NCBI RefSeq assembly: GCF_900119915.1
Contig: NZ_LT635455.1
Coordinates: 1,798,001-1,862,000 of the forward strand
Direction of reading: 5' to 3'
Source: Olsenella timonensis
GTDB taxonomy: Bacteria; Actinomycetota; Coriobacteriia; Coriobacteriales; Atopobiaceae
Length of the DNA stretch: 64,000 bases
A model generated the notes under the pieces. The model ran no database searches. It was not told where the DNA came from and worked only from the letters and a program-made list of their open reading frames with translations. The position numbers were made by a program, and so were the translations under genes. Of the stretch, positions 1 to 64,000 are shown piece by piece (the stretch's first letter is position 1; each line of letters opens with the position of its first letter).

Positions 1-558
1 AATGAGGACCGTCTTGCCGACGCCGGCACCGCCGAAGAGTCCCGTCTTGCCGCCGCGGACGTAGGGCTCGAGAAGGTCGATGGCCTTGATGCCGGTCTCG
101 AAGATCTCCGTGGTGGTGGTGAGCTCGTCGAAGGAGGGCGCGGGGTGGTGGATCGGGTAGTACTGCACGTCGTCGGGGACCTCTCCGCCGTCGACGGGCT
201 GGCCCATGACGTTCCAGACGCGGCCGAGCGTGGAGGGGCCCACCGGCATCATCATGGGGTGGCCGGTGTCGCGGACCTTGAGGCCGCGGGTGAGGCCGTC
301 GGTGGAGGACATGGCCACGGTGCGGACGATGCCGCCCGGGAGCTGCGACTCCACCTCGAGCACGGTCCCGACGTGGCCGACGGGCGTGTCGCCCTCGACG
401 ACGAGCGCCGTGTAGATGCCCGGCACCTGCCCGTCGAACTTGACGTCCACGACCGGTCCGACGATGCGGACGATCGAGCCCATGCCGACGGTGCGGTTGA
501 GCTTGTGGTACGCGGCCTCCTCGAGGGCGGTACGCGTCTCGCGGTTCTTCTCTGCCAT
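1..558 (-). CDS. atpD: F1Fo ATP synthase beta subunit (partial, N-terminal 186 residues)
   Basis: This is the catalytic beta subunit of the membrane ATP synthase. The first 186 codons are present; the gene runs off the left edge. The translation starts [19 protein letters not shown], contains the beta-barrel segment with [18 protein letters not shown], and ends inside the Walker A loop GGAGVGKT just before the edge, so the nucleotide-binding and C-terminal domains lie outside. The ATG at 558 overlaps the last base of the atpG stop codon (TGATG), implying translational coupling. atpC presumably follows outside the window. Confidence 0.96.
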
Positions 559-1472
559 CAGTTGTCCTCCAATGCGGAAGCGCCGCCGATGATCTCGTTG
601 AGCTCGGTGGTGATGGAGCCCTGGCGGACTCGGTTGAACGTGCGCTCGAGCGTGCCCAGGACCTCCCGGGCGTTGTCGGTCGCGGACTGCATGGCGCGGC
701 GGCGCGCCCCGTGCTCCGCGGCCGCCGAGTCGAGCAGCGCGTGGAAGATGACGGTCCTGAAGTAGGCGGGCATGAGGCGGCCCAGGACCTCCTCGGCCGA
801 CGGGTCGAAGGCGAAGTCGGTGTAGACATGGCCCTCGACCTTCGAGAGCGCCTCGCGCTCGCGCGGCTTGTTGGGCATCGTGAGCTGGTCCTTGGTGATG
901 GGGAGCAGCTGCTCCACCACCTGGGTCTGCTCGACGCGGTTCTTGGCGTGCCAGTAGTAGAGCACGACGCGGTCGATCTCCCCGGAGGCGTAGCCGCGCA
1001 TGACGTAGGACGCGATGCGGTCCGCCTCGTCCTGGTTGGGCTCGGAGGAGATGCCGACGAACGACATGACCGGCGCCATCTTGCGGTACGTGAAGTACTC
1101 GGTGGGCTTGCGGCCGCAGGTGATCAGCGACGACTCCACGCCGCGGGCCCTGAGCCGGCGCATCTCGGCCTCGACGGCGCGCTGCTGCACGATGTTGAAG
1201 CCGCCCGCGAGGCCCTTGTCGGACGCGACGAGGATGAACAGCACGTGCCTCTCCTCCGTGCGCTGGGCGAGCAGCGGCTGCTCGGTGGTGAAGCCCGACT
1301 CGGCCACGTTGGCGAGCATGCGCGTGATGGCGTCCTTGTAGGGCTCCGCCTCCTCGGCGCGCTCGAGCGCCTTGTGAATCCGCGCGGTGGAGATCATCTC
1401 CATCGTGCGCGTGATCTGCATGGTGCTCCTGATCGAGCTCATGCGGCGCTGTATCTCACGAAGGCTGGCCAT
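558..1472 (-). CDS. atpG: F1Fo ATP synthase gamma subunit
   Basis: This is the central stalk subunit that rotates inside the alpha3beta3 head. The 304-residue product has the typical N-terminus [14 protein letters not shown] and the C-terminal helix with [19 protein letters not shown], which carries the family signature. Its length is normal for an actinobacterial gamma. It sits three bases after the atpA stop and shares one base with atpD, as expected for a co-translated operon. Confidence 0.97.
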
Positions 1473-1475
1473 GGT

Positions 1476-3140
1476 CTACTGCCCCTGGCCGTCCAGCAGC
1501 TGGTGGCCGCCCTCGGGCGGCGCGGCGACCGTGTCCTCCGCGGCCTCCTCGACGTCCTCGAGGCGCTTGCGGTTGGGGTGCTCGACGAGGAACGTCTTCT
1601 TGAAGCGGGAGATGCGGGCGCGCAGGCGGCGTGCCGTCGCGTCGTCGATCTTGCCGTCCATGACGTGGGCGCGCAGCTTGGGGCAGTGCCCGGCCATGTA
1701 GGCGGCCAGCTCGTCGCGGAACAGCGTGACGTTCTCGAGGTCGATGTCGTCGAGGAAGTCCTCCTTGGCGGCAAAGATCGAGATGACCTGGTCGCGCACG
1801 TCGAGCGCCGAGAAGCGCTGCTGCTTGAGCATCTCCATGACGTGGGCGCCGTGGTTGAGCTGGTACTGCGTCGTCGCGTCGAGGTCGGAGCCAAACTGCG
1901 AGAAGGCCTGCTTCTCGCGGAAGGCGGCCAGGTCGAGGCGCAGCGTGCCCACGACCTGCTTCATGGCCTTGATCTGGGCGTCCCCGCCGACGCGGGAAAC
2001 CGAGATGCCCACGTCGACGGCGGGGCGCTGGCCCTGGAAGAAGAGGTTGGACTGCAGGTAGATCTGGCCGTCGGTGATGGAGATCACGTTCGTGGGAATG
2101 TAGGCGGAGACGTCGCCCTCCTGCGTCTCGATGATCGGCAGCGCCGTGAGCGACCCGCCGCCGTTGGCGTCGGAGAGCTTGCAGGCGCGCTCGAGCAGGC
2201 GGCTGTGCAGGTAGAAGATGTCGCCGGGGTAGGCCTCTCGTCCGGGCGGGCGATGCAGCGTCAGCGACATCTGACGATAGGCCACGGCCTGCTTGGAGAG
2301 GTCGTCGTAGACCACGAGCACGTGACCGCCGGGATGCTCGGCGTCGGCGGGGTTGCCGTGCTCGTCGTTGTACATGAAGTACTCGCCGATCGCCGCGCCG
2401 GCCATCGGCGCGATGTACTGCATCGGGGCGGACTCGGCGGCCGTGGCGGAGACGATGACCGTCTTGTCCAGGACGCCGTGCTGGGCGAGCGACTCGCGGA
2501 TGCCCGCGACCGTGGAGGCCTTCTGGCCGATGGCCACGTAGATGCAGATCATGTCGGTCGTGCGCTGGTTGACGATGGCGTCGATGGCGATGGCCGTCTT
2601 GCCCGTCTTGCGGTCGCCGATGATGAGCTCGCGCTGCCCGCGCCCGATGGGCACCATCGCGTCGATGGCGAGAAGCCCCGTCTGGACGGGCTCGCACACC
2701 GGCTGGCGTTCCATGATGCCGGGGGCCTTGAACTCGATGGGGCGACGGTGCGTGGCGTTGATCGGGCCGAGGCCGTCGATCGGCTGGCCGAGCGGGTTCA
2801 CCACGCGGCCGAGCATGGCGTGCCCGACCGGGATGTCCATGACGCGCCCGGTGGTGCGGCACTCGTCGCCCTCCTTGATGTCCTCGGCGTCGCCGAAGAG
2901 GACCGCGCCCACGTCGTCCTGGTCCAGGTTCTGCACGAGGCCGTAGACGTCCAGTCCGGTGGAGGAGCTCGTGAGCTTGAGCAGCTCGCCGGCCATGGCG
3001 GTCTTGAGGCCCGAGATGCGCGCGATGCCGTCGGCGACCTCGGTGACGACCGAGGCCTCCTGGCGGTCGACCGTCGCGTTGATCTGCGCGAGCTCCTCGC
3101 GCAGCGTGCTCATGATCTTCTCGGAGCTGATGCTTTCCAT
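1476..3140 (-). CDS. atpA: F1Fo ATP synthase alpha subunit
   Basis: This is the non-catalytic nucleotide-binding subunit of the F1 head. The 554-residue product shows the Walker A GDRKTGKT near residue 180 and the family block around [16 protein letters not shown]. The C-terminal tail after about residue 510 is longer than in E. coli and rich in Glu and Ala, as is common in actinobacteria. The start ATG follows the atpH stop codon directly. Confidence 0.97.
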
Positions 3141-3614
3141 TTATCGTTCCTCGCCTTCGATGAAGGTCGACGAGAGGGTCTTGCGGATGTTGGCGAGCTG
3201 GGCGCGCACCGAGGCGTCGTGGCGCTGGCCGCGCGCCTCGAGCATGATGCCGCCGATGATCGCCGGATCCACGCGCTCGACGAGGTAGACCGGCGCCTTG
3301 AGGTCCGCCTCGGCCTTGGCGCGCACCTTGGCGCGCAGGTCGTCGTCCATGGGGACGGCGGTGGTCACCGTCACCGAGACCGTGGTGTCCTGGGCGTCGA
3401 GCAGCTCCTTGTAGTGCTTGGCGACCGCCTCGACGAGGCCGAGGTCGTCCTCGCGCTGCATCGCCGCGAGCGTCTCGAGCACCTCGGGGGTGAACTTCTG
3501 GGCGTGCTGCCACTGGACGAGGTCCGCGTTGGCACGGCCCTCGGAGCGCGCCGCCTCCAGGAGCGCCCGGGTGTACGCCTCGACCTTCTCGGCATCCACG
3601 CGCTTAGCGCTCAT
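3141..3614 (-). CDS. atpH: F1Fo ATP synthase delta subunit
   Basis: This is the peripheral-stalk subunit linking F1 to subunit b. The 157-residue product has the C-terminal pattern VERVDPAIIGGIMLEARGQR, typical of delta/OSCP proteins. The ATG at 3614 (MSAKRVDAEK) is chosen because GGAG lies six bases upstream; an in-frame TTG at 3626 is less likely. The start overlaps the end of atpF by 11 bases. It is slightly shorter than the usual 175-180 residues. Confidence 0.93.
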   Translation of the reverse strand: MSAKRVDAEKVEAYTRALLEAARSEGRANADLVQWQHAQKFTPEVLETLAAMQREDDLGLVEAVAKHYKELLDAQDTTVSVTVTTAVPMDDDLRAKVRAKAEADLKAPVYLVERVDPAIIGGIMLEARGQRHDASVRAQLANIRKTLSSTFIEGEER

Positions 3615-4206
3615 CGGACGCTCCAACCTCCGCGAGGTACTTCTCGGCCAGCTTGCGCTGCTCCTCCACGGAGAGGTTGTTGCCGATGATCTTGCTGGCG
3701 ATCTCCACGGAGAGGTCGACGACCGAGCTGGAGAGCTCGATCATGGCCTTGTGGCGCTCGGAGTCCACGGCGCCGTGGGCCTTGGCGATGATGTCGGCCG
3801 CCTCGCGCTGCGCCTTGGCGAGGACCGCGGAGCGGACCTCCTCGGCCTCCTTCTTGGCCTTGGCGACGATGGCGTCCGCCTCGTGGTGGGCGTCGAGGAT
3901 CTTGGCCTCGTAGCTCCTGGCCTCCTCGGCGGCCTGCACCTTGGAGCGCTCCGCGGCGTCGAGGTCGTCCTGGATCTTCTGCTGGCGCTTCTCCATCATG
4001 TCCAGGACCGGCGGCCACACGAGCTTGGCCAGGATCAGCAGGATGACGAGGAAGGCGATGAGGGCGGGGATGAACTCCGCCATCTTGGGGATCAGGATGT
4101 CCGGACCGACCGCCGACTCCTCGGCGAGCGCCACGACGGGCGTGCCCAGGGCGATGCCGGAAGCGGCACACGCGCAAGCGGCCAACCTCATGGCAGTGTT
4201 CTTCAT
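3604..4206 (-). CDS. atpF: F1Fo ATP synthase subunit b
   Basis: This is the peripheral stalk b subunit. The 200-residue product has one membrane segment (about residues 45-65, EFIPALIAFLVILLILAKLV) followed by a long charged coiled coil. The start at 4206 has GGAGG five bases upstream. Unusually, it begins with a signal-peptide-like stretch (MKNTAMRLAACACAASGIAL) ahead of the transmembrane helix, ending in an Ala-rich possible cleavage site. The reading frame stays open upstream to 4506, but that part overlaps atpE and is not coding. Confidence 0.94.
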   Translation of the reverse strand: MKNTAMRLAACACAASGIALGTPVVALAEESAVGPDILIPKMAEFIPALIAFLVILLILAKLVWPPVLDMMEKRQQKIQDDLDAAERSKVQAAEEARSYEAKILDAHHEADAIVAKAKKEAEEVRSAVLAKAQREAADIIAKAHGAVDSERHKAMIELSSSVVDLSVEIASKIIGNNLSVEEQRKLAEKYLAEVGASDER

Positions 4207-4237
4207 ACGTGCCTCCACTCGGAATCGTTCGACAGCG

Positions 4238-4441
4238 CTACTTGACGATGAGGCTGACGACGAAGCCGATGAGGGCGAGGGCCTCGACGAAGGCCGAGCC
4301 GAGGATGAAGACCGTGAACAGACGGCCCTGAACCTCGGGCTGACGAGCCATGCCCTGCGCAACGCCACTGGCGGCCAGGCCAATGCCGATGCCCGCGCCG
4401 ATAACGCCGAGACCATAACCAACGACACCGAGAGCACCCAC
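4238..4441 (-). CDS. atpE: F1Fo ATP synthase subunit c
   Basis: This is the proteolipid that forms the rotor ring. The 67-residue hairpin has two glycine-rich helices, the polar loop RQP at residues 33-35, and the ion-binding Glu53 in AFVEALALIGF. No Ser/Thr follows the carboxylate (EAL, not EST), which argues for proton rather than sodium coupling. The start is GTG with a strong AAAGGAGG six bases upstream. It is short for the family because the first helix has almost no N-terminal extension. Confidence 0.95.
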   Translation of the reverse strand: MGALGVVGYGLGVIGAGIGIGLAASGVAQGMARQPEVQGRLFTVFILGSAFVEALALIGFVVSLIVK

Positions 4442-4546
4442 TGTTCCTCCTTTGACGTGCGTCCTCGTCGTTCTTCTCGATATGTGCGGGACGCGCTTAG
4501 AACCAACTGCTATCTCAGCGCCCGGCCGGGCGCGAGTTGCCCTGTC

Positions 4547-5362
4547 CTACTCCTCCTCGGACTCCGCGATCTGCACGTAGACGGCGGAGAGCAGCGCGAA
4601 GACGTAGGCCTGGATGGCGGCCACCATGATCTCCACGGCGTAGATGACCAGCAGAATGCCGACCCACAGGACCGAGGCCCCCGCCTGGACGGCGGTGAGC
4701 GCGGAGAAGGCCTCGATCATGGGCTCGAAGAAGAGCGACGCCAGGATGGCGAAGGTGCCCATGACCACGTGGCCGGCGAAGAGGTTGCAGAAGAGTCGGA
4801 CGGCGAGGGTGACGAGGCGCAGGATGGTGGAGAACACCTCGATCAGCCACACCAGCGCGTTAAGCGGGAACATGACGCCCGCCGGCGCGAGGCTCTTGAC
4901 GTAGCCGAACGCGCCCTTCTTGCGAACGCCGCAGACGATGAAGTAGACGAACGAGCAGAGCGCGAGCGCGGCAGTGGTGGAGATGGTGCCGGTGCCCGGC
5001 TTGCAGCCCGGGAGGATGCCCACGATGTTGTTGGCGAGGACCACCATGAAGACCGTGGCGATGAACGGGAAGTGCCTCTTCCACGAGTCGCCGAGCAGGC
5101 CCTTGCACATGTCGTCGCGGACGAACTCGACGACGTACTCGACGCCGTTGACGAAGGCGCCCTGGGGCACGAGGCTCGCGGACTGCTTCTTCTTGAAGAC
5201 GAAGAGCACGACGAGCATGAGCGCTATCGCGACGGCGAACCAGAAGGTGTACTGCGTGACTCCGACCGTGGAAACGTCGCCGACGATCGCCTGCGAGGTG
5301 AAGCTCGCAACGAGCTCGTTGACCTCGGCGCCCAGGCTGTCCAGAGGATTGCCCACGCTCAT
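4547..5362 (-). CDS. atpB: F1Fo ATP synthase subunit a
   Basis: This is the membrane subunit that forms the proton half-channels. The 271-residue product has about five or six membrane segments; the conserved helix with the essential Arg reads IEVFSTILRLVTLAVRLFCN, followed by NLFAGHV. The ATG at 5362 (MSVGNPLDSL) is chosen because of GGGGAG directly upstream; the frame is open further 5' but that part overlaps the preceding gene. It is followed by atpE after a gap of about 100 bases. Confidence 0.95.
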   Translation of the reverse strand: MSVGNPLDSLGAEVNELVASFTSQAIVGDVSTVGVTQYTFWFAVAIALMLVVLFVFKKKQSASLVPQGAFVNGVEYVVEFVRDDMCKGLLGDSWKRHFPFIATVFMVVLANNIVGILPGCKPGTGTISTTAALALCSFVYFIVCGVRKKGAFGYVKSLAPAGVMFPLNALVWLIEVFSTILRLVTLAVRLFCNLFAGHVVMGTFAILASLFFEPMIEAFSALTAVQAGASVLWVGILLVIYAVEIMVAAIQAYVFALLSAVYVQIAESEEE

Positions 5363-5370
5363 CTCTCCCC

Positions 5371-5667
5371 TCAAACCCGCGAGCGGCCGTTCGTCGCCCT
5401 CCAGGCCCGTATCGCCTCGACTCCCCAGAAGAGCAGGAACGCGGCGACCAGCGCACAACCGAACTCCAAGAAGCCGGTGTTCGTGGCAGTGTACACCACG
5501 AGCAGGACGACGGTGAGCGTCAGGAACGTGACGCCCATCGCCGCGAGGCAGGCGGTCAGCGAGACCGCGCGGCTCCCCCTCAGAGCCCGCTCGAACAGGA
5601 TGGCCGGCGCGAGGCAGCCCATCAGGCCGAAGATCGCGCCGGAGACGATGGCGACCTGGGGCTCCAC
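5371..5667 (-). CDS. AtpI-position small membrane protein
   Basis: This 98-residue hydrophobic protein has three predicted membrane helices (about residues 7-25, 38-60 and 67-85). It is the first gene of the ATP synthase operon, where atpI usually lies, and may assist c-ring assembly or Mg2+ supply. That role comes from position only, since the sequence itself shows no diagnostic motif. It starts with GTG behind GGGAGG. The gap to atpB is eight bases. Confidence 0.7.
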   Translation of the reverse strand: MEPQVAIVSGAIFGLMGCLAPAILFERALRGSRAVSLTACLAAMGVTFLTLTVVLLVVYTATNTGFLEFGCALVAAFLLFWGVEAIRAWRATNGRSRV

Positions 5668-5708
5668 GCCGCACCGCCTCCCGTCCGAGCGAATTCAGAA
5701 CACGAGAG

Positions 5709-5736
5709 AGTCTAGCGCGCCCGCGAAATAGGTCAA
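5709..5736 (-). promoter_or_regulatory. Putative sigma-70 promoter of the atp operon
   Basis: On the minus strand TTGACC (5731-5736) and TAGACT (5709-5714) are separated by 16 bases, about 40 bases before the first gene start at 5667. This is a good match to a vegetative promoter in otherwise GC-rich DNA. Confidence 0.6.
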
Positions 5737-5855
5737 GAGGGTCGCCGTTCGCCCCCGATTCGTCACAATCGGGCGACATGCGGGGCATGCCGGGACGGCG
5801 CGGGGCATGCCAAGACGGCACGGGCTCCGCGGCATGTGACGCGACCCCTCATTAC

Positions 5856-5934
5856 GATTAACACGCAGAATCCGGTTTCATATCATATATCAGCAGGTCA
5901 GTTGCTGGCGTTTTCCGGGTTCTGCGTGTTAATC
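5856..5934. repeat. Palindromic intergenic repeat, family A copy 1
   Basis: This is a 79-bp element with 15-base perfect terminal arms (GATTAACACGCAGAA and its complement), extending to about 20 bases with one mismatch through CCGG. A second copy lies at 12973-13049. It sits ten bases beyond the upp stop and upstream of the atp promoter, so it may also act as a transcription barrier. Confidence 0.85.
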
Positions 5935-5944
5935 GCGCGGGTGG

Positions 5945-6592
5945 CTACTTGGTGCCGTAGATGCGGTCGCCTGCGTCCCCGAGGCCGGGCAGGATGTAGG
6001 CGTGGTCGTTCAGGCAGCGGTCGAGCGCGCAGGTGTAGAGGCGCACGTCCGCGTCGAAGTCGAGCGTCGCCCGCACGCCCTCGGGCGCCGAGACGAGCGT
6101 GAGGCAGCGGATGTCGCGCACGCCGGCGTCGCGCAGGAACTTGATGGCGGCGGTGAGCGAGCCGCCCGTGGCAAGCATCGGGTCCACGACGAGGCAGGTG
6201 CGGTTCTCGATGTCGTCGGGGAACTTGCAGTAGTACTGGTGCGGCTCATGGGTCTCGGGGTCGCGGTACATGCCGACGTGCCCCACGCGGGCGGACGGCA
6301 CGAGCTGGAGGATTCCGTCGACCATGCCGAGGCCGGCGCGCAGGATCGGGATGATGGCGACCTTCTTGCCGGAGACGCGCTTGCACGTGGTGGTCTCGAG
6401 CGGGGTCTCCACCTCGACGTCCTCGAGCGGGAAGTCTCGCATGGCCTCGTAGCCCTCGAAGATGGCGAGCTCGGTCACCAGCTCGCGGAACTGCTTGGTG
6501 CCCGTGCCCTTGTCGCGCAGAATGTGCAGCTTGTGCTGGACGAGCGGGTGATCGATGACCGTGAAGCGCGTCGGGTCGAACTCTTCAGCCAT
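5945..6592 (-). CDS. upp: Uracil phosphoribosyltransferase
   Basis: It converts uracil and PRPP to UMP in pyrimidine salvage. The 215-residue product carries the PRPP loop [12 protein letters not shown] (about residues 132-143) and the C-terminal uracil-binding region [16 protein letters not shown]. The start ATG has AAAGGAAG upstream. It lies 81 bases after glyA in the same direction; the gap holds a GC-rich palindrome. Confidence 0.97.
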
Positions 6593-6613
6593 GCTCTGCT
6601 TCCTTTCCGTGTG

Positions 6614-6629
6614 CCGGGGACGTCCCCGG
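6614..6629. repeat. Perfect 16-bp palindrome between glyA and upp
   Basis: CCGGGGAC is followed directly by its complement GTCCCCGG. The GGGGAC/GTCCCC core resembles the elements at 20159-20193 and 34903-34929. It may be a small hairpin in the glyA-upp message. Confidence 0.6.
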
Positions 6630-6673
6630 ACTTGATCGACGTCGTGCGCGATGGGGCGCCGCCTCGCCCCCGC

Positions 6674-7927
6674 CTACAACTCCGGGTAGAGGGGGTGCGC
6701 GTCGAGGAGCTCGCGGACCTCGAAGGAGACGCGATCGGCGACGGAGGCGTCTCCCGGGGCGGTGATCACGTCGCCGATGAGCTCGCCGACGCGCTCGCAC
6801 TCTCGCTCGGAGAAGCCGCGCGTGGTGACCGCGGCGGACCCCACGCGGATGCCGCTCGTGACGAACGGGGAGCGCCTCTCGCCGGGGATCGTGTTCTTGT
6901 TGACGGTGATGCCCACGTCGTCGAGCGCGCGCTCTGCGTCGCGCCCGGTGACGTCGCCGGCCGCCGTGAGGTCGACGAGCAGCAGGTGGTTGTCGGTGCC
7001 GCCGGAGACCAGGCGAAGGCCGCGCGACTCCATGCCGCGCCCGAGCGCGCGGGCGTTGGCGAGGATCGCGTCGGTGTAGGCGGCGAAGTCCGGCGAGAGC
7101 GCCTCGCCGAAGGCCACGGCCTTGCCGGCGATCACGTGCTCGAGCGGGCCGCCCTGGCTGCCGGGGAACACGGCGGAGTCGAGCCTCTTGGCGAGGTCGG
7201 GGTCGTTCGCGAGGATCATGCCGCCGCGCGGGCCGCGCAGGGTCTTGTGCGTGGTCGTGGTGACCACGTCGGCGTGCGGCACGGGGCTGGGGTGGCGCCC
7301 GGTGGCCACGAGGCCGGCGATGTGGGCCATGTCGACCATGAGGGAGGCGCCCACCGCGTGCGCGATCTGGGCGAAGCGCTCGAAGTCGATGACGCGCGGG
7401 TAGGCAGACGCCCCGGCGATGATGACGCGCGGGCGGCACTCGCGGGCGACCGCCTCCACGGCGTCCATGTCGATTCGCTCGGTCTTCTCGTCCACGCCGT
7501 AGGAGACGACGTGGTAGAGCTTGCCGGAGAAGTTGGCCGGCGAGCCGTGCGTGAGGTGGCCCCCGTTGTCGAGCGCCATGCCGAGGACGGTGTCACCGGG
7601 CTGGGCGAGCGCGGCGAGCGCGGCGTAGTTGGCCTGGGCGCCGGAGTGGGGCTGGACGTTGGCGAAGCCCGCGCCGAAGAGGGCCTTGGCGCGCTCGCGC
7701 GCGAGGTCCTCCACCACGTCGACCGCCCAGCAGCCGCCGTAGTAGCGCTTGCCCGGCAGGCCCTCGGCATACTTGTTGGTGAGCGGGGAGCCCACGGCCT
7801 CCATAACGGCGAGGGACACGAAGTTCTCGGAGGCGATGAGCTCGATCGAGGAGCGCTGGCGACGCAGCTCGTTGCCCACCGCGGCGAACACTTCCGGATC
7901 TGACGCGCTCAAGTGCTCGTAGGTCAT
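6674..7927 (-). CDS. glyA: Serine hydroxymethyltransferase
   Basis: This PLP enzyme interconverts serine and glycine and loads tetrahydrofolate with one-carbon units. The 417-residue length is standard. The PLP lysine lies in [16 protein letters not shown], and the N-terminal [11 protein letters not shown] and [14 protein letters not shown]-type blocks are present (here [16 protein letters not shown]). It is the third of a minus-strand run rpiB-glyA-upp. Confidence 0.98.
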
Positions 7928-7966
7928 GGGACCTCCTTGTCCGTGCGCCCGCGGGCGCGTGGCCGG

Positions 7967-8440
7967 CTACATGCCAAGGTCGAGCGGGACGCCCGGGAAG
8001 GCCGGGTCATCCTCGCGCATGATCTTCTCCACGCGCACGGCGTGGCGGCCCCCCTGGAAGTCGGTGGTGAGGAAGGCGTCGAGAATCGCCTCGTTGTCCT
8101 CGAGCGACACGAAGCGGCCGGAGAGGCAGATGACGTTGGCGTCGTTGTGCTCGCGCGCCAGGCGGGCGAACTCGACGGTCTGGATCGGGCAGGCGCGCAC
8201 GCCGGCGACCTTGTCGGCGGTGATGGCGACGCCGAGGCCCGTCCCGCAGATGACGACGCCGCGCTCGGCCTCGCCGCGCGCGACGAGGCGAGCCACCTTG
8301 TCCGCGAAGTCGGGGTAGTCGCAGCGCGCGTCGGTCGCCGGACCGCAGTCGACGACGTCGTGCCCGCGTCCCCGCAGGTAGTCCGCGAGGGGGTCCTTCT
8401 GGATGAAGCCGGCGTGATCGGACGCGATGGCTACGCGCAT
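7967..8440 (-). CDS. rpiB: Ribose-5-phosphate isomerase B
   Basis: It interconverts ribose 5-phosphate and ribulose 5-phosphate in the pentose phosphate pathway. The 157-residue product (from MRVAIASDHAGF) has the family phosphate-binding and active-site block GVVICGTGLGVAI with the catalytic Cys. The ATG at 8440 is chosen because the family N-terminus starts there; upstream in-frame codons have no homology. It precedes glyA by 39 bases. Confidence 0.95.
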   Translation of the reverse strand: MRVAIASDHAGFIQKDPLADYLRGRGHDVVDCGPATDARCDYPDFADKVARLVARGEAERGVVICGTGLGVAITADKVAGVRACPIQTVEFARLAREHNDANVICLSGRFVSLEDNEAILDAFLTTDFQGGRHAVRVEKIMREDDPAFPGVPLDLGM

Positions 8441-8504
8441 GTGAGCTCCTCTCGGGCGGAAGGCGGGCACCTCCCCTAGGGTAGCACTTGCGGGCGCGCG
8501 CCCG

Positions 8505-9149
8505 TCAGCGGGAGGCGAGAAGGACCTCGGCCTCATCGAGCGCGCCGGCGCGCAGGATCCGAAGCTCGTCGCTCGTCGCGTCCACGATCGTGGAGGCCAC
8601 GCCCACCGGCGCCGGGCCGGCGTCGAGCACGAGGTCGGCGGCGGCCACGATCGCCGGATCCAGGCCCGAGCCCGAGGTGGCGGCCGGGGCGCCGTGGGTG
8701 TTGGCGCTCGTCTGGGCGAGCGGGACGCCGAGCGCGCGGACGACGGCGCGGTCCAGGTCTGAGGCGGGAACGCGCAGGGCGATCGTGGCCCCGCCGTCAC
8801 CGGGCTGCGCGTACTCGGGCGGGACCTCGGCCGAGGCGCGGACCACGATTGTGAGCGCACCGGGCCAGAGGCGCTCGGCGAGCCTCAGCGCCCTCGCGGA
8901 GACGTCGAGGCCGTAGCGGGCGAGGTCGTCGACGTCGGCAACGAACCACGGCAGCGTCTGCGCGCGGTCGCGGCGCTTGATGTCGAAGATGCGCCCGTGC
9001 GCCGGGTTTCCCGGGGTTGCGGCGCAGCAGATGCCGTAGACGGAGTCGGTGGGCAGCACGACGACGCCGCCGTCGCGCAGCGTCGCCGCGGCACGGGCGA
9101 CCGTGGGCCCGTCGGGGTTGACCTGGCTGGCATGAAGGACGGCTCCCAC
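8505..9149 (-). CDS. tsaC: L-threonylcarbamoyladenylate synthase (TsaC/Sua5/YwlC family)
   Basis: It makes threonylcarbamoyl-AMP for the t6A37 modification of tRNAs. The 214-residue product has the YrdC core: VVVLPTDSVYGICC, FDIKRRDRAQTLPWFV, WPGALTIVVRA and LAQTSANTHG. It starts at GTG 9149 behind GGGAGGGG, two bases after the prmC stop, so the pair is co-translated. It lacks the extra C-terminal Sua5 domain. Confidence 0.95.
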   Translation of the reverse strand: MGAVLHASQVNPDGPTVARAAATLRDGGVVVLPTDSVYGICCAATPGNPAHGRIFDIKRRDRAQTLPWFVADVDDLARYGLDVSARALRLAERLWPGALTIVVRASAEVPPEYAQPGDGGATIALRVPASDLDRAVVRALGVPLAQTSANTHGAPAATSGSGLDPAIVAAADLVLDAGPAPVGVASTIVDATSDELRILRAGALDEAEVLLASR

Positions 9150-9151
9150 GG

Positions 9152-10057
9152 CTACCCCTCCCTTACGGCGACGAGCACGCGCGGCCGGCGCGTGAGGTCC
9201 TCTCGGACCTCGACCGAGGCCCAGCCGCCCTGCGCGCGCGTCAGCTCGGCGGCCGCATCCAGGGCACCCTCGAAGAGCTCGACGGCGAGCGTCCCGCCCG
9301 GCTCGAGCGCCACCGGGGCGAGCTCGAGCAGGCGCCGGAAGACGTCGAGCCCGTCCTCCCCGCCGTCGAGCGCGAGCTCGGGCTCGAAGTCGCGCACCTC
9401 GGCGGGAACCTCCTCGGCGAGCACTCGCGTGGGAATGTAGGGCGGGTTGGAGACGAGCACGGAGAACGTGCCCATGAGCTCGTCTGGGACGTCCGAGGCG
9501 AGGTCGCATTCCACGACGTCGACCGCCTCCTCCAGGCAGAGCGCCTCGCGGTTGCGCCGCGCGAGCGCGACGGCCCGGGGCGACAGGTCGGTCGCCGTGA
9601 CGAGCGTGCCTGGCCGCTCCGACGCGAGCGACAGGGCGACGCAGCCCGTCCCCGTGCCAACCTCCAGGACGCGCACGCCCCCCTCGGCGCCCGCGCCCCT
9701 GCCCGTCGCACGGTCCACGCCCTCGAGGGCCGCGTCCACCAGAATCTCTGTCTCGGGACGGGGGATGAGCACCCCGCGCTCGCAGCGCAGGACGATGTGG
9801 CGGAAGGGCATCTCCCCGGTCACGTACTGCAGCGGCTCCCCCGCCGCGCGCCGCTCGATGGCGGCGTGCATGTCGGCAAGCTCGGAGGCGTCGAGCGGCC
9901 GGTCGAAGTTCACGTAGAGCTCGACGCGCGAGAGTCCCGTGACGGCGGCGAGCAGCCACTCCGCCGAGAGGCGCGGGTGCTCGTCCCCCCTGCGCTCAAG
10001 GTAGCCGCACGTCCAGTCGAGCACGCGCTTTATGGTCCAGGGGTCCTGCTGCGGCAT
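9152..10057 (-). CDS. prmC: Release-factor glutamine N5-methyltransferase
   Basis: It methylates the GGQ glutamine of release factors. The 301-residue product has the N-terminal helical domain (about residues 1-85), the SAM motif VLEVGTGTGCVALSLA and the catalytic NPPYIP. The ATG at 10057 (MPQQDPWT) lies four bases after GGAGGA. Its substrate gene prfA lies upstream on the same strand, separated by a 329-bp repeat-bearing gap; prfA-prmC-tsaC is a common order. Confidence 0.95.
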   Translation of the reverse strand: MPQQDPWTIKRVLDWTCGYLERRGDEHPRLSAEWLLAAVTGLSRVELYVNFDRPLDASELADMHAAIERRAAGEPLQYVTGEMPFRHIVLRCERGVLIPRPETEILVDAALEGVDRATGRGAGAEGGVRVLEVGTGTGCVALSLASERPGTLVTATDLSPRAVALARRNREALCLEEAVDVVECDLASDVPDELMGTFSVLVSNPPYIPTRVLAEEVPAEVRDFEPELALDGGEDGLDVFRRLLELAPVALEPGGTLAVELFEGALDAAAELTRAQGGWASVEVREDLTRRPRVLVAVREG

Positions 10058-10129
10058 CTTCTCCTCCCGCCTCCCGTCGCTCACTGCATCATATTCTCGC
10101 CGCAGGACGCCGTGGTCCGCATCCGACGG

Positions 10130-10354
10130 GCAAAACTGCCTCTCGTGCTACAAAAGCCGCGTTGAGATGCAGGGCGGCCGTTCGTGTGATAGGAATCCGG
10201 CCAGATTTGCCCCCCAATACGCGACGTCCTGGCAAAGCCGCAGGAAAGAATATCATCGCCTGAATTACTTTCCCTGAATCGGACAAAAAGCCGTCACACG
10301 AGCGCGCGTTTTGCTCCCGGATTTCGAAAAACAGCACACGAGCGTGCGTTTTGC
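10130..10354. repeat. Composite inverted-pair repeat, copy 1 (fills the prfA-prmC gap)
   Basis: The gap 10058-10386 has no gene. It holds two forward copies of the 18-mer CACGAGCGNNCGTTTTGC (10297-10314 and 10337-10354, 40 bases apart) and, in reverse orientation, one degenerate copy at 10130-10147 and a weaker one near 10172-10187. The same 40-bp pairing and the same spacing of about 168 bp between reverse and forward pairs recur at 38825-39051. Confidence 0.75.
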
Positions 10355-10386
10355 AGGGCAGACCGCATTCGAGAGGACCCGCGCGC

Positions 10387-11451
10387 CTACGCCACCTGCG
10401 CGAGCTTCTCGGCGCGATCGGCGGCGGCCAGCGCCTCGATCACGCTCGGCAGCGCATCCCCGAGCAGCACGCCGTTGTAGGTGCCGTTGAATCCGATGCG
10501 ATGGTCGGTCACGCGGTCCTGCGGCTGGTTGTAGGTGCGGATCTTCTCGGAACGGTTGCCGTGGCCGATCTGGGAGAGACGCTCGGCGCCCTGCTCGGCC
10601 TGCTGCCTCTCGAGCTCCATCTCGTAGAGGCGGGCGCGCAGCATCTGCATGCAGACCTCGCGGTTCTGAATCTGGCTGCGCTGGTCCTGGGACTGCACCA
10701 CGGTGTTGGTGGGCAGGTGCGTGATGCGCACCGCCGAGTAGGTGGTGTTGACGCACTGGCCTCCGGGACCAGACGCGCAGTAGGTGTCGATACGCAGGTC
10801 GGAGGGGTCGATCTGGATGTCGATCTCGTCCGCCTCGGGCAGCACCGCCACGGTGGCCGTGGAGGTCTGGATGCGACCCTGACTCTCGGTCTTGGGGACG
10901 CGCTGCACGCGATGGACGCCGCTCTCGAACTTGAGCACGGAGTAGACCTTGTCACCGGAGACCTTGAACTCGATGGTCTTGAAGCCGCCGGCCTCCGACG
11001 GGCTGGACGAGAGGACCTCGACCCTCCAGCCGCGGTGCTCGCAGAAGCGCTCGTACATCTTGAAGAGGTCACCCGCGAAGATGGCGGCCTCGTCGCCGCC
11101 CACGCCGGCGCGAATCTCGACGATCGTGTCCTTGTCGTCGTTGGGGTCGGCGGGGATCAGCAGGAACTTGATGTCCTCCTCGAGGGAGGGCAGCTTGGCC
11201 TCGTTGCCGGCGATGTCCTCCTGCAGCATGGCCTTCTCCTCGGCGTCCGCCTCGTGGAGCATCTCCTTGGCCGCCTCGATGTCGTCGAGCGCCCCCAGGT
11301 ACTCGCGGGCGCGGGTCACCAGCTCGGTCTGGCCGGCGTGCTCCTTGGCCAGGCGCGCGTACTCCTTGGGGTCGGAGACCACGGCCGGGTCCATGAGGCG
11401 CTTCTCGAGCTCCTCGTATGCCTGGATGATCTTGAGCAGCTTGTCTCGCAT
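10387..11451 (-). CDS. prfA: Peptide chain release factor 1
   Basis: It recognises UAA/UAG stop codons and triggers peptide release. The 354-residue product has the catalytic GGQ in SGPGGQCVNTTYS and the stop-codon tripeptide PxT as P-K-T in RVPKTESQGR (release factor 2 would have SPF). The ATG at 11451 (MRDKLLKII) has GGGAG six bases upstream. No frameshift site was seen. Confidence 0.97.
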   Translation of the reverse strand: MRDKLLKIIQAYEELEKRLMDPAVVSDPKEYARLAKEHAGQTELVTRAREYLGALDDIEAAKEMLHEADAEEKAMLQEDIAGNEAKLPSLEEDIKFLLIPADPNDDKDTIVEIRAGVGGDEAAIFAGDLFKMYERFCEHRGWRVEVLSSSPSEAGGFKTIEFKVSGDKVYSVLKFESGVHRVQRVPKTESQGRIQTSTATVAVLPEADEIDIQIDPSDLRIDTYCASGPGGQCVNTTYSAVRITHLPTNTVVQSQDQRSQIQNREVCMQMLRARLYEMELERQQAEQGAERLSQIGHGNRSEKIRTYNQPQDRVTDHRIGFNGTYNGVLLGDALPSVIEALAAADRAEKLAQVA

Positions 11452-11539
11452 GTTCACTCCCTGCGTTGTATTCAGCCTTTCTATCATACCCGAGGTCGCG
11501 GTGTGAGACACTAGACGCACGCGAATCCAGGGAGGCACC

Positions 11540-12976
11540 ATGTCTGAGCCCGAGCAGGTCAGGAGCGAAGTGGACGAGGAGAGGGCCGTCGCGACCGAGG
11601 CCGGCGCCGAGGCGGAGGGAACGGACCCCACCGCAGAGCTCGACGCCGGGATGCCCACCGAGCGGCGGCCGCCCGTCGACGCCACCGCCCCGCGCCCGGC
11701 CGCCGCCGAGGGGACGCCGCGCCTGCGGGACGTGGGGAGCGCCGCGGCGGGCTACCTGCGAGGCAGGGCCGCCCTGCTCGCGAGCCTCGCCCGGAGGCAC
11801 CGCGGGGCGGCGGTCGCGCTCGGGCTCCTTGCGCTCGCAGCCGTGGCCCTTCTCGGGCTGGCGCTCTTCCGCGCGCTCGCGGTCCCCGACGCCGCCACGA
11901 TCGAGGGCGACGCCCGGGAGGCGCTCGCCACGCCAGAGCACACGGGCGGCACCTACGGGACGGACGCCACGCTCGTTCGGCAGGGCGTCGACGTGCGCTC
12001 GGTCACGCGCTCGCAGACGGCGCCCGAGGGGACGAGCCCGCAGTTCGGCGCGGCGGGCTACGCGACGGCCGAGGTCGTGGTCAGCTACTCCGGCCAGGGC
12101 GTGACGGCGGACCAGGGCGCGACGCTGTCCTACGCCCTCGTGGACGGGGCGTGGACGCTCCTGCCCGGCGCGGCGAACGCCGGTGTCACCTGGCGCGCGA
12201 CGACGGGCGTGGACCAGACCAAGGTGCTGAACAACACCCACCTGCTCCTCGCCCGCGCAGACGAGGCAGACGGCACAGAGCCCGCGTTGGCCGAGCTCTA
12301 CGCCGGCAGCTCCGCGACAATCGACCGGGAGGAGTTCGACGAAGCCGCCCAGACCGACACGCTCGAGCTCGTGTGCACGCGCGCCGAGGCGTACGAGACC
12401 TACGAGTGCCGCCTGACCGTGACCTTCTCGTTCAGCCAGACGTCCGGCCAGTGGGGCGTCTCCCGGGTGGAGGTCTCCGAGAACGCCCGGGACCGCAACC
12501 TCGACGCGCTCGTCGGCACCTGGGCTGGCGCGTTCCAGAGCCAGCAGACCGATGGCGGCAAGTGCCTGGCGGCGCGCGAGACGGGGCTGACCGTGGAGGT
12601 GCTCGGGTGGAGCGAGGCGGAGGGAGGCGGCGCGACGATCTCCGGCCACGTGAGCGGCGTGGCGCACTACCACGCCAACCCCGGCGACGACGCAGCCTCC
12701 TGCGCGGGGGACATGACGCTCGGCGAGGTCCCGTTCACGGCGCGGCTCGAGGACGGCGAGGCGGGGCTCTCGTTTGTGGCCGAGCTGCCGGAGGACCTCG
12801 GCGGGCACGCCACGCTCACGCTGCGCTTTGGCACCGAGGAGGACCCGTCGGCCGTCGTCGCGCAGCTGCGCTCCGAGTTCACCTATGACGACGCGATCCT
12901 GTTCATCCCCTACGAGCGGACGGCGACGTACACGGACTCGTTCGCGGTGACGCGCGCGGATGGCAACACCCAATAA
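11540..12976 (+). CDS. Membrane-anchored hypothetical protein with large extracellular region
   Basis: This 478-residue protein has an acidic, Pro/Ala-rich cytoplasmic tail (about 1-88), a single membrane helix (about 90-112) and an extracellular part of about 365 residues. The latter looks like two beta-rich modules (about 115-320 and 320-470). No enzymatic motif is recognised. The start has GGGAGG five bases upstream and is divergent from prfA. Its TAA stop lies within the first bases of a family A palindromic repeat, suggesting the element inserted at the gene end. Confidence 0.8.
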   Translation: MSEPEQVRSEVDEERAVATEAGAEAEGTDPTAELDAGMPTERRPPVDATAPRPAAAEGTPRLRDVGSAAAGYLRGRAALLASLARRHRGAAVALGLLALAAVALLGLALFRALAVPDAATIEGDAREALATPEHTGGTYGTDATLVRQGVDVRSVTRSQTAPEGTSPQFGAAGYATAEVVVSYSGQGVTADQGATLSYALVDGAWTLLPGAANAGVTWRATTGVDQTKVLNNTHLLLARADEADGTEPALAELYAGSSATIDREEFDEAAQTDTLELVCTRAEAYETYECRLTVTFSFSQTSGQWGVSRVEVSENARDRNLDALVGTWAGAFQSQQTDGGKCLAARETGLTVEVLGWSEAEGGGATISGHVSGVAHYHANPGDDAASCAGDMTLGEVPFTARLEDGEAGLSFVAELPEDLGGHATLTLRFGTEEDPSAVVAQLRSEFTYDDAILFIPYERTATYTDSFAVTRADGNTQ

Positions 12977-13049
12977 CATGCAAAAACCGGGTTGTGCCCA
13001 AAACCCAACTGGACTTATGTGAGATGAAACCGGATTCTGCATGTTAATC
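12973..13049. repeat. Palindromic intergenic repeat, family A copy 2
   Basis: This is a 77-bp element with outer arms ATAACATGCA and TGCATGTTAAT and an inner CCGG pair, related in reverse orientation to 5856-5934. The C-G pair in the outer arm of copy 1 is T-A here, a compensatory change. The left end contains the stop codon of the preceding gene. Confidence 0.8.
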
Positions 13050-13106
13050 AAAGCGAGAAGCCGGGAGGGGCGGGCGAGAAGGACGGCGGCCGCGCGTTGA
13101 CGATGC

Positions 13107-13143
13107 AAAAGGCGCCCCGCGGGCGACATGCCCACGGGGCGCC
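13107..13143 (-). terminator. Rho-independent terminator of rpmE
   Basis: On the minus strand GGCGCCCCG and CGGGGCGCC form a 9-bp GC stem with a short loop, followed by TTTTGC. It lies about 30 bases after the rpmE stop. Confidence 0.8.
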
Positions 13144-13172
13144 TCGGGTCTGCGGACTCGTCGCGTCCGGCG

Positions 13173-13577
13173 CTACTCGGCGGCCTCGGTGGTCTCGGCG
13201 ACCTCCTCGACGGGGGCGGCGGCAGCCTCGGCCTCGGCCTTCTTGGCGTACTCGGCGGCACGCTTGGCCTTCTCGGCGGCCTTGGCCTCCTTGGCGGCCT
13301 TCTTGGCGGCGGCCTCCTCGGCAGCCTTGGCGGCGCGGGCGGCCTTGGCCTCCTCGGCCTTCTTCAGCTGGGCGGCAGCGGCGCCACCGAACTTGTCGGC
13401 GAAGCGCTGGACGCGGCCGCCGGTGTCAACGAGCTTCTGGGTGCCGGTGTAGAACGGGTGGCACTTGTCGCACAGGTCGACGCGCATCTCGCTCTTGGTG
13501 GAGCGGGTGGTCCAGGTGTTGCCGCAGGAGCAGCGAACCTTGCACTCCACGTACTCGGGGTGGATACCTTGCTTCAT
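13173..13577 (-). CDS. rpmE: Ribosomal protein L31 with long Ala/Lys/Glu tail
   Basis: This is a 50S ribosomal protein. The first ~68 residues are a normal zinc-type L31 with the cysteine pattern CKVRCSC and [15 protein letters not shown]. After about residue 70 comes a ~65-residue low-complexity tail rich in Ala, Lys and Glu that is probably helical, roughly doubling the protein. Start ATG 13577 follows GGAG. A structured leader precedes it and a terminator follows. Confidence 0.95.
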
Positions 13578-13660
13578 GGCAGGACTCCTCACGATCGGCC
13601 CTGGTTTCCGACCAGGGCGGGGGCTGTCTTGGTTCCGACCAAGACACAATAGCCGTTGGA
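13578..13660 (-). promoter_or_regulatory. Structured 5' leader of rpmE (candidate L31 autoregulatory leader)
   Basis: Two successive hairpins precede the start: arms GTCTTGGT/ACCAAGAC around a CGGA loop (13626-13645), and CCCTGGT/ACCAGGG around CGGAA (13599-13617). Both present the motif TGGTCGGAA. A TATACT-like -10 lies just upstream (about 13659-13664). L31 leader RNAs are known in several bacterial groups; identity with a described class was not tested. Confidence 0.6.
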
Positions 13661-13785
13661 GTATATCAGAACGCCCGTGGTGGGCCTGTGGAGAATTGCG
13701 CGGACGCGGGACCGCGACGAGACGCGGGACCGCGCGCTAAGATGGGCGAGAAGGACGAACTCCCGCGGACCGGCCGGAGGTGCCC

Positions 13786-14589
13786 ATGTTCCTCGCGATA
13801 GATGTCGGCAACACGCAGACCACGCTCGGACTCTTCGGGGAGGACGGGGCGCTCGCGCACGGGTGGCGCATGGCGACCGACGCCTCGGACACCTCCGACG
13901 CGCTGCACGCACGGCTCTTCTCGTACTTTGCGAAGGACGGGCTCGAGCTGGGCGCCGTCGACGAGGCGGGCGTGGCGTCGGTGGTGCCCGCGCTCGAGCG
14001 CTCGTGGAGGCGCTGCCTCGAGGCGCACCTCGGCCACGACCCGCTCGTCGTGCGCGCCGGGCACGACTGCGGGATGGAGATCGCGATGCCGCTGCCCGGG
14101 CAGGTGGGCGCCGACCGCATCGCCAACGCGGTGGCGGCGCGCTCCACCTACGGCGCCCCGGTGATCGTGGTCGACTTCGGGACGGCCACCAACATCGACG
14201 TGGTGGACGCGAGCGGGGCGTACCGCGGCGGAGCCATCTCCCCGGGCCTCATGCTCTCCGCCGGCGCGCTCTTCTCGCGGGCGGCCAGACTCGCGAGCAT
14301 CCCCATCGAGGCGCCGGCGCGCACGCTCGGCGACACCACGGAGACCGCCATGCAGTCGGGCCTGGTGGTCGGGGCGGCGGCGCAGGCCGAGGGGCTCGTG
14401 GCGCGCATCAAGGCCGAGCTCGGCGAGCCGGACGCGACCGTCGTGGGCACCGGCGGGCTGGCGCGCACCGTGAGCGCCGCGACCGACCTCTTCGACGCCA
14501 TTGACCCAGACCTCACCCTGCGCGGCATTCGGGAAATCTGGGCCGGGGAGCGCGGGGGCGCGCGGCGGGCCGGGGTCGCCGCGGACTAG
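13786..14589 (+). CDS. coaX: Type III pantothenate kinase
   Basis: It phosphorylates pantothenate, the first step of coenzyme A synthesis. The 267-residue product begins MFLAIDVGNTQTTLG (phosphate-1 motif) and has GADRIANAVAA and VDFGTATNID, diagnostic for CoaX. The ATG at 13786 is five bases after GGAGG; the GTG at 13780 would overlap that ribosome site. The stop overlaps the stop of the convergent biotin-ligase-like gene. Confidence 0.95.
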   Translation: MFLAIDVGNTQTTLGLFGEDGALAHGWRMATDASDTSDALHARLFSYFAKDGLELGAVDEAGVASVVPALERSWRRCLEAHLGHDPLVVRAGHDCGMEIAMPLPGQVGADRIANAVAARSTYGAPVIVVDFGTATNIDVVDASGAYRGGAISPGLMLSAGALFSRAARLASIPIEAPARTLGDTTETAMQSGLVVGAAAQAEGLVARIKAELGEPDATVVGTGGLARTVSAATDLFDAIDPDLTLRGIREIWAGERGGARRAGVAAD

Positions 14590-15107
14590 ACCCAGCGCAG
14601 GCGGGCCTGCTCGGGCGCGACCTCCAGCTCCTGGGCGCCGTCCTCGAGGCGCACCGTGGCTCGGCCCCAGACGTCCACGCCGGCGAGCGTCCCGCGCCCG
14701 ATCACGCGGGCGCCACGCAGGACCTCGACCCTCTCGCCCATGCCGAGAAGAACGTCAAAGTAGTCGGAGAGAACCGGCGCGAGCGGGCCTGCCGCCGCGC
14801 GACCTTCCGCCACGGCCGCCGCCCAGGCGTCGACGCCCTCGCGCGCGGCGCGCTCGAGCGCCGGGGCGGCAAGGCCCCTCTCGGCGTCCCAGGCGAGGTC
14901 GCAGCGTACGTAGACGCCGTCCTCGTCATAGCCGGCGCGGGCGTCGACGCAGACCAGCGGCTCGCCCGCCGTCGTGACGACCTCGTGCGGCCAGCGCACG
15001 CGGGCGGCGAGCTCGCGCGCCACGCCGAGCGCCACCACGTGCGGCACGCCCGTGACGTGGCCCATCGGTACCGCGGGGCGCACCACGAACGACGTCCCTA
15101 CTCCCAC
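14586..15107 (-). CDS. Degenerate biotin-protein-ligase-like protein
   Basis: The 173-residue product resembles the second half of BirA: FVVRPAVPMGHVTGVPHVVA, an RVRWPHEV segment matching the family KWPND block, and a C-terminal SH3-like domain from about residue 127. The N-terminal GRGRxGR biotinyl-AMP loop is absent and the KxxGIL lysine region reads GEPLVCVDA, so ligase activity is unlikely. The start GTG 15107 has GGGGGAGG upstream and overlaps the folP-folK end by 10 bases, so the short form is probably genuine. coaX, its convergent neighbour, is fused to birA in some bacteria. Confidence 0.65.
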   Translation of the reverse strand: MGVGTSFVVRPAVPMGHVTGVPHVVALGVARELAARVRWPHEVVTTAGEPLVCVDARAGYDEDGVYVRCDLAWDAERGLAAPALERAAREGVDAWAAAVAEGRAAAGPLAPVLSDYFDVLLGMGERVEVLRGARVIGRGTLAGVDVWGRATVRLEDGAQELEVAPEQARLRWV

Positions 15108-16546
15108 GCGACCTCCCCCAGGTCAGCCGTGACCTGGCCCACGCGCTCCTCGCGCGGCGCCACGGTCACGCCCGCGTGCGCGAGGAAGCGCGCCGGGTCG
15201 TGCATGAGGTCCTCCATCGGCACGATCACGTAGTCGCGCTCGCCGAGGCGGGGGTGCGGCAGCGTGAGGCGCGCGCCGGCATGGGACTCCCCCTCCACCC
15301 AGACGAGGTCGCAGTCGATCGTGCGCGGCCCGTTGCCGGGCTTCTTGGGGTCGCGGTCTGTGGCGCGGATGCGCCCGAGCTGGTCCTCGACCTCGAGCAG
15401 CTTGCCCATGAGCACGAGCGGGTGCAGCTCGGTGCGAATCTCTGCCACGGCGTTGGCAACGGGCGTGGCGATGCCGTAGGCGGGCTCGGTCTCGTAGGCG
15501 TGGCTCACGCTGACGACGCAGGTGAGCGGAATCTCATCGATGAGCTGGGCGGCGCGGGCGAGGTTGCCCACGCGGTTCCCCACGTTGGACCCCAGGCTCA
15601 CGAAGCCCTGGCGCGCGTCGCGCTGCGAGACCGCCCAGTAGGCGTTCACCGCCTGGGCTACCTCCGCGACGTCGTGCACGCGCAGGATGCGCGCCCCGTT
15701 CTCGATCGCCGAGATGCAGACGCCGGCCGTCGCCGCGTCGCGCGCGGCCGGGTCGGCCTCGCCGGATACCGCGCCCACGAAGCGCTTGCGCGAGACGGCG
15801 CACATGAGCGGGTAGCCCATCGAGACCATGGAGCGCGTGGCTCGCTGGATGACCACGTCCTCGTCGGCGTACTTGTCGAAGCCGGCGCCCGGGTCCATGC
15901 AGATGCGGTCGCGCGAGACGCCGGCGCGCATGAGGGTGCGGGCCTGGTCGCCGAGGAAGCCCATGACCTGGCGCATGATCGGAGCCTGGTCGGGCAGGGT
16001 GAAGCGATGCTGGGAGGCGGCGGGGCGCGGCAGGGCGCTGCCCGCCGGGCGCGACTCGTCGAGGATGACCTGGCGACGCGAGGCGTGCGTGCCGAGTCCT
16101 TCCCGGTTCCAGTGCATCACGACGCAGCCGCAGTCGGTGTCGGCGGCGAGAGCCACCATGTCGGGGTCCGTGAAGCCGCTGACGTCGTTCACGATCGCGG
16201 CGCCCAGGCGCACGCACATGCGCGCGACGTCGGCGTGACGCGTGTCGATCGAGACGACGGCGCCGGCCTCCACCAGCGCGCGCACGACCGGCACCACGCG
16301 CTCCGCCTCCTCCTTGGAGCTCACGGGCGTGTGGCCGGGGCGCGTGGACTCGCCACCCACGTCGATGATGTCGGCGCCCTCGTCGAGCATCGCCAGGCCG
16401 CGCGCGACGGCGGTCTCGTGGTCGAGGTTCTCCCCGCCGTCCGAGAACGAGTCGGGCGTCACGTTGAGGATGCCCATGATGCGCGGCCGCGCGAGCGAGA
16501 TCTCATGCGCGCCGCAGCGCCAGGTTGCGTAGTTCTCTCGGAGCAT
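15098..16546 (-). CDS. folP-folK: Bifunctional dihydropteroate synthase / HPPK
   Basis: One 482-residue protein carries two folate enzymes. Residues 1 to about 320 are dihydropteroate synthase (IMGILNVTPDSFSDGG, DVGGESTRPG, DPGAGFDK, SRKRFVG). Residues from about 325 are the pyrophosphokinase (FVSLGSNVGNR; the signature RDPKKPGNGPRTIDCDL). The DHPS-HPPK order differs from the plant HPPK-DHPS fusion. The ATG at 16546 is preceded by GGAGGA. Confidence 0.95.
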   Translation of the reverse strand: MLRENYATWRCGAHEISLARPRIMGILNVTPDSFSDGGENLDHETAVARGLAMLDEGADIIDVGGESTRPGHTPVSSKEEAERVVPVVRALVEAGAVVSIDTRHADVARMCVRLGAAIVNDVSGFTDPDMVALAADTDCGCVVMHWNREGLGTHASRRQVILDESRPAGSALPRPAASQHRFTLPDQAPIMRQVMGFLGDQARTLMRAGVSRDRICMDPGAGFDKYADEDVVIQRATRSMVSMGYPLMCAVSRKRFVGAVSGEADPAARDAATAGVCISAIENGARILRVHDVAEVAQAVNAYWAVSQRDARQGFVSLGSNVGNRVGNLARAAQLIDEIPLTCVVSVSHAYETEPAYGIATPVANAVAEIRTELHPLVLMGKLLEVEDQLGRIRATDRDPKKPGNGPRTIDCDLVWVEGESHAGARLTLPHPRLGERDYVIVPMEDLMHDPARFLAHAGVTVAPREERVGQVTADLGEVAWE

Positions 16547-16637
16547 CGCGTCCTCCTCGGAGCTGGTTCTTCTCGCCCCATTGTACCCGCGGGACGCACC
16601 GGCGGGCGAGAGGGACGCGTGCCCGCGGCGACGGGGC

Positions 16638-17591
16638 CTAGCCCAGGGTGATGTAGCCCGTGCCCTGGTCCGGGTCGTCGGGACGGGGACCCGCGTCGGG
16701 CGAGCCGAACAGGAACTCGCGCACGCGCGGCATCTCTCGCAGGTACTGGGCGTGACCGGCATCGTAGGCGGCGGCGAGGCGGCGGGCGTTGACGGTGGTG
16801 TTCTTCACGGGCATCTCGTCGGGGTAGATGACGAGCGCGCGGCCCTGCGCGGCGAGCTCCTCCACGTGGTCGAGCGCGGCGTTGTAGCGCTCCCAGCGCG
16901 TGAGCAGCGCCTTGCGCAGGTAGGGGTAGTCGCGCGCCGCCGCCTTGAACATCTGGGCGTCGCGCGCGGTGGGCTCCTTCTTGCGGTAGCCGCGCGGACG
17001 GGTGGCGACGAGGAGAACGCGCTCGAAGCCGTCGTCCTCGGCCATGCCCACGGGGATGCCCGCGCCCGTGCCGAGACCGCCGTCCATGAGCACGCGGCCG
17101 TCCACCTCGAGGGGCTTCATCATCCCCGGGAGCGTGGAGCTCACGCGGACGAGGTCGATCATGCGCATGGGGTCGGTCATGTCCTCGCGGCCAAATCGCA
17201 CCGTGCGGCCGGTGTCTCGCTCGAAGGCCTGTATGCGCAGGCGGGCGGGGTTGGCCTGGAAGGTCTCCCAGTCGAACTGGAGCGTGCCGTCGCGAAGCGC
17301 CCCCTCGTAGAGCGCGTCCGCGTCAAAGTAGCCATGGCCGCGCACGAACGAGCGCAGCCCCACGAGCCCCTTGGCGGGGCCGCCGGTCATGAACGCCTCG
17401 CGCACGCGCCTGCGGTCGCGCGAGAGGTAGTTGACGGCGTTGCTTGCCCCGGCGGAGAGGCCGCACACGTAGTCGAAGTAGATGCCCTGCTCGAGAAGGA
17501 CGTTCGCGAACGCGCAGGTATAGGCCGCGCGATAACCGCCGCCCTCAAAGACGAGCGCACAGTCAAAGACGTTGTTCTCCAGGGACCCCAT
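16638..17591 (-). CDS. Patatin-like phospholipase (YjjU type)
   Basis: This predicted lipid acyl hydrolase is 317 residues long. It has the oxyanion glycine motif FEGGGYRAAYT, the nucleophile elbow GLSAGAS (GxSxG) and the catalytic DGG in VLMDGGLGTG, giving a complete Ser-Asp dyad. No signal peptide or membrane helix is seen, so it is probably cytoplasmic. The ATG at 17591 follows GGGAGG. Divergent from the sirtuin gene. Confidence 0.88.
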   Translation of the reverse strand: MGSLENNVFDCALVFEGGGYRAAYTCAFANVLLEQGIYFDYVCGLSAGASNAVNYLSRDRRRVREAFMTGGPAKGLVGLRSFVRGHGYFDADALYEGALRDGTLQFDWETFQANPARLRIQAFERDTGRTVRFGREDMTDPMRMIDLVRVSSTLPGMMKPLEVDGRVLMDGGLGTGAGIPVGMAEDDGFERVLLVATRPRGYRKKEPTARDAQMFKAAARDYPYLRKALLTRWERYNAALDHVEELAAQGRALVIYPDEMPVKNTTVNARRLAAAYDAGHAQYLREMPRVREFLFGSPDAGPRPDDPDQGTGYITLG

Positions 17592-17698
17592 GTACCGCCT
17601 CCCTCTCGTGTTGCATAAGTTATCTTGTTCCCAACCGGGCGGGCCCACAGACGCCTTCGCAGGATTACCATGATAGGAATACTCTCAAAGGGGGTGCC

Positions 17699-18436
17699 AT
17701 GGGACGCACGCTCACCGATGCCGCCGAGGCGGCGGCAGAGCTTGAGGGCCTCTTCTCGCGGGCGAGAAGGGCGGTGTTCTTTGGGGGCGCCGGCGTCTCC
17801 ACCGCGAGCGGCATCCCCGACTTCCGCAGCGCGGACGGCCTCTACCACCAGCACTTTGCCCGTCCGCCGGAGGAGATGCTCGGCCACGACTTCTTCGTCA
17901 CCCACACCGAGGAGTTCTACCGGTTCTACCGCGAGCGCATGGTCTGCCTCTCGGCGCGGCCCAACCGTGCACACACCAAGCTCGCCGAGCTGGAGGCGGA
18001 CGGGCACCTCGCGGCGGTGGTCACGCAGAACATCGACGGGCTGCACCAGGCAGCCGGCTCCCGCGTGGTCCACGAGCTGCACGGCTCGGTCCATCGCAAC
18101 GTCTGCATGCGCTGCGGGGCAACGTACTCGGCCGAATGGGTGCTCGCGACCGAGGGCGTACCGCGCTGCGAGAAGTGCGGCGGCCTCGTGAAGCCGGACG
18201 TGGTGCTCTACGGGGAGCAGCTCGACGAGCGCGTCCTTCTCGCCAGCATACGGGCGATCGAGGCGGCGGACCTGCTGGTCATCGGCGGCACGTCGCTCGT
18301 GGTGTATCCCGCGGCGGGCCTCGTCAACTACTTCGGCGGGAGCGACCTCGTGATCGTCAACCGCGAGCGGACGCCACGGGACGGCGCCGCGGACCTCGTG
18401 TGCGCCTGCGACATCGCGGCGGCGTTCGACTTCTAG
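17699..18436 (+). CDS. cobB: Sirtuin-type NAD-dependent protein deacylase
   Basis: It removes acyl groups from protein lysines using NAD. The 245-residue product has GAGVSTASGIPDFRS (residues 31-44 region), TQNIDGLHQAAG, the catalytic His in HELHGS, and the zinc-binding pairs CMRC and CEKC. The ATG at 17699 is preceded by AAAGGGGG. All catalytic elements are present. Confidence 0.95.
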   Translation: MGRTLTDAAEAAAELEGLFSRARRAVFFGGAGVSTASGIPDFRSADGLYHQHFARPPEEMLGHDFFVTHTEEFYRFYRERMVCLSARPNRAHTKLAELEADGHLAAVVTQNIDGLHQAAGSRVVHELHGSVHRNVCMRCGATYSAEWVLATEGVPRCEKCGGLVKPDVVLYGEQLDERVLLASIRAIEAADLLVIGGTSLVVYPAAGLVNYFGGSDLVIVNRERTPRDGAADLVCACDIAAAFDF

Positions 18437-18473
18437 GGGCGGCGAGGCGAGGGCGGCCCGCACGCGTCCGGAG

Positions 18474-19253
18474 CTACAGCTCGATCGTGAGCTCCACGGG
18501 GCAGTGGTCGCTCCCGTAGACCTCCGAGAGGATCGAGGCGCCGGTCACGCGGTCTGCGATGTCGTTGGAGACGAGAAAGTAGTCGATGCGCCAGCCCGCG
18601 TTGTTCTTGCGCGCGTTGAACCGGTAGCTCCACCAGCTGTAGGCGCCGGCGAGGTCGGGGTGGCGCGCGCGGAAGGTGTCGGTAAAGCCAGCGTCGAGCA
18701 GGCGGGTGAAGCTCTCGCGCTCCTCGTCGGAGAAGCCCGCGTTACCCCGGTTGGGCCCGGGGTTCTTGAGGTCGATCTCGTTGTGGGCGACGTTGAAGTC
18801 CCCGCAGGTCACGACCGGCTTCTGCGAGGCCAGTCCGCACAGGAACTCGCGGTAGGCCGCGTCCCACGCGAGGCGCGTGTCGATGCGGGCCAGCTCGTTC
18901 TGGGCATTGGGCGTGTAGACGTCCACGAACCAGTAGCTCGGGAACTCGAGCGCGCAGACGCGCCCCTCGTCGTCCGCCGCGGGTGCGCCGATGTGATTGA
19001 TCACCCGCAGCGGCTCCTCGCGGGAGAAGACCGCGGTACCCGAGTAGCCCTTGCGCTCGGCATAGCTCCAGGTCTGGTGGTAGCCGGGAAGGTCGAGCTC
19101 GATCTGGCCCGCCTGGAGCTTGGTCTCCTGGACGGCAAAGACGTCGGCGCCCGTGGCCTCCACCACGTCGGTGAAGCTGGGGTCCTTCTTCATGACGGCG
19201 CGCAGGCCGTTGACGTTCCAGGAGACGAGGCGCAGCTCGCGAGTGTCTGACAT
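18474..19253 (-). CDS. xth: Exodeoxyribonuclease III / AP endonuclease
   Basis: This DNA repair enzyme cleaves at abasic sites. The 259-residue product has LRLVSWNVNGLRA, VQETKLQ (metal Glu), the GDFNVAHNEIDL block, and the terminal GSDHCPV with catalytic Asp-His. It starts MSDTRELRLV at 19253. Convergent with the sirtuin gene, 37 bases apart. Confidence 0.95.
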   Translation of the reverse strand: MSDTRELRLVSWNVNGLRAVMKKDPSFTDVVEATGADVFAVQETKLQAGQIELDLPGYHQTWSYAERKGYSGTAVFSREEPLRVINHIGAPAADDEGRVCALEFPSYWFVDVYTPNAQNELARIDTRLAWDAAYREFLCGLASQKPVVTCGDFNVAHNEIDLKNPGPNRGNAGFSDEERESFTRLLDAGFTDTFRARHPDLAGAYSWWSYRFNARKNNAGWRIDYFLVSNDIADRVTGASILSEVYGSDHCPVELTIEL

Positions 19254-19316
19254 GGGGCTCCTTTGAAAAGAACTGCCTAAAGGTGGCACCTTTGCGCAGC
19301 GGACGAGGGGCGCCGA

Positions 19317-20144
19317 CTAGTCTGCCGGCGCGTCGAGCCCCGCGTCGCGCAGCGCGGCGATAAACGCCTCCGCCGAGCGCGTGGCGATGAGCTTCTGCGG
19401 GAAGTGGACCTCCTCGAGCAGCTCCAGCGCGGCGGGGACGCGCCCGACGTCGGTGCAGATGTGCGCGTCACTGCTGACGACGACGCGGCAGCCTAGCTCG
19501 GCGCATGTCTCCGCGATCGTGCGGCAACTCCTCCAGGTGCGCCCCTCGCGCCGGCGCGCCTCCAGGCTGTGGTTGTTGATCTCCATGAGCCTGCCGCGGC
19601 GGGCGGCCTCGCCCACGACCTCGGCGACGTCGAAGGGCACGCCGGAGCGGCCGGTGTGGCCGAGTGCGAGGACCTTGGGCTGCGAGAGCGCTCCGAGGTA
19701 CATCTCGGTCCCCTGTGCGACGGTGGCGTCGCGGGCGAACTCGCGGTAGTGGACGCTCGCGATCACGTAGTCGCAGCTCTCGACCACATGGTCGTAGAGC
19801 GTGGTCTCGGCGCCAAGGCGCCCCCCGGTGATGTCGGTGCGCACGGGAATGTCCTGACCGAAGAGACGCCCGTCGAGCGAGCGGATGTCGGCCTCGGCGC
19901 CGTGCAGGAGGCGCACGCCCTCCCAGGTGCGCGGCCAGGTGACCATGTTGATGAAGTACTGGTAGTCACGCAGGTCGGCGTGGGCGAGGTCGGCCTCGGG
20001 GAAGAGCATGTCCGAGAAGTGGTCCGTCACGCCCAGCAGCTCGAGGCCCGCCTCGCGGGCGGCGAGCACGTCCTCGCGCACCGTGGAGTAGGCGTGGCGC
20101 GAGAAGAGCGTGTGGGTGTGGACGTCGCAGCGGTTCTGCAGCAT
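19317..20144 (-). CDS. PHP-domain phosphatase (YcdX-like)
   Basis: This predicted metal-dependent phosphoesterase of the PHP superfamily has 275 residues. The metal ligands start with DVHTHTLFS (HxH), then VTDHFSD, GAEADI, SVHYREF and SSDAHICTDVG. The pattern fits YcdX-type phosphatases rather than polymerase PHP domains or histidinol phosphatase, but the substrate is unknown. The ATG at 20144 follows GAGGAGG. Confidence 0.85.
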   Translation of the reverse strand: MLQNRCDVHTHTLFSRHAYSTVREDVLAAREAGLELLGVTDHFSDMLFPEADLAHADLRDYQYFINMVTWPRTWEGVRLLHGAEADIRSLDGRLFGQDIPVRTDITGGRLGAETTLYDHVVESCDYVIASVHYREFARDATVAQGTEMYLGALSQPKVLALGHTGRSGVPFDVAEVVGEAARRGRLMEINNHSLEARRREGRTWRSCRTIAETCAELGCRVVVSSDAHICTDVGRVPAALELLEEVHFPQKLIATRSAEAFIAALRDAGLDAPAD

Positions 20145-20158
20145 CTGGCCTCCTCAAA

Positions 20159-20193
20159 ATGAGTCAAAAGGGGACTGTCCCCTTTTGACTCAT
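20159..20193. repeat. Perfect 35-bp palindrome at the aminotransferase stop codon
   Basis: Two 17-base arms (ATGAGTCAAAAGGGGAC and its complement) surround a single T. The aminotransferase TGA stop (20190-20192) lies within the right arm. The GGGGAC-GTCCCC core is shared with other intergenic hairpins in the window, and the T-rich/A-rich flanks could make it a terminator. Confidence 0.8.
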
Positions 20194-21374
20194 CGGTAGG
20201 ACTCGGCGAGCTTGGCCCAGGCGCCCATCGAGTTCACGATGGTCTCGTGTGCGACGCAGTAGCCCACGCGCACCCAGCCCGGGCAGCCGAAGGAGTCGGA
20301 CGGAACGGGCAGCAGCTCGAGTTCCCTCGCACGCTCGAAGAACTTCTCGGCGTCGGGCTCGAGCGCCCTGACCCAAAGGTAGAACGCCCCCTCGGGCTCG
20401 ATGAACTCGTAGCCAAGCGCACCGAGGCCGTCGGTGAGCGCACGGCGGTTCTCGGCATAGGCCTCGACGTCGCTCGGGCAGTCCACGCAGTCGATCAGCA
20501 CGCGCTGGAAGAGCGCCGGGGCGCAGACGAAGCCCAGCTTGCGCCCGGCGCCGGCCACGGCCAGGAGCAGGTCGTCGTGCTCGGGGTTGGTCGGCGGCAC
20601 GAGCACCCAGCCGATGCGCTCGCCCGGGAGCGACAGGCTCTTGGAGTAGGAGTAGCACACGATCGTGCGGTCGTAGACCGACGGGACCCACGGGACCTCC
20701 GCACCGTAGGTGATCTCGCGATAGGGCTCGTCGGCGACCAGGTAGATCGTGGTGCCGAGACGCTCCTCGGCATCGTGCAGCGCGGCGGCCAGCGCGTCGA
20801 GGCTCGCGCGCGAGTAGACCGATCCGACGGGGTTGTTGGGCGAGTTGATGACCACGGCCTTGGTGCGCGGCGTGACCGCGGCGGCGACGGCGCCCGCATC
20901 AACCTGGAACGTGACGGGGTCGGCGGGCACCTCCACGCAGGCGGCTCCCGAGGTCTCGATCCAGACGCGGTACTCCGGGAAGTACGGCGCGATCACGATG
21001 ACCTCGTCGCCGTCGTTGACGATCGCATTGAACGTGATGCTGAGCGAAGCCGCGGCGCCGCAGGTGAGGTAGAGGTCACCGGCAGAGGCGGTACCGTCAC
21101 CGAAACGGCGGCAGAGGCTCGCTGCGACGGCCTCGCGCGCGGCGGGCAGACCGTTGGCGGGCGTGTAGCCGTGGAGCTGCGTTGCCGGCAGCGCGAGGGC
21201 GCGCCCGATCGAGGCGCGCACGGCGTCTGGAGCGGGAATGGAGGGGTTGCCCAGGGAGAAGTCGTAGACGCTCTCCGCTCCGATCTGGGCCTTGCGCGAC
21301 GCCGCGTAGGCAGAGATCTCGCGGATGGAGGACTTCTGCGCGCCGTACGCGCGACTGGTCTCGTTGATTGACAT
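20190..21374 (-). CDS. Class I PLP-dependent aminotransferase
   Basis: This 394-residue fold-type I aminotransferase has NSPNNPVGSVYS, ADEPYREI and the PLP lysine in SYSKSLSLPGERIGW. It is an AspC/AlaT-like pyridoxamine aminotransferase; substrate cannot be read from sequence. It starts at ATG 21374 behind GAGGAG and overlaps the ftsH stop by one base (TGATG), suggesting co-translation with ftsH. Confidence 0.9.
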   Translation of the reverse strand: MSINETSRAYGAQKSSIREISAYAASRKAQIGAESVYDFSLGNPSIPAPDAVRASIGRALALPATQLHGYTPANGLPAAREAVAASLCRRFGDGTASAGDLYLTCGAAASLSITFNAIVNDGDEVIVIAPYFPEYRVWIETSGAACVEVPADPVTFQVDAGAVAAAVTPRTKAVVINSPNNPVGSVYSRASLDALAAALHDAEERLGTTIYLVADEPYREITYGAEVPWVPSVYDRTIVCYSYSKSLSLPGERIGWVLVPPTNPEHDDLLLAVAGAGRKLGFVCAPALFQRVLIDCVDCPSDVEAYAENRRALTDGLGALGYEFIEPEGAFYLWVRALEPDAEKFFERARELELLPVPSDSFGCPGWVRVGYCVAHETIVNSMGAWAKLAESYR

Positions 21375-23335
21375 CACTGCTCCTCTCCGGCGGCCACCGC
21401 TTGGACCGCCCCGTCGTTCTTCTCGGCCGCGGCGTACTCCTCCCAGCTGTCCTCGAGCAGGGCGTCCACCGCCGCGCCCTCCACGGTCTCGCGCTCGAGC
21501 AGCACGCGCGCCATCGTGTCCATCTGTGCGCGGCGTCCCTCGAGCACCTCGCGGGCGCGCGCGTGGCCCTCGCGCATGATGCGCTCGACCTCGTCGTCGA
21601 TGCGCTTGGCGGTCTCGGCGGAGTAGTCCTGGTGGTTGGCGTAGTCACGCCCGAGGAAGACCTCGTGCTGCGCCTCGCCGAAGACCTGCGCGCCCAGCTC
21701 CTCGCTCATGCCGTAGCGCGTGACCATCGTGCGCGCGAGCTTGGTGGCCCGCTCGAGGTCGTTGCTCGCGCCGGTGGTCACGTCGTCGCAGAAGAGCTCC
21801 TCGGCCGTACGGCCTCCCAGCAGGACGGCGATCTGGTCGAGCATCCCGTCGCGCGTCTCCAGGAAGTGGTCCTCCTCCGGGATCTGCATGGTGTAGCCGA
21901 GGGCCTGACCGCGGCTCACGATGCTGATCTTGTGGATGGGGTCCGAGTGCGCGAGTACGTGGCCCACGAGGGCGTGCCCGGATTCGTGGTAGGCGATCAC
22001 GCGGCGCTCGCCCTCGGTGATGACGCGGCTCTTGCGCTCGGGGCCGGCCATGACGCGCTCCATGGCCTCCTCCACCTCGTCGGGCCCGACGGTCGCCTTG
22101 TGCCGGCGCGCGGCGAGAAGCGCGGCCTCGTTCATGAGGTTCGCCAGGTCGGCGCCCGTGAAGCCCGGCGTCACCTTGGCCAGGCGGGCAAAGTCCACGT
22201 CATCCGCGATGGGCTTGCCCTTGGCGTGCACGCGCAGGATCTTCTCGCGGCCCGCCACGTCGGGGCGGTCCACGGTCACGCGCCGGTCGAAGCGGCCGGG
22301 GCGCAGCAGCGCCGGGTCGAGGATGTCGGGACGGTTGGTGGCGGCGATCAGGATGACCGAAGAGTTGTCCTCGAAGCCGTCCATCTCCACGAGCAGCTGG
22401 TTGAGGGTCTGCTCGCGCTCGTCGTGGCCGCCGCCGAGGCCGGCGCCGCGCTGGCGGCCCACCGCGTCGATCTCGTCGATGAAGACGATGCAGGGGGCGG
22501 CCTCCTTGGCCTGCTTGAAGAGGTCGCGCACGCGCGAGGCGCCCACGCCCACGAACATCTCCACGAAGTCGGAGCCGGAGATCGAGAAGAACGGGACCCC
22601 CGCCTCGCCGGCCACGGCCTTGGCGAGCAGGGTCTTGCCGGTGCCCGGCGGTCCCACGAGCAAGAGGCCCCGCGGGATGCGGGCGCCCATCTTGTGGTAG
22701 CGATCGGGGTCGGAGAGGAAGTCGCGGACCTCCTGGAGCTCCTCGACCGCCTCGTCGATGCCCGCGACGTCGGCGAAGGTCACCTTGGGCCGCTCGCCCT
22801 CCACCGTGCGGGCCTTGGTCTTCGAGAAGGACATCGTCTTGTCCTGCTGCTGCGACATGCGGCTCATGTAGAAGACGAACACGCCCACGAGCAGGAGGGT
22901 GGGGACCACGGAGACCAGGATCGTCTCGAGCAGGTCGCCCGAGCTCGTGTCGATGCGGTAGGTGACGCCCGGGTGCTCGGCCATGAGCTGGGCGAGCGAG
23001 TCTGACCCCACGTAGACGCTCTGGTACTCCACGAGCTTGGAGTCGTCGCCCTTGTCGTCCGCGCTCTCCCAGTACGAGCCGGTGACGCTGCCGTCGGAGG
23101 TCTTGTAGAGGACGTCGGCGACGCGGCCCTGCTCGACGGCGGTCACGAACTGGTTGGTGGGCAGGACGTCGGGGGACTCGCCGCGGCCGGCGAACGACGA
23201 GCCCATCGTGTAGACCAGGTAGACGACGATGGCCAGGACGAGCAGCGTCGTTATGGCGCTTGAGCGCGAGGGGCCGCCGGGCATGCCGGGGCCGCTCGGG
23301 CGCTGTGGGTCGGGCGTGTTGTCTGGGGTGGGCAC
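21374..23335 (-). CDS. ftsH: ATP-dependent zinc metalloprotease FtsH
   Basis: This membrane AAA+ protease degrades misfolded and regulatory proteins. The 653-residue product has two membrane helices (about 28-45 and 140-160), a periplasmic-side domain between, Walker A GPPGTGKT, Walker [10 protein letters not shown], the second region of homology [20 protein letters not shown] and the zinc site HESGH. It starts with GTG behind AAGGAGG. It belongs to the conserved tilS-hpt-ftsH cluster. Confidence 0.97.
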
Positions 23336-23352
23336 GGACCCTCCTTGTCAGC

Positions 23353-23901
23353 TTACTGGTAGACCTCGGGCTTGAGGATGCCGATGTAGGGCAGGTTGCG
23401 GTAGCGCTCCGCGAAGTCCAGGCCGTAGCCCACGATGAACTCGTCGGGCACATGGGAGCCCACGTAGCGCGGCTCGATGGCCGGCACCTTGCCGGGGATG
23501 TCCTTCACGAGGAACGCAGCGACCTCGACGGAGGCAGGGCCGCGGCCCTTGAGCAGGTCGATGAGGTAGGACAGGGTGAGGCCGGAGTCGAGGATGTCCT
23601 CGACGATGAGGACGTTGCGGCCCTCGATCTTGGTGTCGAGGTCCTTGACGATGCGCACCACGCCCGAGCTCTTGACGCCCTCGCCGTAGCTCGAGACCGC
23701 CATGAAGTCCACCGAGAGCGGGCAGTCGATGGCGCGCATGAGGTCCGCCGTGAAGACCACGGCGCCGCGCAGCACAGCCACGACCAGCGGGTTCTTGTCG
23801 GCGTAGTCAGCGGTGATCTGCTCGCCCATGCGGCTCACGATGCCCCGGATGTCCTCCTCGGAGAGCAGGACCTCCTTGACGTCAGGATGCAGGGTCTCCA
23901 T
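23353..23901 (-). CDS. hpt: Hypoxanthine phosphoribosyltransferase
   Basis: It salvages hypoxanthine (and probably guanine) to nucleotides using PRPP. The 182-residue product has the PRPP motif LIVEDILDSGLT and VAVLRGAVVFTADL. The ATG at 23901 (METLHPDVKE) is preceded by GAAGGAG. It lies between tilS and ftsH, the usual arrangement. Confidence 0.95.
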   Translation of the reverse strand: METLHPDVKEVLLSEEDIRGIVSRMGEQITADYADKNPLVVAVLRGAVVFTADLMRAIDCPLSVDFMAVSSYGEGVKSSGVVRIVKDLDTKIEGRNVLIVEDILDSGLTLSYLIDLLKGRGPASVEVAAFLVKDIPGKVPAIEPRYVGSHVPDEFIVGYGLDFAERYRNLPYIGILKPEVYQ

Positions 23902-23944
23902 AGCTCGCTCCTTCCTCGTCGGCGCGGGGGCTCGGGCCGCGTCG

Positions 23945-25450
23945 TCAGACTCCCTCACTGAGGGTCAATTCTAGCAGCCACCTCGTCGCGGCGGTGCAGC
24001 GGGCGCGCTCGTCGGGGCGAATCGGCGCCACCCACACGACGCGCCCGGTGGGCGAGGTGCGCACCACGGGGACGGCGGGACGGTCGTCGAGCGGGACGCC
24101 CGCCTCGCCGAGCAGGTCGGACACCTTCTTGGACTGGCCGTGCATGCCGAGCGGGCACAGCACGTCGCCGGGGCGGGGCGCGTCCACCCAGAGCCTGCCG
24201 CCGCGCGCGGGGTCCACACCGGCCGCCGCGGCGTCGAGCAGGACGGACGCGCCGTCCCACTCGAGCGCGTGCGCACGGGCCCGGGCAGCGGCGTCGGCCC
24301 CCGCGGGGGCCTCGAGGACGCGGGCCGTGACCTCGCGCCCGTCGGCGAGCTCCAGCCTCCCGGGCACCTCCAGCCAGGAGGCGGTGGCCGCGGGCACGGC
24401 GGAGCGCGCCCGCAGGACGAGCAGGCCGTGCTCCACTCGGGCGGTGACCCCCATCGGGATGGTAAGCGAACCCTCCCCAGCCGCGACGGCGCGCAGGACG
24501 CCGGCGACATGGCGAGCCTCCAGGCGCGCGTCCGGGCGGACGGCGAGAAGGGCGGCGCGCACCACGCGGCGCGCAACGGCGACCTCGAGCGCAGCGAGGC
24601 GCGCCGCGTCCAGCACGACGAGCCCCGCGGACTCGCGGCGCGTAAGGTCGCGCAGGGCGCGGGCCGCCACCGAGGTGAGGTAGGCGTCCTCGTCGGAGAG
24701 GATGTCGCAGGTGGTGGCCAGACTCTCGACCACGCGCGGGTTCCTCGCGCGCACGACGGGCATCACCTCGTGGCGGACGTATGCCCGCAGGTAGCGGGTG
24801 TCGGCGTTGGTGTCGTCCTCGCGCCATACGATGCCGCGCATCCGCAGCAGGTCGCAGAGCTCGTCGTGGGTGCGGTCCAGCAGCGGCCGAACGATGCGGT
24901 TGCGACGGTGAGGAATCGAGGAGAGGCCGGCGGCTCCGGTGCCGCGAATCGCGTTCATGAAGAAGGTCTCCGCGCGGTCGTCGGCGGTGTGGGCCGTGAG
25001 GATGCGCGCCGCGGAGCGTGGCGTGCCGAGGCGCTCGGAGAGGTCGTTCGCCAGGCGCGCCGCCTCGGCGTAGCGCAGCTCACGGCCGGCGTTTTCCACG
25101 TTGTCGCCGGTGCTTGCCGCGAGCGCCGCGACGTCGGCGCGGCGGATCGTGCACGGGATGCCGTAGCGCGCGGCGAGGTCGCGGACGAACTCCTCGTCCT
25201 CCTCCGCGTCCAGCCCGCGCAGGCGGTGGTTGACGTGCAGGACGTGCAGCCGCTCGCGGGCGACGCGCGCCTGCCCGCGGCCGTCGTCTATGTCGAGCGC
25301 AGAGGTGGCCGCCAGGACGAGAAGGGCCGTGGAGTCGGCGCCGCCCGAGACCATGAGGATCACGGGCGCGGCGAGCGCCGGGTCCGTGCAGCCGCTCGGA
25401 CGCTCGAAGCGCCCACCCGCGGCACCGAATCTGCGAGAGACGCTCGGCAT
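23945..25450 (-). CDS. tilS: tRNA(Ile)-lysidine synthase
   Basis: It attaches lysine to C34 of tRNA-Ile so that AUA is read as isoleucine. The product (501 residues from ATG 25450) has the PP-loop VSGGADSTALL, HVNHRLRGLDAEEDEEFV, TAHTADDRAETFFMNAIRG and a C-terminal domain with GQSKKVSDLLGEAGVP. The frame is open further upstream (to 25534), but that would overlap the divergent walJ-like gene, so 25450 is preferred. Confidence 0.92.
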   Translation of the reverse strand: MPSVSRRFGAAGGRFERPSGCTDPALAAPVILMVSGGADSTALLVLAATSALDIDDGRGQARVARERLHVLHVNHRLRGLDAEEDEEFVRDLAARYGIPCTIRRADVAALAASTGDNVENAGRELRYAEAARLANDLSERLGTPRSAARILTAHTADDRAETFFMNAIRGTGAAGLSSIPHRRNRIVRPLLDRTHDELCDLLRMRGIVWREDDTNADTRYLRAYVRHEVMPVVRARNPRVVESLATTCDILSDEDAYLTSVAARALRDLTRRESAGLVVLDAARLAALEVAVARRVVRAALLAVRPDARLEARHVAGVLRAVAAGEGSLTIPMGVTARVEHGLLVLRARSAVPAATASWLEVPGRLELADGREVTARVLEAPAGADAAARARAHALEWDGASVLLDAAAAGVDPARGGRLWVDAPRPGDVLCPLGMHGQSKKVSDLLGEAGVPLDDRPAVPVVRTSPTGRVVWVAPIRPDERARCTAATRWLLELTLSEGV

Positions 25451-25532
25451 GCGCCACCACCCTCCAACGGGTACCCTGTACCTCGGCGGGCGCCGCCCGC
25501 CACCAGAAGTGTACGACAGCGAGAGGACCCCC

Positions 25533-26345
25533 ATGACCCCCGAGATTCACCTGCACGTGCTGGCCAGCGGCTCCAAGGGCAACGCCGCCGTGGTGGAGGG
25601 CCCGGGCGGCTCGGTGCTGGTGGACTGCGGCATCTCGCGCCGCGCGCTTCTCGGCCGCGCCGCGGAGCTGGGCGTCGACATGGGCCGCGTGCGCGCCGCG
25701 ATCCTCACGCACGAGCACTCCGACCACGTGGGCGGGCTCACCGTCTTCTGCAACCACTTCGACGGCCCGCTCTTTGCGACGGCCGGCACCGTGGCGGCGC
25801 GCGGCTACCTCGCGGCGCTGCCGTTCACGCTGGTGGGCCGCTCCGACGAGCTGGAGGTCGCGGGGATGCGCGTCCGGACGTTTCCGACCTCGCACGACGT
25901 CGCCGACCCGGTGGGCCTGCGCTTCTCCACGGCAGACGACGCGCTCGGCTTCTGCACCGACACCGGCGAGCTGGGCGACGAGGCGCTCGATGCGCTCGCC
26001 GGCGCGCGCATCCTGGCGCTGGAGTCCAACCACGACGAGCGCATGCTCGCGACCGGCAGCTATCCCTCCTATCTCAAGGCGCGTGTGGGCGGGCCGCACG
26101 GCCACCTCTCCAACGCGCAGGCGGCGGCCGCGCTGGCGCGCCTCGTGGGCCCGGACACCGAGACGGTGGTGGCGATGCACCTCTCGCAGGAGAACAACCG
26201 GCCGAGCGTAGCCGTGCGCGAGCTCGCGGCGGCCGTCGGCGCCGAGGTCGTGCCCGGCGAGGACGGACGACCCGAGGCCCGCACCCCCGACGGACGCCTG
26301 ACGATCTGCTGCGCCGCCCAGGACTGGCCGCTTAGCGTGTGGTGA
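25533..26345 (+). CDS. MBL-fold hydrolase of the WalJ/YycJ family
   Basis: This 270-residue metallo-beta-lactamase-fold protein begins MTPEIHLHVLASGSKGN, typical of WalJ (YycJ/VicX). The dinuclear metal site is visible as THEHSDHVGG (His60, His62, Asp64, His65). WalJ proteins are putative nucleases involved in cell-wall and division coordination in Firmicutes. No WalRK genes are nearby, so only the family is secure. Divergent from tilS. Confidence 0.85.
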   Translation: MTPEIHLHVLASGSKGNAAVVEGPGGSVLVDCGISRRALLGRAAELGVDMGRVRAAILTHEHSDHVGGLTVFCNHFDGPLFATAGTVAARGYLAALPFTLVGRSDELEVAGMRVRTFPTSHDVADPVGLRFSTADDALGFCTDTGELGDEALDALAGARILALESNHDERMLATGSYPSYLKARVGGPHGHLSNAQAAAALARLVGPDTETVVAMHLSQENNRPSVAVRELAAAVGAEVVPGEDGRPEARTPDGRLTICCAAQDWPLSVW

Positions 26346-26360
26346 CCGCCCTCCCCTGCG

Positions 26361-26498
26361 CGACGGGCCGCAGATGGACGTTCTTCTCGACCAAAACGTC
26401 CAAGAGCGGCCCGCCGCGGTTGGAGGGTAAAACGCATCCATGACGACGGGCCGCAGATAGACGGATCAGCCGAGAAAAACGTCCATCTGCGGCCCGCC
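26361..26498. repeat. Two tandem ~57-bp hairpins
   Basis: Two copies of a hairpin lie head to tail (about 26361-26417 and 26440-26498). Each pairs GGGCCGCAGAT-type and CTGCGGCCC-type arms; the outermost arms GGGCCGCAGATGGACGTT (26365) and its complement (ending 26495) match at 24 of 25 positions. It fills most of the walJ-hsp20 gap and no gene is seen there. Confidence 0.8.
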
Positions 26499-26535
26499 GC
26501 GCAAGGGGGGGGTGACGCCGCGCGAGCACGGCGCA

Positions 26536-26567
26536 GAAAAAGGGCCGGGACCCGCAGGCCCCGGCCC
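26536..26567 (-). terminator. Rho-independent terminator of hsp20
   Basis: On the minus strand GGGCCGGGG pairs with CCCGGCCC and is followed by TTTTT. It lies about 25 bases after the hsp20 stop codon. Confidence 0.85.
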
Positions 26568-26591
26568 CTCGCGTCATCGCGACACCGGACG

Positions 26592-27023
26592 CTAGTCGAT
26601 GGCGATCTTGGTGACGTTGGCCTTCTCGTCCTGCTTGGGGACGTTCACCGTGAGGATGCCGCCCTCGAGCTTGGCGGTGAGGCCGGTCGTGGCCGCATCC
26701 TTGAGGAAGACGCCACGCGTGGCGCTCCACTCGCCGGACTCCTTGTAGAGGTAGTTCTTGCCCTTCTCCTCGTCGGACTCCTTCTTCTCGACGGAGACGG
26801 AGAGGCGACCCTCGTTGAGCTCGACGTCGATCTGGTCGCGCGTGACGCCCGGCAGCTCGGCGGTGACGACGTAGGCGGTGCCCGCGTCCTCGACGTTCAT
26901 CTTGAAGCCGGCGTTGCCCGTGGAGAGCGCGGCGAACGGCGCGTCGAAGAAGCGGTCGAACTCGTCGAACGGCCAGCTGCGGAGGGCCCTCGAGTAACGG
27001 TCGTACGGAATCATGCTTGCCAT
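26592..27023 (-). CDS. Small heat-shock protein, Hsp20/alpha-crystallin family
   Basis: This ATP-independent holdase chaperone is 143 residues long and has the alpha-crystallin core from about residue 38, including VVTAELPGVTRDQIDVEL and the C-terminal GGILTVNVPK. The N-terminus MASMIPYDRYSRALRSWPFDEFDRFF is short. ATG 27023 follows GAGGAG. The promoter region carries the clearest copy of the inverted repeat shared with clpB and dnaK, so HspR control is likely. Confidence 0.93.
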   Translation of the reverse strand: MASMIPYDRYSRALRSWPFDEFDRFFDAPFAALSTGNAGFKMNVEDAGTAYVVTAELPGVTRDQIDVELNEGRLSVSVEKKESDEEKGKNYLYKESGEWSATRGVFLKDAATTGLTAKLEGGILTVNVPKQDEKANVTKIAID

Positions 27024-27149
27024 GGTGATCACTCCTCTTGTCTGTGGTGGGCGCCTCCCCGGGCGCCCTGTCGCTCGTTGTTAGTTATTCCCCGTCCCGT
27101 CGCTTTTATGCGATGAAGGCGAGATTTTCTCAGCGACATATACTCATCA

Positions 27150-27174
27150 TATCTAAGCATGGTCTACTTAGATT
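27150..27174. promoter_or_regulatory. HspR operator (HAIR-like) upstream of hsp20
   Basis: On the plus strand TATCTAAGC-N7-ACTTAGATT forms an almost perfect dyad (ATCTAAG ... CTTAGAT). It matches the operator-like sequences before clpB and dnaK. Compared with the classical HAIR element CTTGAGT-N7-ACTCAAG, the CT-N-AGT inner edges and the 7-base spacer are kept. The 14-mer AGATTTTCTCAGCG (27122-27135) nearby recurs at clpB. Confidence 0.7.
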
Positions 27175-27232
27175 TTGAGTGGGAGGGACGCTGTAGCATA
27201 ATGGTGGGAACGGCGAGGAGGCTGGAGGCACA

Positions 27233-27640
27233 ATGAGCGGCAGCACCGGAACCAACCAGGGCGGCGAGGGCAGGCACGCCGCCCCCTACGTGCGCCAGCG
27301 ACCGGCCCATCGCAGCGTGGAGCCCATCGACGACCTCGCCCAGGAGCCCGGCGACCCCGGGCTCGTCACGCACGAGTCCGGCTACACCGTCCCAGGCGGC
27401 GCGCTCTCCGGGCGCGCGTACCGCCGCTCCCGCACCGAGGGCGCCCAGCTGCGCCGTGACCTCCACTACGGACAGTACCTCGAGATTCCCAAGGGCCGCC
27501 GCGACATCTTCGCCTCGCGCGAGCGCGCGACGCGCATCAAGACCGCGATCGCGCTGCTCGCCGTCCTGGTCGTGCTCGCCATCGTGGTCTTCTTCGTGTG
27601 GGAGTACATGCAGACCAACTGGGGCTCCACGGCCCGCTAG
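27233..27640 (+). CDS. Hypothetical single-pass membrane protein
   Basis: This 135-residue protein has a polar, Arg-rich N-terminal region, then LHYGQYLEIPKGRRDIFASR, and one membrane helix near the C-terminus (about residues 103-126), leaving a very short outer tail. I do not recognise a family. The start is preceded by GGAGG. It is divergent from hsp20, with the HspR operator in the shared intergenic region, so heat regulation is possible. Confidence 0.75.
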   Translation: MSGSTGTNQGGEGRHAAPYVRQRPAHRSVEPIDDLAQEPGDPGLVTHESGYTVPGGALSGRAYRRSRTEGAQLRRDLHYGQYLEIPKGRRDIFASRERATRIKTAIALLAVLVVLAIVVFFVWEYMQTNWGSTAR

Positions 27641-27673
27641 CCCGCGGGCGCGCGCCGCGCCGGCACTGCCCCG

Positions 27674-27808
27674 TCACGCCCAGGGATCGCGCTCGAAGAG
27701 GGGCTCGGGGTCCGGCCCGCGGTCCGAGTACGGATCGTAGCCGTCGTCATCCTCGTTCTCCGCTCGGCGGAACTCGTCCCTCTCGGCGGGCTTGTCCTTC
27801 TCGTCCAT
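27674..27808 (-). CDS. Small acidic protein (44 residues) after the PASTA gene
   Basis: A 44-codon frame (MDEKDKPAERDEFRRAENED at its start) lies four bases after the stop of the PASTA protein, with GGGGTGATG as ribosome site. About one-third of its residues are Asp or Glu. No family is recognised. Tight spacing and typical codon use suggest a real, translationally coupled small gene, but it could be chance. Confidence 0.5.
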   Translation of the reverse strand: MDEKDKPAERDEFRRAENEDDDGYDPYSDRGPDPEPLFERDPWA

Positions 27809-27812
27809 CTCA

Positions 27813-29381
27813 TCACCCCGTGAACAGGTCGACATAGGCAACGTACTGACAGACGCTCCCGTCAAAGCGCGACAGGTCCTCGCCCGAGAAGTGCGACGTG
27901 GGCGCCGCCATCGCCACCACGCCCGTGGTGGACCCGTACCCGCCGATGCGCACGACCCAGGTGTAGTCGCCCTGCTCGCCGTAGCCGCAGACGAAGTGCC
28001 AGTCCCCGGTCGCGCCGACGCGCGCCATGACCTCGTCCTGCGTGCAGACGTCGAGCAGACCCTCAAAGTCGCACGCCGCCATCACGGCGCGCAGGCCCGC
28101 CTCGCTCTCGCTTGCCCCGCCGGCGGGCAGCGTCGCCGTCGAGAAGGCGTAGCGCACGCCCCCCACGCCCGCGCCGCGCTCCAGCATGTTGGCGCCGCCG
28201 CTCTCCCCGTCGTGGTGACCGCTCTCAGGATGGTCCGTGATCTGCAGGCTCTCGCCCTGCGGCCCGGAGAAGACGGCGTAGGCGTTGCCGCTCGAGGGCT
28301 GGGTTGCGCCGTAGCCCAGCGAGAAGCCCTCCTCGGAGAGGTAGCCCGCCAGCGCCTCGGGCGCGAGGTCGAAGTACTCGAGCAGGCGCGTCGGCGAGCT
28401 CGGGTAGGGGCTCGCGACGCTCAGGGTGACGCTCGATCCGCCCGCGACCTCGGTGCCGGCGGCGGGATCGGAGCCCACGACCGTGTTCTTCTCGGCGTCG
28501 GAGTCGACGTAGGAGACGGTGCCCGCGAGCCCGGCCTCCTCGAGCGCGGCGAGCGCCTCGTCGGCGTCCATCCCCTCGAGGCTTGGGACCGTGTAGGGCT
28601 GCGCCACGGTGAGCGTGACCGTGGCGGTCGAGACGAAGGGCTCGCCCTCCGCGGGGTCAACGGCGAGCACCGTGCCTGCGGGCTCGTCCGAGTTCTGGCG
28701 CCTGACCTGCACGTTCGCGGCACCGGCATCATAGAGCGCCTGCGTGGCCTCCTCCTCGGCGAGCCCCACGACGGCGGGGATCGTGCGCTCCCCCGCCACG
28801 ACGAGAGTGACGCCCGCCGCCGGGTCCGCGCGCAGGCCCTCCGCCGGGTCGCACGAGAGCACGGTCCCGTAGTCGCCGTCGCCGGCGCGGTACTCCACCT
28901 CCACGGCAAAGCCGGCCGCCTCCAGCGCGGCGCGCGCGTCCTGCTCGCTCATGCCCACGACCTCCGGGACGGTCCTGCCGCCCCAGAGCTCGTTCTCGTA
29001 GGTGAGGTAGGCAGCCGTCGCTGCCGCCGCCACGGCCAGCGCGGCGAGGAGCGCGATCGCCCAGCGGGGCATGCGGCGCCTGCGCTCGGGCAGGCTCTCG
29101 ACCGGAGACTCGATGGCGACCATGGGCCGGGCGGCCGTCAGGTCCTCGGGGGCGGCGGGCGAGAAGTACGGGTCGGACAGCGCGTCTATGCCGTCGCGCT
29201 CGGGCAGGCGCGTCGTCGGGGGCGCGGCATCCACGGACGGGACGCGCGCCGCCACGCGGGTGGCCGCGGCATGCGTCGCATCGGGGTCTGCCGCGCGGGT
29301 GGCGCCGGGGTCGGGCAGGTCCTCGGGGGACATGCGCACGGTGCGCCCGCCACGCTCGGCCGCGCTGTCCTTCTCGCCCAT
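27813..29381 (-). CDS. PASTA-domain membrane protein without kinase domain
   Basis: This 522-residue protein has a Thr/Asp/Pro-rich cytoplasmic tail (1-105), one membrane helix (about 106-125) and three extracellular PASTA repeats (about 136-340, each starting VPxVVG/VPSLEG-like). A C-terminal domain of about 180 residues follows that I do not recognise. PASTA repeats usually bind muropeptides or lipid II as sensors of PknB-type kinases, but no kinase domain is present. The ATG at 29381 (MGEKDS) follows GGGGAGG and contains the GGCGAGAAGGAC motif complement. Confidence 0.85.
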   Translation of the reverse strand: MGEKDSAAERGGRTVRMSPEDLPDPGATRAADPDATHAAATRVAARVPSVDAAPPTTRLPERDGIDALSDPYFSPAAPEDLTAARPMVAIESPVESLPERRRRMPRWAIALLAALAVAAAATAAYLTYENELWGGRTVPEVVGMSEQDARAALEAAGFAVEVEYRAGDGDYGTVLSCDPAEGLRADPAAGVTLVVAGERTIPAVVGLAEEEATQALYDAGAANVQVRRQNSDEPAGTVLAVDPAEGEPFVSTATVTLTVAQPYTVPSLEGMDADEALAALEEAGLAGTVSYVDSDAEKNTVVGSDPAAGTEVAGGSSVTLSVASPYPSSPTRLLEYFDLAPEALAGYLSEEGFSLGYGATQPSSGNAYAVFSGPQGESLQITDHPESGHHDGESGGANMLERGAGVGGVRYAFSTATLPAGGASESEAGLRAVMAACDFEGLLDVCTQDEVMARVGATGDWHFVCGYGEQGDYTWVVRIGGYGSTTGVVAMAAPTSHFSGEDLSRFDGSVCQYVAYVDLFTG

Positions 29382-29446
29382 CTCGCCTCCCCGGCCGCCC
29401 GCCACGCCCACGTTCTGCCTACGTTCATGGTAGCGCCGCACAGAAA

Positions 29447-29518
29447 CGCCGAGGCGGAGGAACTACGGAAAAGAGCGCGTTTTGGCGGGCAGTTTTCCGC
29501 ATATCCTCCGCCTCGGCG
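29447..29518. repeat. 72-bp palindromic intergenic hairpin
   Basis: Terminal arms CGCCGAGGCGGAGGA and its exact complement are followed inward by GGAAAA/TTTTCC. It lies between clpB and the PASTA gene and could be a terminator for clpB. Only one copy was seen. Confidence 0.8.
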
Positions 29519-29583
29519 AATGAGGCGAGGCGCGGGGCGACACGGGACGCGGGGCGCAGGCGAGAAAGAAGGACGCGCCGCCG

Positions 29584-32253
<2,670 letters not shown>

Positions 32254-32321
32254 GATTGCCCCCTTCGGGTTTGTGGTTAGTCAATGACCATTGTTCCCGC
32301 GTGAGCTGGGGCGTATACATA

Positions 32322-32346
32322 AATCTAAGTGTCTATATGATAGATT
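32322..32346. promoter_or_regulatory. HspR operator (HAIR-like) upstream of clpB
   Basis: AATCTAAGT-N7-TGATAGATT: the left half is identical to that at dnaK; the right half keeps AGATT. The element runs into AGATTTTCTCAGCG (32342-32355), a 14-mer also found at hsp20. On the clpB strand TATGTATA follows the operator as a likely -10 region. Confidence 0.7.
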
Positions 32347-32411
32347 TTCTCAGCGGAACCATCGCGCTTGGCGTCGCCCGTCCGGCATCGTCCCCGTGCT
32401 GCCCCCGTGCC

Positions 32412-32530
32412 GTCCTGAAAATCGAGCCTGTGGCACGACGGGTGTGCCGCAGGCTCGATTTTCAGGACAAACGCCGAGAAACCCGCAGGTCGCCACTCGG
32501 TCCGCGTGCCATAGGTTCGTTTTTCAGGAC
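32412..32530. repeat. Hairpin repeat with three related arms in the hspR-clpB gap
   Basis: GTCCTGAAAATCGAGCCTG... (32412-32436) pairs with the complementary arm at 32444-32468 (25 bases, near-perfect). A third, diverged copy of the right arm (GTGCCATAGG... TTTTTCAGGAC) follows at 32506-32530. Together with the HspR operator this accounts for the 365-bp gap 32254-32618; no gene is seen. It may end transcription of the dnaK operon. Confidence 0.75.
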
Positions 32531-32618
32531 ACAGCGTGGGCAGGGGCAGACGGGGCGGGGCGGACGGAAGCGGGGAGCAGTCGCAGGCGAGAAGAGCCTC
32601 AGGGTGGGAAGTCGGGCG

Positions 32619-33077
32619 CTACTCGCCGTCCTTCTCGTCTGACGAGCCGCCCAGGAGCAGCCGACGCATGACCTGCTCCGGGCTCGCGGAGGCGTCGTAG
32701 CGGGCAAGCGCGGTGATCTTCTCCTGCATCCTGTACTCGTGAACCTCGTCCTCGAGCTCGCGGACGCGGGCGCGCAGGTCGTCGAGCTCGGCCTCGCGCT
32801 CGAGCATCCTCTCGCGCATGTCGAGGATGCGCACGACACCCGCGAGGTTGATGCCCTCGTCGGTGAGCTTGGAGATGAGGTTGAGCCGCTCGATGTCGGC
32901 CTGGCTGTACAGGCGCGTGTTTCCGCGCGAGCGCCCGGGCGTGACCAGGCCCTTCTGCTCGTAGACGCGCAGGGTCTGCGGGTGCATGCCCGTGAGCTCT
33001 GCGGCGACGCTGATCATGTAGAGCGGCTTGTCGCGGTCGCGACCGCGCTCCCGCGCGTCCTTATCGCTTGGCGCCAT
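32619..33077 (-). CDS. hspR: Heat-shock repressor HspR (MerR family)
   Basis: This DNA-binding repressor of the dnaK operon and clpB in actinobacteria is 152 residues from ATG 33077. It has a MerR-type helix-turn-helix ([20 protein letters not shown], then [19 protein letters not shown]) and a C-terminal coiled coil (about 85-120). It overlaps the end of dnaJ by 17 bases. The three matching inverted repeats upstream of dnaK, clpB and hsp20 are its likely targets. Confidence 0.93.
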
Positions 33078-34029
33078 AGCGCATGACCTCCTCGCGGTAG
33101 TCTCGCGTGTCCGCGTCGCACAGGGCGGCGAGGGCGTCACGCTCCTTCTTGGAGAGCATCGTCGGGACCTTCACGCGCACGGTCACGAACAGCGCGCCGC
33201 GCGTCCCCTTGCGCTTGACGTTCGGGGCGCCCAGGTCGCGGAAGCGGAAGGTCTTGCCGTCCTGCGTGCCGGCGGGCACCTTGAGGCGGACCTCCGTGCC
33301 GTCGGGCGTGGGGACGTCGACCGTGGTGCCGAGCGTGGCCTCGTAGATGCTGAGCGGCAGCTCCATGCGCACGTCGGCTCCGTCGCGCTTGAAGACGGGG
33401 TGCTCGGCGACGTGCGTGGTGATCACGAGGTCGCCGCGGTCGCCGCCGTTGGTGCCGTACTCGCCGCGGCCGCGGTAGCGGAGCTTGCCGCCGTCCACGG
33501 CGCCCGCGGGGATCTTGATCGTGAGCGTCTGCTCCTCGCCGGTGGAGGGAACGCGGTAGGTCGCCTTGCGCGTGGCGCCGCGGAAGGCCTCCTCTGCCGA
33601 GACGTCCACCGACATCGTGAGGTCAGACCCCTTGGTCGGGCGGTTCGCGGCGCGCGCGGCGCCCGCCCCGCCGAAGATCGACGAGAAGTCAAACCCGCCG
33701 AAGCCCCCGTCGCCTCCTCGCACGCTGTTGAAGATGTCGGACCAGTCGCCGCCCACGTTGGTCGTGTAGGTGTACCGGCCGCGCCCGCCCGAGCCGCCGA
33801 AGTCGGCACCGGGGATGCCGCCAAACATGAGCATCTGGTCGTACTCGCGACGCTTCTTGGGGTCGGAGAGCGTGGTGTACGCCTCGCTGACCTCCTTGAA
33901 CTTCTGCTCGTCCCCGCCGGCGTCGGGGTGATACTTCGCGGCAAGCTTGCGGAACGCCCGCTTGATCTCGTCGTCGGAAGCGTCGCGCTTCACGCCCAGG
34001 ATGTCGTAGTAGCTCTTGTTGGTTGCCAT
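33061..34029 (-). CDS. dnaJ: DnaJ-family co-chaperone lacking the zinc finger (CbpA type)
   Basis: This Hsp40 stimulates the DnaK ATPase. The 322-residue product has the J domain with HPD (KYHPDAGGD), a Gly/Phe-rich linker (about 70-125) and two C-terminal beta domains. The CxxCxGxG zinc repeats of classical DnaJ are absent, so it is a type B Hsp40. It lies in the order dnaK-grpE-dnaJ-hspR, where this shorter form is often encoded. Confidence 0.93.
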
Positions 34030-34083
34030 GTCACACGCGCCTCCTTTCGCGTCTCAGGGCCCGGCGAGAAGGACGCGGGGCCG

Positions 34084-34878
34084 CTAGGCCTCGTCCCTCT
34101 CGGCGTCTTCGCCCTCCTTGGCCTCGGCGTCGTCCGCCTGCTCGGCGGGACGCTTGGGGCCTCCGTAGGTCACCGTCACCATCGCGGTGCGGATGACCTT
34201 GTCGCCCATGCGGTAGCCCTTCTGGTAGACCTGGGCCACCGTCTCGTCGAAGGCCTCCGCGTCCTCCACGCGGCCGACGGCCTGGTGGGCAAGCGGGTCG
34301 AAGGCCTCCCCCGCCGGGTCGATGGGCTCGACGCCCTCCTTGGCGAGCACGCCGAGCATCTTGGCGTGCACCGCGGAGACTCCGTCGACGAACTGCTTGA
34401 GCTGGGCGTCGTCCTCGGTCGCGCCGGCGTGCTCGATGGCGCGCTCGATGTCGTCGATCACGGGCAGCAGGTTGGTGACCAGGCCCTCGGCGGCGCGCTC
34501 CCTCTCGGCCAGGCGCTCGGCCGCCGTGCGGCGCCGGAAGTTCTCCCAGTCGGCCTGGAGGCGCAGCATGCGGTCCGTGGCGTCGGCGGCCTCCCGCTTT
34601 GCGGCCTCGATCTGGTCCTCCACGTCGGAGAGCCTCTTCTGCAGCTCGTCTCGCTCCTCGCGGAGCTTGCCGGCGTCCGCGGCGAGCTCGCGCTCGGCCG
34701 CCTCCTCGCCGGCGCGGATCGCGGCCTCCACGCGGGCGCGCTCCTCGGCGTCGTCGTCGGGAGCGGCCTCGGGCGCGGGCTCCGCACCCTGGTCGGCGGC
34801 CGCGGCCTCCGCGGCCTCGACCTCGTCGGGCCCCAGGGCCTCGTTCTTCTCGTCCTCTACCTCGATGGGCACTTTCAC
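34084..34878 (-). CDS. grpE: Nucleotide exchange factor GrpE
   Basis: It releases ADP from DnaK. The 264-residue product has an acidic, coiled-coil N-terminal half (about 1-110), the helical block LQADWENFRRRTAAER and the C-terminal beta domain with VAQVYQKGYRMGDKVIRTAMV. The N-terminal extension is longer than in E. coli, as in other actinobacteria. It follows dnaK after 115 bases that carry two hairpins. Confidence 0.95.
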   Translation of the reverse strand: MKVPIEVEDEKNEALGPDEVEAAEAAAADQGAEPAPEAAPDDDAEERARVEAAIRAGEEAAERELAADAGKLREERDELQKRLSDVEDQIEAAKREAADATDRMLRLQADWENFRRRTAAERLAERERAAEGLVTNLLPVIDDIERAIEHAGATEDDAQLKQFVDGVSAVHAKMLGVLAKEGVEPIDPAGEAFDPLAHQAVGRVEDAEAFDETVAQVYQKGYRMGDKVIRTAMVTVTYGGPKRPAEQADDAEAKEGEDAERDEA

Positions 34879-34902
34879 GTCACCCTCCTCGACTCATCTG
34901 AC

Positions 34903-34929
34903 GATGAAGAGGGACCGTCCCCCTTCATC
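34903..34929. repeat. 27-bp palindrome after dnaK
   Basis: GATGAAGAGGGAC and GTCCCCCTTCATC pair at 12 of 13 positions around one base. The GGGAC-GTCCC core matches the element at 20159. It sits directly before the grpE ribosome site. Confidence 0.65.
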
Positions 34930-34932
34930 AGC

Positions 34933-34962
34933 GGGGGCGGCCGCGAAGCCGTGGCCGCCCCC
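34933..34962 (-). terminator. GC hairpin between dnaK and grpE (attenuator-like)
   Basis: GGGGGCGGCC and GGCCGCCCCC form a perfect 10-bp stem with a 10-base loop, about 30 bases after the dnaK stop. No U-tract follows, so it may only reduce read-through or protect the dnaK message. Confidence 0.5.
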
Positions 34963-34993
34963 GATTCCAAAGCTGTGTTGCGCGGCCTGCGGA

Positions 34994-36892
<1,899 letters not shown>

Positions 36893-36995
36893 GGTTGCTC
36901 TCCCTTTCCTGCGCGGGGCCCGCCGCGCGGGCCCGCTCGCCTGTATCCGTTGTGTACGGTTGAGTTTATCCCCTGTGCGTGACGATTCTATACAT

Positions 36996-37020
36996 AATCT
37001 AAGTCTCTACACATGAGATT
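36996..37020. promoter_or_regulatory. HspR operator (HAIR-like) upstream of dnaK
   Basis: AATCTAAGT-N7-CATGAGATT, with the left half identical to that at clpB. On the dnaK strand it is followed by TATGTATAGAAT, a likely -10 region, so the operator would overlap the promoter. Bound HspR would block dnaK, grpE, dnaJ and its own gene. Confidence 0.7.
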
Positions 37021-37053
37021 TTTTGACGCACGGAATATAGGGTGAGCGCGGCG

Positions 37054-37593
37054 CTACAACAGGCGATGCTCGAAGCGTCCTCCCTCGTAGACGCCGCAGC
37101 TAGCCGACCCATCCTTGGGGATGCCCACCGACCCCGGGTTGAAGACCCAGGCGTCGTGGGCCTCGCTCCGCTCGCTCACCTTGACGTGCGTGTGGCCGTA
37201 GACCAGCGCGGAGCCGTGCGGCAGCGCGGGCCAGGCGTCCACGCTGTTGTGGTAGCCGGGGCCGTAGACGTGGCCGTGCGTGAGGAAGAGCGTCATGCCG
37301 GCGTCGGGGTCCAGGAGCACGTTGTGGTCCGCCATGCAGGGAAAGCCGAGGACCATCTGGTCGACCTCCGCCTCGCAGTTGCCGCGAACGGCGATCACGC
37401 GGTGGGCGACGGAGTTGAGCATCTCGATTACGCGCTTGGGGGCGTAGTCGGCGGGCAGGTCGTTGCGCGGCCCGTGATAGAGCAGGTCGCCAAGAAGGAC
37501 GATCCTGTCGGGGCGCTCCGCGGCGACGAGGTCCATGAGGCGGGCGCAGGCGTCGGCGGCGCCGTGGATGTCGGAGGCAATGACGAGCTTCAT
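37054..37593 (-). CDS. YfcE-type metallophosphoesterase
   Basis: This 179-residue calcineurin-like phosphoesterase has all metal motifs: ASDIHGA, LLGDLLYHG, RGNCE, THGHVYGPG and YGHTHV. YfcE hydrolyses phosphodiesters in vitro; the physiological substrate is unknown. It lies 15 bases after the CbiK-like gene and may be co-transcribed with it. Confidence 0.9.
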   Translation of the reverse strand: MKLVIASDIHGAADACARLMDLVAAERPDRIVLLGDLLYHGPRNDLPADYAPKRVIEMLNSVAHRVIAVRGNCEAEVDQMVLGFPCMADHNVLLDPDAGMTLFLTHGHVYGPGYHNSVDAWPALPHGSALVYGHTHVKVSERSEAHDAWVFNPGSVGIPKDGSASCGVYEGGRFEHRLL

Positions 37594-37608
37594 GTGGGCT
37601 CCTTTCCG

Positions 37609-38343
37609 CTAGAGCGGGCCGGGCCCGAACGAGCCGCCCGTTCGAGCCCCTCCCGCCCTCGCTGTGCTTGTTGCATGATCGACGACGAGGGCGCGCACGG
37701 CAGGAAGCTCTGCGAGGACGTGCGGCCACGTCTGCGCGGAGAGGCGCGCGGCGAGGTCTCCCAGCACGTCACGGCGGGCGTGATGGCCGAGCGCCATGAG
37801 GAGCGGGGCGAGCAGCACGTCGTGCCCCGGGCGCCCGCGCAGGCGGGCGGCCAGCCGGTCGGGCGCGCCCACGAGCGCGTCCTCGCGGCCGCAAGCCCAC
37901 AGCGCGGACTCGAGCAGAGCGAGCGCCACCTCGCACTCGACCCCGCGATGCCCCGCGAGCGCGACGAGGCGCCCGGGTCGCGCGGGCAGCGCGGCGTCCA
38001 GGGCGGCGGCGACGGAGGCGGCGTCCCCCTCGTCCGCGAGCAGGGGAGGTGCCAGCCGAAGCTCCTCGAAGCCCGATGCCGCCGCACGGACCGCCGATGC
38101 CGCCGCGCGCTGCAGGTAGCCACCGGCCACGTGCGTCGTCACCACGAGGACACTGCGTGCGCCGTCGCGCCGCAGGTCGGACAGGACCATCGGGAGAGGC
38201 GCCCCCACGGGGCGGCCGCCCGTGCGGGCGCGCACCGTCACGCCGGCACCGACCGCCCCCGCAAGCTCGCGCACGAGCGCGGCGGCGCCGGCGTCGCCCG
38301 CCTCTCCGGACAGGCAGCCCGCTATGACCAGGGCGTCCGGCAC
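37609..38343 (-). CDS. CbiK-like sirohydrochlorin cobaltochelatase (divergent)
   Basis: The 244-residue product resembles CbiK-type metal chelatases. The C-terminal half has VLLAPLLMALGHHARRDVLG, matching the CbiK pattern with the metal-binding His, and an earlier LVALAGHRG supplies the second His. The N-terminal half is short and degenerate. Start GTG 38343 is five bases after the NifX-like stop. No other corrin or siroheme gene is nearby, so metal and substrate are uncertain. Confidence 0.55.
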   Translation of the reverse strand: MPDALVIAGCLSGEAGDAGAAALVRELAGAVGAGVTVRARTGGRPVGAPLPMVLSDLRRDGARSVLVVTTHVAGGYLQRAAASAVRAAASGFEELRLAPPLLADEGDAASVAAALDAALPARPGRLVALAGHRGVECEVALALLESALWACGREDALVGAPDRLAARLRGRPGHDVLLAPLLMALGHHARRDVLGDLAARLSAQTWPHVLAELPAVRALVVDHATSTARAGGARTGGSFGPGPL

Positions 38344-38347
38344 GAGG

Positions 38348-38710
38348 CTAGTGGTGGCAGGCGTGCTCCTCGCCCATGACGGGGAGCGAGCCCGCGGCGG
38401 CCATCTGCGCGACGTCGCCGACGCAGGGGGTCTGGTTCTCAAAGTAGACGGTGATGCCGGCCTGGGCGAAGCCCATCATCGGGCGCATACCCATGCCGGC
38501 GGCGACGATGGCGTCGATGCCGTTGTCGGCGAGCAGGGCGACGGGGCGCATGCAGCCGCCCTCCTCGTGGGGCGGGTTGTCGATGACGCTCACGGCCCCG
38601 ACCTGACCGTCCTCCACGTCCACCACGGTGAAGCAGTCGCAGTGGCCGAAGTGGCCGGAGCGCTCGCAGTCCAGACCGCCCTTGCCGAGGGTCGGGATGG
38701 CAACCTTCAT
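38348..38710 (-). CDS. NifX/NifB-like dinitrogenase iron-molybdenum cofactor family protein
   Basis: This 120-residue protein of the NifX/NafY-like family (MKVAIPTLGKGGLDCERSGH, then FGHCDCFTVVDVEDG) has a C-terminal HACHH metal-binding tail and CMRP, IVAAGMGMRP blocks. In organisms without nitrogenase such proteins are thought to handle Fe-S or other metal cofactors. It is tightly linked to the CbiK-like gene. Confidence 0.85.
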   Translation of the reverse strand: MKVAIPTLGKGGLDCERSGHFGHCDCFTVVDVEDGQVGAVSVIDNPPHEEGGCMRPVALLADNGIDAIVAAGMGMRPMMGFAQAGITVYFENQTPCVGDVAQMAAAGSLPVMGEEHACHH

Positions 38711-38824
38711 GGGAATCTCCTCTCGTTGGGCGCCTTCACGGCGCCCGCGACGTCTGACGGCGCCATTCTCGCACAAGAGCATGGGACCTGGCCGCGCTCG
38801 GAGCGACGAGCGGAGGGGTGCCGC

Positions 38825-39051
38825 GCAAAACGGACGCTCGTGCGACATTCCGACGCGCTTTGGAACAAAACGCCCGCTCGTGCGATGCCTTTTTGGTCCC
38901 GAAGGCCCTTTCGCCCCCTCGCCAGTCCGCAAACGCCCAGTTGATGACATCAGTTGTTTAACCTAATGCGCCTAACGCCCGAAAAAAACGTCACACGAAC
39001 GGGCGTTTTGCTTTCCGAGCTCGCCATTCATCGCACGAGCGTCCGTTTTGC
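38825..39051. repeat. Composite inverted-pair repeat, copy 2 (fills 38711-39074)
   Basis: Two reverse copies (38825-38842, 38866-38882) and two forward copies (38994-39011, 39034-39051) of the 18-mer CACGARCGNNCGTTTTGC are arranged as a large inverted repeat, 40 bases within each pair. This matches the geometry at 10130-10354. It occupies the whole 364-bp gap; no gene is seen. Confidence 0.85.
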
Positions 39052-39074
39052 GCATCTATGCGGGCAGAGCCGCG

Positions 39075-39872
39075 CTAGACGAGTCGGAGGTCCTCGAGCA
39101 CGCGCGCGACTCCGTCCTCGTCGTTGCCCGGCGCGAGGAGAGGCGCCCTGGCGAGCAGCTCGGCGGGTGCGTTTGCCATGAGGTAGCCACGGCCCACGGC
39201 CTCGAGCATGGGGACGTCGTTGTGGTTGTCACCGAACGCGACCGCGTCCGCGGGGTCGATGCCCCAGAGCTCGCAGAGTGTGCGCACCGCCTGCGCCTTG
39301 CTCGTCCCCGTCGGCATGACCTCGATGAGGGTCTCGGACGAGGTGGCAATGGCGAGCTCGGGAAAGCGCCCCTTGAGGCGACGCTCCACGCTTGCGGTGC
39401 TCCCCAGCGTGCAGAGGCAGAGAATCTTCTGCACCTCATCGCGCTCGATGGAGGCAATGGTCCCCTCGCGGGCCTCCGCCATGACGATGCGCTCCTCGGC
39501 GACCAGGCGCGGGTCGCCCTTGTCGGGCGCCACCCAGTCCTCGAAGGAGTAGGCGCTCCAGGTCATGTCCAGGCCCTCGCCCTCGGCAAAGTCAACGACC
39601 TTCTGGGCCTGCGCCCTCGTGAGGCCGTGGTGGTGAATGACGTTGCGCCGCTCGTCCAGGATGACGCCGCCGCTGTAGGTGACCACCGTGCAGCTGATCC
39701 CCTGCTGCTCGAGCAGCGGATACGTCCCGGAGATGCCCCGCGCCGTAACGATGACGAAGGGAGTCCCCGCCTCCTGAAGCGCACGGATCGCAGCTCGCGT
39801 GCGGGAGGTGACCTGATGCGCCGAGTTGAGCAGCGTGCCGTCGATGTCGCTGAAAACCGCCATTGCTGGCAT
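39075..39872 (-). CDS. HAD-superfamily Cof-type phosphatase
   Basis: This 265-residue class IIB HAD hydrolase has the nucleophile motif FSDIDGTLL, and GTSKAQAVRTL and AFGDNHNDVPML carry the conserved Lys and the acidic metal ligands. Proteins of this type dephosphorylate sugar phosphates or cofactors; the substrate is not predictable. The start at 39872 (MPAMAVF) follows GGGGG. Divergent from the sulfur-redox fusion gene. Confidence 0.9.
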   Translation of the reverse strand: MPAMAVFSDIDGTLLNSAHQVTSRTRAAIRALQEAGTPFVIVTARGISGTYPLLEQQGISCTVVTYSGGVILDERRNVIHHHGLTRAQAQKVVDFAEGEGLDMTWSAYSFEDWVAPDKGDPRLVAEERIVMAEAREGTIASIERDEVQKILCLCTLGSTASVERRLKGRFPELAIATSSETLIEVMPTGTSKAQAVRTLCELWGIDPADAVAFGDNHNDVPMLEAVGRGYLMANAPAELLARAPLLAPGNDEDGVARVLEDLRLV

Positions 39873-39976
39873 GGAGGCCCCCGTTCTCCTTGTCTGCGCC
39901 CATGATAGGACATGCGAAGGAATACCATAGGCCGCAACGGCCGCCGCGCGCGGCGGCTCTGGGGGAGAGGGGCGCC

Positions 39977-42556
39977 ATGAGGTACCTGATCGTCGGCGGC
40001 GTTGCTGCCGGAACCAAGGTCGCTGCAAAGGTCAAGCGCTGCGACCGCTCGGCCGAGGTCGTGGTAGTCACCAAGGGCGAGGACATCAGCTACGCCGGCT
40101 GCGGTCTGCCGTACTACATCGGCGGGGACATCCAGGCGCGCGACGAGCTCATCGTCAACACGCCGGCCGCCTACGCCGCCCTCACCGGCGCCGAGGTGCG
40201 CACGGGCGTGGAGGCGCTGGCGCTCGACGCGGCCGCCCACGAGATCACAGTGCGCGAGAAGGACGGCACGGAGCACGCCGAGGGGTATGACAGGCTGGTC
40301 ATCGCCACGGGGGCGTCGCCGTTTGTCCCCGCGGGGCTGCCCGGCGCCGACCTGCCCGGCGTCTTCACCGTACGCACACCCGACGACGCCGAGGCAATCC
40401 GCGATCGCATCGACGCGGGCGCGCGTCGCGCCGTGGTGGTGGGCGCCGGCTTCATCGGCCTGGAGGTCGCCGAGAACCTGCTCGCCCGCGGCCTCTCCGT
40501 CACCGTGATCGACGCGATGCCGCAGATCCTGCCCAACGTCTTTGACCCCGAGATGGCTGGCTTCGCACAGCGCCAGCTCAAGGCCGCCGGCGTTCGCGTG
40601 ATGACGTCGTGCCCGCTCAAGGGAATCGTCGGGGAGGACAGGGTCGACGGCGTCGAGACCGGCGCGGGCACGCTGCCGGCGGACCTCGTGGTTCTCTCCA
40701 TCGGCATCCGGCCCAACACCGCATGGCTCGAGGGCTCCGGGGTGGAGACGCTCAAGGGCTGCGTGCTCGTGGACGAGTTCGGCGCCACCAATCTGCCGGA
40801 CGTCTACGCCGCCGGCGACTGTGCCGAGGTCCGCAGCTTCATCACCGGGCAGCCGCAGTGGAGCGCCATGGGCTCGACGGCCAACATCGCCGGCCGCGCG
40901 ATCGCCCGCACGCTCACGGGCGCGCCGACCGCCTACCCCGGCGTTCTCGGCACCGGCGTGGTGCGCCTGCTGCCCACGCTCAACGGGGGGCGGACCGGCC
41001 TCACCGAGGGTGCGGCGCGCGAGGCCGGCTTCGACCCGGTGAGCGTGGTGTCGGTGGTGGACGACAAGGCCCACTACTACCCCGGTTCCTCCAGCCTCTT
41101 CGTCAAGCTCCTCGCCGACCGCGCGACGCACCGCCTGCTCGGCGTGCAGGTGCTGGGCGCGGGGGCCGTCGACAAGGTCGTGGACGTGGTCGTGACGGCC
41201 CTCTACCAGAAGCTCGCCGTGGAGGACCTCGACATGATGGACCTCTCGTACGCGCCGCCCTTCTCGACCGCCATCCACCCGCTGGTCACGACCGCCTACA
41301 TCCTTGAGAACAAGCTCGCGGGCGAGCTGGAGAGCTTCACCCCCGCCGAGTACGCCGCCGGCGCCGCCGCGGACTATCACGTGATCGACGTGCTGCCCGC
41401 GCCCACGATCCCCGGCGCGGAGTGGGTCGACCTCACCAAGATCGGCCCCGACGGGCTGCCCGGACACGCCAGGGACGAGAAGCTCCTGCTCGTGTGCGCC
41501 AAGGGCAAGCGCGGGTACTTCGCGCAGAACCGCCTCAAGGCGGCCGGCTATACTGCAACGCGCGTGCTCGAGGGCGGCGTGACGTTCAACGAGGTCCGCG
41601 TGCCGCGCCCCGCCGGCAAGAAGCTGCCCGCCGCCGAGGTCAAGCGCCTCAAGGGGCTCGGCTGCCTGCAGGACAAGCGCTACGACGACGTCTTCAACGT
41701 CCGCGTCATCACGCGCAACGGCAAGATCACGGTGGACGAGCAGCGAGCCGTGGCCGAGGCCGCCGAGCGCTTTGGCTCCGGCGAGGTGACCATGACCACG
41801 CGCCTCACGCTTGAGATCCAGGGCGTGAGGTACGACAGCATCGACGCGTGCATCGGCTTCCTCCAGGACCATGGCCTGGACGCCGGCGGCACCGGCTCCA
41901 AGGTGCGCCCGGTGGTGAGCTGCAAGGGCACCACCTGCCAGTATGGCCTGATTGACACCTTCGGCCTCTCCGAGAGGCTGCACGAGCGCTTCTACGTGGG
42001 TTACCACGGCGTCGACCTGCCGCACAAGCTCAAGATCGCCGTGGGCGGCTGCCCCAACATGTGCGTCAAGCCCGACCTCAACGACCTGGGCATCGTCGGC
42101 CAGCGCGTGCCGCAGGCCGACCTCGAGAAGTGCCGCGCCTGCAAGGTCTGCCAAGTCGTGAAGGCCTGCCCGATGGGCGACGCGCAGATCGGTCCGGACG
42201 GCAGGATCACGATTGACGGCTCCGCCTGCAACCACTGCGGGCGCTGCGTGGGAGCGTGTCCGTTCGGCGCCGTTACCGAGGGGCTCGCCGGCTACAAGGT
42301 CTACATCGGCGGGCGCTGGGGCAAGAAGACGGCGCACGGCCGGGCGCTGGACAAGATCTTCACCAGCGAGGACGAGGTCATGGACGTGGTGGAGCGCGCA
42401 ATCCTCTTCTTCCGCGACGAAGGCGAGAGCGGAGAGCGCTTTGCCGACACCGTGGCGCGCCTGGGCTTTGACTACGTGCAGGAGAAGCTGCTGACGGCGC
42501 CCATCGACAAGGACGCCATCCTGGCGAAGCAGGTCGTCGGCGGCGCCACCTGCTAG
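39977..42556 (+). CDS. CoA-disulfide reductase / rhodanese / siroheme-reductase-like / ferredoxin fusion
   Basis: This is a four-part sulfur-redox protein of 859 residues. Residues 1-450 are an FAD/NAD(P)H CoA-disulfide reductase: MRYLIVGGVAAG, the active Cys42 in AGCGLPYY, VVVGAGFIGLEVAENL, and VYAAGDCAE. Residues about 466-541 are a short rhodanese domain with the loop Cys507-AKGK-Arg512 (CxxGxR). Residues about 572-715 resemble a sulfite/nitrite reductase half with Cys649/Cys654 and Cys692/Cys696 (CKGTTC, GCPNMC), the siroheme/4Fe-4S ligands. Residues 716-765 are two 4Fe-4S motifs (CRACKVCQVVKACP, CNHCGRCVGACP). The frame is uninterrupted. It may reduce persulfides, polysulfide or sulfite; the true substrate is unknown. 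ATG 39977 follows GGGAGAGGGG. Confidence 0.8.
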   Translation: MRYLIVGGVAAGTKVAAKVKRCDRSAEVVVVTKGEDISYAGCGLPYYIGGDIQARDELIVNTPAAYAALTGAEVRTGVEALALDAAAHEITVREKDGTEHAEGYDRLVIATGASPFVPAGLPGADLPGVFTVRTPDDAEAIRDRIDAGARRAVVVGAGFIGLEVAENLLARGLSVTVIDAMPQILPNVFDPEMAGFAQRQLKAAGVRVMTSCPLKGIVGEDRVDGVETGAGTLPADLVVLSIGIRPNTAWLEGSGVETLKGCVLVDEFGATNLPDVYAAGDCAEVRSFITGQPQWSAMGSTANIAGRAIARTLTGAPTAYPGVLGTGVVRLLPTLNGGRTGLTEGAAREAGFDPVSVVSVVDDKAHYYPGSSSLFVKLLADRATHRLLGVQVLGAGAVDKVVDVVVTALYQKLAVEDLDMMDLSYAPPFSTAIHPLVTTAYILENKLAGELESFTPAEYAAGAAADYHVIDVLPAPTIPGAEWVDLTKIGPDGLPGHARDEKLLLVCAKGKRGYFAQNRLKAAGYTATRVLEGGVTFNEVRVPRPAGKKLPAAEVKRLKGLGCLQDKRYDDVFNVRVITRNGKITVDEQRAVAEAAERFGSGEVTMTTRLTLEIQGVRYDSIDACIGFLQDHGLDAGGTGSKVRPVVSCKGTTCQYGLIDTFGLSERLHERFYVGYHGVDLPHKLKIAVGGCPNMCVKPDLNDLGIVGQRVPQADLEKCRACKVCQVVKACPMGDAQIGPDGRITIDGSACNHCGRCVGACPFGAVTEGLAGYKVYIGGRWGKKTAHGRALDKIFTSEDEVMDVVERAILFFRDEGESGERFADTVARLGFDYVQEKLLTAPIDKDAILAKQVVGGATC

Positions 42557-42631
42557 GGGCCCGGAGAGGAGGTCGCGCAGCCGCGGCGCAGCATGCCCGT
42601 CATGTCCACGGCGATCGGAGCGGGGGATCAC

Positions 42632-43495
42632 ATGAGCGAGAGACGAGCCTCAATCGTCTGGGCGCTTCTCGCAGCAGCGCTCTACGCCATCAGCTCCCCT
42701 GTCTCCAAGGCCCTGCTCGACGACGTCTCTCCTACGATGATGGCGGCGCTGCTCTATCTGGGCGCCGGGCTGGGTATGCTGCTTCTGGGCCTCGTCCGGC
42801 GGCGGGCGGGCCTCGGCGAATCCGAGCGGAGGCTCACCCGCAGCGACCTCCCCTACACGGTGGGAATGATCGCGCTGGACATAGCGGCGCCCATCTGCCT
42901 CATGGCGGGCCTCGCATCCACGACCTCGGCCAACGCCTCGCTGCTCAACAACTTTGAAATCGTGGCGACCTCGCTGATCGCGCTCCTCGTGTTTGGGGAG
43001 GCCATCAGCCGGCGCCTGTGGCTCGCCATCGGCCTCATCACGCTCTCAAGCCTGATCCTCTCCTTCGAAGACGCGTCGAGCCTGAGCTTCTCCTCCGGAT
43101 CGCTGCTGGTGCTCGCCGCCTGCGTATGCTGGGGGTTCGAGAACAACTGCACGCGCATGATGTCGCAGAGCGACCCGCTGGAGATCGTCGTGCTCAAGGG
43201 GTTCGGCTCCGGCCTGGGGTCTCTTGCGATAGCCTTCGCGGCGGGCGAGTCCATCCCGGCGCCGCCCTATGTGCTCGGAGCGCTCCTGCTGGGGTTTCTC
43301 GCCTACGGACTCAGCATCTTCTTCTACGTCTACGCCCAGCGGCAGCTGGGCGCGGCCAAGACCAGCGCCTACTACGCGATCGCACCGTTCATCGGTGCGG
43401 GACTGTCGCTCGTGCTGTTCCGCACCTGGCCGGAGCCCGCCTTTTGGGTCGCGCTGGCAATCATGGCCGCGGGGGCGTACCTCGCGGCGGAGTGA
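42632..43495 (+). CDS. EamA-family (DMT) transporter
   Basis: This 287-residue inner-membrane protein has ten predicted helices forming two EamA repeats (about 8-135 and 150-285), typical of drug/metabolite exporters. The start at 42632 (MSERRASIVW) has GGGGG six bases upstream. It follows the fusion enzyme on the same strand after 75 bases, so co-transcription is possible. Substrate unknown. Confidence 0.88.
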   Translation: MSERRASIVWALLAAALYAISSPVSKALLDDVSPTMMAALLYLGAGLGMLLLGLVRRRAGLGESERRLTRSDLPYTVGMIALDIAAPICLMAGLASTTSANASLLNNFEIVATSLIALLVFGEAISRRLWLAIGLITLSSLILSFEDASSLSFSSGSLLVLAACVCWGFENNCTRMMSQSDPLEIVVLKGFGSGLGSLAIAFAAGESIPAPPYVLGALLLGFLAYGLSIFFYVYAQRQLGAAKTSAYYAIAPFIGAGLSLVLFRTWPEPAFWVALAIMAAGAYLAAE

Positions 43496-43530
43496 GGCTC
43501 GGCGGGGTGGCGCGCCTGCGAGAAGGGCGG

Positions 43531-43920
43531 CTAGTCGTAGTAGCCCCGCACGCCGAACAGGATGCTCTCCATCTCGCCGTAGGGCGCGTAGACCCCGATC
43601 GACTTCTCGGTCGAGAGCAGCCCGTCGTCGTCGCGCTCAAGCGAGGGGATCGCGGCGGCGGCCTTGTCCAGGGTGGTCGGGAAAACGACCTCCCCGTCGA
43701 CCAGGACCTCGATCTCCGGGAACACCTCCACCGCGACGCAGGTGTCGCTCTCGTCGTAGTAGACGTGGAACGAGCCGTAGTCGTCGGTCGTGTTCTCGCT
43801 GGAGGGGGACTTCCTGAACTCCTCGAACTCGGGACCCGCGGCAGCGCGGACGGCCTCGCGGGCGGCGCCGAGCTTGATGGGACCCACGCTAGTTAGCGGA
43901 TTGGCGGTTAGTTGGCGCAT
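43531..43920 (-). CDS. Hypothetical protein (129 residues)
   Basis: A soluble, acidic protein that I do not recognise. It starts MRQLTANPLTSVGPIKLGA and contains DYGSFHVYYDESDTCVAVEV and ESILFGVRGYYD. No signal peptide or membrane segment is seen. It converges with the EamA gene and opens the stretch of poorly characterised genes to the right. Confidence 0.7.
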   Translation of the reverse strand: MRQLTANPLTSVGPIKLGAAREAVRAAAGPEFEEFRKSPSSENTTDDYGSFHVYYDESDTCVAVEVFPEIEVLVDGEVVFPTTLDKAAAAIPSLERDDDGLLSTEKSIGVYAPYGEMESILFGVRGYYD

Positions 43921-44059
43921 TTCTTAACCATAGAGAAGAGTTTGTCCGCAAGGCCACACGCGCTCATTGCGCTTCTCCCATCCCGCGATTCCCCGTTCCC
44001 CGACCACAAGATTATCAATCTGCGCAGACGCCCCCAAAGGTCAATGCGTTGACTTTCAT

Positions 44060-44180
44060 CGAGTGTACGAATTATCACGCACGCTGGGCTTCCACAGCCC
44101 CAGAGCGCTGACGTTCTCCCAGTTGAGGGACAGCCGTCTGGGCAAAAACCACCCTAGGCACCGATTGATTCGTACACTCG
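44060..44180. repeat. Inverted-repeat element in the 43921-44231 gap
   Basis: Terminal arms CGAGTGTACGAAT and ATTCGTACACTCG match perfectly over 13 bases around a ~95-bp centre that can form smaller hairpins (GCTGGG...CCCAG). The 311-bp gap has lower GC than its surroundings and no gene is seen in it. Confidence 0.75.
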
Positions 44181-44231
44181 GCGGACCCGGAGAGAAGCGC
44201 GGCAGAGCGACAAGGGCCAGAGATAGGGCCA

Positions 44232-45263
44232 CTACTTCCCCTTCGCAACCTTAACGGTTTTGGTGCTGCGCCTCTTCATCTTGGGCGGGGTCGCCAGCCG
44301 CTTTCCACGTGCTTGGAGCGCGGCCACCGGCGCGCTGACATCGATTCCCAACAGGAGGTTTGCCATCCACAGGAAGAAGAGCAGGACCAGGACTGGAATG
44401 ACGCACGAGGTCACGATCATGACCGCGAACTGCTCGATCAGGCGGTTGACCTGATTGCAGATCTCCTCCGAGACGCTCGTCACGCCGTTGGTCACCGTCT
44501 CTGGAATGCTCGCGATCGCGTCCGGGATGCCCTGGATGAACGCGAGCGGGTCAAACCCTTGATTGCCCTCTTCAGAGGTTTGCTCAGCACTCTCGTCAAC
44601 CGCCTCAGACTGGACCTCCGCAATGGAGACGGACTCGTCAAACACCGCGTCGATTTGGTTCGTGATGCCGACACTCGTTGGTATCGTAATGACGAGCACG
44701 ATGCCAAGCAGGGCAAGCTTGGCGGCAATGCGCGCGCACGTCGCCGAGGAGTACGAGCGACGATAGAGAAGCGCGGCAAGAGAGATAAGGAGGCACGCCG
44801 CAGGAACCAGCAGCCCGAACGTGGCCGTGCCAAAGATGGTCAGGAGGTACTTCTCGAGGTAGATCACCCCAAGCACAATTGCAAGGTTGCCGCTGAGGTC
44901 TATGAGCTTCTCGGCAATGGGCGTGCCCGTGTCATCCGGCAGCAGGGAGACACCCGCCGACGCAACAGTCGACGCCGCCATGAGCGCCATGACGTTGCCC
45001 TTCTTCTCGTCAAGAGTCTGAATCACCGCAGTGTACGTCTCTGGCGCCGACGCAACCTCGCGCACGGGGAACAGCGAGACGAGCGCAAGCACGACAAAGA
45101 GCGCGGCAACGATGATCCTGTGGCGCGCGACGAGGTCCATGACGCCCAACCCCTGATATTCGAGCTCGGCAACAACATCGTCAATTCCGGGCTCAACGAC
45201 TACCGTCTGCCCGTCAATAAGCCCCTTGGGCTCGTTTTCATCTTCAAATCTATCCATCGTCAT
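44232..45263 (-). CDS. Multi-pass membrane protein, unknown function
   Basis: This 343-residue protein has an acidic cytoplasmic N-terminus (about 1-48), four or five membrane helices (about 50-68, 118-170, 185-205 and 280-305) and a polar loop with many Glu/Ser/Gln. It ends in a basic tail (PPKMKRRSTKTVKVAKGK). I do not recognise a family. ATG 45263 follows GGGGAGAAGGA. The EcsC-like gene lies 60 bases upstream in the same direction. Confidence 0.7.
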   Translation of the reverse strand: MTMDRFEDENEPKGLIDGQTVVVEPGIDDVVAELEYQGLGVMDLVARHRIIVAALFVVLALVSLFPVREVASAPETYTAVIQTLDEKKGNVMALMAASTVASAGVSLLPDDTGTPIAEKLIDLSGNLAIVLGVIYLEKYLLTIFGTATFGLLVPAACLLISLAALLYRRSYSSATCARIAAKLALLGIVLVITIPTSVGITNQIDAVFDESVSIAEVQSEAVDESAEQTSEEGNQGFDPLAFIQGIPDAIASIPETVTNGVTSVSEEICNQVNRLIEQFAVMIVTSCVIPVLVLLFFLWMANLLLGIDVSAPVAALQARGKRLATPPKMKRRSTKTVKVAKGK

Positions 45264-45323
45264 TCCTTCTCCCCGCACTATTAGGCGGCCAAGGCGTCAT
45301 GCGGTACGAAAGTCTCTGAGGGG

Positions 45324-46454
45324 TCACTTAACAGAGCCTTCGTCTGACTCTCGCCCGGTAGCTTCCGGTTGCGTAGCCGACAGGCTCCTGTCCCGCCTGC
45401 CTTTCGCCTTTCCAAGCAAAGAGCCAAGCATTTCTCCAGCAGTGCGAGCAGCGTTTGCCGCAGTCGCTCCCGCATTCCCGGCAGCGTCGGCAACAGCTGC
45501 CCCCGCTGCAGTCGCCCCAGAGGCAACAGTGGTTCCGGCAGCTTTGAGTGCCGCCGCGCCAGCTTCCTTTGCCTGACCTATCGCCTTGGCGCGCTCCTTC
45601 TCGCGCAGATCGGCCCGCATTGCCGAAACGTCCGGATAGGCTTGCTCATCGATTCCGGAAAGGGGGAGCGAGCGCAGGTAGCGACGCAATCTCTCCGCGC
45701 CGGGTTTAAAGGAGGCGTAAGTAATCCCTCCGGATACGATCCCGCCCACAACGGGAACAGCCTTGCTCGCGCCTTTGGCGAAGACCTCTTTGGTCATTTT
45801 GAAGCCTAGAAAGTTCAGGACTCTCTTCATGGGATTGTAAAAGAACGTTCTGGTCAGCGCCTGTTTCTGGATTTGCTTTGCAACACCTTGCTGAGCAGTA
45901 GTCATAGCAAACTTTGTGATGCTGTTCGCGACACCGCCCACTCCAAGCATGACCCCCATCAGGGCAATGAGCCATGTCACCGTCTCATCGTCTACCTCGT
46001 CGTCCTCGTTAAGAAACGACTGCCAGCCATAGAGATAGGCAAGCTTCTGCTCAACCCGCATGACGTGCCCAAAGTACTGAGCCAAGTCGGCGGGGACGGT
46101 GCCTGCCATGGCTACGCCGCCAGGAATGCCGGCAAGAAACGAAATGGCGGCGCACTTCTTAGTCTCGTAGTCGATCACGTCTAGCGCCAGAGCGTCGATA
46201 TCGGCAGGAGAAACCCCCGCCCCAAGCGGTGTAGATCTAACTGCGAGGTCGGCATTGATCTCAGGGCAGTGCTTCTTGAGCTCTGTCCGCAGGAATATCC
46301 CACGATCAATCTTCACGCCAGTAAGGCTCGCGGCGCGCGCCATGATTTTGCCGACGAACTCCTCCATTTCGTCATCGGTGGGCGCCTCGTTCTCCACGGC
46401 CGCATCAGCAGATAGGTTAACGTCGAAATCTTCCAAAATAGGCCTCCGCATCAT
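45324..46454 (-). CDS. EcsC-like family protein
   Basis: This 376-residue protein has a central region typical of EcsC-like proteins: FLAGIPGGVAMAGTVPADLA, QYFGHVMRVEQKLAYLYGW, and [19 protein letters not shown]. It has weak membrane segments and a C-terminal Ala/Gly-rich tail (about 285-345). The function of this family is unknown. The ribosome site before ATG 46454 is weak. The flanking genes run the same way, suggesting an operon 47165 to 44232. Confidence 0.6.
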   Translation of the reverse strand: MMRRPILEDFDVNLSADAAVENEAPTDDEMEEFVGKIMARAASLTGVKIDRGIFLRTELKKHCPEINADLAVRSTPLGAGVSPADIDALALDVIDYETKKCAAISFLAGIPGGVAMAGTVPADLAQYFGHVMRVEQKLAYLYGWQSFLNEDDEVDDETVTWLIALMGVMLGVGGVANSITKFAMTTAQQGVAKQIQKQALTRTFFYNPMKRVLNFLGFKMTKEVFAKGASKAVPVVGGIVSGGITYASFKPGAERLRRYLRSLPLSGIDEQAYPDVSAMRADLREKERAKAIGQAKEAGAAALKAAGTTVASGATAAGAAVADAAGNAGATAANAARTAGEMLGSLLGKAKGRRDRSLSATQPEATGRESDEGSVK

Positions 46455-46511
46455 AGAGCGGCTTTTTTCAGCTGCATCAAAAGTATAGGTATGGCGCGAC
46501 GCGCCGATCTC

Positions 46512-47165
46512 CTATGCCTTCGAACTTTCGGCAGACGCACCCCGCCAGACAAACTCAACGGCATAATCCTCTCCGAGTGCAGCGGTGAACATTCGCGTGA
46601 TGTTGTCTTCGGCGTTTGTCTTTGCCTCCTCCATCAGCTCGCCGTCAGCGGAAACATATTCCTCGCTCTTTGTCACACAATCGCGTTGAAGCGCGTCGAC
46701 GTCGGCAACGTCGATTGGGTTAAGTGCGTTGTTTCTCTCCTCGAGAACCCCGGTCACATCCATGTCCGGGGTGTTGGAAGACACATAGGGCTCAGAGAGC
46801 GTTACGGTGATTGTTTTTCCGTCCTGCGCGTACTCGGCATCGTTGAGATCAACTGCAACTTTGATAGTGCCTGAGTAGCGGTACCAAAACGCGTTGTCTG
46901 TGAACGGAATGTCAATCAGATCAAACAGGCGAACCTGGTCGCTCGCCCTCTCAACGAACGTGTAGTCATTCGACGCACAAACCAGTTCGTTCTGCTCGAC
47001 GATACGCCCAAACACAACACTGACGTTATCAACCACTGGCTCATCTTTGGGATTCCAGTTTAGGAGGAACAGAGTCCCAGCAGCGCCCAGCGCTACTCCA
47101 GCTGCCGCCGCAACAAGCCCAACTTTAACGAGACGCATCCTGGCCTTGGGAAACTTGAACGCCAT
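46512..47165 (-). CDS. DUF4230-like membrane-anchored protein
   Basis: This 217-residue protein has one N-terminal membrane helix (about 14-36) and an extracellular domain with IPFTDNAFWYRYSGTIKVAV, GKTITVTLSEP and NNALNPIDV, the pattern of DUF4230 proteins. Function unknown. ATG 47165 follows GGAGGG. It is divergent from a small XRE regulator with a perfect palindrome between them, so it and the genes after it are probably controlled by that regulator. Confidence 0.7.
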   Translation of the reverse strand: MAFKFPKARMRLVKVGLVAAAAGVALGAAGTLFLLNWNPKDEPVVDNVSVVFGRIVEQNELVCASNDYTFVERASDQVRLFDLIDIPFTDNAFWYRYSGTIKVAVDLNDAEYAQDGKTITVTLSEPYVSSNTPDMDVTGVLEERNNALNPIDVADVDALQRDCVTKSEEYVSADGELMEEAKTNAEDNITRMFTAALGEDYAVEFVWRGASAESSKA

Positions 47166-47193
47166 AGGACCCTCCGCTCTTGTCGACCCTTCT

Positions 47194-47217
47194 GAATGCT
47201 CTCTATAGAGAGCATTC
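47194..47217. promoter_or_regulatory. Perfect 24-bp palindromic operator
   Basis: GAATGCTCTC-TATA-GAGAGCATTC lies between the divergent DUF4230 gene (start 47165) and the XRE regulator (start 47247). Perfect dyad symmetry in a divergent promoter region next to a one-domain XRE protein is the standard layout of an autoregulated operator. Confidence 0.75.
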
Positions 47218-47234
47218 TCCGAATATAGCGCCCA

Positions 47235-47240
47235 TATGCT
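47235..47240 (+). promoter_or_regulatory. -10 element for a leaderless XRE transcript
   Basis: TATGCT ends six bases before the ATG at 47247 and no Shine-Dalgarno is present. The predicted start of transcription therefore falls at the ATG itself, suggesting a leaderless mRNA. Confidence 0.45.
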
Positions 47241-47246
47241 TGCAGA

Positions 47247-47462
47247 ATGGACAACGCACAGGAGAAGCGGGCTCTCGGGGCCCGAATCGTCGCCGAGCGG
47301 ACTCGCCGTGGCATCACGCAGCGCCAGCTCGCGCTCATGACAGGCACGAGCCGCTCCTATCTCTGGAAAATCGAGATAGGAGCGGCCGATGTGGGCATCG
47401 ACGTGCTCATTCGCATTGCCCACGCCCTTGATGTGCCCGTACGGAACCTGATTGAATTCTAG
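47247..47462 (+). CDS. XRE-family transcriptional regulator (71 residues)
   Basis: A single helix-turn-helix domain: GARIVAERTRRGITQRQLAL, MTGTSRSYLWKIEIGAADVG, then LIRIAHALDVPVRNLIEF. There is no ligand or dimerisation domain, like small plasmid or phage-type repressors and restriction-modification controllers. Its likely target is the palindrome at 47194-47217. It converges with the lipoprotein gene. Apparently leaderless. Confidence 0.9.
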   Translation: MDNAQEKRALGARIVAERTRRGITQRQLALMTGTSRSYLWKIEIGAADVGIDVLIRIAHALDVPVRNLIEF

Positions 47463-47483
47463 AAGACGCCCCTCTCAGCCCCC

Positions 47484-48242
47484 TCACTCATCAAGGCGCA
47501 ACGTAGCATCAACGTCAAACTCTCCGCTGTAGAAGTCGCTGTTGACGTCGAACCACTCACCGTAGACGTCCGACTTCGAGTCGAACCAGGCATCGTAGAC
47601 ATCGCTCTTGGCGTCGAACCAGGCATCGTAGGCGTCACTATGGGCGTCGTACCACTCGTCGTAGTCCATGGTGTCGTAGGCGTCAGCAATAACGCCATCG
47701 TAGAGCTCGTCGTACATCAGCTCGAAGCCCTCGTCATAGATAGCGTCGTAGTAGGCCTCGAACTGATCGTCATAAATCAGGTCGTAGAAGTCGTCCATCG
47801 CATCATCAAGCGCGTCACGATCTCCATGATCGACGGTCGCAGCCAAGGCGCGATAGTACTGGCGGGCGTTCTCAATCGTGCGCACCCCAAGCGCCTCGCT
47901 CTCGCTCACCGCGAGATCGTACCAGGCCTGCACTGCATCCACGTTCGCGGCATAACCGTCATAGCTGTCCCCAACCTGCGCCAGGAGCGCAGCCTGCTCG
48001 TCAAGGAGGCCCTGCGTCGTTGCGTCAAAGTCCGCTTGGATGGCAGCGATGACCGCCTCGGGGTCATCATCAGTTATCGTCGGCCTACTTGCCTCTCCCC
48101 CTTCGCTGGGGGAAGTCTGTCCCTGAGTCTGTTCCGTTGACGCGCCCGTCTGCGACTGAGCGGACGGAGTCCCGACGCCCCCGCAGCCCACAAGCGCCAC
48201 GCTCAGCGCAGCCGCGATTACTGTCAACTGCATCTTCTTCAT
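47484..48242 (-). CDS. Lipoprotein with acidic aromatic tandem repeats
   Basis: This 252-residue protein has a lipoprotein signal (MKKMQLTVIAAALSVALVGC, Cys20), a Ser/Thr/Gln-rich linker and a helical central part. From about residue 190 there is an Asp/Tyr/Trp/Phe-rich segment of 11-residue repeats of the type SDxYDAWFDxK (33-bp DNA period around 47520-47660). The repeats suggest a surface binding region; no family is recognised. ATG 48242 follows AAGGAG. The MerR-like gene precedes it by 13 bases. Confidence 0.75.
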   Translation of the reverse strand: MKKMQLTVIAAALSVALVGCGGVGTPSAQSQTGASTEQTQGQTSPSEGGEASRPTITDDDPEAVIAAIQADFDATTQGLLDEQAALLAQVGDSYDGYAANVDAVQAWYDLAVSESEALGVRTIENARQYYRALAATVDHGDRDALDDAMDDFYDLIYDDQFEAYYDAIYDEGFELMYDELYDGVIADAYDTMDYDEWYDAHSDAYDAWFDAKSDVYDAWFDSKSDVYGEWFDVNSDFYSGEFDVDATLRLDE

Positions 48243-48255
48243 GTTCTTCTCCTTA

Positions 48256-48993
48256 CTATGCCGTCGTTTTTCCCGCCGCACCCGCACGTTGCCTCAGACG
48301 TGCAAACGACCCTTTGCCCAGGGCAAGCTCCACAGGCACGCCGTTTTCCGCCTCGCTTAGGAAGCGCGCGAGCGCTCGGACGAGAAGCGCCCGCTCCCCA
48401 CCGCCCCCCTCTTCGCTCAGAGAAGCCAGCATCTCCTCGATGTCGTGCTCGCCAATTTGCCCCCGCCCATCTCGAACAGCAGCCGTCAGGCTGCGCGCGA
48501 TTTCCCCGAGACGCAATTCAACCTGCTCACGCTGCGCAGTCGACACATGAAGCTCGTGTGCCGCAGCGTCGGCAGCGCGGCGCGCACTCGCAGCGAGCTC
48601 GCACCCCATCAAGGCATAGAGCCGCTGTTCAGGGACGCTGGAAGTCGCAGCCTCCTCAAGCCGCTCGAGACCAGCAAGCTGCTCGTCGAGGGTGGCTCGG
48701 CGCGCGCTCAAGACGTGAGCCCGCTCCCTGAGAAAGCCAACGAACTCGTTGTTCTTCTCGGTTAAGCTCAAGACAACTGGGCCGAGCTCGGCTGGCGTAA
48801 ACCCGATCTTCGTGAGCTGCCGCACTAGGTAGAACGCCAGGAGGTCGCCCTCGTCAAAGCGCGAATAGCCTGGCTTCATCACAGCTGGCTCCCAGAAGCC
48901 AAGGCCGTCGCGGCTCGTGTTCTGGTTGCACAAATCTTGTATGGTGTGCCTCCCAAGCCCCGTGAGCTGCTCGACCTCGGATCGTCTCCACAT
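48256..48993 (-). CDS. MerR-like regulator with long coiled coil
   Basis: This 245-residue protein has an N-terminal MerR-type winged helix (MWRRSEVEQLTGLGRHTIQD, then VMKPGYSRFDEGDLLAFYLV), followed by helical segments with Glu/Arg/Leu heptads. No effector-binding motif is seen. ATG 48993 follows GGGGAGG. It probably forms one operon with the lipoprotein gene. Confidence 0.75.
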   Translation of the reverse strand: MWRRSEVEQLTGLGRHTIQDLCNQNTSRDGLGFWEPAVMKPGYSRFDEGDLLAFYLVRQLTKIGFTPAELGPVVLSLTEKNNEFVGFLRERAHVLSARRATLDEQLAGLERLEEAATSSVPEQRLYALMGCELAASARRAADAAAHELHVSTAQREQVELRLGEIARSLTAAVRDGRGQIGEHDIEEMLASLSEEGGGGERALLVRALARFLSEAENGVPVELALGKGSFARLRQRAGAAGKTTA

Positions 48994-49021
48994 TGGCACC
49001 TCCCCTCTGCCACATGCTGTA

Positions 49022-49040
49022 CCGCCCGGAAGCCGGGCGG
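49022..49040. terminator. GC hairpin upstream of the MerR-like gene
   Basis: CCGCCCGG-AAG-CCGGGCGG is a perfect 8-bp stem. It lies between the membrane gene ending at 49187 and the MerR-like start at 48993; a U-tract is missing. The remaining 49041-49186 shows no gene. Confidence 0.4.
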
Positions 49041-49186
49041 CAAGACGCGGGTTATGAGGTTTCCCAGCGTTCCTTGCGCCCAAATGACCCGTCATTCGTT
49101 CCCCTCTCAATCGCTGGCCCGGCCAGTCCGGACCATCCGCAAGAGGGGCTGCGTTTTTCGCGAATCAGTGAGAGGAACCCGCGGCG

Positions 49187-49714
49187 TTACGACTTTCTCG
49201 CCTGGCGGCGGAGGACGATCTGCCAAATCGCGCAGGCAATCACTGCCACCCCGGAGGCCAGGTACACCCATCGCGCGACGCCCCAGTCATAGGTGTCACT
49301 CGGGAGGACGCCACGGTCCTCGAAGTCCCAGCTCAACAGAGACGTCACCCCTAGGGTGACTACGGAGAAAACAATTGCGGGCACGGGCTTTCTCAGCGAC
49401 GAGAAGAGCAGTGTAAGGGTGCCGAGGACCGCCGGCGCAACCGTAAGCGGTACGTATACCGCGACAAAGGCCTCCGGTGCCGCGTTGAGGTAGATGCGCA
49501 CGTACTCCAGGAGAGATATGTCCGCCAGCTCCTCGTTGGCAACACCGAAGGGATTCTCGGACAGCTGACCCAGCACCGCACGGTACTCCTCGACGGCAGA
49601 GGCGTACGGCAGGAAGAAGGCGGCGACCAGCAGGGCGGCAAACACAATGGTCAGCACGGTCGCAATGGTTCCAAGCTGACCGCTTGTAGTCATGCTCTTG
49701 TTCTTCTCGCCCAT
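49187..49714 (-). CDS. Four-helix membrane protein, unknown function
   Basis: This 175-residue protein has four membrane helices (about 14-36, 82-104, 111-130 and 145-165) and an extracellular loop between the first two. It starts MGEKNKSMTT, whose codons include the complement of the TTCTCGCC motif. No family is recognised. It closes the accessory-looking stretch next to the kinase gene. Confidence 0.7.
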   Translation of the reverse strand: MGEKNKSMTTSGQLGTIATVLTIVFAALLVAAFFLPYASAVEEYRAVLGQLSENPFGVANEELADISLLEYVRIYLNAAPEAFVAVYVPLTVAPAVLGTLTLLFSSLRKPVPAIVFSVVTLGVTSLLSWDFEDRGVLPSDTYDWGVARWVYLASGVAVIACAIWQIVLRRQARKS

Positions 49715-49816
49715 TCAAGCTCCTTTCAGAGGGTGTCTTCCATTCTGAAAAGGAGCCGAGGGTATTTCCTCAGTTGGGTACTGAATCACGCAAGCAGCGT
49801 CCCGTGCACGCGCGTG

Positions 49817-51469
49817 CTACCACTGCGCGGCGTATACCTCGAGGTCGGCATAGTCGTCGGGCGCGCCGATCATCAGGACCTCAAACGAGGTCGTTTGACC
49901 GACCGACGGTCTGCTGGCATAACCCGTGCTTCCGTACACGATGGCACCCGACTCGTCTCGCAGCACTGCGGTGAGGGACACCTGGCCAAGGTCGTCTTCG
50001 TCGCCGATGCGCTCCGTGGTGACCTCGCCCACGACCTTTATTCCACCCAGGCCATCGGACACCGCACGCACGCCCGAGACCGAGAAGGCCGAGGTCGTGT
50101 CCTCCTCGGAGCCGAGGAAATAGTCGGGCGGATTGATAGGTGTGAACTCGACCTCCGCGGGCGCCGTCCCGTTGCCCGCCTGGAAGCCGAAGTACCTCGT
50201 CCCGCCGGCAGGGATACCAGAGACGTACTGCTCCTGCGAGAAGAGCACCCGGCCGTCCTCGTCGCGCCCCGTGATGGTCACGCCGGGATAGTCCACCTGC
50301 ACGCCACCGTTGTTCCTCAGCGCGAAGGCGTAGTTGACGTACCCGCCCGAGTCCACGGACCAGCCGGACTCCACGATCTCGAGCGGGTTCTCGTCGGTGA
50401 CGGGGGCCGCCGTGCCGTCGGTGCCGCCGGCGTCGCCCGCGTCGTCCTCCGACTCCGAAAGCGGTTGCGTCTGCGCCGGCTCGTCAGCGACCGGAGCGTC
50501 CGCGTCCCCCTCGCCCCGACCGAGCGTCGTCGCAACAACGAGCGCCATGGCCACCACAAAGCAGGCCGCCGCCATCACGGCGAAGAGAGCCTTGACCCAG
50601 TTGCGGCGCGCCGGGAGCCCCGGCTCGGGCGCCTGAGACGCCTCGGGCGCGGGCGCCGCCTGCGGCGTCTCGTCCTTCTCGGCCGTCGGCGCAGCCGCGT
50701 CCGCCACCTCCGCCCCCAGCGCGCGGGCAAGCTCCGCCGCGCTCTGGTAGCGCGCGCTGGGCTCGAAGGCGCTCGCGCGCTCCACGACGGCTCGCATCCG
50801 CGGCGACACGATCTTCTCGTCTGCGAGGGCCTGCTCGTACTCGGCGGCGTCCGGCATCTCGGGGCGAACGCCCGTGAGCAGGTAGCCCAGCACGCGCCCG
50901 AGGGAGTAGACGTCGGTGCGGGCGTCGGTCTGGGCAAAGCCGTGCTGCTCGGGCGCCGCAAAGCCGGGCGTGCCGAGCTGCGTGGTGTCGTGCGTGGCAC
51001 CCTCGGCCCTGAAGCGCGCGATGCCCAGGTCGATGAGGTGCGCGCCGTCCGCCGCCACGATCACGTTGGTCGGCGAGATGTCCCGGTGGATGATGCCGTG
51101 CGCGTGGAGTGCCGCAGCCGCCTCGCAGAGCTGGGCCACCAGACGCGCCGCGTCCTTCTCGGCAAGGCGCCCGCGCGCGGACAGGAGCTGCTCCAGGTTC
51201 TCGCCGGGAACGAAGTCGCACACCACCACGAACTCGTCCGGCATCTCGTAGGTGGCAATCACGCGAGGCAGGCGCGCGCAGTCGCACTCGGCGAGGGTAC
51301 CCCACACGCCTCGGCGCGCCAGCCTGGACGGTATGCGCTTGCGGACGAACGGGCCCGACTCCCCCAGCGCCACAATCTCGGTCACGCCGCCCGCCCCACG
51401 GGCGAGCACGCGGTCCACGCGATAGGCGTCGTCAAGATCCATGGCATGCATAATTTGCTCGTCGTCCAC
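49817..51469 (-). CDS. Membrane Ser/Thr protein kinase with extracellular beta (FxLYD-like) region
   Basis: The 550-residue protein has a cytoplasmic Hanks-type kinase domain (about 15-255): RKR with the ATP Lys near 44, HRDISPTN (129-136) and DLG (147-149) in place of DFG, then GTPGFAAPEQ. The catalytic-loop Lys is Ser, as in a subset of bacterial kinases. A Pro/Ala-rich linker and one membrane helix (about 292-315) lead to an extracellular region with ESGWSVDSGGYVNYAFALRN, typical of FxLYD-like domains, instead of PASTA repeats. The start is GTG 51469 or ATG 51451. The HTH partner gene lies just upstream. Confidence 0.85.
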   Translation of the reverse strand: MDDEQIMHAMDLDDAYRVDRVLARGAGGVTEIVALGESGPFVRKRIPSRLARRGVWGTLAECDCARLPRVIATYEMPDEFVVVCDFVPGENLEQLLSARGRLAEKDAARLVAQLCEAAAALHAHGIIHRDISPTNVIVAADGAHLIDLGIARFRAEGATHDTTQLGTPGFAAPEQHGFAQTDARTDVYSLGRVLGYLLTGVRPEMPDAAEYEQALADEKIVSPRMRAVVERASAFEPSARYQSAAELARALGAEVADAAAPTAEKDETPQAAPAPEASQAPEPGLPARRNWVKALFAVMAAACFVVAMALVVATTLGRGEGDADAPVADEPAQTQPLSESEDDAGDAGGTDGTAAPVTDENPLEIVESGWSVDSGGYVNYAFALRNNGGVQVDYPGVTITGRDEDGRVLFSQEQYVSGIPAGGTRYFGFQAGNGTAPAEVEFTPINPPDYFLGSEEDTTSAFSVSGVRAVSDGLGGIKVVGEVTTERIGDEDDLGQVSLTAVLRDESGAIVYGSTGYASRPSVGQTTSFEVLMIGAPDDYADLEVYAAQW

Positions 51470-51522
51470 TCTCTGCCCGCTCTTCTCGACTTCTGGCCCT
51501 CTTCATAGAGCTTAAGTTCCGT

Positions 51523-51546
51523 TGGCAACTGAGTCCTCAGTTGCCA
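51523..51546. promoter_or_regulatory. 24-bp palindrome between the HTH gene and the kinase
   Basis: TGGCAACTGAG-TC-CTCAGTTGCCA has perfect 11-base arms. It lies 19 bases after the HTH stop and about 55 bases before the kinase start, so it could be a terminator or a binding site in the kinase promoter. Confidence 0.55.
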
Positions 51547-51564
51547 GCTGAACTGCCGACGGGC

Positions 51565-52008
51565 CTAGGTGAGCGGACCGGTGTTCTTGAAGAGGGTGTC
51601 CTCGTCCAGGCGAAAGAGCTCGTCGTCGGTCTCTTGGCGAGACATGCCGTGCTCTATGCACCAGATGATGATGGCGTCGCGGCGCGTCTTGGGCCAGAGC
51701 TCCGAGACGCCAGCCAGGCGCATTATCCGCTGCGTCTCGCGCAGGGTGCAGCCCATGCCAAGAGACAGCATGATGGCCCTGTCACGCCCGGGCTTGCTCT
51801 TGCCGCCAAAGATGTCGTAGCCCTGGGTCTGGTTGATGCCGCAGGCTCTGAAGATCGCGGAGCGCTTGAGGCCCTTCTCGATGCGCAGCTCGTTCAGGTA
51901 GTCGGACAGCGTGCGGTCGATCGTGACGCCCTCGTCGAGGTAGGCCTCCGGGCGGGCGGACGCGCGCAGACGATTGAGCAGCTCTTCTGTCAGACGCTCC
52001 TCTGCCAT
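51565..52008 (-). CDS. Helix-turn-helix protein paired with the Ser/Thr kinase
   Basis: This 147-residue protein has LSDYLNELRIEKGLKRSAIF, GINQTQGYDIFGGKSKPGRD and KTRRDAIIIWCIEHGMS. This pattern belongs to a Lambda-repressor-like family commonly encoded beside Hanks-type kinases in Firmicutes and related bacteria. It probably is a regulator or kinase substrate (inferred from neighbourhood). It lies between metA and the kinase on the same strand. Confidence 0.8.
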   Translation of the reverse strand: MAEERLTEELLNRLRASARPEAYLDEGVTIDRTLSDYLNELRIEKGLKRSAIFRACGINQTQGYDIFGGKSKPGRDRAIMLSLGMGCTLRETQRIMRLAGVSELWPKTRRDAIIIWCIEHGMSRQETDDELFRLDEDTLFKNTGPLT

Positions 52009-52020
52009 GACCTTCTCGTC

Positions 52021-52995
52021 CTAGAACTTGTCCACGTGGCCGGTCGCGGCCGTGCTCCGCGCGCGCAGCTCGGCGATTGCGGACGGGATCTCGTCGAGGT
52101 CGTACGGCGTCATCTGATAGACCCAGTTGAGCCAGTTGCGATAGAGCAGGTTGGCGTGGGCGCGCCAGGTGAAGAGCGGCTGCCGCTCGGGATCGTCGTC
52201 CGGGAAGTAGTTCTCGGGCACGCGGATGGGCAGGCCCTTGTGGAAGTCGCGCCAGAACTCGTCGGCCAGGGTGTCGCGGCCGTACTCAAAGTGGCCGGTC
52301 ACGTAGACCTCGTGGAAGTCGCGCGTGGCCAGAAGAGACGGCCCGCTCGTGAAGCCCTCGGAGAGTGTGCAGAGCTCGGGGTGCTCGGCCAGCGCGCCGG
52401 TGTCGATAGCGGCGTGACGGCTGTGCGGCATGTAGTGAACCTCGTCAAAGCCGTTGGTGAGGAAGCTATACTCGTCGCAGAGGCGCTGCTTGAACACGCC
52501 GAAGAGCTTGGCGCCGAGCTGGCGCTTGGGGATCTGGTAGAGATGCCACAGCGCGCCGAGCGCGCCCCAGCAGAGGAACATCGTGGAGAACACGTGCTCC
52601 TGGCTCCAGTCCACGATCTCGCAGAACTCGTCCCAGTAGTCGACCTCCTCGTACTCGAGGTGCTCGACGGGCGCGCCGGTGATGATGAGGCCGTCGTAGT
52701 TCTTGTCGCGGAAGGAGTCGAACGTGTCGTAGAACTTGACCAGGTGGTCCTGCGAGACGTGCGTGGACTCGTGGGTGGAGACGCGCATGAAGTCGCAGCT
52801 CACCTGCAGCGGGGACTTGGAGATGAGGCGCAGGATCTGGGTCTCGGTCTCGATCTTGGTGGGCATGAGGTTGAGAATCGCCACGCGCAGGGGGCGGATC
52901 TCCTGGTGGCTGGCCACCTCCTCCTCGAGGGCGAAGATGCGCTCCTGCTGGAGGATCGTCTTGGCGGGCAGGCCGTCGGGGATGTTGATGGGCAT
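52021..52995 (-). CDS. metA: Homoserine O-acyltransferase (MetA family), predicted acetyl-specific
   Basis: It activates homoserine for methionine synthesis. The 324-residue product has the catalytic Cys142 in FLCWGALGALW, NLMPTKIETE and the conserved GHFEYG. Residue 111 is Glu (TGAPVEHLEY); in this family Glu111 marks acetyl-CoA use and Gly111 succinyl-CoA use, so the product is predicted to be O-acetylhomoserine. ATG 52995 follows CGGAG; a TATACT -10 lies at 53027-53032. The leader is about 30 bases, with no room for a SAM riboswitch. Confidence 0.93.
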   Translation of the reverse strand: MPINIPDGLPAKTILQQERIFALEEEVASHQEIRPLRVAILNLMPTKIETETQILRLISKSPLQVSCDFMRVSTHESTHVSQDHLVKFYDTFDSFRDKNYDGLIITGAPVEHLEYEEVDYWDEFCEIVDWSQEHVFSTMFLCWGALGALWHLYQIPKRQLGAKLFGVFKQRLCDEYSFLTNGFDEVHYMPHSRHAAIDTGALAEHPELCTLSEGFTSGPSLLATRDFHEVYVTGHFEYGRDTLADEFWRDFHKGLPIRVPENYFPDDDPERQPLFTWRAHANLLYRNWLNWVYQMTPYDLDEIPSAIAELRARSTAATGHVDKF

Positions 52996-53062
52996 GCGGA
53001 CTCCGTTTCTGCGGCTCGACCCGTTCAGTATACGGCGCGCAGGGGCCGACACGGCCGTTCGA

Positions 53063-53190
53063 CATTATCTGGGTACTTTTTGCGTGAGTCCCCGAGTAGA
53101 GAGAGCGGGCGTCGCAATGTTTCCGCAGGTAGATAAATGCTACCGACAGAGCCGTACTTCGAGCCGCCGCAGAAAAGTACCCAGATAATG
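53063..53190. repeat. 128-bp element with terminal inverted repeats
   Basis: Outer arms CATTATCTGGGTACTTTT and its complement match perfectly over 18 bases and extend with GCG/CGC. The ~80-bp centre has no coding potential. It lies between the divergent metA and DEAD-box genes. It looks like a miniature mobile element or a large hairpin; no clear target-site duplication was seen. Confidence 0.75.
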
Positions 53191-53245
53191 AACTCGTTGC
53201 CAACGGGGCGCACGTCGACAAAGGCGCCGAGGGAATCACATGCAC

Positions 53246-53251
53246 TATACT
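53246..53251 (+). promoter_or_regulatory. -10 element for a leaderless helicase transcript
   Basis: TATACT ends seven bases before the ATG at 53259 and no Shine-Dalgarno precedes the start, so the mRNA probably begins at or next to the ATG. No convincing -35 was seen. Confidence 0.45.
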
Positions 53252-53258
53252 TGCGAAT

Positions 53259-54521
53259 ATGACTACTACATTTGCCGAGCTCGGGCTCAACGAGCAGATT
53301 CTCGCCGGGGTGGACGCCCTCGGCTTCACCACGCCGACCCCCGTCCAGGAGCAGGCGATTCCCGTGGTGCTCACGGGTCGCGACATCGTCGCCTCGGCGC
53401 AGACGGGCACGGGAAAGACCGCTGCCTTCGCGCTGCCCGCGCTGCAGCTCGTCGCAGGCGAGGTGGGCAGGGGCCCGCACGCGCTCGTGGTCACGCCCAC
53501 GCGCGAGCTGGCGGCGCAGATTGAGGGCGTCGTCTCCGTCGTCTGCGAGAAGACCGGCCAGCGCGCGGTCATCGTCATGGGCGGCACCAAGTTCGACCGC
53601 CAGATCAGGGAGCTCGAGCGCGGGTGCGACCTGCTCGTGGCGACCCCCGGGCGCCTCATCGACCTCATGGAGCACAACCACGTGAGCCTCTCGCAGGTCA
53701 AGGTCCTCGTGCTCGACGAGGCGGACCGCATGCTCGACATGGGCTTCTGGCCGAGCGTACGTCGCATCATGCACGCGCTGCCCGAGCGCCACCAGACGCT
53801 GCTCTTCTCGGCCACCATCCCTCCCTCAATCAAGTCCACGATCGACGCGCTGCTCACCGACCCCGCCACCGTGGAGATCGCGCGCGTGGGTGAGACCGCC
53901 GATACCGTGGAGGAGCACCTCTGCCCCGTCACCCAGGGACAGAAGGCCGAGCTTCTGCGCGCCCTGCTGGACACCGGCGGCGCCGCGGGCGAGCGGCCCG
54001 AGCGCGTGCTGGTCTTCTGCCGCACCAAGCAGCGGGTGGACGACGTCTCAAAGACGCTCAAGAACGGCGGCGTTCGCGTGGACGTCATGCACGCCGACCG
54101 CCCGCAGCAGGCCCGGGCGCGAGCGCTCGAGCGCTTCCGGGACGGCAAGGTGCAGGTCCTCGTGGCGACCGACGTGATGAGCCGCGGCATAGACGTCTCG
54201 GGCATCGATGCCGTGGTCAACTTTGACGTTCCCATGGACCCGGAGGACTACGTGCACCGCATCGGCCGCACGGGGCGCGCCGGCGCCACCGGCCATGCCT
54301 ACACCTTCGTTGCGCCCGACGAGATCAGCCCCCTGCGCGAGATCGAGTACTTTACCAAGAAGCTCGTGCCCGTATGGGACCTTCCCGGGTTTGACTACGA
54401 CCCCGGGCGCATCGTGCCTCAGGCGGGGCGTCCGACCAAGCGCTCCACGCGCACGATGTTCTCCGGCTCTCGCGGCCGCGGACGCGGCATCGGCGGCGGA
54501 CGCTACGGACGCCACTACTAG
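53259..54521 (+). CDS. DEAD-box ATP-dependent RNA helicase (RhlE-like)
   Basis: This 420-residue helicase has the full motif set: Q motif FTTPTPVQEQAIP, AQTGTGKT, PTRELAAQ, TPGRLIDL, DEAD (VLDEADRMLDMGF), SATI, ATDVMSRGIDV and HRIGRTGRAG. A short Arg/Gly tail (SRGRGRGIGGGRYG) aids RNA binding. It likely works in ribosome assembly or RNA turnover. It appears leaderless. Confidence 0.95.
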   Translation: MTTTFAELGLNEQILAGVDALGFTTPTPVQEQAIPVVLTGRDIVASAQTGTGKTAAFALPALQLVAGEVGRGPHALVVTPTRELAAQIEGVVSVVCEKTGQRAVIVMGGTKFDRQIRELERGCDLLVATPGRLIDLMEHNHVSLSQVKVLVLDEADRMLDMGFWPSVRRIMHALPERHQTLLFSATIPPSIKSTIDALLTDPATVEIARVGETADTVEEHLCPVTQGQKAELLRALLDTGGAAGERPERVLVFCRTKQRVDDVSKTLKNGGVRVDVMHADRPQQARARALERFRDGKVQVLVATDVMSRGIDVSGIDAVVNFDVPMDPEDYVHRIGRTGRAGATGHAYTFVAPDEISPLREIEYFTKKLVPVWDLPGFDYDPGRIVPQAGRPTKRSTRTMFSGSRGRGRGIGGGRYGRHY

Positions 54522-54529
54522 CCCGCCTT

Positions 54530-54605
54530 CCAAAGGGGTCGGGTCCCTTTTAGCAGAAGCTTTTGATATCAAATTGTTCTGATAAAAGGGACCCGACCCC
54601 TTTGG
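54530..54605. repeat. 76-bp palindromic repeat, family H copy 1
   Basis: CCAAAGGGGTCGGGTCCC and its complement form the outer arms; the centre is the palindrome TTTGATATCAAA. A second 76-bp copy with the same layout lies at 62861-62936. It sits between the helicase and rlmI and touches the tandem duplication at the rlmI start. Confidence 0.9.
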
Positions 54606-54654
54606 TATGAAGGAGCAGCATGAAGCATTTGGTATGAAGGAGCAGCATGAAGCA
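54601..54654 (+). repeat. 27-bp tandem duplication covering the rlmI ribosome site and start
   Basis: Two perfect 27-base copies (54601-54627 and 54628-54654), each with AAGGAG and an ATG. The upstream ATG (54620) opens only a five-codon frame (MKHLV) ending in TGA at 54635-54637. The downstream ATG (54647) starts rlmI. Confidence 0.9.
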
Positions 54655-55909
54655 GGCACGGCCCTACCCTCGTGTCATGGTCACGCGCAAGGCGGCGCGC
54701 TCGCTGGCCGGCGGACACCCGTGGGTCTTCGAGGGCGAGATCATTTCCGCCGAGCCCGCCGAGAACGGCGCAATCGTGGACGTCTTCGAGGAGAACGGCA
54801 CCTGGCAGGGTGCGGGCCTGCTCTCGCAGGAGTCCAAAATCCGCGTCCGCGTGGTGAGCCGCAACGCCAACGACCGCTTTGACGACGCCTTCTGGTCGCG
54901 CCGCGTCGCGTGGGCCTGGCAGCACCGCCGCGTCGCGATGGGCGGTCGCGGCCTGCCCGGTGCCGAGCCGGACACCACCTGCTGCCGCGTGGTCTTCTCC
55001 GAGGCGGACGGCCTGCCCGGCCTTGTGGCCGACCGCTACGAGAACGTGCTGGTCACGCAGGTTGGCACCGTGGGCATGGAGCGCCTGCGTCCCGTCGTGT
55101 ACCGCGCGCTCGTGGACGCGCTCGCTGCGGACGGCGAGAAGATCGACGCGATCTTCGAGCGCAACGACGGAGCCTCGCGCGCCAAGGAGGGCCTGCCGCA
55201 GTACAAGGGCTGGTGGGACGGCCTGCCCGCGCCAAAGACCGCGCGCCTCGTGGTGTGCGAGAACGGTCTGCGCTTTGACCTCGACCTCGAGAACAGCCAG
55301 AAGACCGGCTTCTTCCTCGACCAGAAGTACAACCGCCGCGCCGTGCGCGAGATCGCGGGCGGCCGTCGCGTGCTCGACTGCTTCTGCCACGTGGGCCCCT
55401 TCGGCCTGAACGCGGCCGCAGGTGGCGCCGAGTTCGTGCGCTGCGTTGACGTGAGCGACACCGCCATCGAGCTCGCGCGTGAGAACGCCCGCCTCAACGG
55501 TCTGGACGACCGCATGGGCTTCACCTGCGCGAACGTCCTCGACTACCTGCCCGAGCTCGCCCGCGACCGCGCCCGCCTGCGCGAGGAGGGCGGCCCGTTC
55601 GACCTCATCGTGCTGGACCCGCCCGCCTTCACCAAGAGCCGCGGCACCGTATCCCACGCCGCGCGCGGCTACCGCGAGATCAACTACCAGGCGCTGCGAC
55701 TGCTGCCTCGAGGCGGCTACCTGGCCACCTGCAGCTGCTCGCACTTCATGACGCGCGACCTTCTCGCCAAGGCGATCGCCGAGGCCGCGCACCAGGCCAA
55801 CGTGCAGCTCAAGCAGGTCGAGGAGCGTCAGCAGGCCCCCGACCACCCCATCCTCTGGGGCTTCCCCGAGAGTCACTACCTGGACTTCTTCGTCTTCCAG
55901 GTGATCTAG
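54647..55909 (+). CDS. rlmI: RlmI-type 23S rRNA methyltransferase
   Basis: This predicted SAM-dependent m5C methyltransferase for 23S rRNA (C1962 in E. coli) is 420 residues long. It has an N-terminal PUA-like domain (RKAARSLAGGHPWVFEGEI), a central EEHEE-like domain and a Rossmann domain with VLDCFCHVGPFGLNAAAGGA, VLDPPAFTKSR and the Cys in TCSCSHFM. The start is fixed by the second copy of the duplicated ribosome site. Confidence 0.92.
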   Translation: MKQARPYPRVMVTRKAARSLAGGHPWVFEGEIISAEPAENGAIVDVFEENGTWQGAGLLSQESKIRVRVVSRNANDRFDDAFWSRRVAWAWQHRRVAMGGRGLPGAEPDTTCCRVVFSEADGLPGLVADRYENVLVTQVGTVGMERLRPVVYRALVDALAADGEKIDAIFERNDGASRAKEGLPQYKGWWDGLPAPKTARLVVCENGLRFDLDLENSQKTGFFLDQKYNRRAVREIAGGRRVLDCFCHVGPFGLNAAAGGAEFVRCVDVSDTAIELARENARLNGLDDRMGFTCANVLDYLPELARDRARLREEGGPFDLIVLDPPAFTKSRGTVSHAARGYREINYQALRLLPRGGYLATCSCSHFMTRDLLAKAIAEAAHQANVQLKQVEERQQAPDHPILWGFPESHYLDFFVFQVI

Positions 55910-56001
55910 CCGCGCCGGTGCGCCGGGTTTCTCGCCCGACGGCGCCCTCCAGAGTGATAGATTTAGTGCTTGTTTGACCGCACGACCTCGGGAGTCCCGC
56001 C

Positions 56002-57558
56002 ATGCTTGAGCTCTTTGGCATGTTCGTCCTCGCCCTCGCCCCCATCATCTGGCTCGTCATCGCCCTGTGCGGGCTGCACATGGAGGCCTACCTCGCGAGC
56101 CTCGGCGCGCTCGTCGTGGCCGCCGTCTGCGCCGCGCTCGGCTGGGCGATGACGCCCGTCAACATGGCCACGGCCGCGCTCGAGGGCTTTGCGATGGCGC
56201 TCTGGCCCATCGTGATCGTGATCATCGCCGCGGTCTTCACCTACAACCTCACCGTGCACACCGGCGCCATGGAGACGATCAAGCGCATGCTCTGCTCGGT
56301 CTCGGCCGACCGCCGCGTCCTCACGCTGCTCATCGGCTGGTGCTTCGGCGGCTTCCTCGAGGGCATGGCCGGCTTTGGCACCGCCGTGGCCATCCCCGCG
56401 AGCATGCTCATGGCCCTGGGCATCAGCCCCGTGACGGCCATCCTGGCCTGCCTCATCGCCAACGGCGTTCCCACGATGTTTGGCTCGATCGGCATCCCCA
56501 CCACCACGCTCGCCTCCATCACCGGGATCGACGTCGTGGAGCTGGCGACCGTCCAGGCCATCCAGGTCTTCCCGTTCGTTATTGCCTGCCCGATCCTCAT
56601 GGTCGCCCTCGTGGGCCACGGCCCCAAGGCGCTCAGGGGCATGCTGCCCATCTCGCTCGTCTCGGGTGTCTCGTTCGCGGCGTGCCTCCTCGCGGCCGGC
56701 CACTTCATCGGCGGCGAGCTGCCCGACGTGGTTGCCTCCGTGGTCTCGCTCGTCCTCACCTTCGCCTATGCGCTGCACATGCACAAAAGCGGCATCGAGG
56801 TGCCCGAGGAGTACCGTCTCGTCGCGAGCGCCGAAGACGAGGCGCCTCGGGAGTCCCTCGCCGACAAGCTGCGCGCCTGGGCGCCGTTTGCCCTGATCTT
56901 CGCCGTGCTGCTGCTCACGAGCAAGCTGGTGCCGTTCGTCAACGGCCCGCTCTCCGCCGTCAAGAGCACGGTCAACATCTACGCCGGCGACCCCACGGCA
57001 ACGCTGACCTTCTCGTGGGTGAACACGCCCGGCGTGCTGATCTTCATCTGCGGCATCGTGGGCGGCGTCATCCAGCACTGCCCGCCGCGCGAGATGCTGG
57101 GCGTCCTCGGCGCAACCTGCAAGCAGATGAGCAAGACCATCGTGACGATGCTCGGCGTGCTGGCCTGCGCCAAGATCATGGGCTACTCCGGCATGATCGC
57201 GAGCATCTCGGCCTTCTTCGTGGGCACGCTCGGCGGGCTCTACCCGCTCGTGGCGCCGCTGCTGGGCGCGCTCGGCACCTTCGTCACCGGCTCGGGCACC
57301 TCCAGCGAGGTCCTCTTCGGCAACGTCCAGCTCCATGCCGCGCAGTCGATCGGCGCCAACGAGACTTGGCTCGTGGCGTCCAACTCGCTCGGCGTCTCGG
57401 CGGGCAAGATGCTCAGCCCGCAGAACATCGCCATCGGCTGCGCCGCGTGCGGCCTCACCGGCAAGGACGGGGAGATTCTCGGCAAGATCGCCCCGTACGC
57501 GTTTGCGTTCGCCGTCGTGATGGCGCTCATCGTCTACGCCGGGTCGCTCGTGCTGTAG
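56002..57558 (+). CDS. L-lactate permease (LldP/LctP family)
   Basis: This membrane transporter for lactate or glycolate is 518 residues long with about 12-14 helices. It contains the family blocks GGFLEGMAGFGTAVAIPASM, FGSIGIPTTTLA and FVTGSGTSSEVLFGNVQ. No lactate dehydrogenase or utilisation genes are adjacent, so import or export cannot be decided. The ribosome site is weak. Confidence 0.92.
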   Translation: MLELFGMFVLALAPIIWLVIALCGLHMEAYLASLGALVVAAVCAALGWAMTPVNMATAALEGFAMALWPIVIVIIAAVFTYNLTVHTGAMETIKRMLCSVSADRRVLTLLIGWCFGGFLEGMAGFGTAVAIPASMLMALGISPVTAILACLIANGVPTMFGSIGIPTTTLASITGIDVVELATVQAIQVFPFVIACPILMVALVGHGPKALRGMLPISLVSGVSFAACLLAAGHFIGGELPDVVASVVSLVLTFAYALHMHKSGIEVPEEYRLVASAEDEAPRESLADKLRAWAPFALIFAVLLLTSKLVPFVNGPLSAVKSTVNIYAGDPTATLTFSWVNTPGVLIFICGIVGGVIQHCPPREMLGVLGATCKQMSKTIVTMLGVLACAKIMGYSGMIASISAFFVGTLGGLYPLVAPLLGALGTFVTGSGTSSEVLFGNVQLHAAQSIGANETWLVASNSLGVSAGKMLSPQNIAIGCAACGLTGKDGEILGKIAPYAFAFAVVMALIVYAGSLVL

Positions 57559-57562
57559 GCGC

Positions 57563-57597
57563 GGCCCCGCCGACCCCGCGCGTGTCGCGTCGGGGCC
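57563..57597. terminator. Hairpin between the convergent lactate permease and tadA genes
   Basis: GGCCCCG (57563-57569) pairs with CGGGGCC (57591-57597), with further GAC/GTC pairing inside. It may serve both converging genes; no clear U-tract. Confidence 0.5.
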
Positions 57598-57604
57598 GGC
57601 CCCC

Positions 57605-58111
57605 TCACTCCTCCGGCGGGTGCGCGCGGCCGCCCTTCCTGCGCGCGCGGAAGAAGGCGCGCAGCAGCCCCGCGGCCTCGTCCGCGAGCACCCCGCCCGT
57701 GACCTCGAACTCGTGGTTGAGCCGCGGGTCGTGGCTCACGTCAAAGAGCGTGCCCACCGCGCCGCCCTTGGGATCCGCCGCCCCGAAGACGCAGCGGTCC
57801 ACGCGCGCGTTGACCATGAGCCCGGCGCACATGAGGCACGGCTCGAGCGTCACGTAGACCGTGCAGCCCGTGAGGCGCCAGCGCCCCAGCGCGCGCGCCG
57901 CGGCGACCATCGCCGTGAACTCGGCATGCGCCGAGGGGTCGGCGTCGGTCTCGCGACGGTTGTGGGCGCGCGCGATCACGCGGCCGTCGCACACCACCAC
58001 CGCGCCGATGGGCACCTCCCCCTCCTCGGCTGCCGCCTCCGCCTCCTCGAGCGCCAGGCGCATGTACGCCTCGTCCGGCGCGACCACCGGCCCGTCGTTC
58101 TTCTCGCCCAC
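57605..58111 (-). CDS. tadA: tRNA-specific adenosine deaminase
   Basis: It converts A34 to inosine in tRNA-Arg(ACG). The 168-residue product has the zinc and catalytic motifs AHAEFTAM (HAE) and TLEPCLMCAG (PCxxC). The start is GTG 58111 (MGEKNDGPVV) five to six bases after GGGAGG; an internal ATG would give a 151-residue form. Its first codons include the TTCTCGCC complement. Confidence 0.93.
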   Translation of the reverse strand: MGEKNDGPVVAPDEAYMRLALEEAEAAAEEGEVPIGAVVVCDGRVIARAHNRRETDADPSAHAEFTAMVAAARALGRWRLTGCTVYVTLEPCLMCAGLMVNARVDRCVFGAADPKGGAVGTLFDVSHDPRLNHEFEVTGGVLADEAAGLLRAFFRARRKGGRAHPPEE

Positions 58112-58171
58112 GCGTGCCTCCCGCGTCCGACGCCACCTCACATGGGGTAGGATACTAGTGCTCGCGCACTC

Positions 58172-58264
58172 GGAGGAGTGGCAGAGTGGTTGATTGCAGC
58201 GGTCTTGAAAACCGTCGAGCGGGCAACCCCCGTTCCGAGGGTTCGAATCCCTCCTCCTCCGCCA
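58172..58264 (+). tRNA. tRNA-Ser (anticodon TGA)
   Basis: The acceptor stem GGAGGAG pairs with CTCCTCC, with an encoded CCA. The anticodon loop CTTGAAA gives TGA (58206-58208), reading UCA/UCG-type serine codons. A long variable arm (GCGGGCAACCCCCGTT region) is typical of tRNA-Ser, and the T loop GGTTCGAAT is intact. Confidence 0.97.
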
Positions 58265-58301
58265 TCGCGCGCCCGGCATGCCTTGGCTCGAGGGAGCGTA
58301 C

Positions 58302-58868
58302 GTGGACCCCATCGTCATCATCCTGTTCGTGGGCCTGGCCGTCATCGCGCTGGTCATGGTGTACACCCGCACCTACCTCAACATCATGGGAGCCGACGAG
58401 AAATGCCGCTCGACGTGGAAGGTCCTCGAGGCCTCCCTCGCGCGTCGCGGCGAGCTGGTGAGCTCGCTCGAGGAGGCCATGGCGGGGCGCGGCGGACATG
58501 GGCGCGAGGCGCTCGAGGCGCTCTCCCGCGCCCGCGGCGCCGTGGACGCGATGGAGGGGCCCGCCGACAAGATCGTCGCCTCGCAGGCCCTCACCCAGAC
58601 GCTGCGCGAGATCTTTGCCGTTGCCGAGCGCTCGACGGCGCTCATGACAGACCCCGGCCTCGTGGCCCTCATGGGCCAGATCGCAGAGGCCGAGAACGAC
58701 CTCGAGCAGGCCCGCAAGGCCTACGACGAGGAGGTCCGCGGCTACAACGCCCTCGTCACCAGCTTTCCCGGCAACAAGATCGGCGGGATGCGCTACCGCC
58801 CGCGCATGAGCGTGCGCGCGGGGCGGGACGACGGGACCGGCCGCGAACTGCCCTGGACCAGGTTCTAG
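58302..58868 (+). CDS. LemA-family membrane protein
   Basis: This 188-residue protein has one N-terminal membrane helix (about 4-24), then long helices. The C-terminal block QIAEAENDLEQARKAYDEEV, then RGYNALVTSFPGNKIGG, is characteristic of LemA. Function in bacteria is unclear. The GTG at 58302 is chosen because GAGGGAG lies five bases upstream; ATG 58278 would lie too close to the tRNA and has no ribosome site. Confidence 0.85.
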   Translation: MDPIVIILFVGLAVIALVMVYTRTYLNIMGADEKCRSTWKVLEASLARRGELVSSLEEAMAGRGGHGREALEALSRARGAVDAMEGPADKIVASQALTQTLREIFAVAERSTALMTDPGLVALMGQIAEAENDLEQARKAYDEEVRGYNALVTSFPGNKIGGMRYRPRMSVRAGRDDGTGRELPWTRF

Positions 58869-58895
58869 AAGGCCGCGACAACAGAGGGATGCGCC

Positions 58896-59558
58896 ATGAC
58901 AAGGGACGAGTTTCTTGCCCGACTCCGCGAGGACGACGAGTACGCCCCGGGCTGGCAGGCCATCGACGACGCCTTCGAGAGGCTCTACCCAGGGCAGCTC
59001 CCCGAGCACTACGGGACGAACCTGCACGCCAGGGCGATGTTCGGCGGCAACGAGTACCTGGACGGCTTCTCCTTCTACACCTCCCCGAAGGGCTACAAGC
59101 ACCTGGTTACCTATGGGATGACCGTGCTCTACGGCGACGAGGACGCCTTCGGGGGCACGCGCAACGGCTGGGGCTACGAGATGACGATGAAGCTCGCCGA
59201 GAAGGACGTCGAGGAGTGCCTCTGGGCGATCAGCACGATGTCCAGCCTGGCGAGATACACGTACACGACCGGTCGCCCCACCCTTCCGGGGGCGTGCATC
59301 AGGGGCGACGGGAGCCCCCTTCGCATCGGCTCGGACTCCCTGATCACGGCGCTCCTTCTGGTGGAGGACACGGAGGCCGAGCCCCAGACGTCCGTGTACG
59401 GAGAAACCAGGTTCGTCCAGCTCGTCGGGATAACCGCCGCCGAGGCGCAGGCGATCGCCGACGACCATGACAACGCCGGCCGGCTGGTCGAGCTCATGAG
59501 GGCCGACGGCAACGTGGACCTGGTCACCGACATGAGCAGGACCGCGTCGTACCTCTGA
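58896..59558 (+). CDS. Suppressor-of-fused (SUFU)-domain protein
   Basis: This 220-residue cytoplasmic protein starts MTRDEFLARL and has GWQAIDDAFERLYPGQLPEH, LDGFSFYTSPKGYKHLVTYG and MTVLYGD, the pattern of bacterial SUFU-domain proteins. Many such proteins act as immunity proteins in toxin systems or as lone genes. No toxin is seen next to it. It follows the LemA-like gene by 27 bases. Confidence 0.75.
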   Translation: MTRDEFLARLREDDEYAPGWQAIDDAFERLYPGQLPEHYGTNLHARAMFGGNEYLDGFSFYTSPKGYKHLVTYGMTVLYGDEDAFGGTRNGWGYEMTMKLAEKDVEECLWAISTMSSLARYTYTTGRPTLPGACIRGDGSPLRIGSDSLITALLLVEDTEAEPQTSVYGETRFVQLVGITAAEAQAIADDHDNAGRLVELMRADGNVDLVTDMSRTASYL

Positions 59559-59595
59559 TTCCCCATGCCCGGCGCCGCGCGGCACGCGCTTGGTC

Positions 59596-59601
59596 TACAA
59601 T
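59596..59601 (+). promoter_or_regulatory. -10 element of the magnesium-type module
   Basis: TACAAT lies about 34 bases before the leader peptide start at 59636, in a gap of 156 bases after the SUFU gene, giving a short leader that includes the small frame. A -35 was not obvious. Confidence 0.4.
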
Positions 59602-59635
59602 ACACACGGCAAATCCACCTAGGAGAAAGGTCCGC

Positions 59636-59662
59636 ATGAAACCTCGACCTCACAGTCGATGA
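59636..59662 (+). CDS. Leader peptide MKPRPHSR upstream of the MgtE/CBS-like gene
   Basis: An eight-codon frame (ATG to TGA at 59660-59662) with ribosome site AGGAGAAAGG. Its codons are unusual for this GC-rich genome: CCT twice, CGA twice, and AGT. Two prolines and two arginines sit in positions 3-8. It ends 52 bases before the start of a predicted magnesium-related operon. Short Pro-rich leader peptides control Mg2+ transporter genes in enterobacteria (mgtL/mgtA). Function here is inference. Confidence 0.5.
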   Translation: MKPRPHSR

Positions 59663-59714
59663 CCTGCGGCGTACCCTGCGGCGCGCCGGTGAGCGACGCG
59701 CGTAAGGAGCACGA

Positions 59715-61589
59715 ATGATCTACCTGTCCCAACTCCTGGGCAACCCCGTACTTGACGCCGACGGCGAGAAGGTCGGCACGGTCTCCGACCTTGGCATCGC
59801 CACGGGCGAGGTCTTCCCCCGCATCACGAGCCTGGCCTTCATGGGCCAGGGGCGCACGCCGATCATGATCAGCTGGCGCAAGTACGTGGACACCTACGAC
59901 GAGCACGAGGTCCGCCTCAAGGTCATCGCCACGGACCTGCGCTTCTCGTACCTGCAGCCGGACGAGGTCCTTCTCGCCCGAGACATCCTCAACAAGCAGA
60001 TCGTCGACACGCATGGGATGCGCGTCGTGCGCGTGAACGACCTCAAGCTCTCCGACACGAGCTCCACCCAGCTGCGCCTGCTCGGCGCCGAGGTGGGCGC
60101 GCGCGGCCTGCTGAGGAGCCTCCACCCGGCGCTCGAGCGCGTCGCGCTGCGCGTGTGCCGCACCTTCGGCCACCCGCTGCCCGAGAAGATCATCGCGTGG
60201 AGCTACATGGACCTCGTGGAGCGCGACCTCTCCAACGTCAAGCTCTCCGTCTCCCACAAGACGCTCGACGACATGCACCCCGCCGACATCGCCGACATCA
60301 TCGAGCGGCTGGACCCGCGTCTGCGCGGCCAGGTCTTCGCGCAGCTCGACGACGAGCAGCGCGCCGGCGCCATGGCCGAGTTCGACGACGACGCGATGGC
60401 CGCCGAGCTCATGGGCGCCATGAACGAGCGGGACGCCTCGCGCATCCTCTCCGAGATGGACCCCGACGACGCCGCCGAGCTCGTCTCCGAGCTCGACTAC
60501 GACAAGGCCGAGAAGCTCCTGCGCCTGATGGGCGTCCAGGAGCAGCGCGCCATCCGTCAGCTGCTGGGCTACCGCGAGAACACCGCGGGCCGCATCATGA
60601 CCTCCGAGGTGGCCACCGTGAGCGAGGATGGCACCGTAGCAGACGCCGTCGCGATGCTGCGCGGGCTGGACGAGGACTTTGAGGCCGTGCGCTACGTCTA
60701 CCTCGTGGACGACTCCGGGAAGCTCGCCGGCGTCGTGACGCTGAACGCGCTCATCGCCGCCGAGGCCGAGACCCGCCTCTGCGACATAGCGACCGCCGAG
60801 CTGGTGACCGCGAGCCCCGAGGACGACCAGGAGGACGTCGCCGAGGACATCGCGAAGTACAACCTCCTGGCCATGCCCGTCGTCAACGACGAGGGCCGCC
60901 TCCTGGGCATCGTCACCGTGGACGACGCCCTGGACGTCCTGGAGGAGGAGCATGCCGAGGACCTGCGCGTCGCCGGCGGCTCCGCGGACGGCGAGGACTC
61001 CGGGCACGCGAGCACGCTCATCTGGCTCGTGCGCCGCAACGCGTGGGTGGCGCTGTGGGCGCTCGGCGTGGTGGCGCTCGCGCTGGCCGTGGGCGGGCGC
61101 CTCACGCTGGCCGAGACCCTCACGATCGCGATCCCGCTCGCCGTCGCGCTCGTGCTCGCGGACGACTCCATCTCCTACGTCACCAACTTCTTCCTGGAGA
61201 ACGACCCCGACGACGAGGACACCCCTTCCATGCTCGGCTTCACGTGCAAGGGCGTGGGCATCGGAGCGGCGCTCGCCGCCCTTCTCGCCCTGATCGTCGT
61301 CGCGCTCACGAGCGTCCTGCTCTCGCCCGCGGTCCCCACGGCGGGCGCGTTCGAGGGCGGCCTCGGCGACGCCCTGGTCACGGGCGGCTTCGCGGCGGCG
61401 GCGAGCACCTTCGTCTCGTTCGCGCTCTCGCCCGTCTACCTGGGGGTCCTGCGCCGCCGCGACGACGCCAACAAGGAGACCTCGGGGTTCACGCTCTCGG
61501 TCGTGGCCATGCTGGTGGGCGCGACGGTCTTCGTGGCCGCGGCGCTGCTGCTCGCCGGGCCCGGCGGCATGGTGGGGGCGGGACTCTAG
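59715..61589 (+). CDS. MgtE-like sensor-membrane protein (PRC barrels, MgtE_N, CBS pair, 5 TM)
   Basis: This 624-residue protein has two PRC-barrel-like segments (about 3-80 and 88-150), an MgtE N-terminal superhelix (about 185-293; ADIADIIERLDPRLRGQVFA), and a CBS pair (about 296-415). Five membrane helices (about 440-460, 468-492, 508-536, 550-578, 592-614) follow. MgtE_N and CBS domains sense Mg2+ in MgtE channels, but the membrane part lacks the recognisable MgtE pore sequence. ATG 59715 follows AAGGAG perfectly. It is coupled to the NRAMP gene with one base between stop and start. Confidence 0.8.
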   Translation: MIYLSQLLGNPVLDADGEKVGTVSDLGIATGEVFPRITSLAFMGQGRTPIMISWRKYVDTYDEHEVRLKVIATDLRFSYLQPDEVLLARDILNKQIVDTHGMRVVRVNDLKLSDTSSTQLRLLGAEVGARGLLRSLHPALERVALRVCRTFGHPLPEKIIAWSYMDLVERDLSNVKLSVSHKTLDDMHPADIADIIERLDPRLRGQVFAQLDDEQRAGAMAEFDDDAMAAELMGAMNERDASRILSEMDPDDAAELVSELDYDKAEKLLRLMGVQEQRAIRQLLGYRENTAGRIMTSEVATVSEDGTVADAVAMLRGLDEDFEAVRYVYLVDDSGKLAGVVTLNALIAAEAETRLCDIATAELVTASPEDDQEDVAEDIAKYNLLAMPVVNDEGRLLGIVTVDDALDVLEEEHAEDLRVAGGSADGEDSGHASTLIWLVRRNAWVALWALGVVALALAVGGRLTLAETLTIAIPLAVALVLADDSISYVTNFFLENDPDDEDTPSMLGFTCKGVGIGAALAALLALIVVALTSVLLSPAVPTAGAFEGGLGDALVTGGFAAAASTFVSFALSPVYLGVLRRRDDANKETSGFTLSVVAMLVGATVFVAAALLLAGPGGMVGAGL

Positions 61590-61590
61590 G

Positions 61591-62859
61591 ATGTCACTCG
61601 GCGAGAAGAGCCCCGCGGGCGAGGGGGGCGAACGCACGCGCCTGCGGCCACGCCTCATCCTGGCGGCGATGGGCCCCGGCATGGTTGCCGCCCTCGCGGG
61701 CGCGGACGCCGGCGGCGTGGCCACGTACTCCAACGCCGGCGCGCTCTTCGGCTTCAACCAGCTCTGGACCGTTCCCATCATGTGCTTCCTGCTCATCGTG
61801 GCGCAGGAGACCGCGGCGCGCATGGGCTGCGTCACCGGCAAGGGCCTCGCGTCGCTCATCCGCGAGCAGTTTGGCGTGCGCCTCTCCGCCCTCGCCATGC
61901 TCGCGCTCCTCGTCTCCAACACCACGGTCACGCTCTCGGAGTTCGCGGGCATCGCGTCGGCGCTGGCCCTCTTCGGCGTGCCGGTCTACGTGAGCGTTCC
62001 GGTGGCGGCCCTGGCCATCTGGCTGCTCACGATGAGCGGCTCGTACCGCCGGATCGAGAAGGTCCTTCTCGCCATCGCGTGCGTCTTCGTGACTTACATC
62101 GTCGCCGGCGTCATGGTGGGCCCCGACTGGGGCGACGCCCTGCTGCACACGGTGGTCCCGCACGTCGAGGCCACGCCGCGCTACCTGTCTCTGCTGGTGG
62201 CAAGCGTGGGCACGGCCATCGCGCCCTGGATGCTCTTCCTCGCCCAGTCCAACGTGGTCGAGAAGAACGCCCACGCCGAGGACCTCCCCTACCAGCGCAT
62301 CGACACCGTGACCGGAGCCGTGGCCGCGAGCGTCATCTCGTGGTTCATCATCCTCACCACCGGAGCCGTGCTGCACCCCGCCGGCATCGAGGTCAGCGGG
62401 GCCGAGGACGCTGCCGCCGCGCTCGCGCCGCTCGTGGGCGACTACGCCGAGTTGCTCTTCGGCGCGGGCCTGGCCGGGGCGTCGCTGCTTGCCGCGTGCG
62501 TGCTGCCTGGCATCACGTCGAGCGCGATCTGCGAGGCCTTTGGCTGGGAGCGCGGGGCCGACCGCAGCTGGGCGGAGGCGCCCGTCTATCGGGGCATCAT
62601 CACCGCGGTCATCGCCGTCTCCGCGCTGGTCGTGATGCTGCCCGACGTCAACCTCTTCGGCATCATGATGGTCGCCCAGGTTATCAACGGCGTGCTGCTG
62701 CCCGTCATTCTCGTCTTCATGGTGCTTATCGCCAGCGACCGGCACGTCATGGGGCGCCACGCCAACGGGCGCGGCTGGAACGCCCTCACCTGGTTCACGA
62801 TCGTCGCGGTGACCCTGCTCACCCTGGTCATGTTTGCGATGCAGGCCCTCGGCCTGTAA
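61591..62859 (+). CDS. NRAMP-related divalent metal transporter, predicted Mg2+ type (NRMT-like)
   Basis: This 422-residue membrane protein of the SLC11/NRAMP fold has about eleven helices. The metal site is not the usual one: helix 1 has DAGG (GADAGGVATYSNAG) where transition-metal NRAMPs have DPGN, and helix 6 has APW where they have MPH, losing the sulfur ligand. NRAMP-related magnesium transporters, described from Eggerthella lenta, have altered sites of this sort. Coupling to an MgtE/CBS-type protein supports Mg2+ (or a mixed Mg2+/Mn2+) as substrate. Confidence 0.8.
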   Translation: MSLGEKSPAGEGGERTRLRPRLILAAMGPGMVAALAGADAGGVATYSNAGALFGFNQLWTVPIMCFLLIVAQETAARMGCVTGKGLASLIREQFGVRLSALAMLALLVSNTTVTLSEFAGIASALALFGVPVYVSVPVAALAIWLLTMSGSYRRIEKVLLAIACVFVTYIVAGVMVGPDWGDALLHTVVPHVEATPRYLSLLVASVGTAIAPWMLFLAQSNVVEKNAHAEDLPYQRIDTVTGAVAASVISWFIILTTGAVLHPAGIEVSGAEDAAAALAPLVGDYAELLFGAGLAGASLLAACVLPGITSSAICEAFGWERGADRSWAEAPVYRGIITAVIAVSALVVMLPDVNLFGIMMVAQVINGVLLPVILVFMVLIASDRHVMGRHANGRGWNALTWFTIVAVTLLTLVMFAMQALGL

Positions 62860-62860
62860 A

Positions 62861-62936
62861 CCAAAGGGGTCGGGTCCATTTTTGCAGAACTTCTTGATAT
62901 CAAACGGTTCTGTCAAAATGGACCCGACCCCTTTGG
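62861..62936. repeat. 76-bp palindromic repeat, family H copy 2
   Basis: Same length, outer arms CCAAAGGGGTCGGGTCC and central TTGATATCAA as 54530-54605. Two arm positions differ from copy 1 on both sides so that pairing is kept (for example C-G becomes A-T). It lies two bases after the NRAMP stop and could terminate the module. Confidence 0.9.
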
Positions 62937-62950
62937 CAGACGGAGGGCAG

Positions 62951-64000
62951 ATGGGCGAGAGGGTCAGGCACTGGCTGCGCGACCGGCGCGCCCAGCTCGT
63001 GGGCACGCTGCCCGTCATCGTGTTCTTCATCGCCTTGTTCTGGGTGGTGCAGCTCGGGTTTGGCGACCGGTACCTCCTCGCAGTCTCGCCGTTCACCACG
63101 CTCTTTGAGACGCGGCTCGAGAAGTACAACCCGCCGTCGCAGTACGCGCGCTTCTTCCTGGTAAGCGCGCTGGCGCTCGTGGGCGCGCGCCTCGCCGTGG
63201 CCAACGTGGCGCTGTGCGTCGCCGTGAACCTGGCCATGCCGTTCGCCCTGGTGTTCATGCGCTCGCCACAGCTCAACCCGCGCCGCTACTTCCCCTACAC
63301 GATGTTGTTTGCGTTCCTGCAGCTGAGGCCCGAGAACCTCGTGACGGCGTTCGCGACGCAGGCCGCCGTGCTCGCCGCCTGCTGCGTCGTGCTGACCGCG
63401 GGGCTGCTCTTGGCCGGGGCCGTCCGTCACCGGGCCCGCGAGGCGCGCGGCAGGCTTCACGACCGCGTGCGCCGCCTGGCCGACGCCCTCGCCCGCGCGG
63501 CGGAGCGCGGCTTCGACGAGGACCTGCGCGTCGATCTGCTCGCCCTGCGCCGCGAGCTCGCCGCACTCGCCTACTCCGCGCGCGAGGACTCCACCGCGCC
63601 GCCGCGCACCGTGAACCTCCTCGACATGCTGGCGACGCTCGCGCAGCGCACCGCCTATCTGACCGGCAACTTTGACTGGAGCGGCCGGCACCGCGGAGAG
63701 CATGCCGCGTTGCTCGCCCAGCTGGCGACGCTCACGGGCGAGCTGGACGCCGTGCTGGACGCCGACGCGAGCTCGGGCCGCCGCGCCGTGCTGGAGCATC
63801 GGGCGCGCGCCCTTCTCGCCGACCTCGACGTGGACGAGCCGAGGTTCAGAATCTTCTGCCGCAGCTACCTCAACCTGCTCGTCCTCATCCTGCGCACGGC
63901 CGACGACCCGCAGCAGCGCGTCTGGCGCATGTCGGCGGCGCACGCCGCGCGCACGGCGCTCTTTCGCAAGCGGCCCACGCTCGACTCCTTCGAGATGCGC
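62951..64000 (+). CDS. FUSC-like aromatic-acid/efflux family membrane protein (partial)
   Basis: The first 350 codons are present; the gene runs off the right edge. The N-terminus (MGERVRHWLRDRRAQLVGTL) leads into four to six membrane helices (about 17-37, 70-100, 110-125, 130-155), then a long cytoplasmic helical region. This resembles the FUSC/YccS-type half-module; a second membrane half is expected beyond the window. ATG 62951 has GGAGGG upstream. Confidence 0.65.
   Translation, partial: MGERVRHWLRDRRAQLVGTLPVIVFFIALFWVVQLGFGDRYLLAVSPFTTLFETRLEKYNPPSQYARFFLVSALALVGARLAVANVALCVAVNLAMPFALVFMRSPQLNPRRYFPYTMLFAFLQLRPENLVTAFATQAAVLAACCVVLTAGLLLAGAVRHRAREARGRLHDRVRRLADALARAAERGFDEDLRVDLLALRRELAALAYSAREDSTAPPRTVNLLDMLATLAQRTAYLTGNFDWSGRHRGEHAALLAQLATLTGELDAVLDADASSGRRAVLEHRARALLADLDVDEPRFRIFCRSYLNLLVLILRTADDPQQRVWRMSAAHAARTALFRKRPTLDSFEMR

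What the first reader, a model, noticed from the sequence alone, without database searches (positions are those of the whole stretch)
59596..62859. Candidate magnesium module: rare-codon leader peptide, MgtE/CBS sensor and NRAMP-related transporter
Three elements in one transcript point to Mg2+. A small Pro/Arg frame sits in the leader. An MgtE_N-CBS protein has its own five-helix membrane part. Directly coupled (one base apart) is an NRAMP-fold transporter whose metal site has lost the soft ligand. MgtE_N and CBS domains gate MgtE by sensing Mg2+; here they may gate or regulate a different transporter. I know of no described system with this exact composition, but the literature could not be searched.
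Basis: partly seen in the sequence, partly recalled or inferred. Interest (0 to 1): 0.75.

Follow-up and report, generated by a model that had tools for sequence, protein, structure and literature searches.

The report
Leader-peptide switch before magnesium-uptake operon
An Olsenella-like gut bacterium carries a magnesium-uptake gene pair of a known type, preceded by a tiny, strongly conserved rare-codon peptide gene that probably works as a ribosome-operated switch for making the transporter.

Summary
The three elements are real, but the gene pair is known. Gene B (61591-62859) is an NRAMP-related Mg2+ transporter, closest to the solved Eggerthella lenta EleNRMT (E 1.7e-146, same metal-site residues). 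Linkage of such genes to an MgtE-N gene was published in 2014 (PMC4072509). Gene A (59715-61589) is a PRC barrel plus a full MgtE layout; its five-helix part resembles the MgtE membrane domain but lacks the pore motif, so it is probably a membrane-bound Mg2+-sensing regulator. The new part is the leader. The 8-codon frame MKPRPHSR* (59636-59662) recurs upstream of gene A in 87 of 90 Coriobacteriia loci (strict motif 84 of 90, against 7 of 1800 control windows). Its core is P-x-S-x-stop, with rare codons held fixed (AAA 67/67 and CGA 67/67 in KPRP forms; AGT 53/53). RNA behind it pairs with gene A's ribosome-binding site and covaries in four family groups. Deeper families carry an M-box Mg2+ riboswitch before the same operon (46 of 56 M-box genomes). 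My literature searches found no description of this leader. Best reading: a translational attenuator for Mg2+ uptake, built like Salmonella mgtQ. The signal and the direction of switching are inferred.

The parts
59596..59601 (+). TACAAT, possible -10 promoter element (by eye)
   Evidence: the same TACAAT stands at this place in several same-genus leaders printed; function not tested
59621..59630 (+). AGGAGAAAGG, ribosome-binding site of the leader frame
   Evidence: GAGAAAGG/GAGAAGG-like stretches precede most leader frames printed
59636..59662 (+). leader peptide frame MKPRPHSR* (AAA CCT CGA CCT CAC AGT CGA TGA)
   Evidence: conserved in 87 of 90 loci; codons fixed; rare codons
59632..59636 (+). 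5' strand of stem enclosing the leader frame (CCGCA)
   Evidence: paired with 59665-59669 in the fold of the same-genus locus L003 and largely so in the window fold; P1 permutation test is group-dependent
59665..59669 (+). 3' strand of that stem (TGCGG); same segment opens the stop-proximal hairpin P2 in relatives
59670..59677 (+). anti-SD candidate (CGTACCCT)
   Evidence: pairs with the SD of gene A in the predicted fold; own-pair excess within families; weaker in the window than in L002-L004
59704..59709 (+). AAGGAG, ribosome-binding site of gene A
   Evidence: sequestered more than in shuffled-linker controls across 106 loci
59715..61589 (+). gene A: PRC + MgtE_N + two CBS + MgtE-like five-helix membrane domain without pore motif (624 aa)
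61591..62859 (+). gene B: NRAMP-related Mg2+ transporter (NRMT), 422 aa
   Evidence: metal-site residues D39, G42, E117, T208, A211, W213

Best explanation
A Mg2+-uptake operon. Gene B imports Mg2+. Gene A is an MgtE-derived, membrane-anchored cytosolic Mg2+ sensor that probably throttles B when internal Mg2+ is high. The leader is a translational attenuator: the RNA behind it folds so that gene A's ribosome-binding site is paired with an anti-SD; a ribosome slowed on the rare, proline-containing leader codons, as expected at low Mg2+, opens the stem around the leader frame, lets the stop-proximal segment pair elsewhere, and so frees the ribosome-binding site. Shown by sequence comparison: conserved leader frame and codons, anti-SD:SD covariation, NRMT identity of B, MgtE-like fold of A with lost pore motif, M-box on orthologous operons. 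Inferred: that Mg2+ is the signal, the direction of switching, and the A-B interaction.
For: NRMT: closest solved relative EleNRMT, E 1.7e-146, next 8.3e-27, same diagnostic residues. Linkage 89 of 90 loci. Leader 87 of 90, 134 loci in all, 121 distinct. Fixed rare codons. anti-SD:SD own pairs beat within-family permutations: 0, 1, 0, 0 of 5000 reach the observed value; SD exposure 0.277 vs 0.39 with shuffled linkers, n=106. Hairpin starting at the leader stop: -20.6 vs -13.8 kcal/mol, n=111. M-box upstream of gene A in 46 of 56 M-box genomes of the class, with the leader between M-box and gene A in L060 and L066. Fusion of gene A's sensor part to a Mg2+ P-type ATPase (TIGR01524 1099 and 1077 bits, cut-off 610.75). 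Precedent: mgtQ (passages).
Against: Simulated ribosome positions changed SD exposure little (+0.02 at start or third codon, none at Ser or stop). Loop-confined pairing of hairpin and SD was no better than shuffles (-9.37 vs -9.34). The window's own leader folds no better than shuffles (z 0.28) and is too short-linked to be in the n=111 set. P2 arms do not covary significantly in Coriobacteriaceae (451 of 5000) and P1 not in Eggerthellaceae (347 of 5000). Leader motif lost or changed in Slackia-type loci L077, L199, L201 and absent in L074. A relative of B with an MgtE-N neighbour transported mainly Mn2+ and its partner gave no benefit (Acidobacterium, passages of PMC4072509).
Confidence: 0.55

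Rival explanations
1. The leader is a translational attenuator but senses charged tRNA or general translation speed (Arg, Pro, His, Ser, rare codons), not Mg2+ as such.
For: Rare, nearly fixed codons AAA/CGA/AGT look like decoding control; Salmonella mgtP responds to charged tRNA-Pro (stated in passages of PMC8092293).
Against: It stands before a Mg2+ operon in the class, one true site per genome in the 54 genomes hit, and beside an M-box in deeper families.
Confidence: 0.2
2. Peptide arrest at the leader stop: the P-x-S-x end of the nascent chain holds the terminating ribosome, in the way of TnaC or of type II proline-rich antimicrobial peptides, and this melts the hairpin that starts at the stop codon.
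For: The conserved core is at the C-terminal end next to the stop; the hairpin starts at the stop codon; the likeness of MKPRPHSR/MKPRPYRR to drosocin is a resemblance seen in a search listing.
Against: The last residue varies freely; the fixed synonymous codons are not explained by the peptide; masking a ribosome at the stop did not raise SD exposure in nested folding.
Confidence: 0.12
3. The conserved leader is an RNA element, and the frame is incidental.
For: Fixed third positions AAA, CGA, AGT; in Olsenella relatives AGT becomes CGT with change of the amino acid; an inner CGAC:GTCG hairpin is possible in 43 of 44 Atopobiaceae leaders.
Against: Start codons ATG/GTG/TTG 44/55/22 and stops TGA/TAG/TAA 56/53/12 exchange freely, Pro third positions vary, frame length varies by whole codons; the inner hairpin is possible in only 14 of 25 Coriobacteriaceae and 0 of 2 deep leaders with CGAC while AGT stays.
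Confidence: 0.05
4. Gene A is itself a Mg2+ channel (a divergent MgtE), and B is an independent transporter.
For: MgtE layout and fold; forms of A with a membrane part but no B within the fetched stretch in L129-L136 and L149.
Against: GGNxGxQ motif and helix-5 Asp absent in all 15 gene-A rows aligned; two invariant positions in 33 membrane domains; about 450-aa copies without that domain in Eggerthellaceae; below the TIGR00400 cut-off.
Confidence: 0.07
5. The operon serves Mn2+ rather than Mg2+.
For: A. capsulatum NrmT with an MgtE-N neighbour behaves as a Mn2+ transporter (passages); EleNRMT also carries Mn2+ (passages).
Against: Binding-site residues identical to EleNRMT at six positions; M-box on orthologous operons.
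Confidence: 0.08

Closest known systems
NrmT with adjacent MgtE-N gene, Shin et al. 2014 (PMC4072509; passages read)
   Same: NRAMP-related transporter beside a gene with the MgtE cytosolic domain; M-box in some operons; feedback regulation proposed there
   Different: [quoted passage not shown] here it has a PRC barrel and an MgtE-like membrane part. The passages mention no leader peptide, and the words Eggerthella, Collinsella, Atopobium, Actinobacteria, uORF and peptide do not occur in the main text
EleNRMT (PDB 7QIA; PMC8806188, passages read)
   Same: Gene B: same diagnostic metal-site residues; same class of bacteria
   Different: The passages read do not treat the partner gene or the leader
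MgtE Mg2+ channel (PDB 2ZY9, 5X9H, 4U9L)
   Same: MgtE_N, CBS pair and membrane-domain fold
   Different: Extra PRC barrel; pore motif and helix-5 Asp lost; TIGR00400 197.2 bits, cut-off 232.75
Salmonella mgtQ, 8-aa uORF before mgtB (PMC8092293, passages read)
   Same: 8-codon uORF, translational control of a Mg2+ transporter, ribosome-binding site sequestered in one of two alternative structures
   Different: mgtQ lies between mgtC and mgtB and works through Asp/Glu; MKPRPHSR has none
Salmonella MgtL (PMC6460261, passages read)
   Same: Leader frame before a Mg2+ transporter gene with Pro at positions 3 and 5
   Different: MgtL has Pro also at 7 and 9, is longer, and acts on transcription elongation
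M-box riboswitch RF00380
   Same: Controls the orthologous operon in deeper Coriobacteriia
   Different: Not detected in the window or elsewhere in its genome

Membership tests
NRMT (NRAMP-related Mg2+ transporter) | closest to characterised NRMT, not to MntH-type NRAMPs | tested here: met
   EleNRMT E 1.7e-146; next chain 8.3e-27
NRMT (NRAMP-related Mg2+ transporter) | metal site: Asn to Gly on helix 1, Met to Ala and extra Thr on helix 6 | tested here: met
   D39, G42, T208, A211, W213 aligned to D55, G58, T224, A227, W229
NRMT (NRAMP-related Mg2+ transporter) | Mg2+ transport | not testable with these tools
   needs uptake assay
MgtE channel (gene A) | MgtE_N and CBS domains | tested here: met
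   PF03448 E 3.1e-24, PF00571 E 5.7e-22
MgtE channel (gene A) | MgtE membrane-domain fold | tested here: met
   membrane part alone: five best entries are MgtE, Z 11.5-12.9 over 164-165 residues, next 8.3. Caveat: the tool warns that Z under about 13 for helical bundles can be a common arrangement; Foldseek E only 0.03; PF01769 not found by sequence
MgtE channel (gene A) | pore motif GGNxGxQ and helix-5 Asp (recalled; seen in canonical row L256) | tested here: not met
   absent in 15 of 15 gene-A rows
MgtE channel (gene A) | NCBIfam TIGR00400 cut-off | tested here: not met
   197.2 bits against 232.75
M-box riboswitch (window leader) | match to RF00380 | tested here: not met
   no match in the window at gathering score, none in 59400-62900 up to E 5, none in the own genome
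Leader-peptide translational attenuator | short translated frame with ribosome-binding site, conserved upstream of the operon | tested here: met
   translation itself inferred from codon exchange patterns
Leader-peptide translational attenuator | ribosome-binding site of the downstream gene sequestered | tested here: met
   permutation and shuffle tests; window alone not significant
Leader-peptide translational attenuator | alternative structure released by a ribosome on the leader | tested here: inconclusive
   P1/P2 alternatives supported in part of the groups; ribosome simulation shows little effect
mgtQ-type acidic destabilising leader | Asp/Glu codons near the start | tested here: not met
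   no Asp or Glu in MKPRPHSR; a few variants elsewhere carry one or two (MKDRPHSR, LKVRERKPVSK, VNEHPHSN, VSNHDHPHSK, VRDHDHPHST, VSGLDHPHSC)
[quoted passage not shown]
   resemblance only (listing and memory)

The most novel reading that the evidence does not exclude
A new class of Mg2+-responsive, ribosome-read switch in Actinomycetota: a rare-codon leader ending in P-x-S(AGT)-x-stop that pauses ribosomes when Mg2+ is low and thereby unlocks translation of an NRAMP-type Mg2+ importer and its MgtE-derived governor. It stood in tandem with the M-box riboswitch in deeper Coriobacteriia and took over where the M-box was lost (Atopobiaceae, Coriobacteriaceae, Eggerthellaceae).
Probability: 0.3. 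Interest if true: 0.8.

Novelty: new variant of a known kind. Interest (0 to 1): 0.62.

Why it matters
The Mg2+-linked leader peptides in the passages I read are from Salmonella. A class-wide leader in gut Actinomycetota, before the operon type that holds the solved NRMT, would be a comparable switch in an unrelated lineage with an unrelated importer. The fixed rare codons allow a clean test of codon versus peptide sensing. M-box plus leader in deeper families, and leader alone in three others, offers a natural case of one Mg2+ sensor standing in for another. Gene A, an MgtE without pore motif next to one transporter and, as a fused domain, joined to another (a Mg2+ ATPase), bears on the question left open in 2014 of what the MgtE-like neighbour of NrmT does.

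Tried and rejected
M-box in the window: none. A second frame whose ATG (59659) overlaps the leader stop and which ends on the start of gene A looked like a chain of coupled frames: of 121 leaders 33 have such an ATG and only 5 of these frames end at the start of gene A (window, L002, L017, L029, L167), so it is not conserved. Inner hairpin as the reason for fixed AGT: not general. Loop-confined pseudoknot between the stop-proximal hairpin and the SD: no better than shuffles. Simulated ribosome positions: little effect. Leader outside Coriobacteriia: 0 of 40 loci by the same kind of motif. The KPRPHS DNA pattern outside the class gave 8 scattered sites in 7 genomes; I opened 2 of these 8, and both in-class stray sites: all 4 run on in open frames without a stop soon after PHS. 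The two in-class strays (G045, and the second site of G164; both AAG and AGC) were dropped from the codon count. A first search for canonical MgtE rows failed; only L249 and L256 served as such rows.

No paper on this leader was found with the searches (listings and starts of abstracts seen); the library lacks most subscription journals. Not done: modelling of the A-B complex (single chains only), a covariance model of the leader, any search of viral or metagenome collections.
Full report
Observation. The window holds a short frame ATG AAA CCT CGA CCT CAC AGT CGA TGA at 59636-59662 behind a good ribosome-binding site, then gene A (59715-61589, 624 aa) and, one base after its stop codon, gene B (61591-62859, 422 aa). 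Gene A has PRC, MgtE_N and CBS domains; gene B is an Nramp protein. The genome is held as one contig of 2,176,737 bases. The family names used below (f1 Atopobiaceae, f3 Coriobacteriaceae, f2 Eggerthellaceae, the rest 'deep') are my assignment from such named matches.

Gene B. Its closest solved relative is EleNRMT (7QIA, E 1.7e-146; next 8.3e-27). D55, G58, E133, T224, A227 and W229 of EleNRMT correspond to D39, G42, E117, T208, A211 and W213 (alignment; their meaning from passages of PMC8806188). The lost soft ligand is thus the NRMT signature. Transport by gene B itself was not tested.

Gene pair. I examined 90 loci (the window and 89 from the 180 of 197 class genomes with a gene-A match). 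Gene B follows on the same strand in 89; the exception is L059. Of 80 named loci 64 hold B; of 40 other Actinomycetota loci 23 do. The association is not new: Shin et al. 2014 state that most NrmT genes have a neighbour homologous to the MgtE cytosolic domain, that many are under M-box control, and suggest feedback regulation. They also report that the A. capsulatum pair behaves as a Mn2+ system and that its MgtE-like gene gave no further benefit (passages).

Gene A. The whole model (pTM 0.40) aligns with MgtE from residue 182 to 615, Z 19.8, 400 residues, rmsd 17.5. The membrane part predicted alone (pLDDT 91.5) gives MgtE as the five best entries, Z 11.5-12.9 over 164-165 residues, next 8.3. 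The tool warns that Z under about 13 can be a common arrangement for helical bundles, and Foldseek's E-value is only 0.03. A continuous layout PRC-MgtE_N-CBS-membrane makes homology the likelier reading. The GGNxGxQ motif and the helix-5 Asp of MgtE are absent in all 15 gene-A rows aligned (the motif is recalled and visible in row L256). Only two positions are invariant in 33 membrane domains, while the cytosolic part is strongly conserved. The Eggerthellaceae copies are about 450 aa and lack that part. PF01769 was found in 1 of 60 Coriobacteriales genomes and not in the own genome; the own genome has two CorA matches and no MgtA match over the cut-off. In two genomes, one agreeing with the record of Candidatus Geothermincola secundus, the PRC-MgtE_N-CBS part is fused to a Mg2+-translocating P-type ATPase: TIGR01524 1099.3 and 1077.4 bits against a cut-off of 610.75. 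So I read gene A as an MgtE-derived Mg2+-sensing regulator whose sensor part has been combined with different transporters. Regulation is inference.

Leader. The strict motif (start, 1-9 codons, Pro, any, AGT, 1-5 codons, stop) lies within 450 bases upstream of gene A in 84 of 90 loci and in 7 of 1800 random control windows; with CGT allowed for AGT it is 87 of 90. The remaining three are L059 (no B), L074 (M-box, no leader) and L077 (LKVRKHNIHLM). Among the 80 named loci it is in 47. The 33 misses are 28 loci outside the class or not placed in it, two truncated contigs (L189, L192), L198, and the two Slackia loci L199 and L201, which keep an LKVRKH frame without PHS. Together: 134 loci, 121 distinct leaders; some genomes occur in both sets. 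Peptides: MKPRPHSR (Atopobiaceae), VKSKPRPHSR, VKPKPRPHSS (Coriobacteriaceae), LKVRKSKPHSK/M/N (Eggerthellaceae), VKPHSP, VTPFSP, VTPSSP, VRPFSR, VSGLDHPHSC and others (deep). Starts ATG/GTG/TTG 44/55/22, stops TGA/TAG/TAA 56/53/12 and varying third positions of the Pro codon speak for translation. In the 67 KPRP forms Lys is AAA 67 of 67 and Arg is CGA 67 of 67; in other forms Lys before that Pro is AAA in 28 and AAG in 6. Ser is AGT in 117 of 121, CGT (Arg) in 4, but that set was chosen by AGT or CGT. The unbiased count is the class-wide pattern search allowing AAR, CGN and AGY: 53 of 53 leader sites have AAA, CGA and AGT; two stray sites were dropped. These codons make up 1.4, 5.1 and 2.2% of their amino acids in 30 long frames of the window. 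The 54 genomes hit have one leader site each or, in G045, a stray only.

RNA. Pairing between the stretch behind the leader stop and the SD of gene A is stronger in own pairs than after permutation, over all 87 loci (0 of 2000) and within families: 0 (Atopobiaceae), 1 (Coriobacteriaceae), 0 (Eggerthellaceae) and 0 (deep) of 5000. The SD is less exposed than with shuffled linkers, 0.277 versus 0.39, n=106 (the p-value of 2e-8 ignores relatedness). A hairpin (P2) starts at the leader stop, -20.6 versus -13.8 kcal/mol for shuffles, n=111; loci with short linkers, the window among them, were left out. Its arms beat permutations in three groups (0 of 5000) but not in Coriobacteriaceae (451 of 5000). 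A stem (P1) enclosing the frame is supported in Coriobacteriaceae (0) and deep families (4), weakly in Atopobiaceae (53) and not in Eggerthellaceae (347 of 5000). Results against the switch: nested folding with a ribosome placed on the leader raised SD exposure only by 0.02 at the start or third codon and not at the Ser or stop codon; loop-confined pairing was no better than shuffles (-9.37 versus -9.34); the window's own leader folds no better than shuffles, z 0.28, against -2.24 (L003) and -1.89 (L016). So sequestration of the ribosome-binding site is supported by comparison; the switching step is a hypothesis.

Magnesium link. The M-box occurs in 56 of 197 class genomes, none of them Atopobiaceae. 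In 46 of the 56 the aptamer ends 132-350 bases (median 230) before gene A on the same strand. Of the other ten, G105 has it 1589 bases upstream, G171 far away on the same contig, and eight have it on contigs without a gene-A entry in the table I used. The single M-boxes of f2 (G156) and f3 (G171) are not before gene A. In L060 and L066 the leader lies between M-box and gene A. L073 and L075 have a leader and no listed M-box. M-boxes also precede gene A in three of the non-Coriobacteriia loci scanned (L128, L137, L142). Thus the orthologous operon is under a Mg2+ riboswitch in deeper families, while in the Atopobiaceae, Coriobacteriaceae and Eggerthellaceae searched only the leader was found before it.

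Mechanism. [quoted passage not shown] The alternating prolines recall MgtL (passages of PMC6460261). I propose that low Mg2+ slows ribosomes on the rare, Pro-containing codons and so releases the ribosome-binding site of gene A, and that the protein of gene A then limits B by sensing Mg2+. Signal and direction are inferred. The chief alternative within the same frame is arrest at the stop codon by the peptide; the likeness to drosocin rests on a listing and memory.

Novelty. The gene pair is known. The leader, and gene A with PRC and a pore-less MgtE membrane part, were not found described in the searches. I rate the whole as a new variant of a known kind.

Noticed in passing
L126 281-4231 (-), L127 293-4243 (-); same contig as L217: PRC-MgtE_N-CBS fused to a Mg2+-translocating P-type ATPase (1317 aa) in two Actinomycetota genomes, one matching the record of Candidatus Geothermincola secundus: a MgtA-type pump with a built-in MgtE-type sensor.
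   Followed up: partly
L129-L136, L149: Gene A with a membrane part (about 600 aa) but no NRAMP gene in the fetched stretch; downstream frames were not identified.
   Followed up: partly
L059 (G171): Diverged gene A (45% identity) without gene B and without leader; the genome's M-box lies elsewhere on the same contig.
   Followed up: no
L077, L199, L201: Slackia-type leaders keep the LKVRKH start but have lost PHS (LKVRKHNIHLM in L077); possibly decaying or changed leaders.
   Followed up: partly
window 62860-62937: By eye, a long inverted repeat (AAAGGGGTCGGGTCCATTTT ... AAAATGGACCCGACCCCTTT) right behind gene B, terminator-like or a small mobile-element remnant (sequence).
   Followed up: no
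window 58896-59558 (+): Frame upstream of the leader encodes a SUFU-domain protein, PF05076 E 3.2e-28.
   Followed up: partly
window 13585-13618 (-): L31-Coriobacteria ribosomal protein leader RF03128, 42.7 bits; L31 counteracts mgtQ-type ribosome destabilisation in Salmonella (passages), no link shown here.
   Followed up: no
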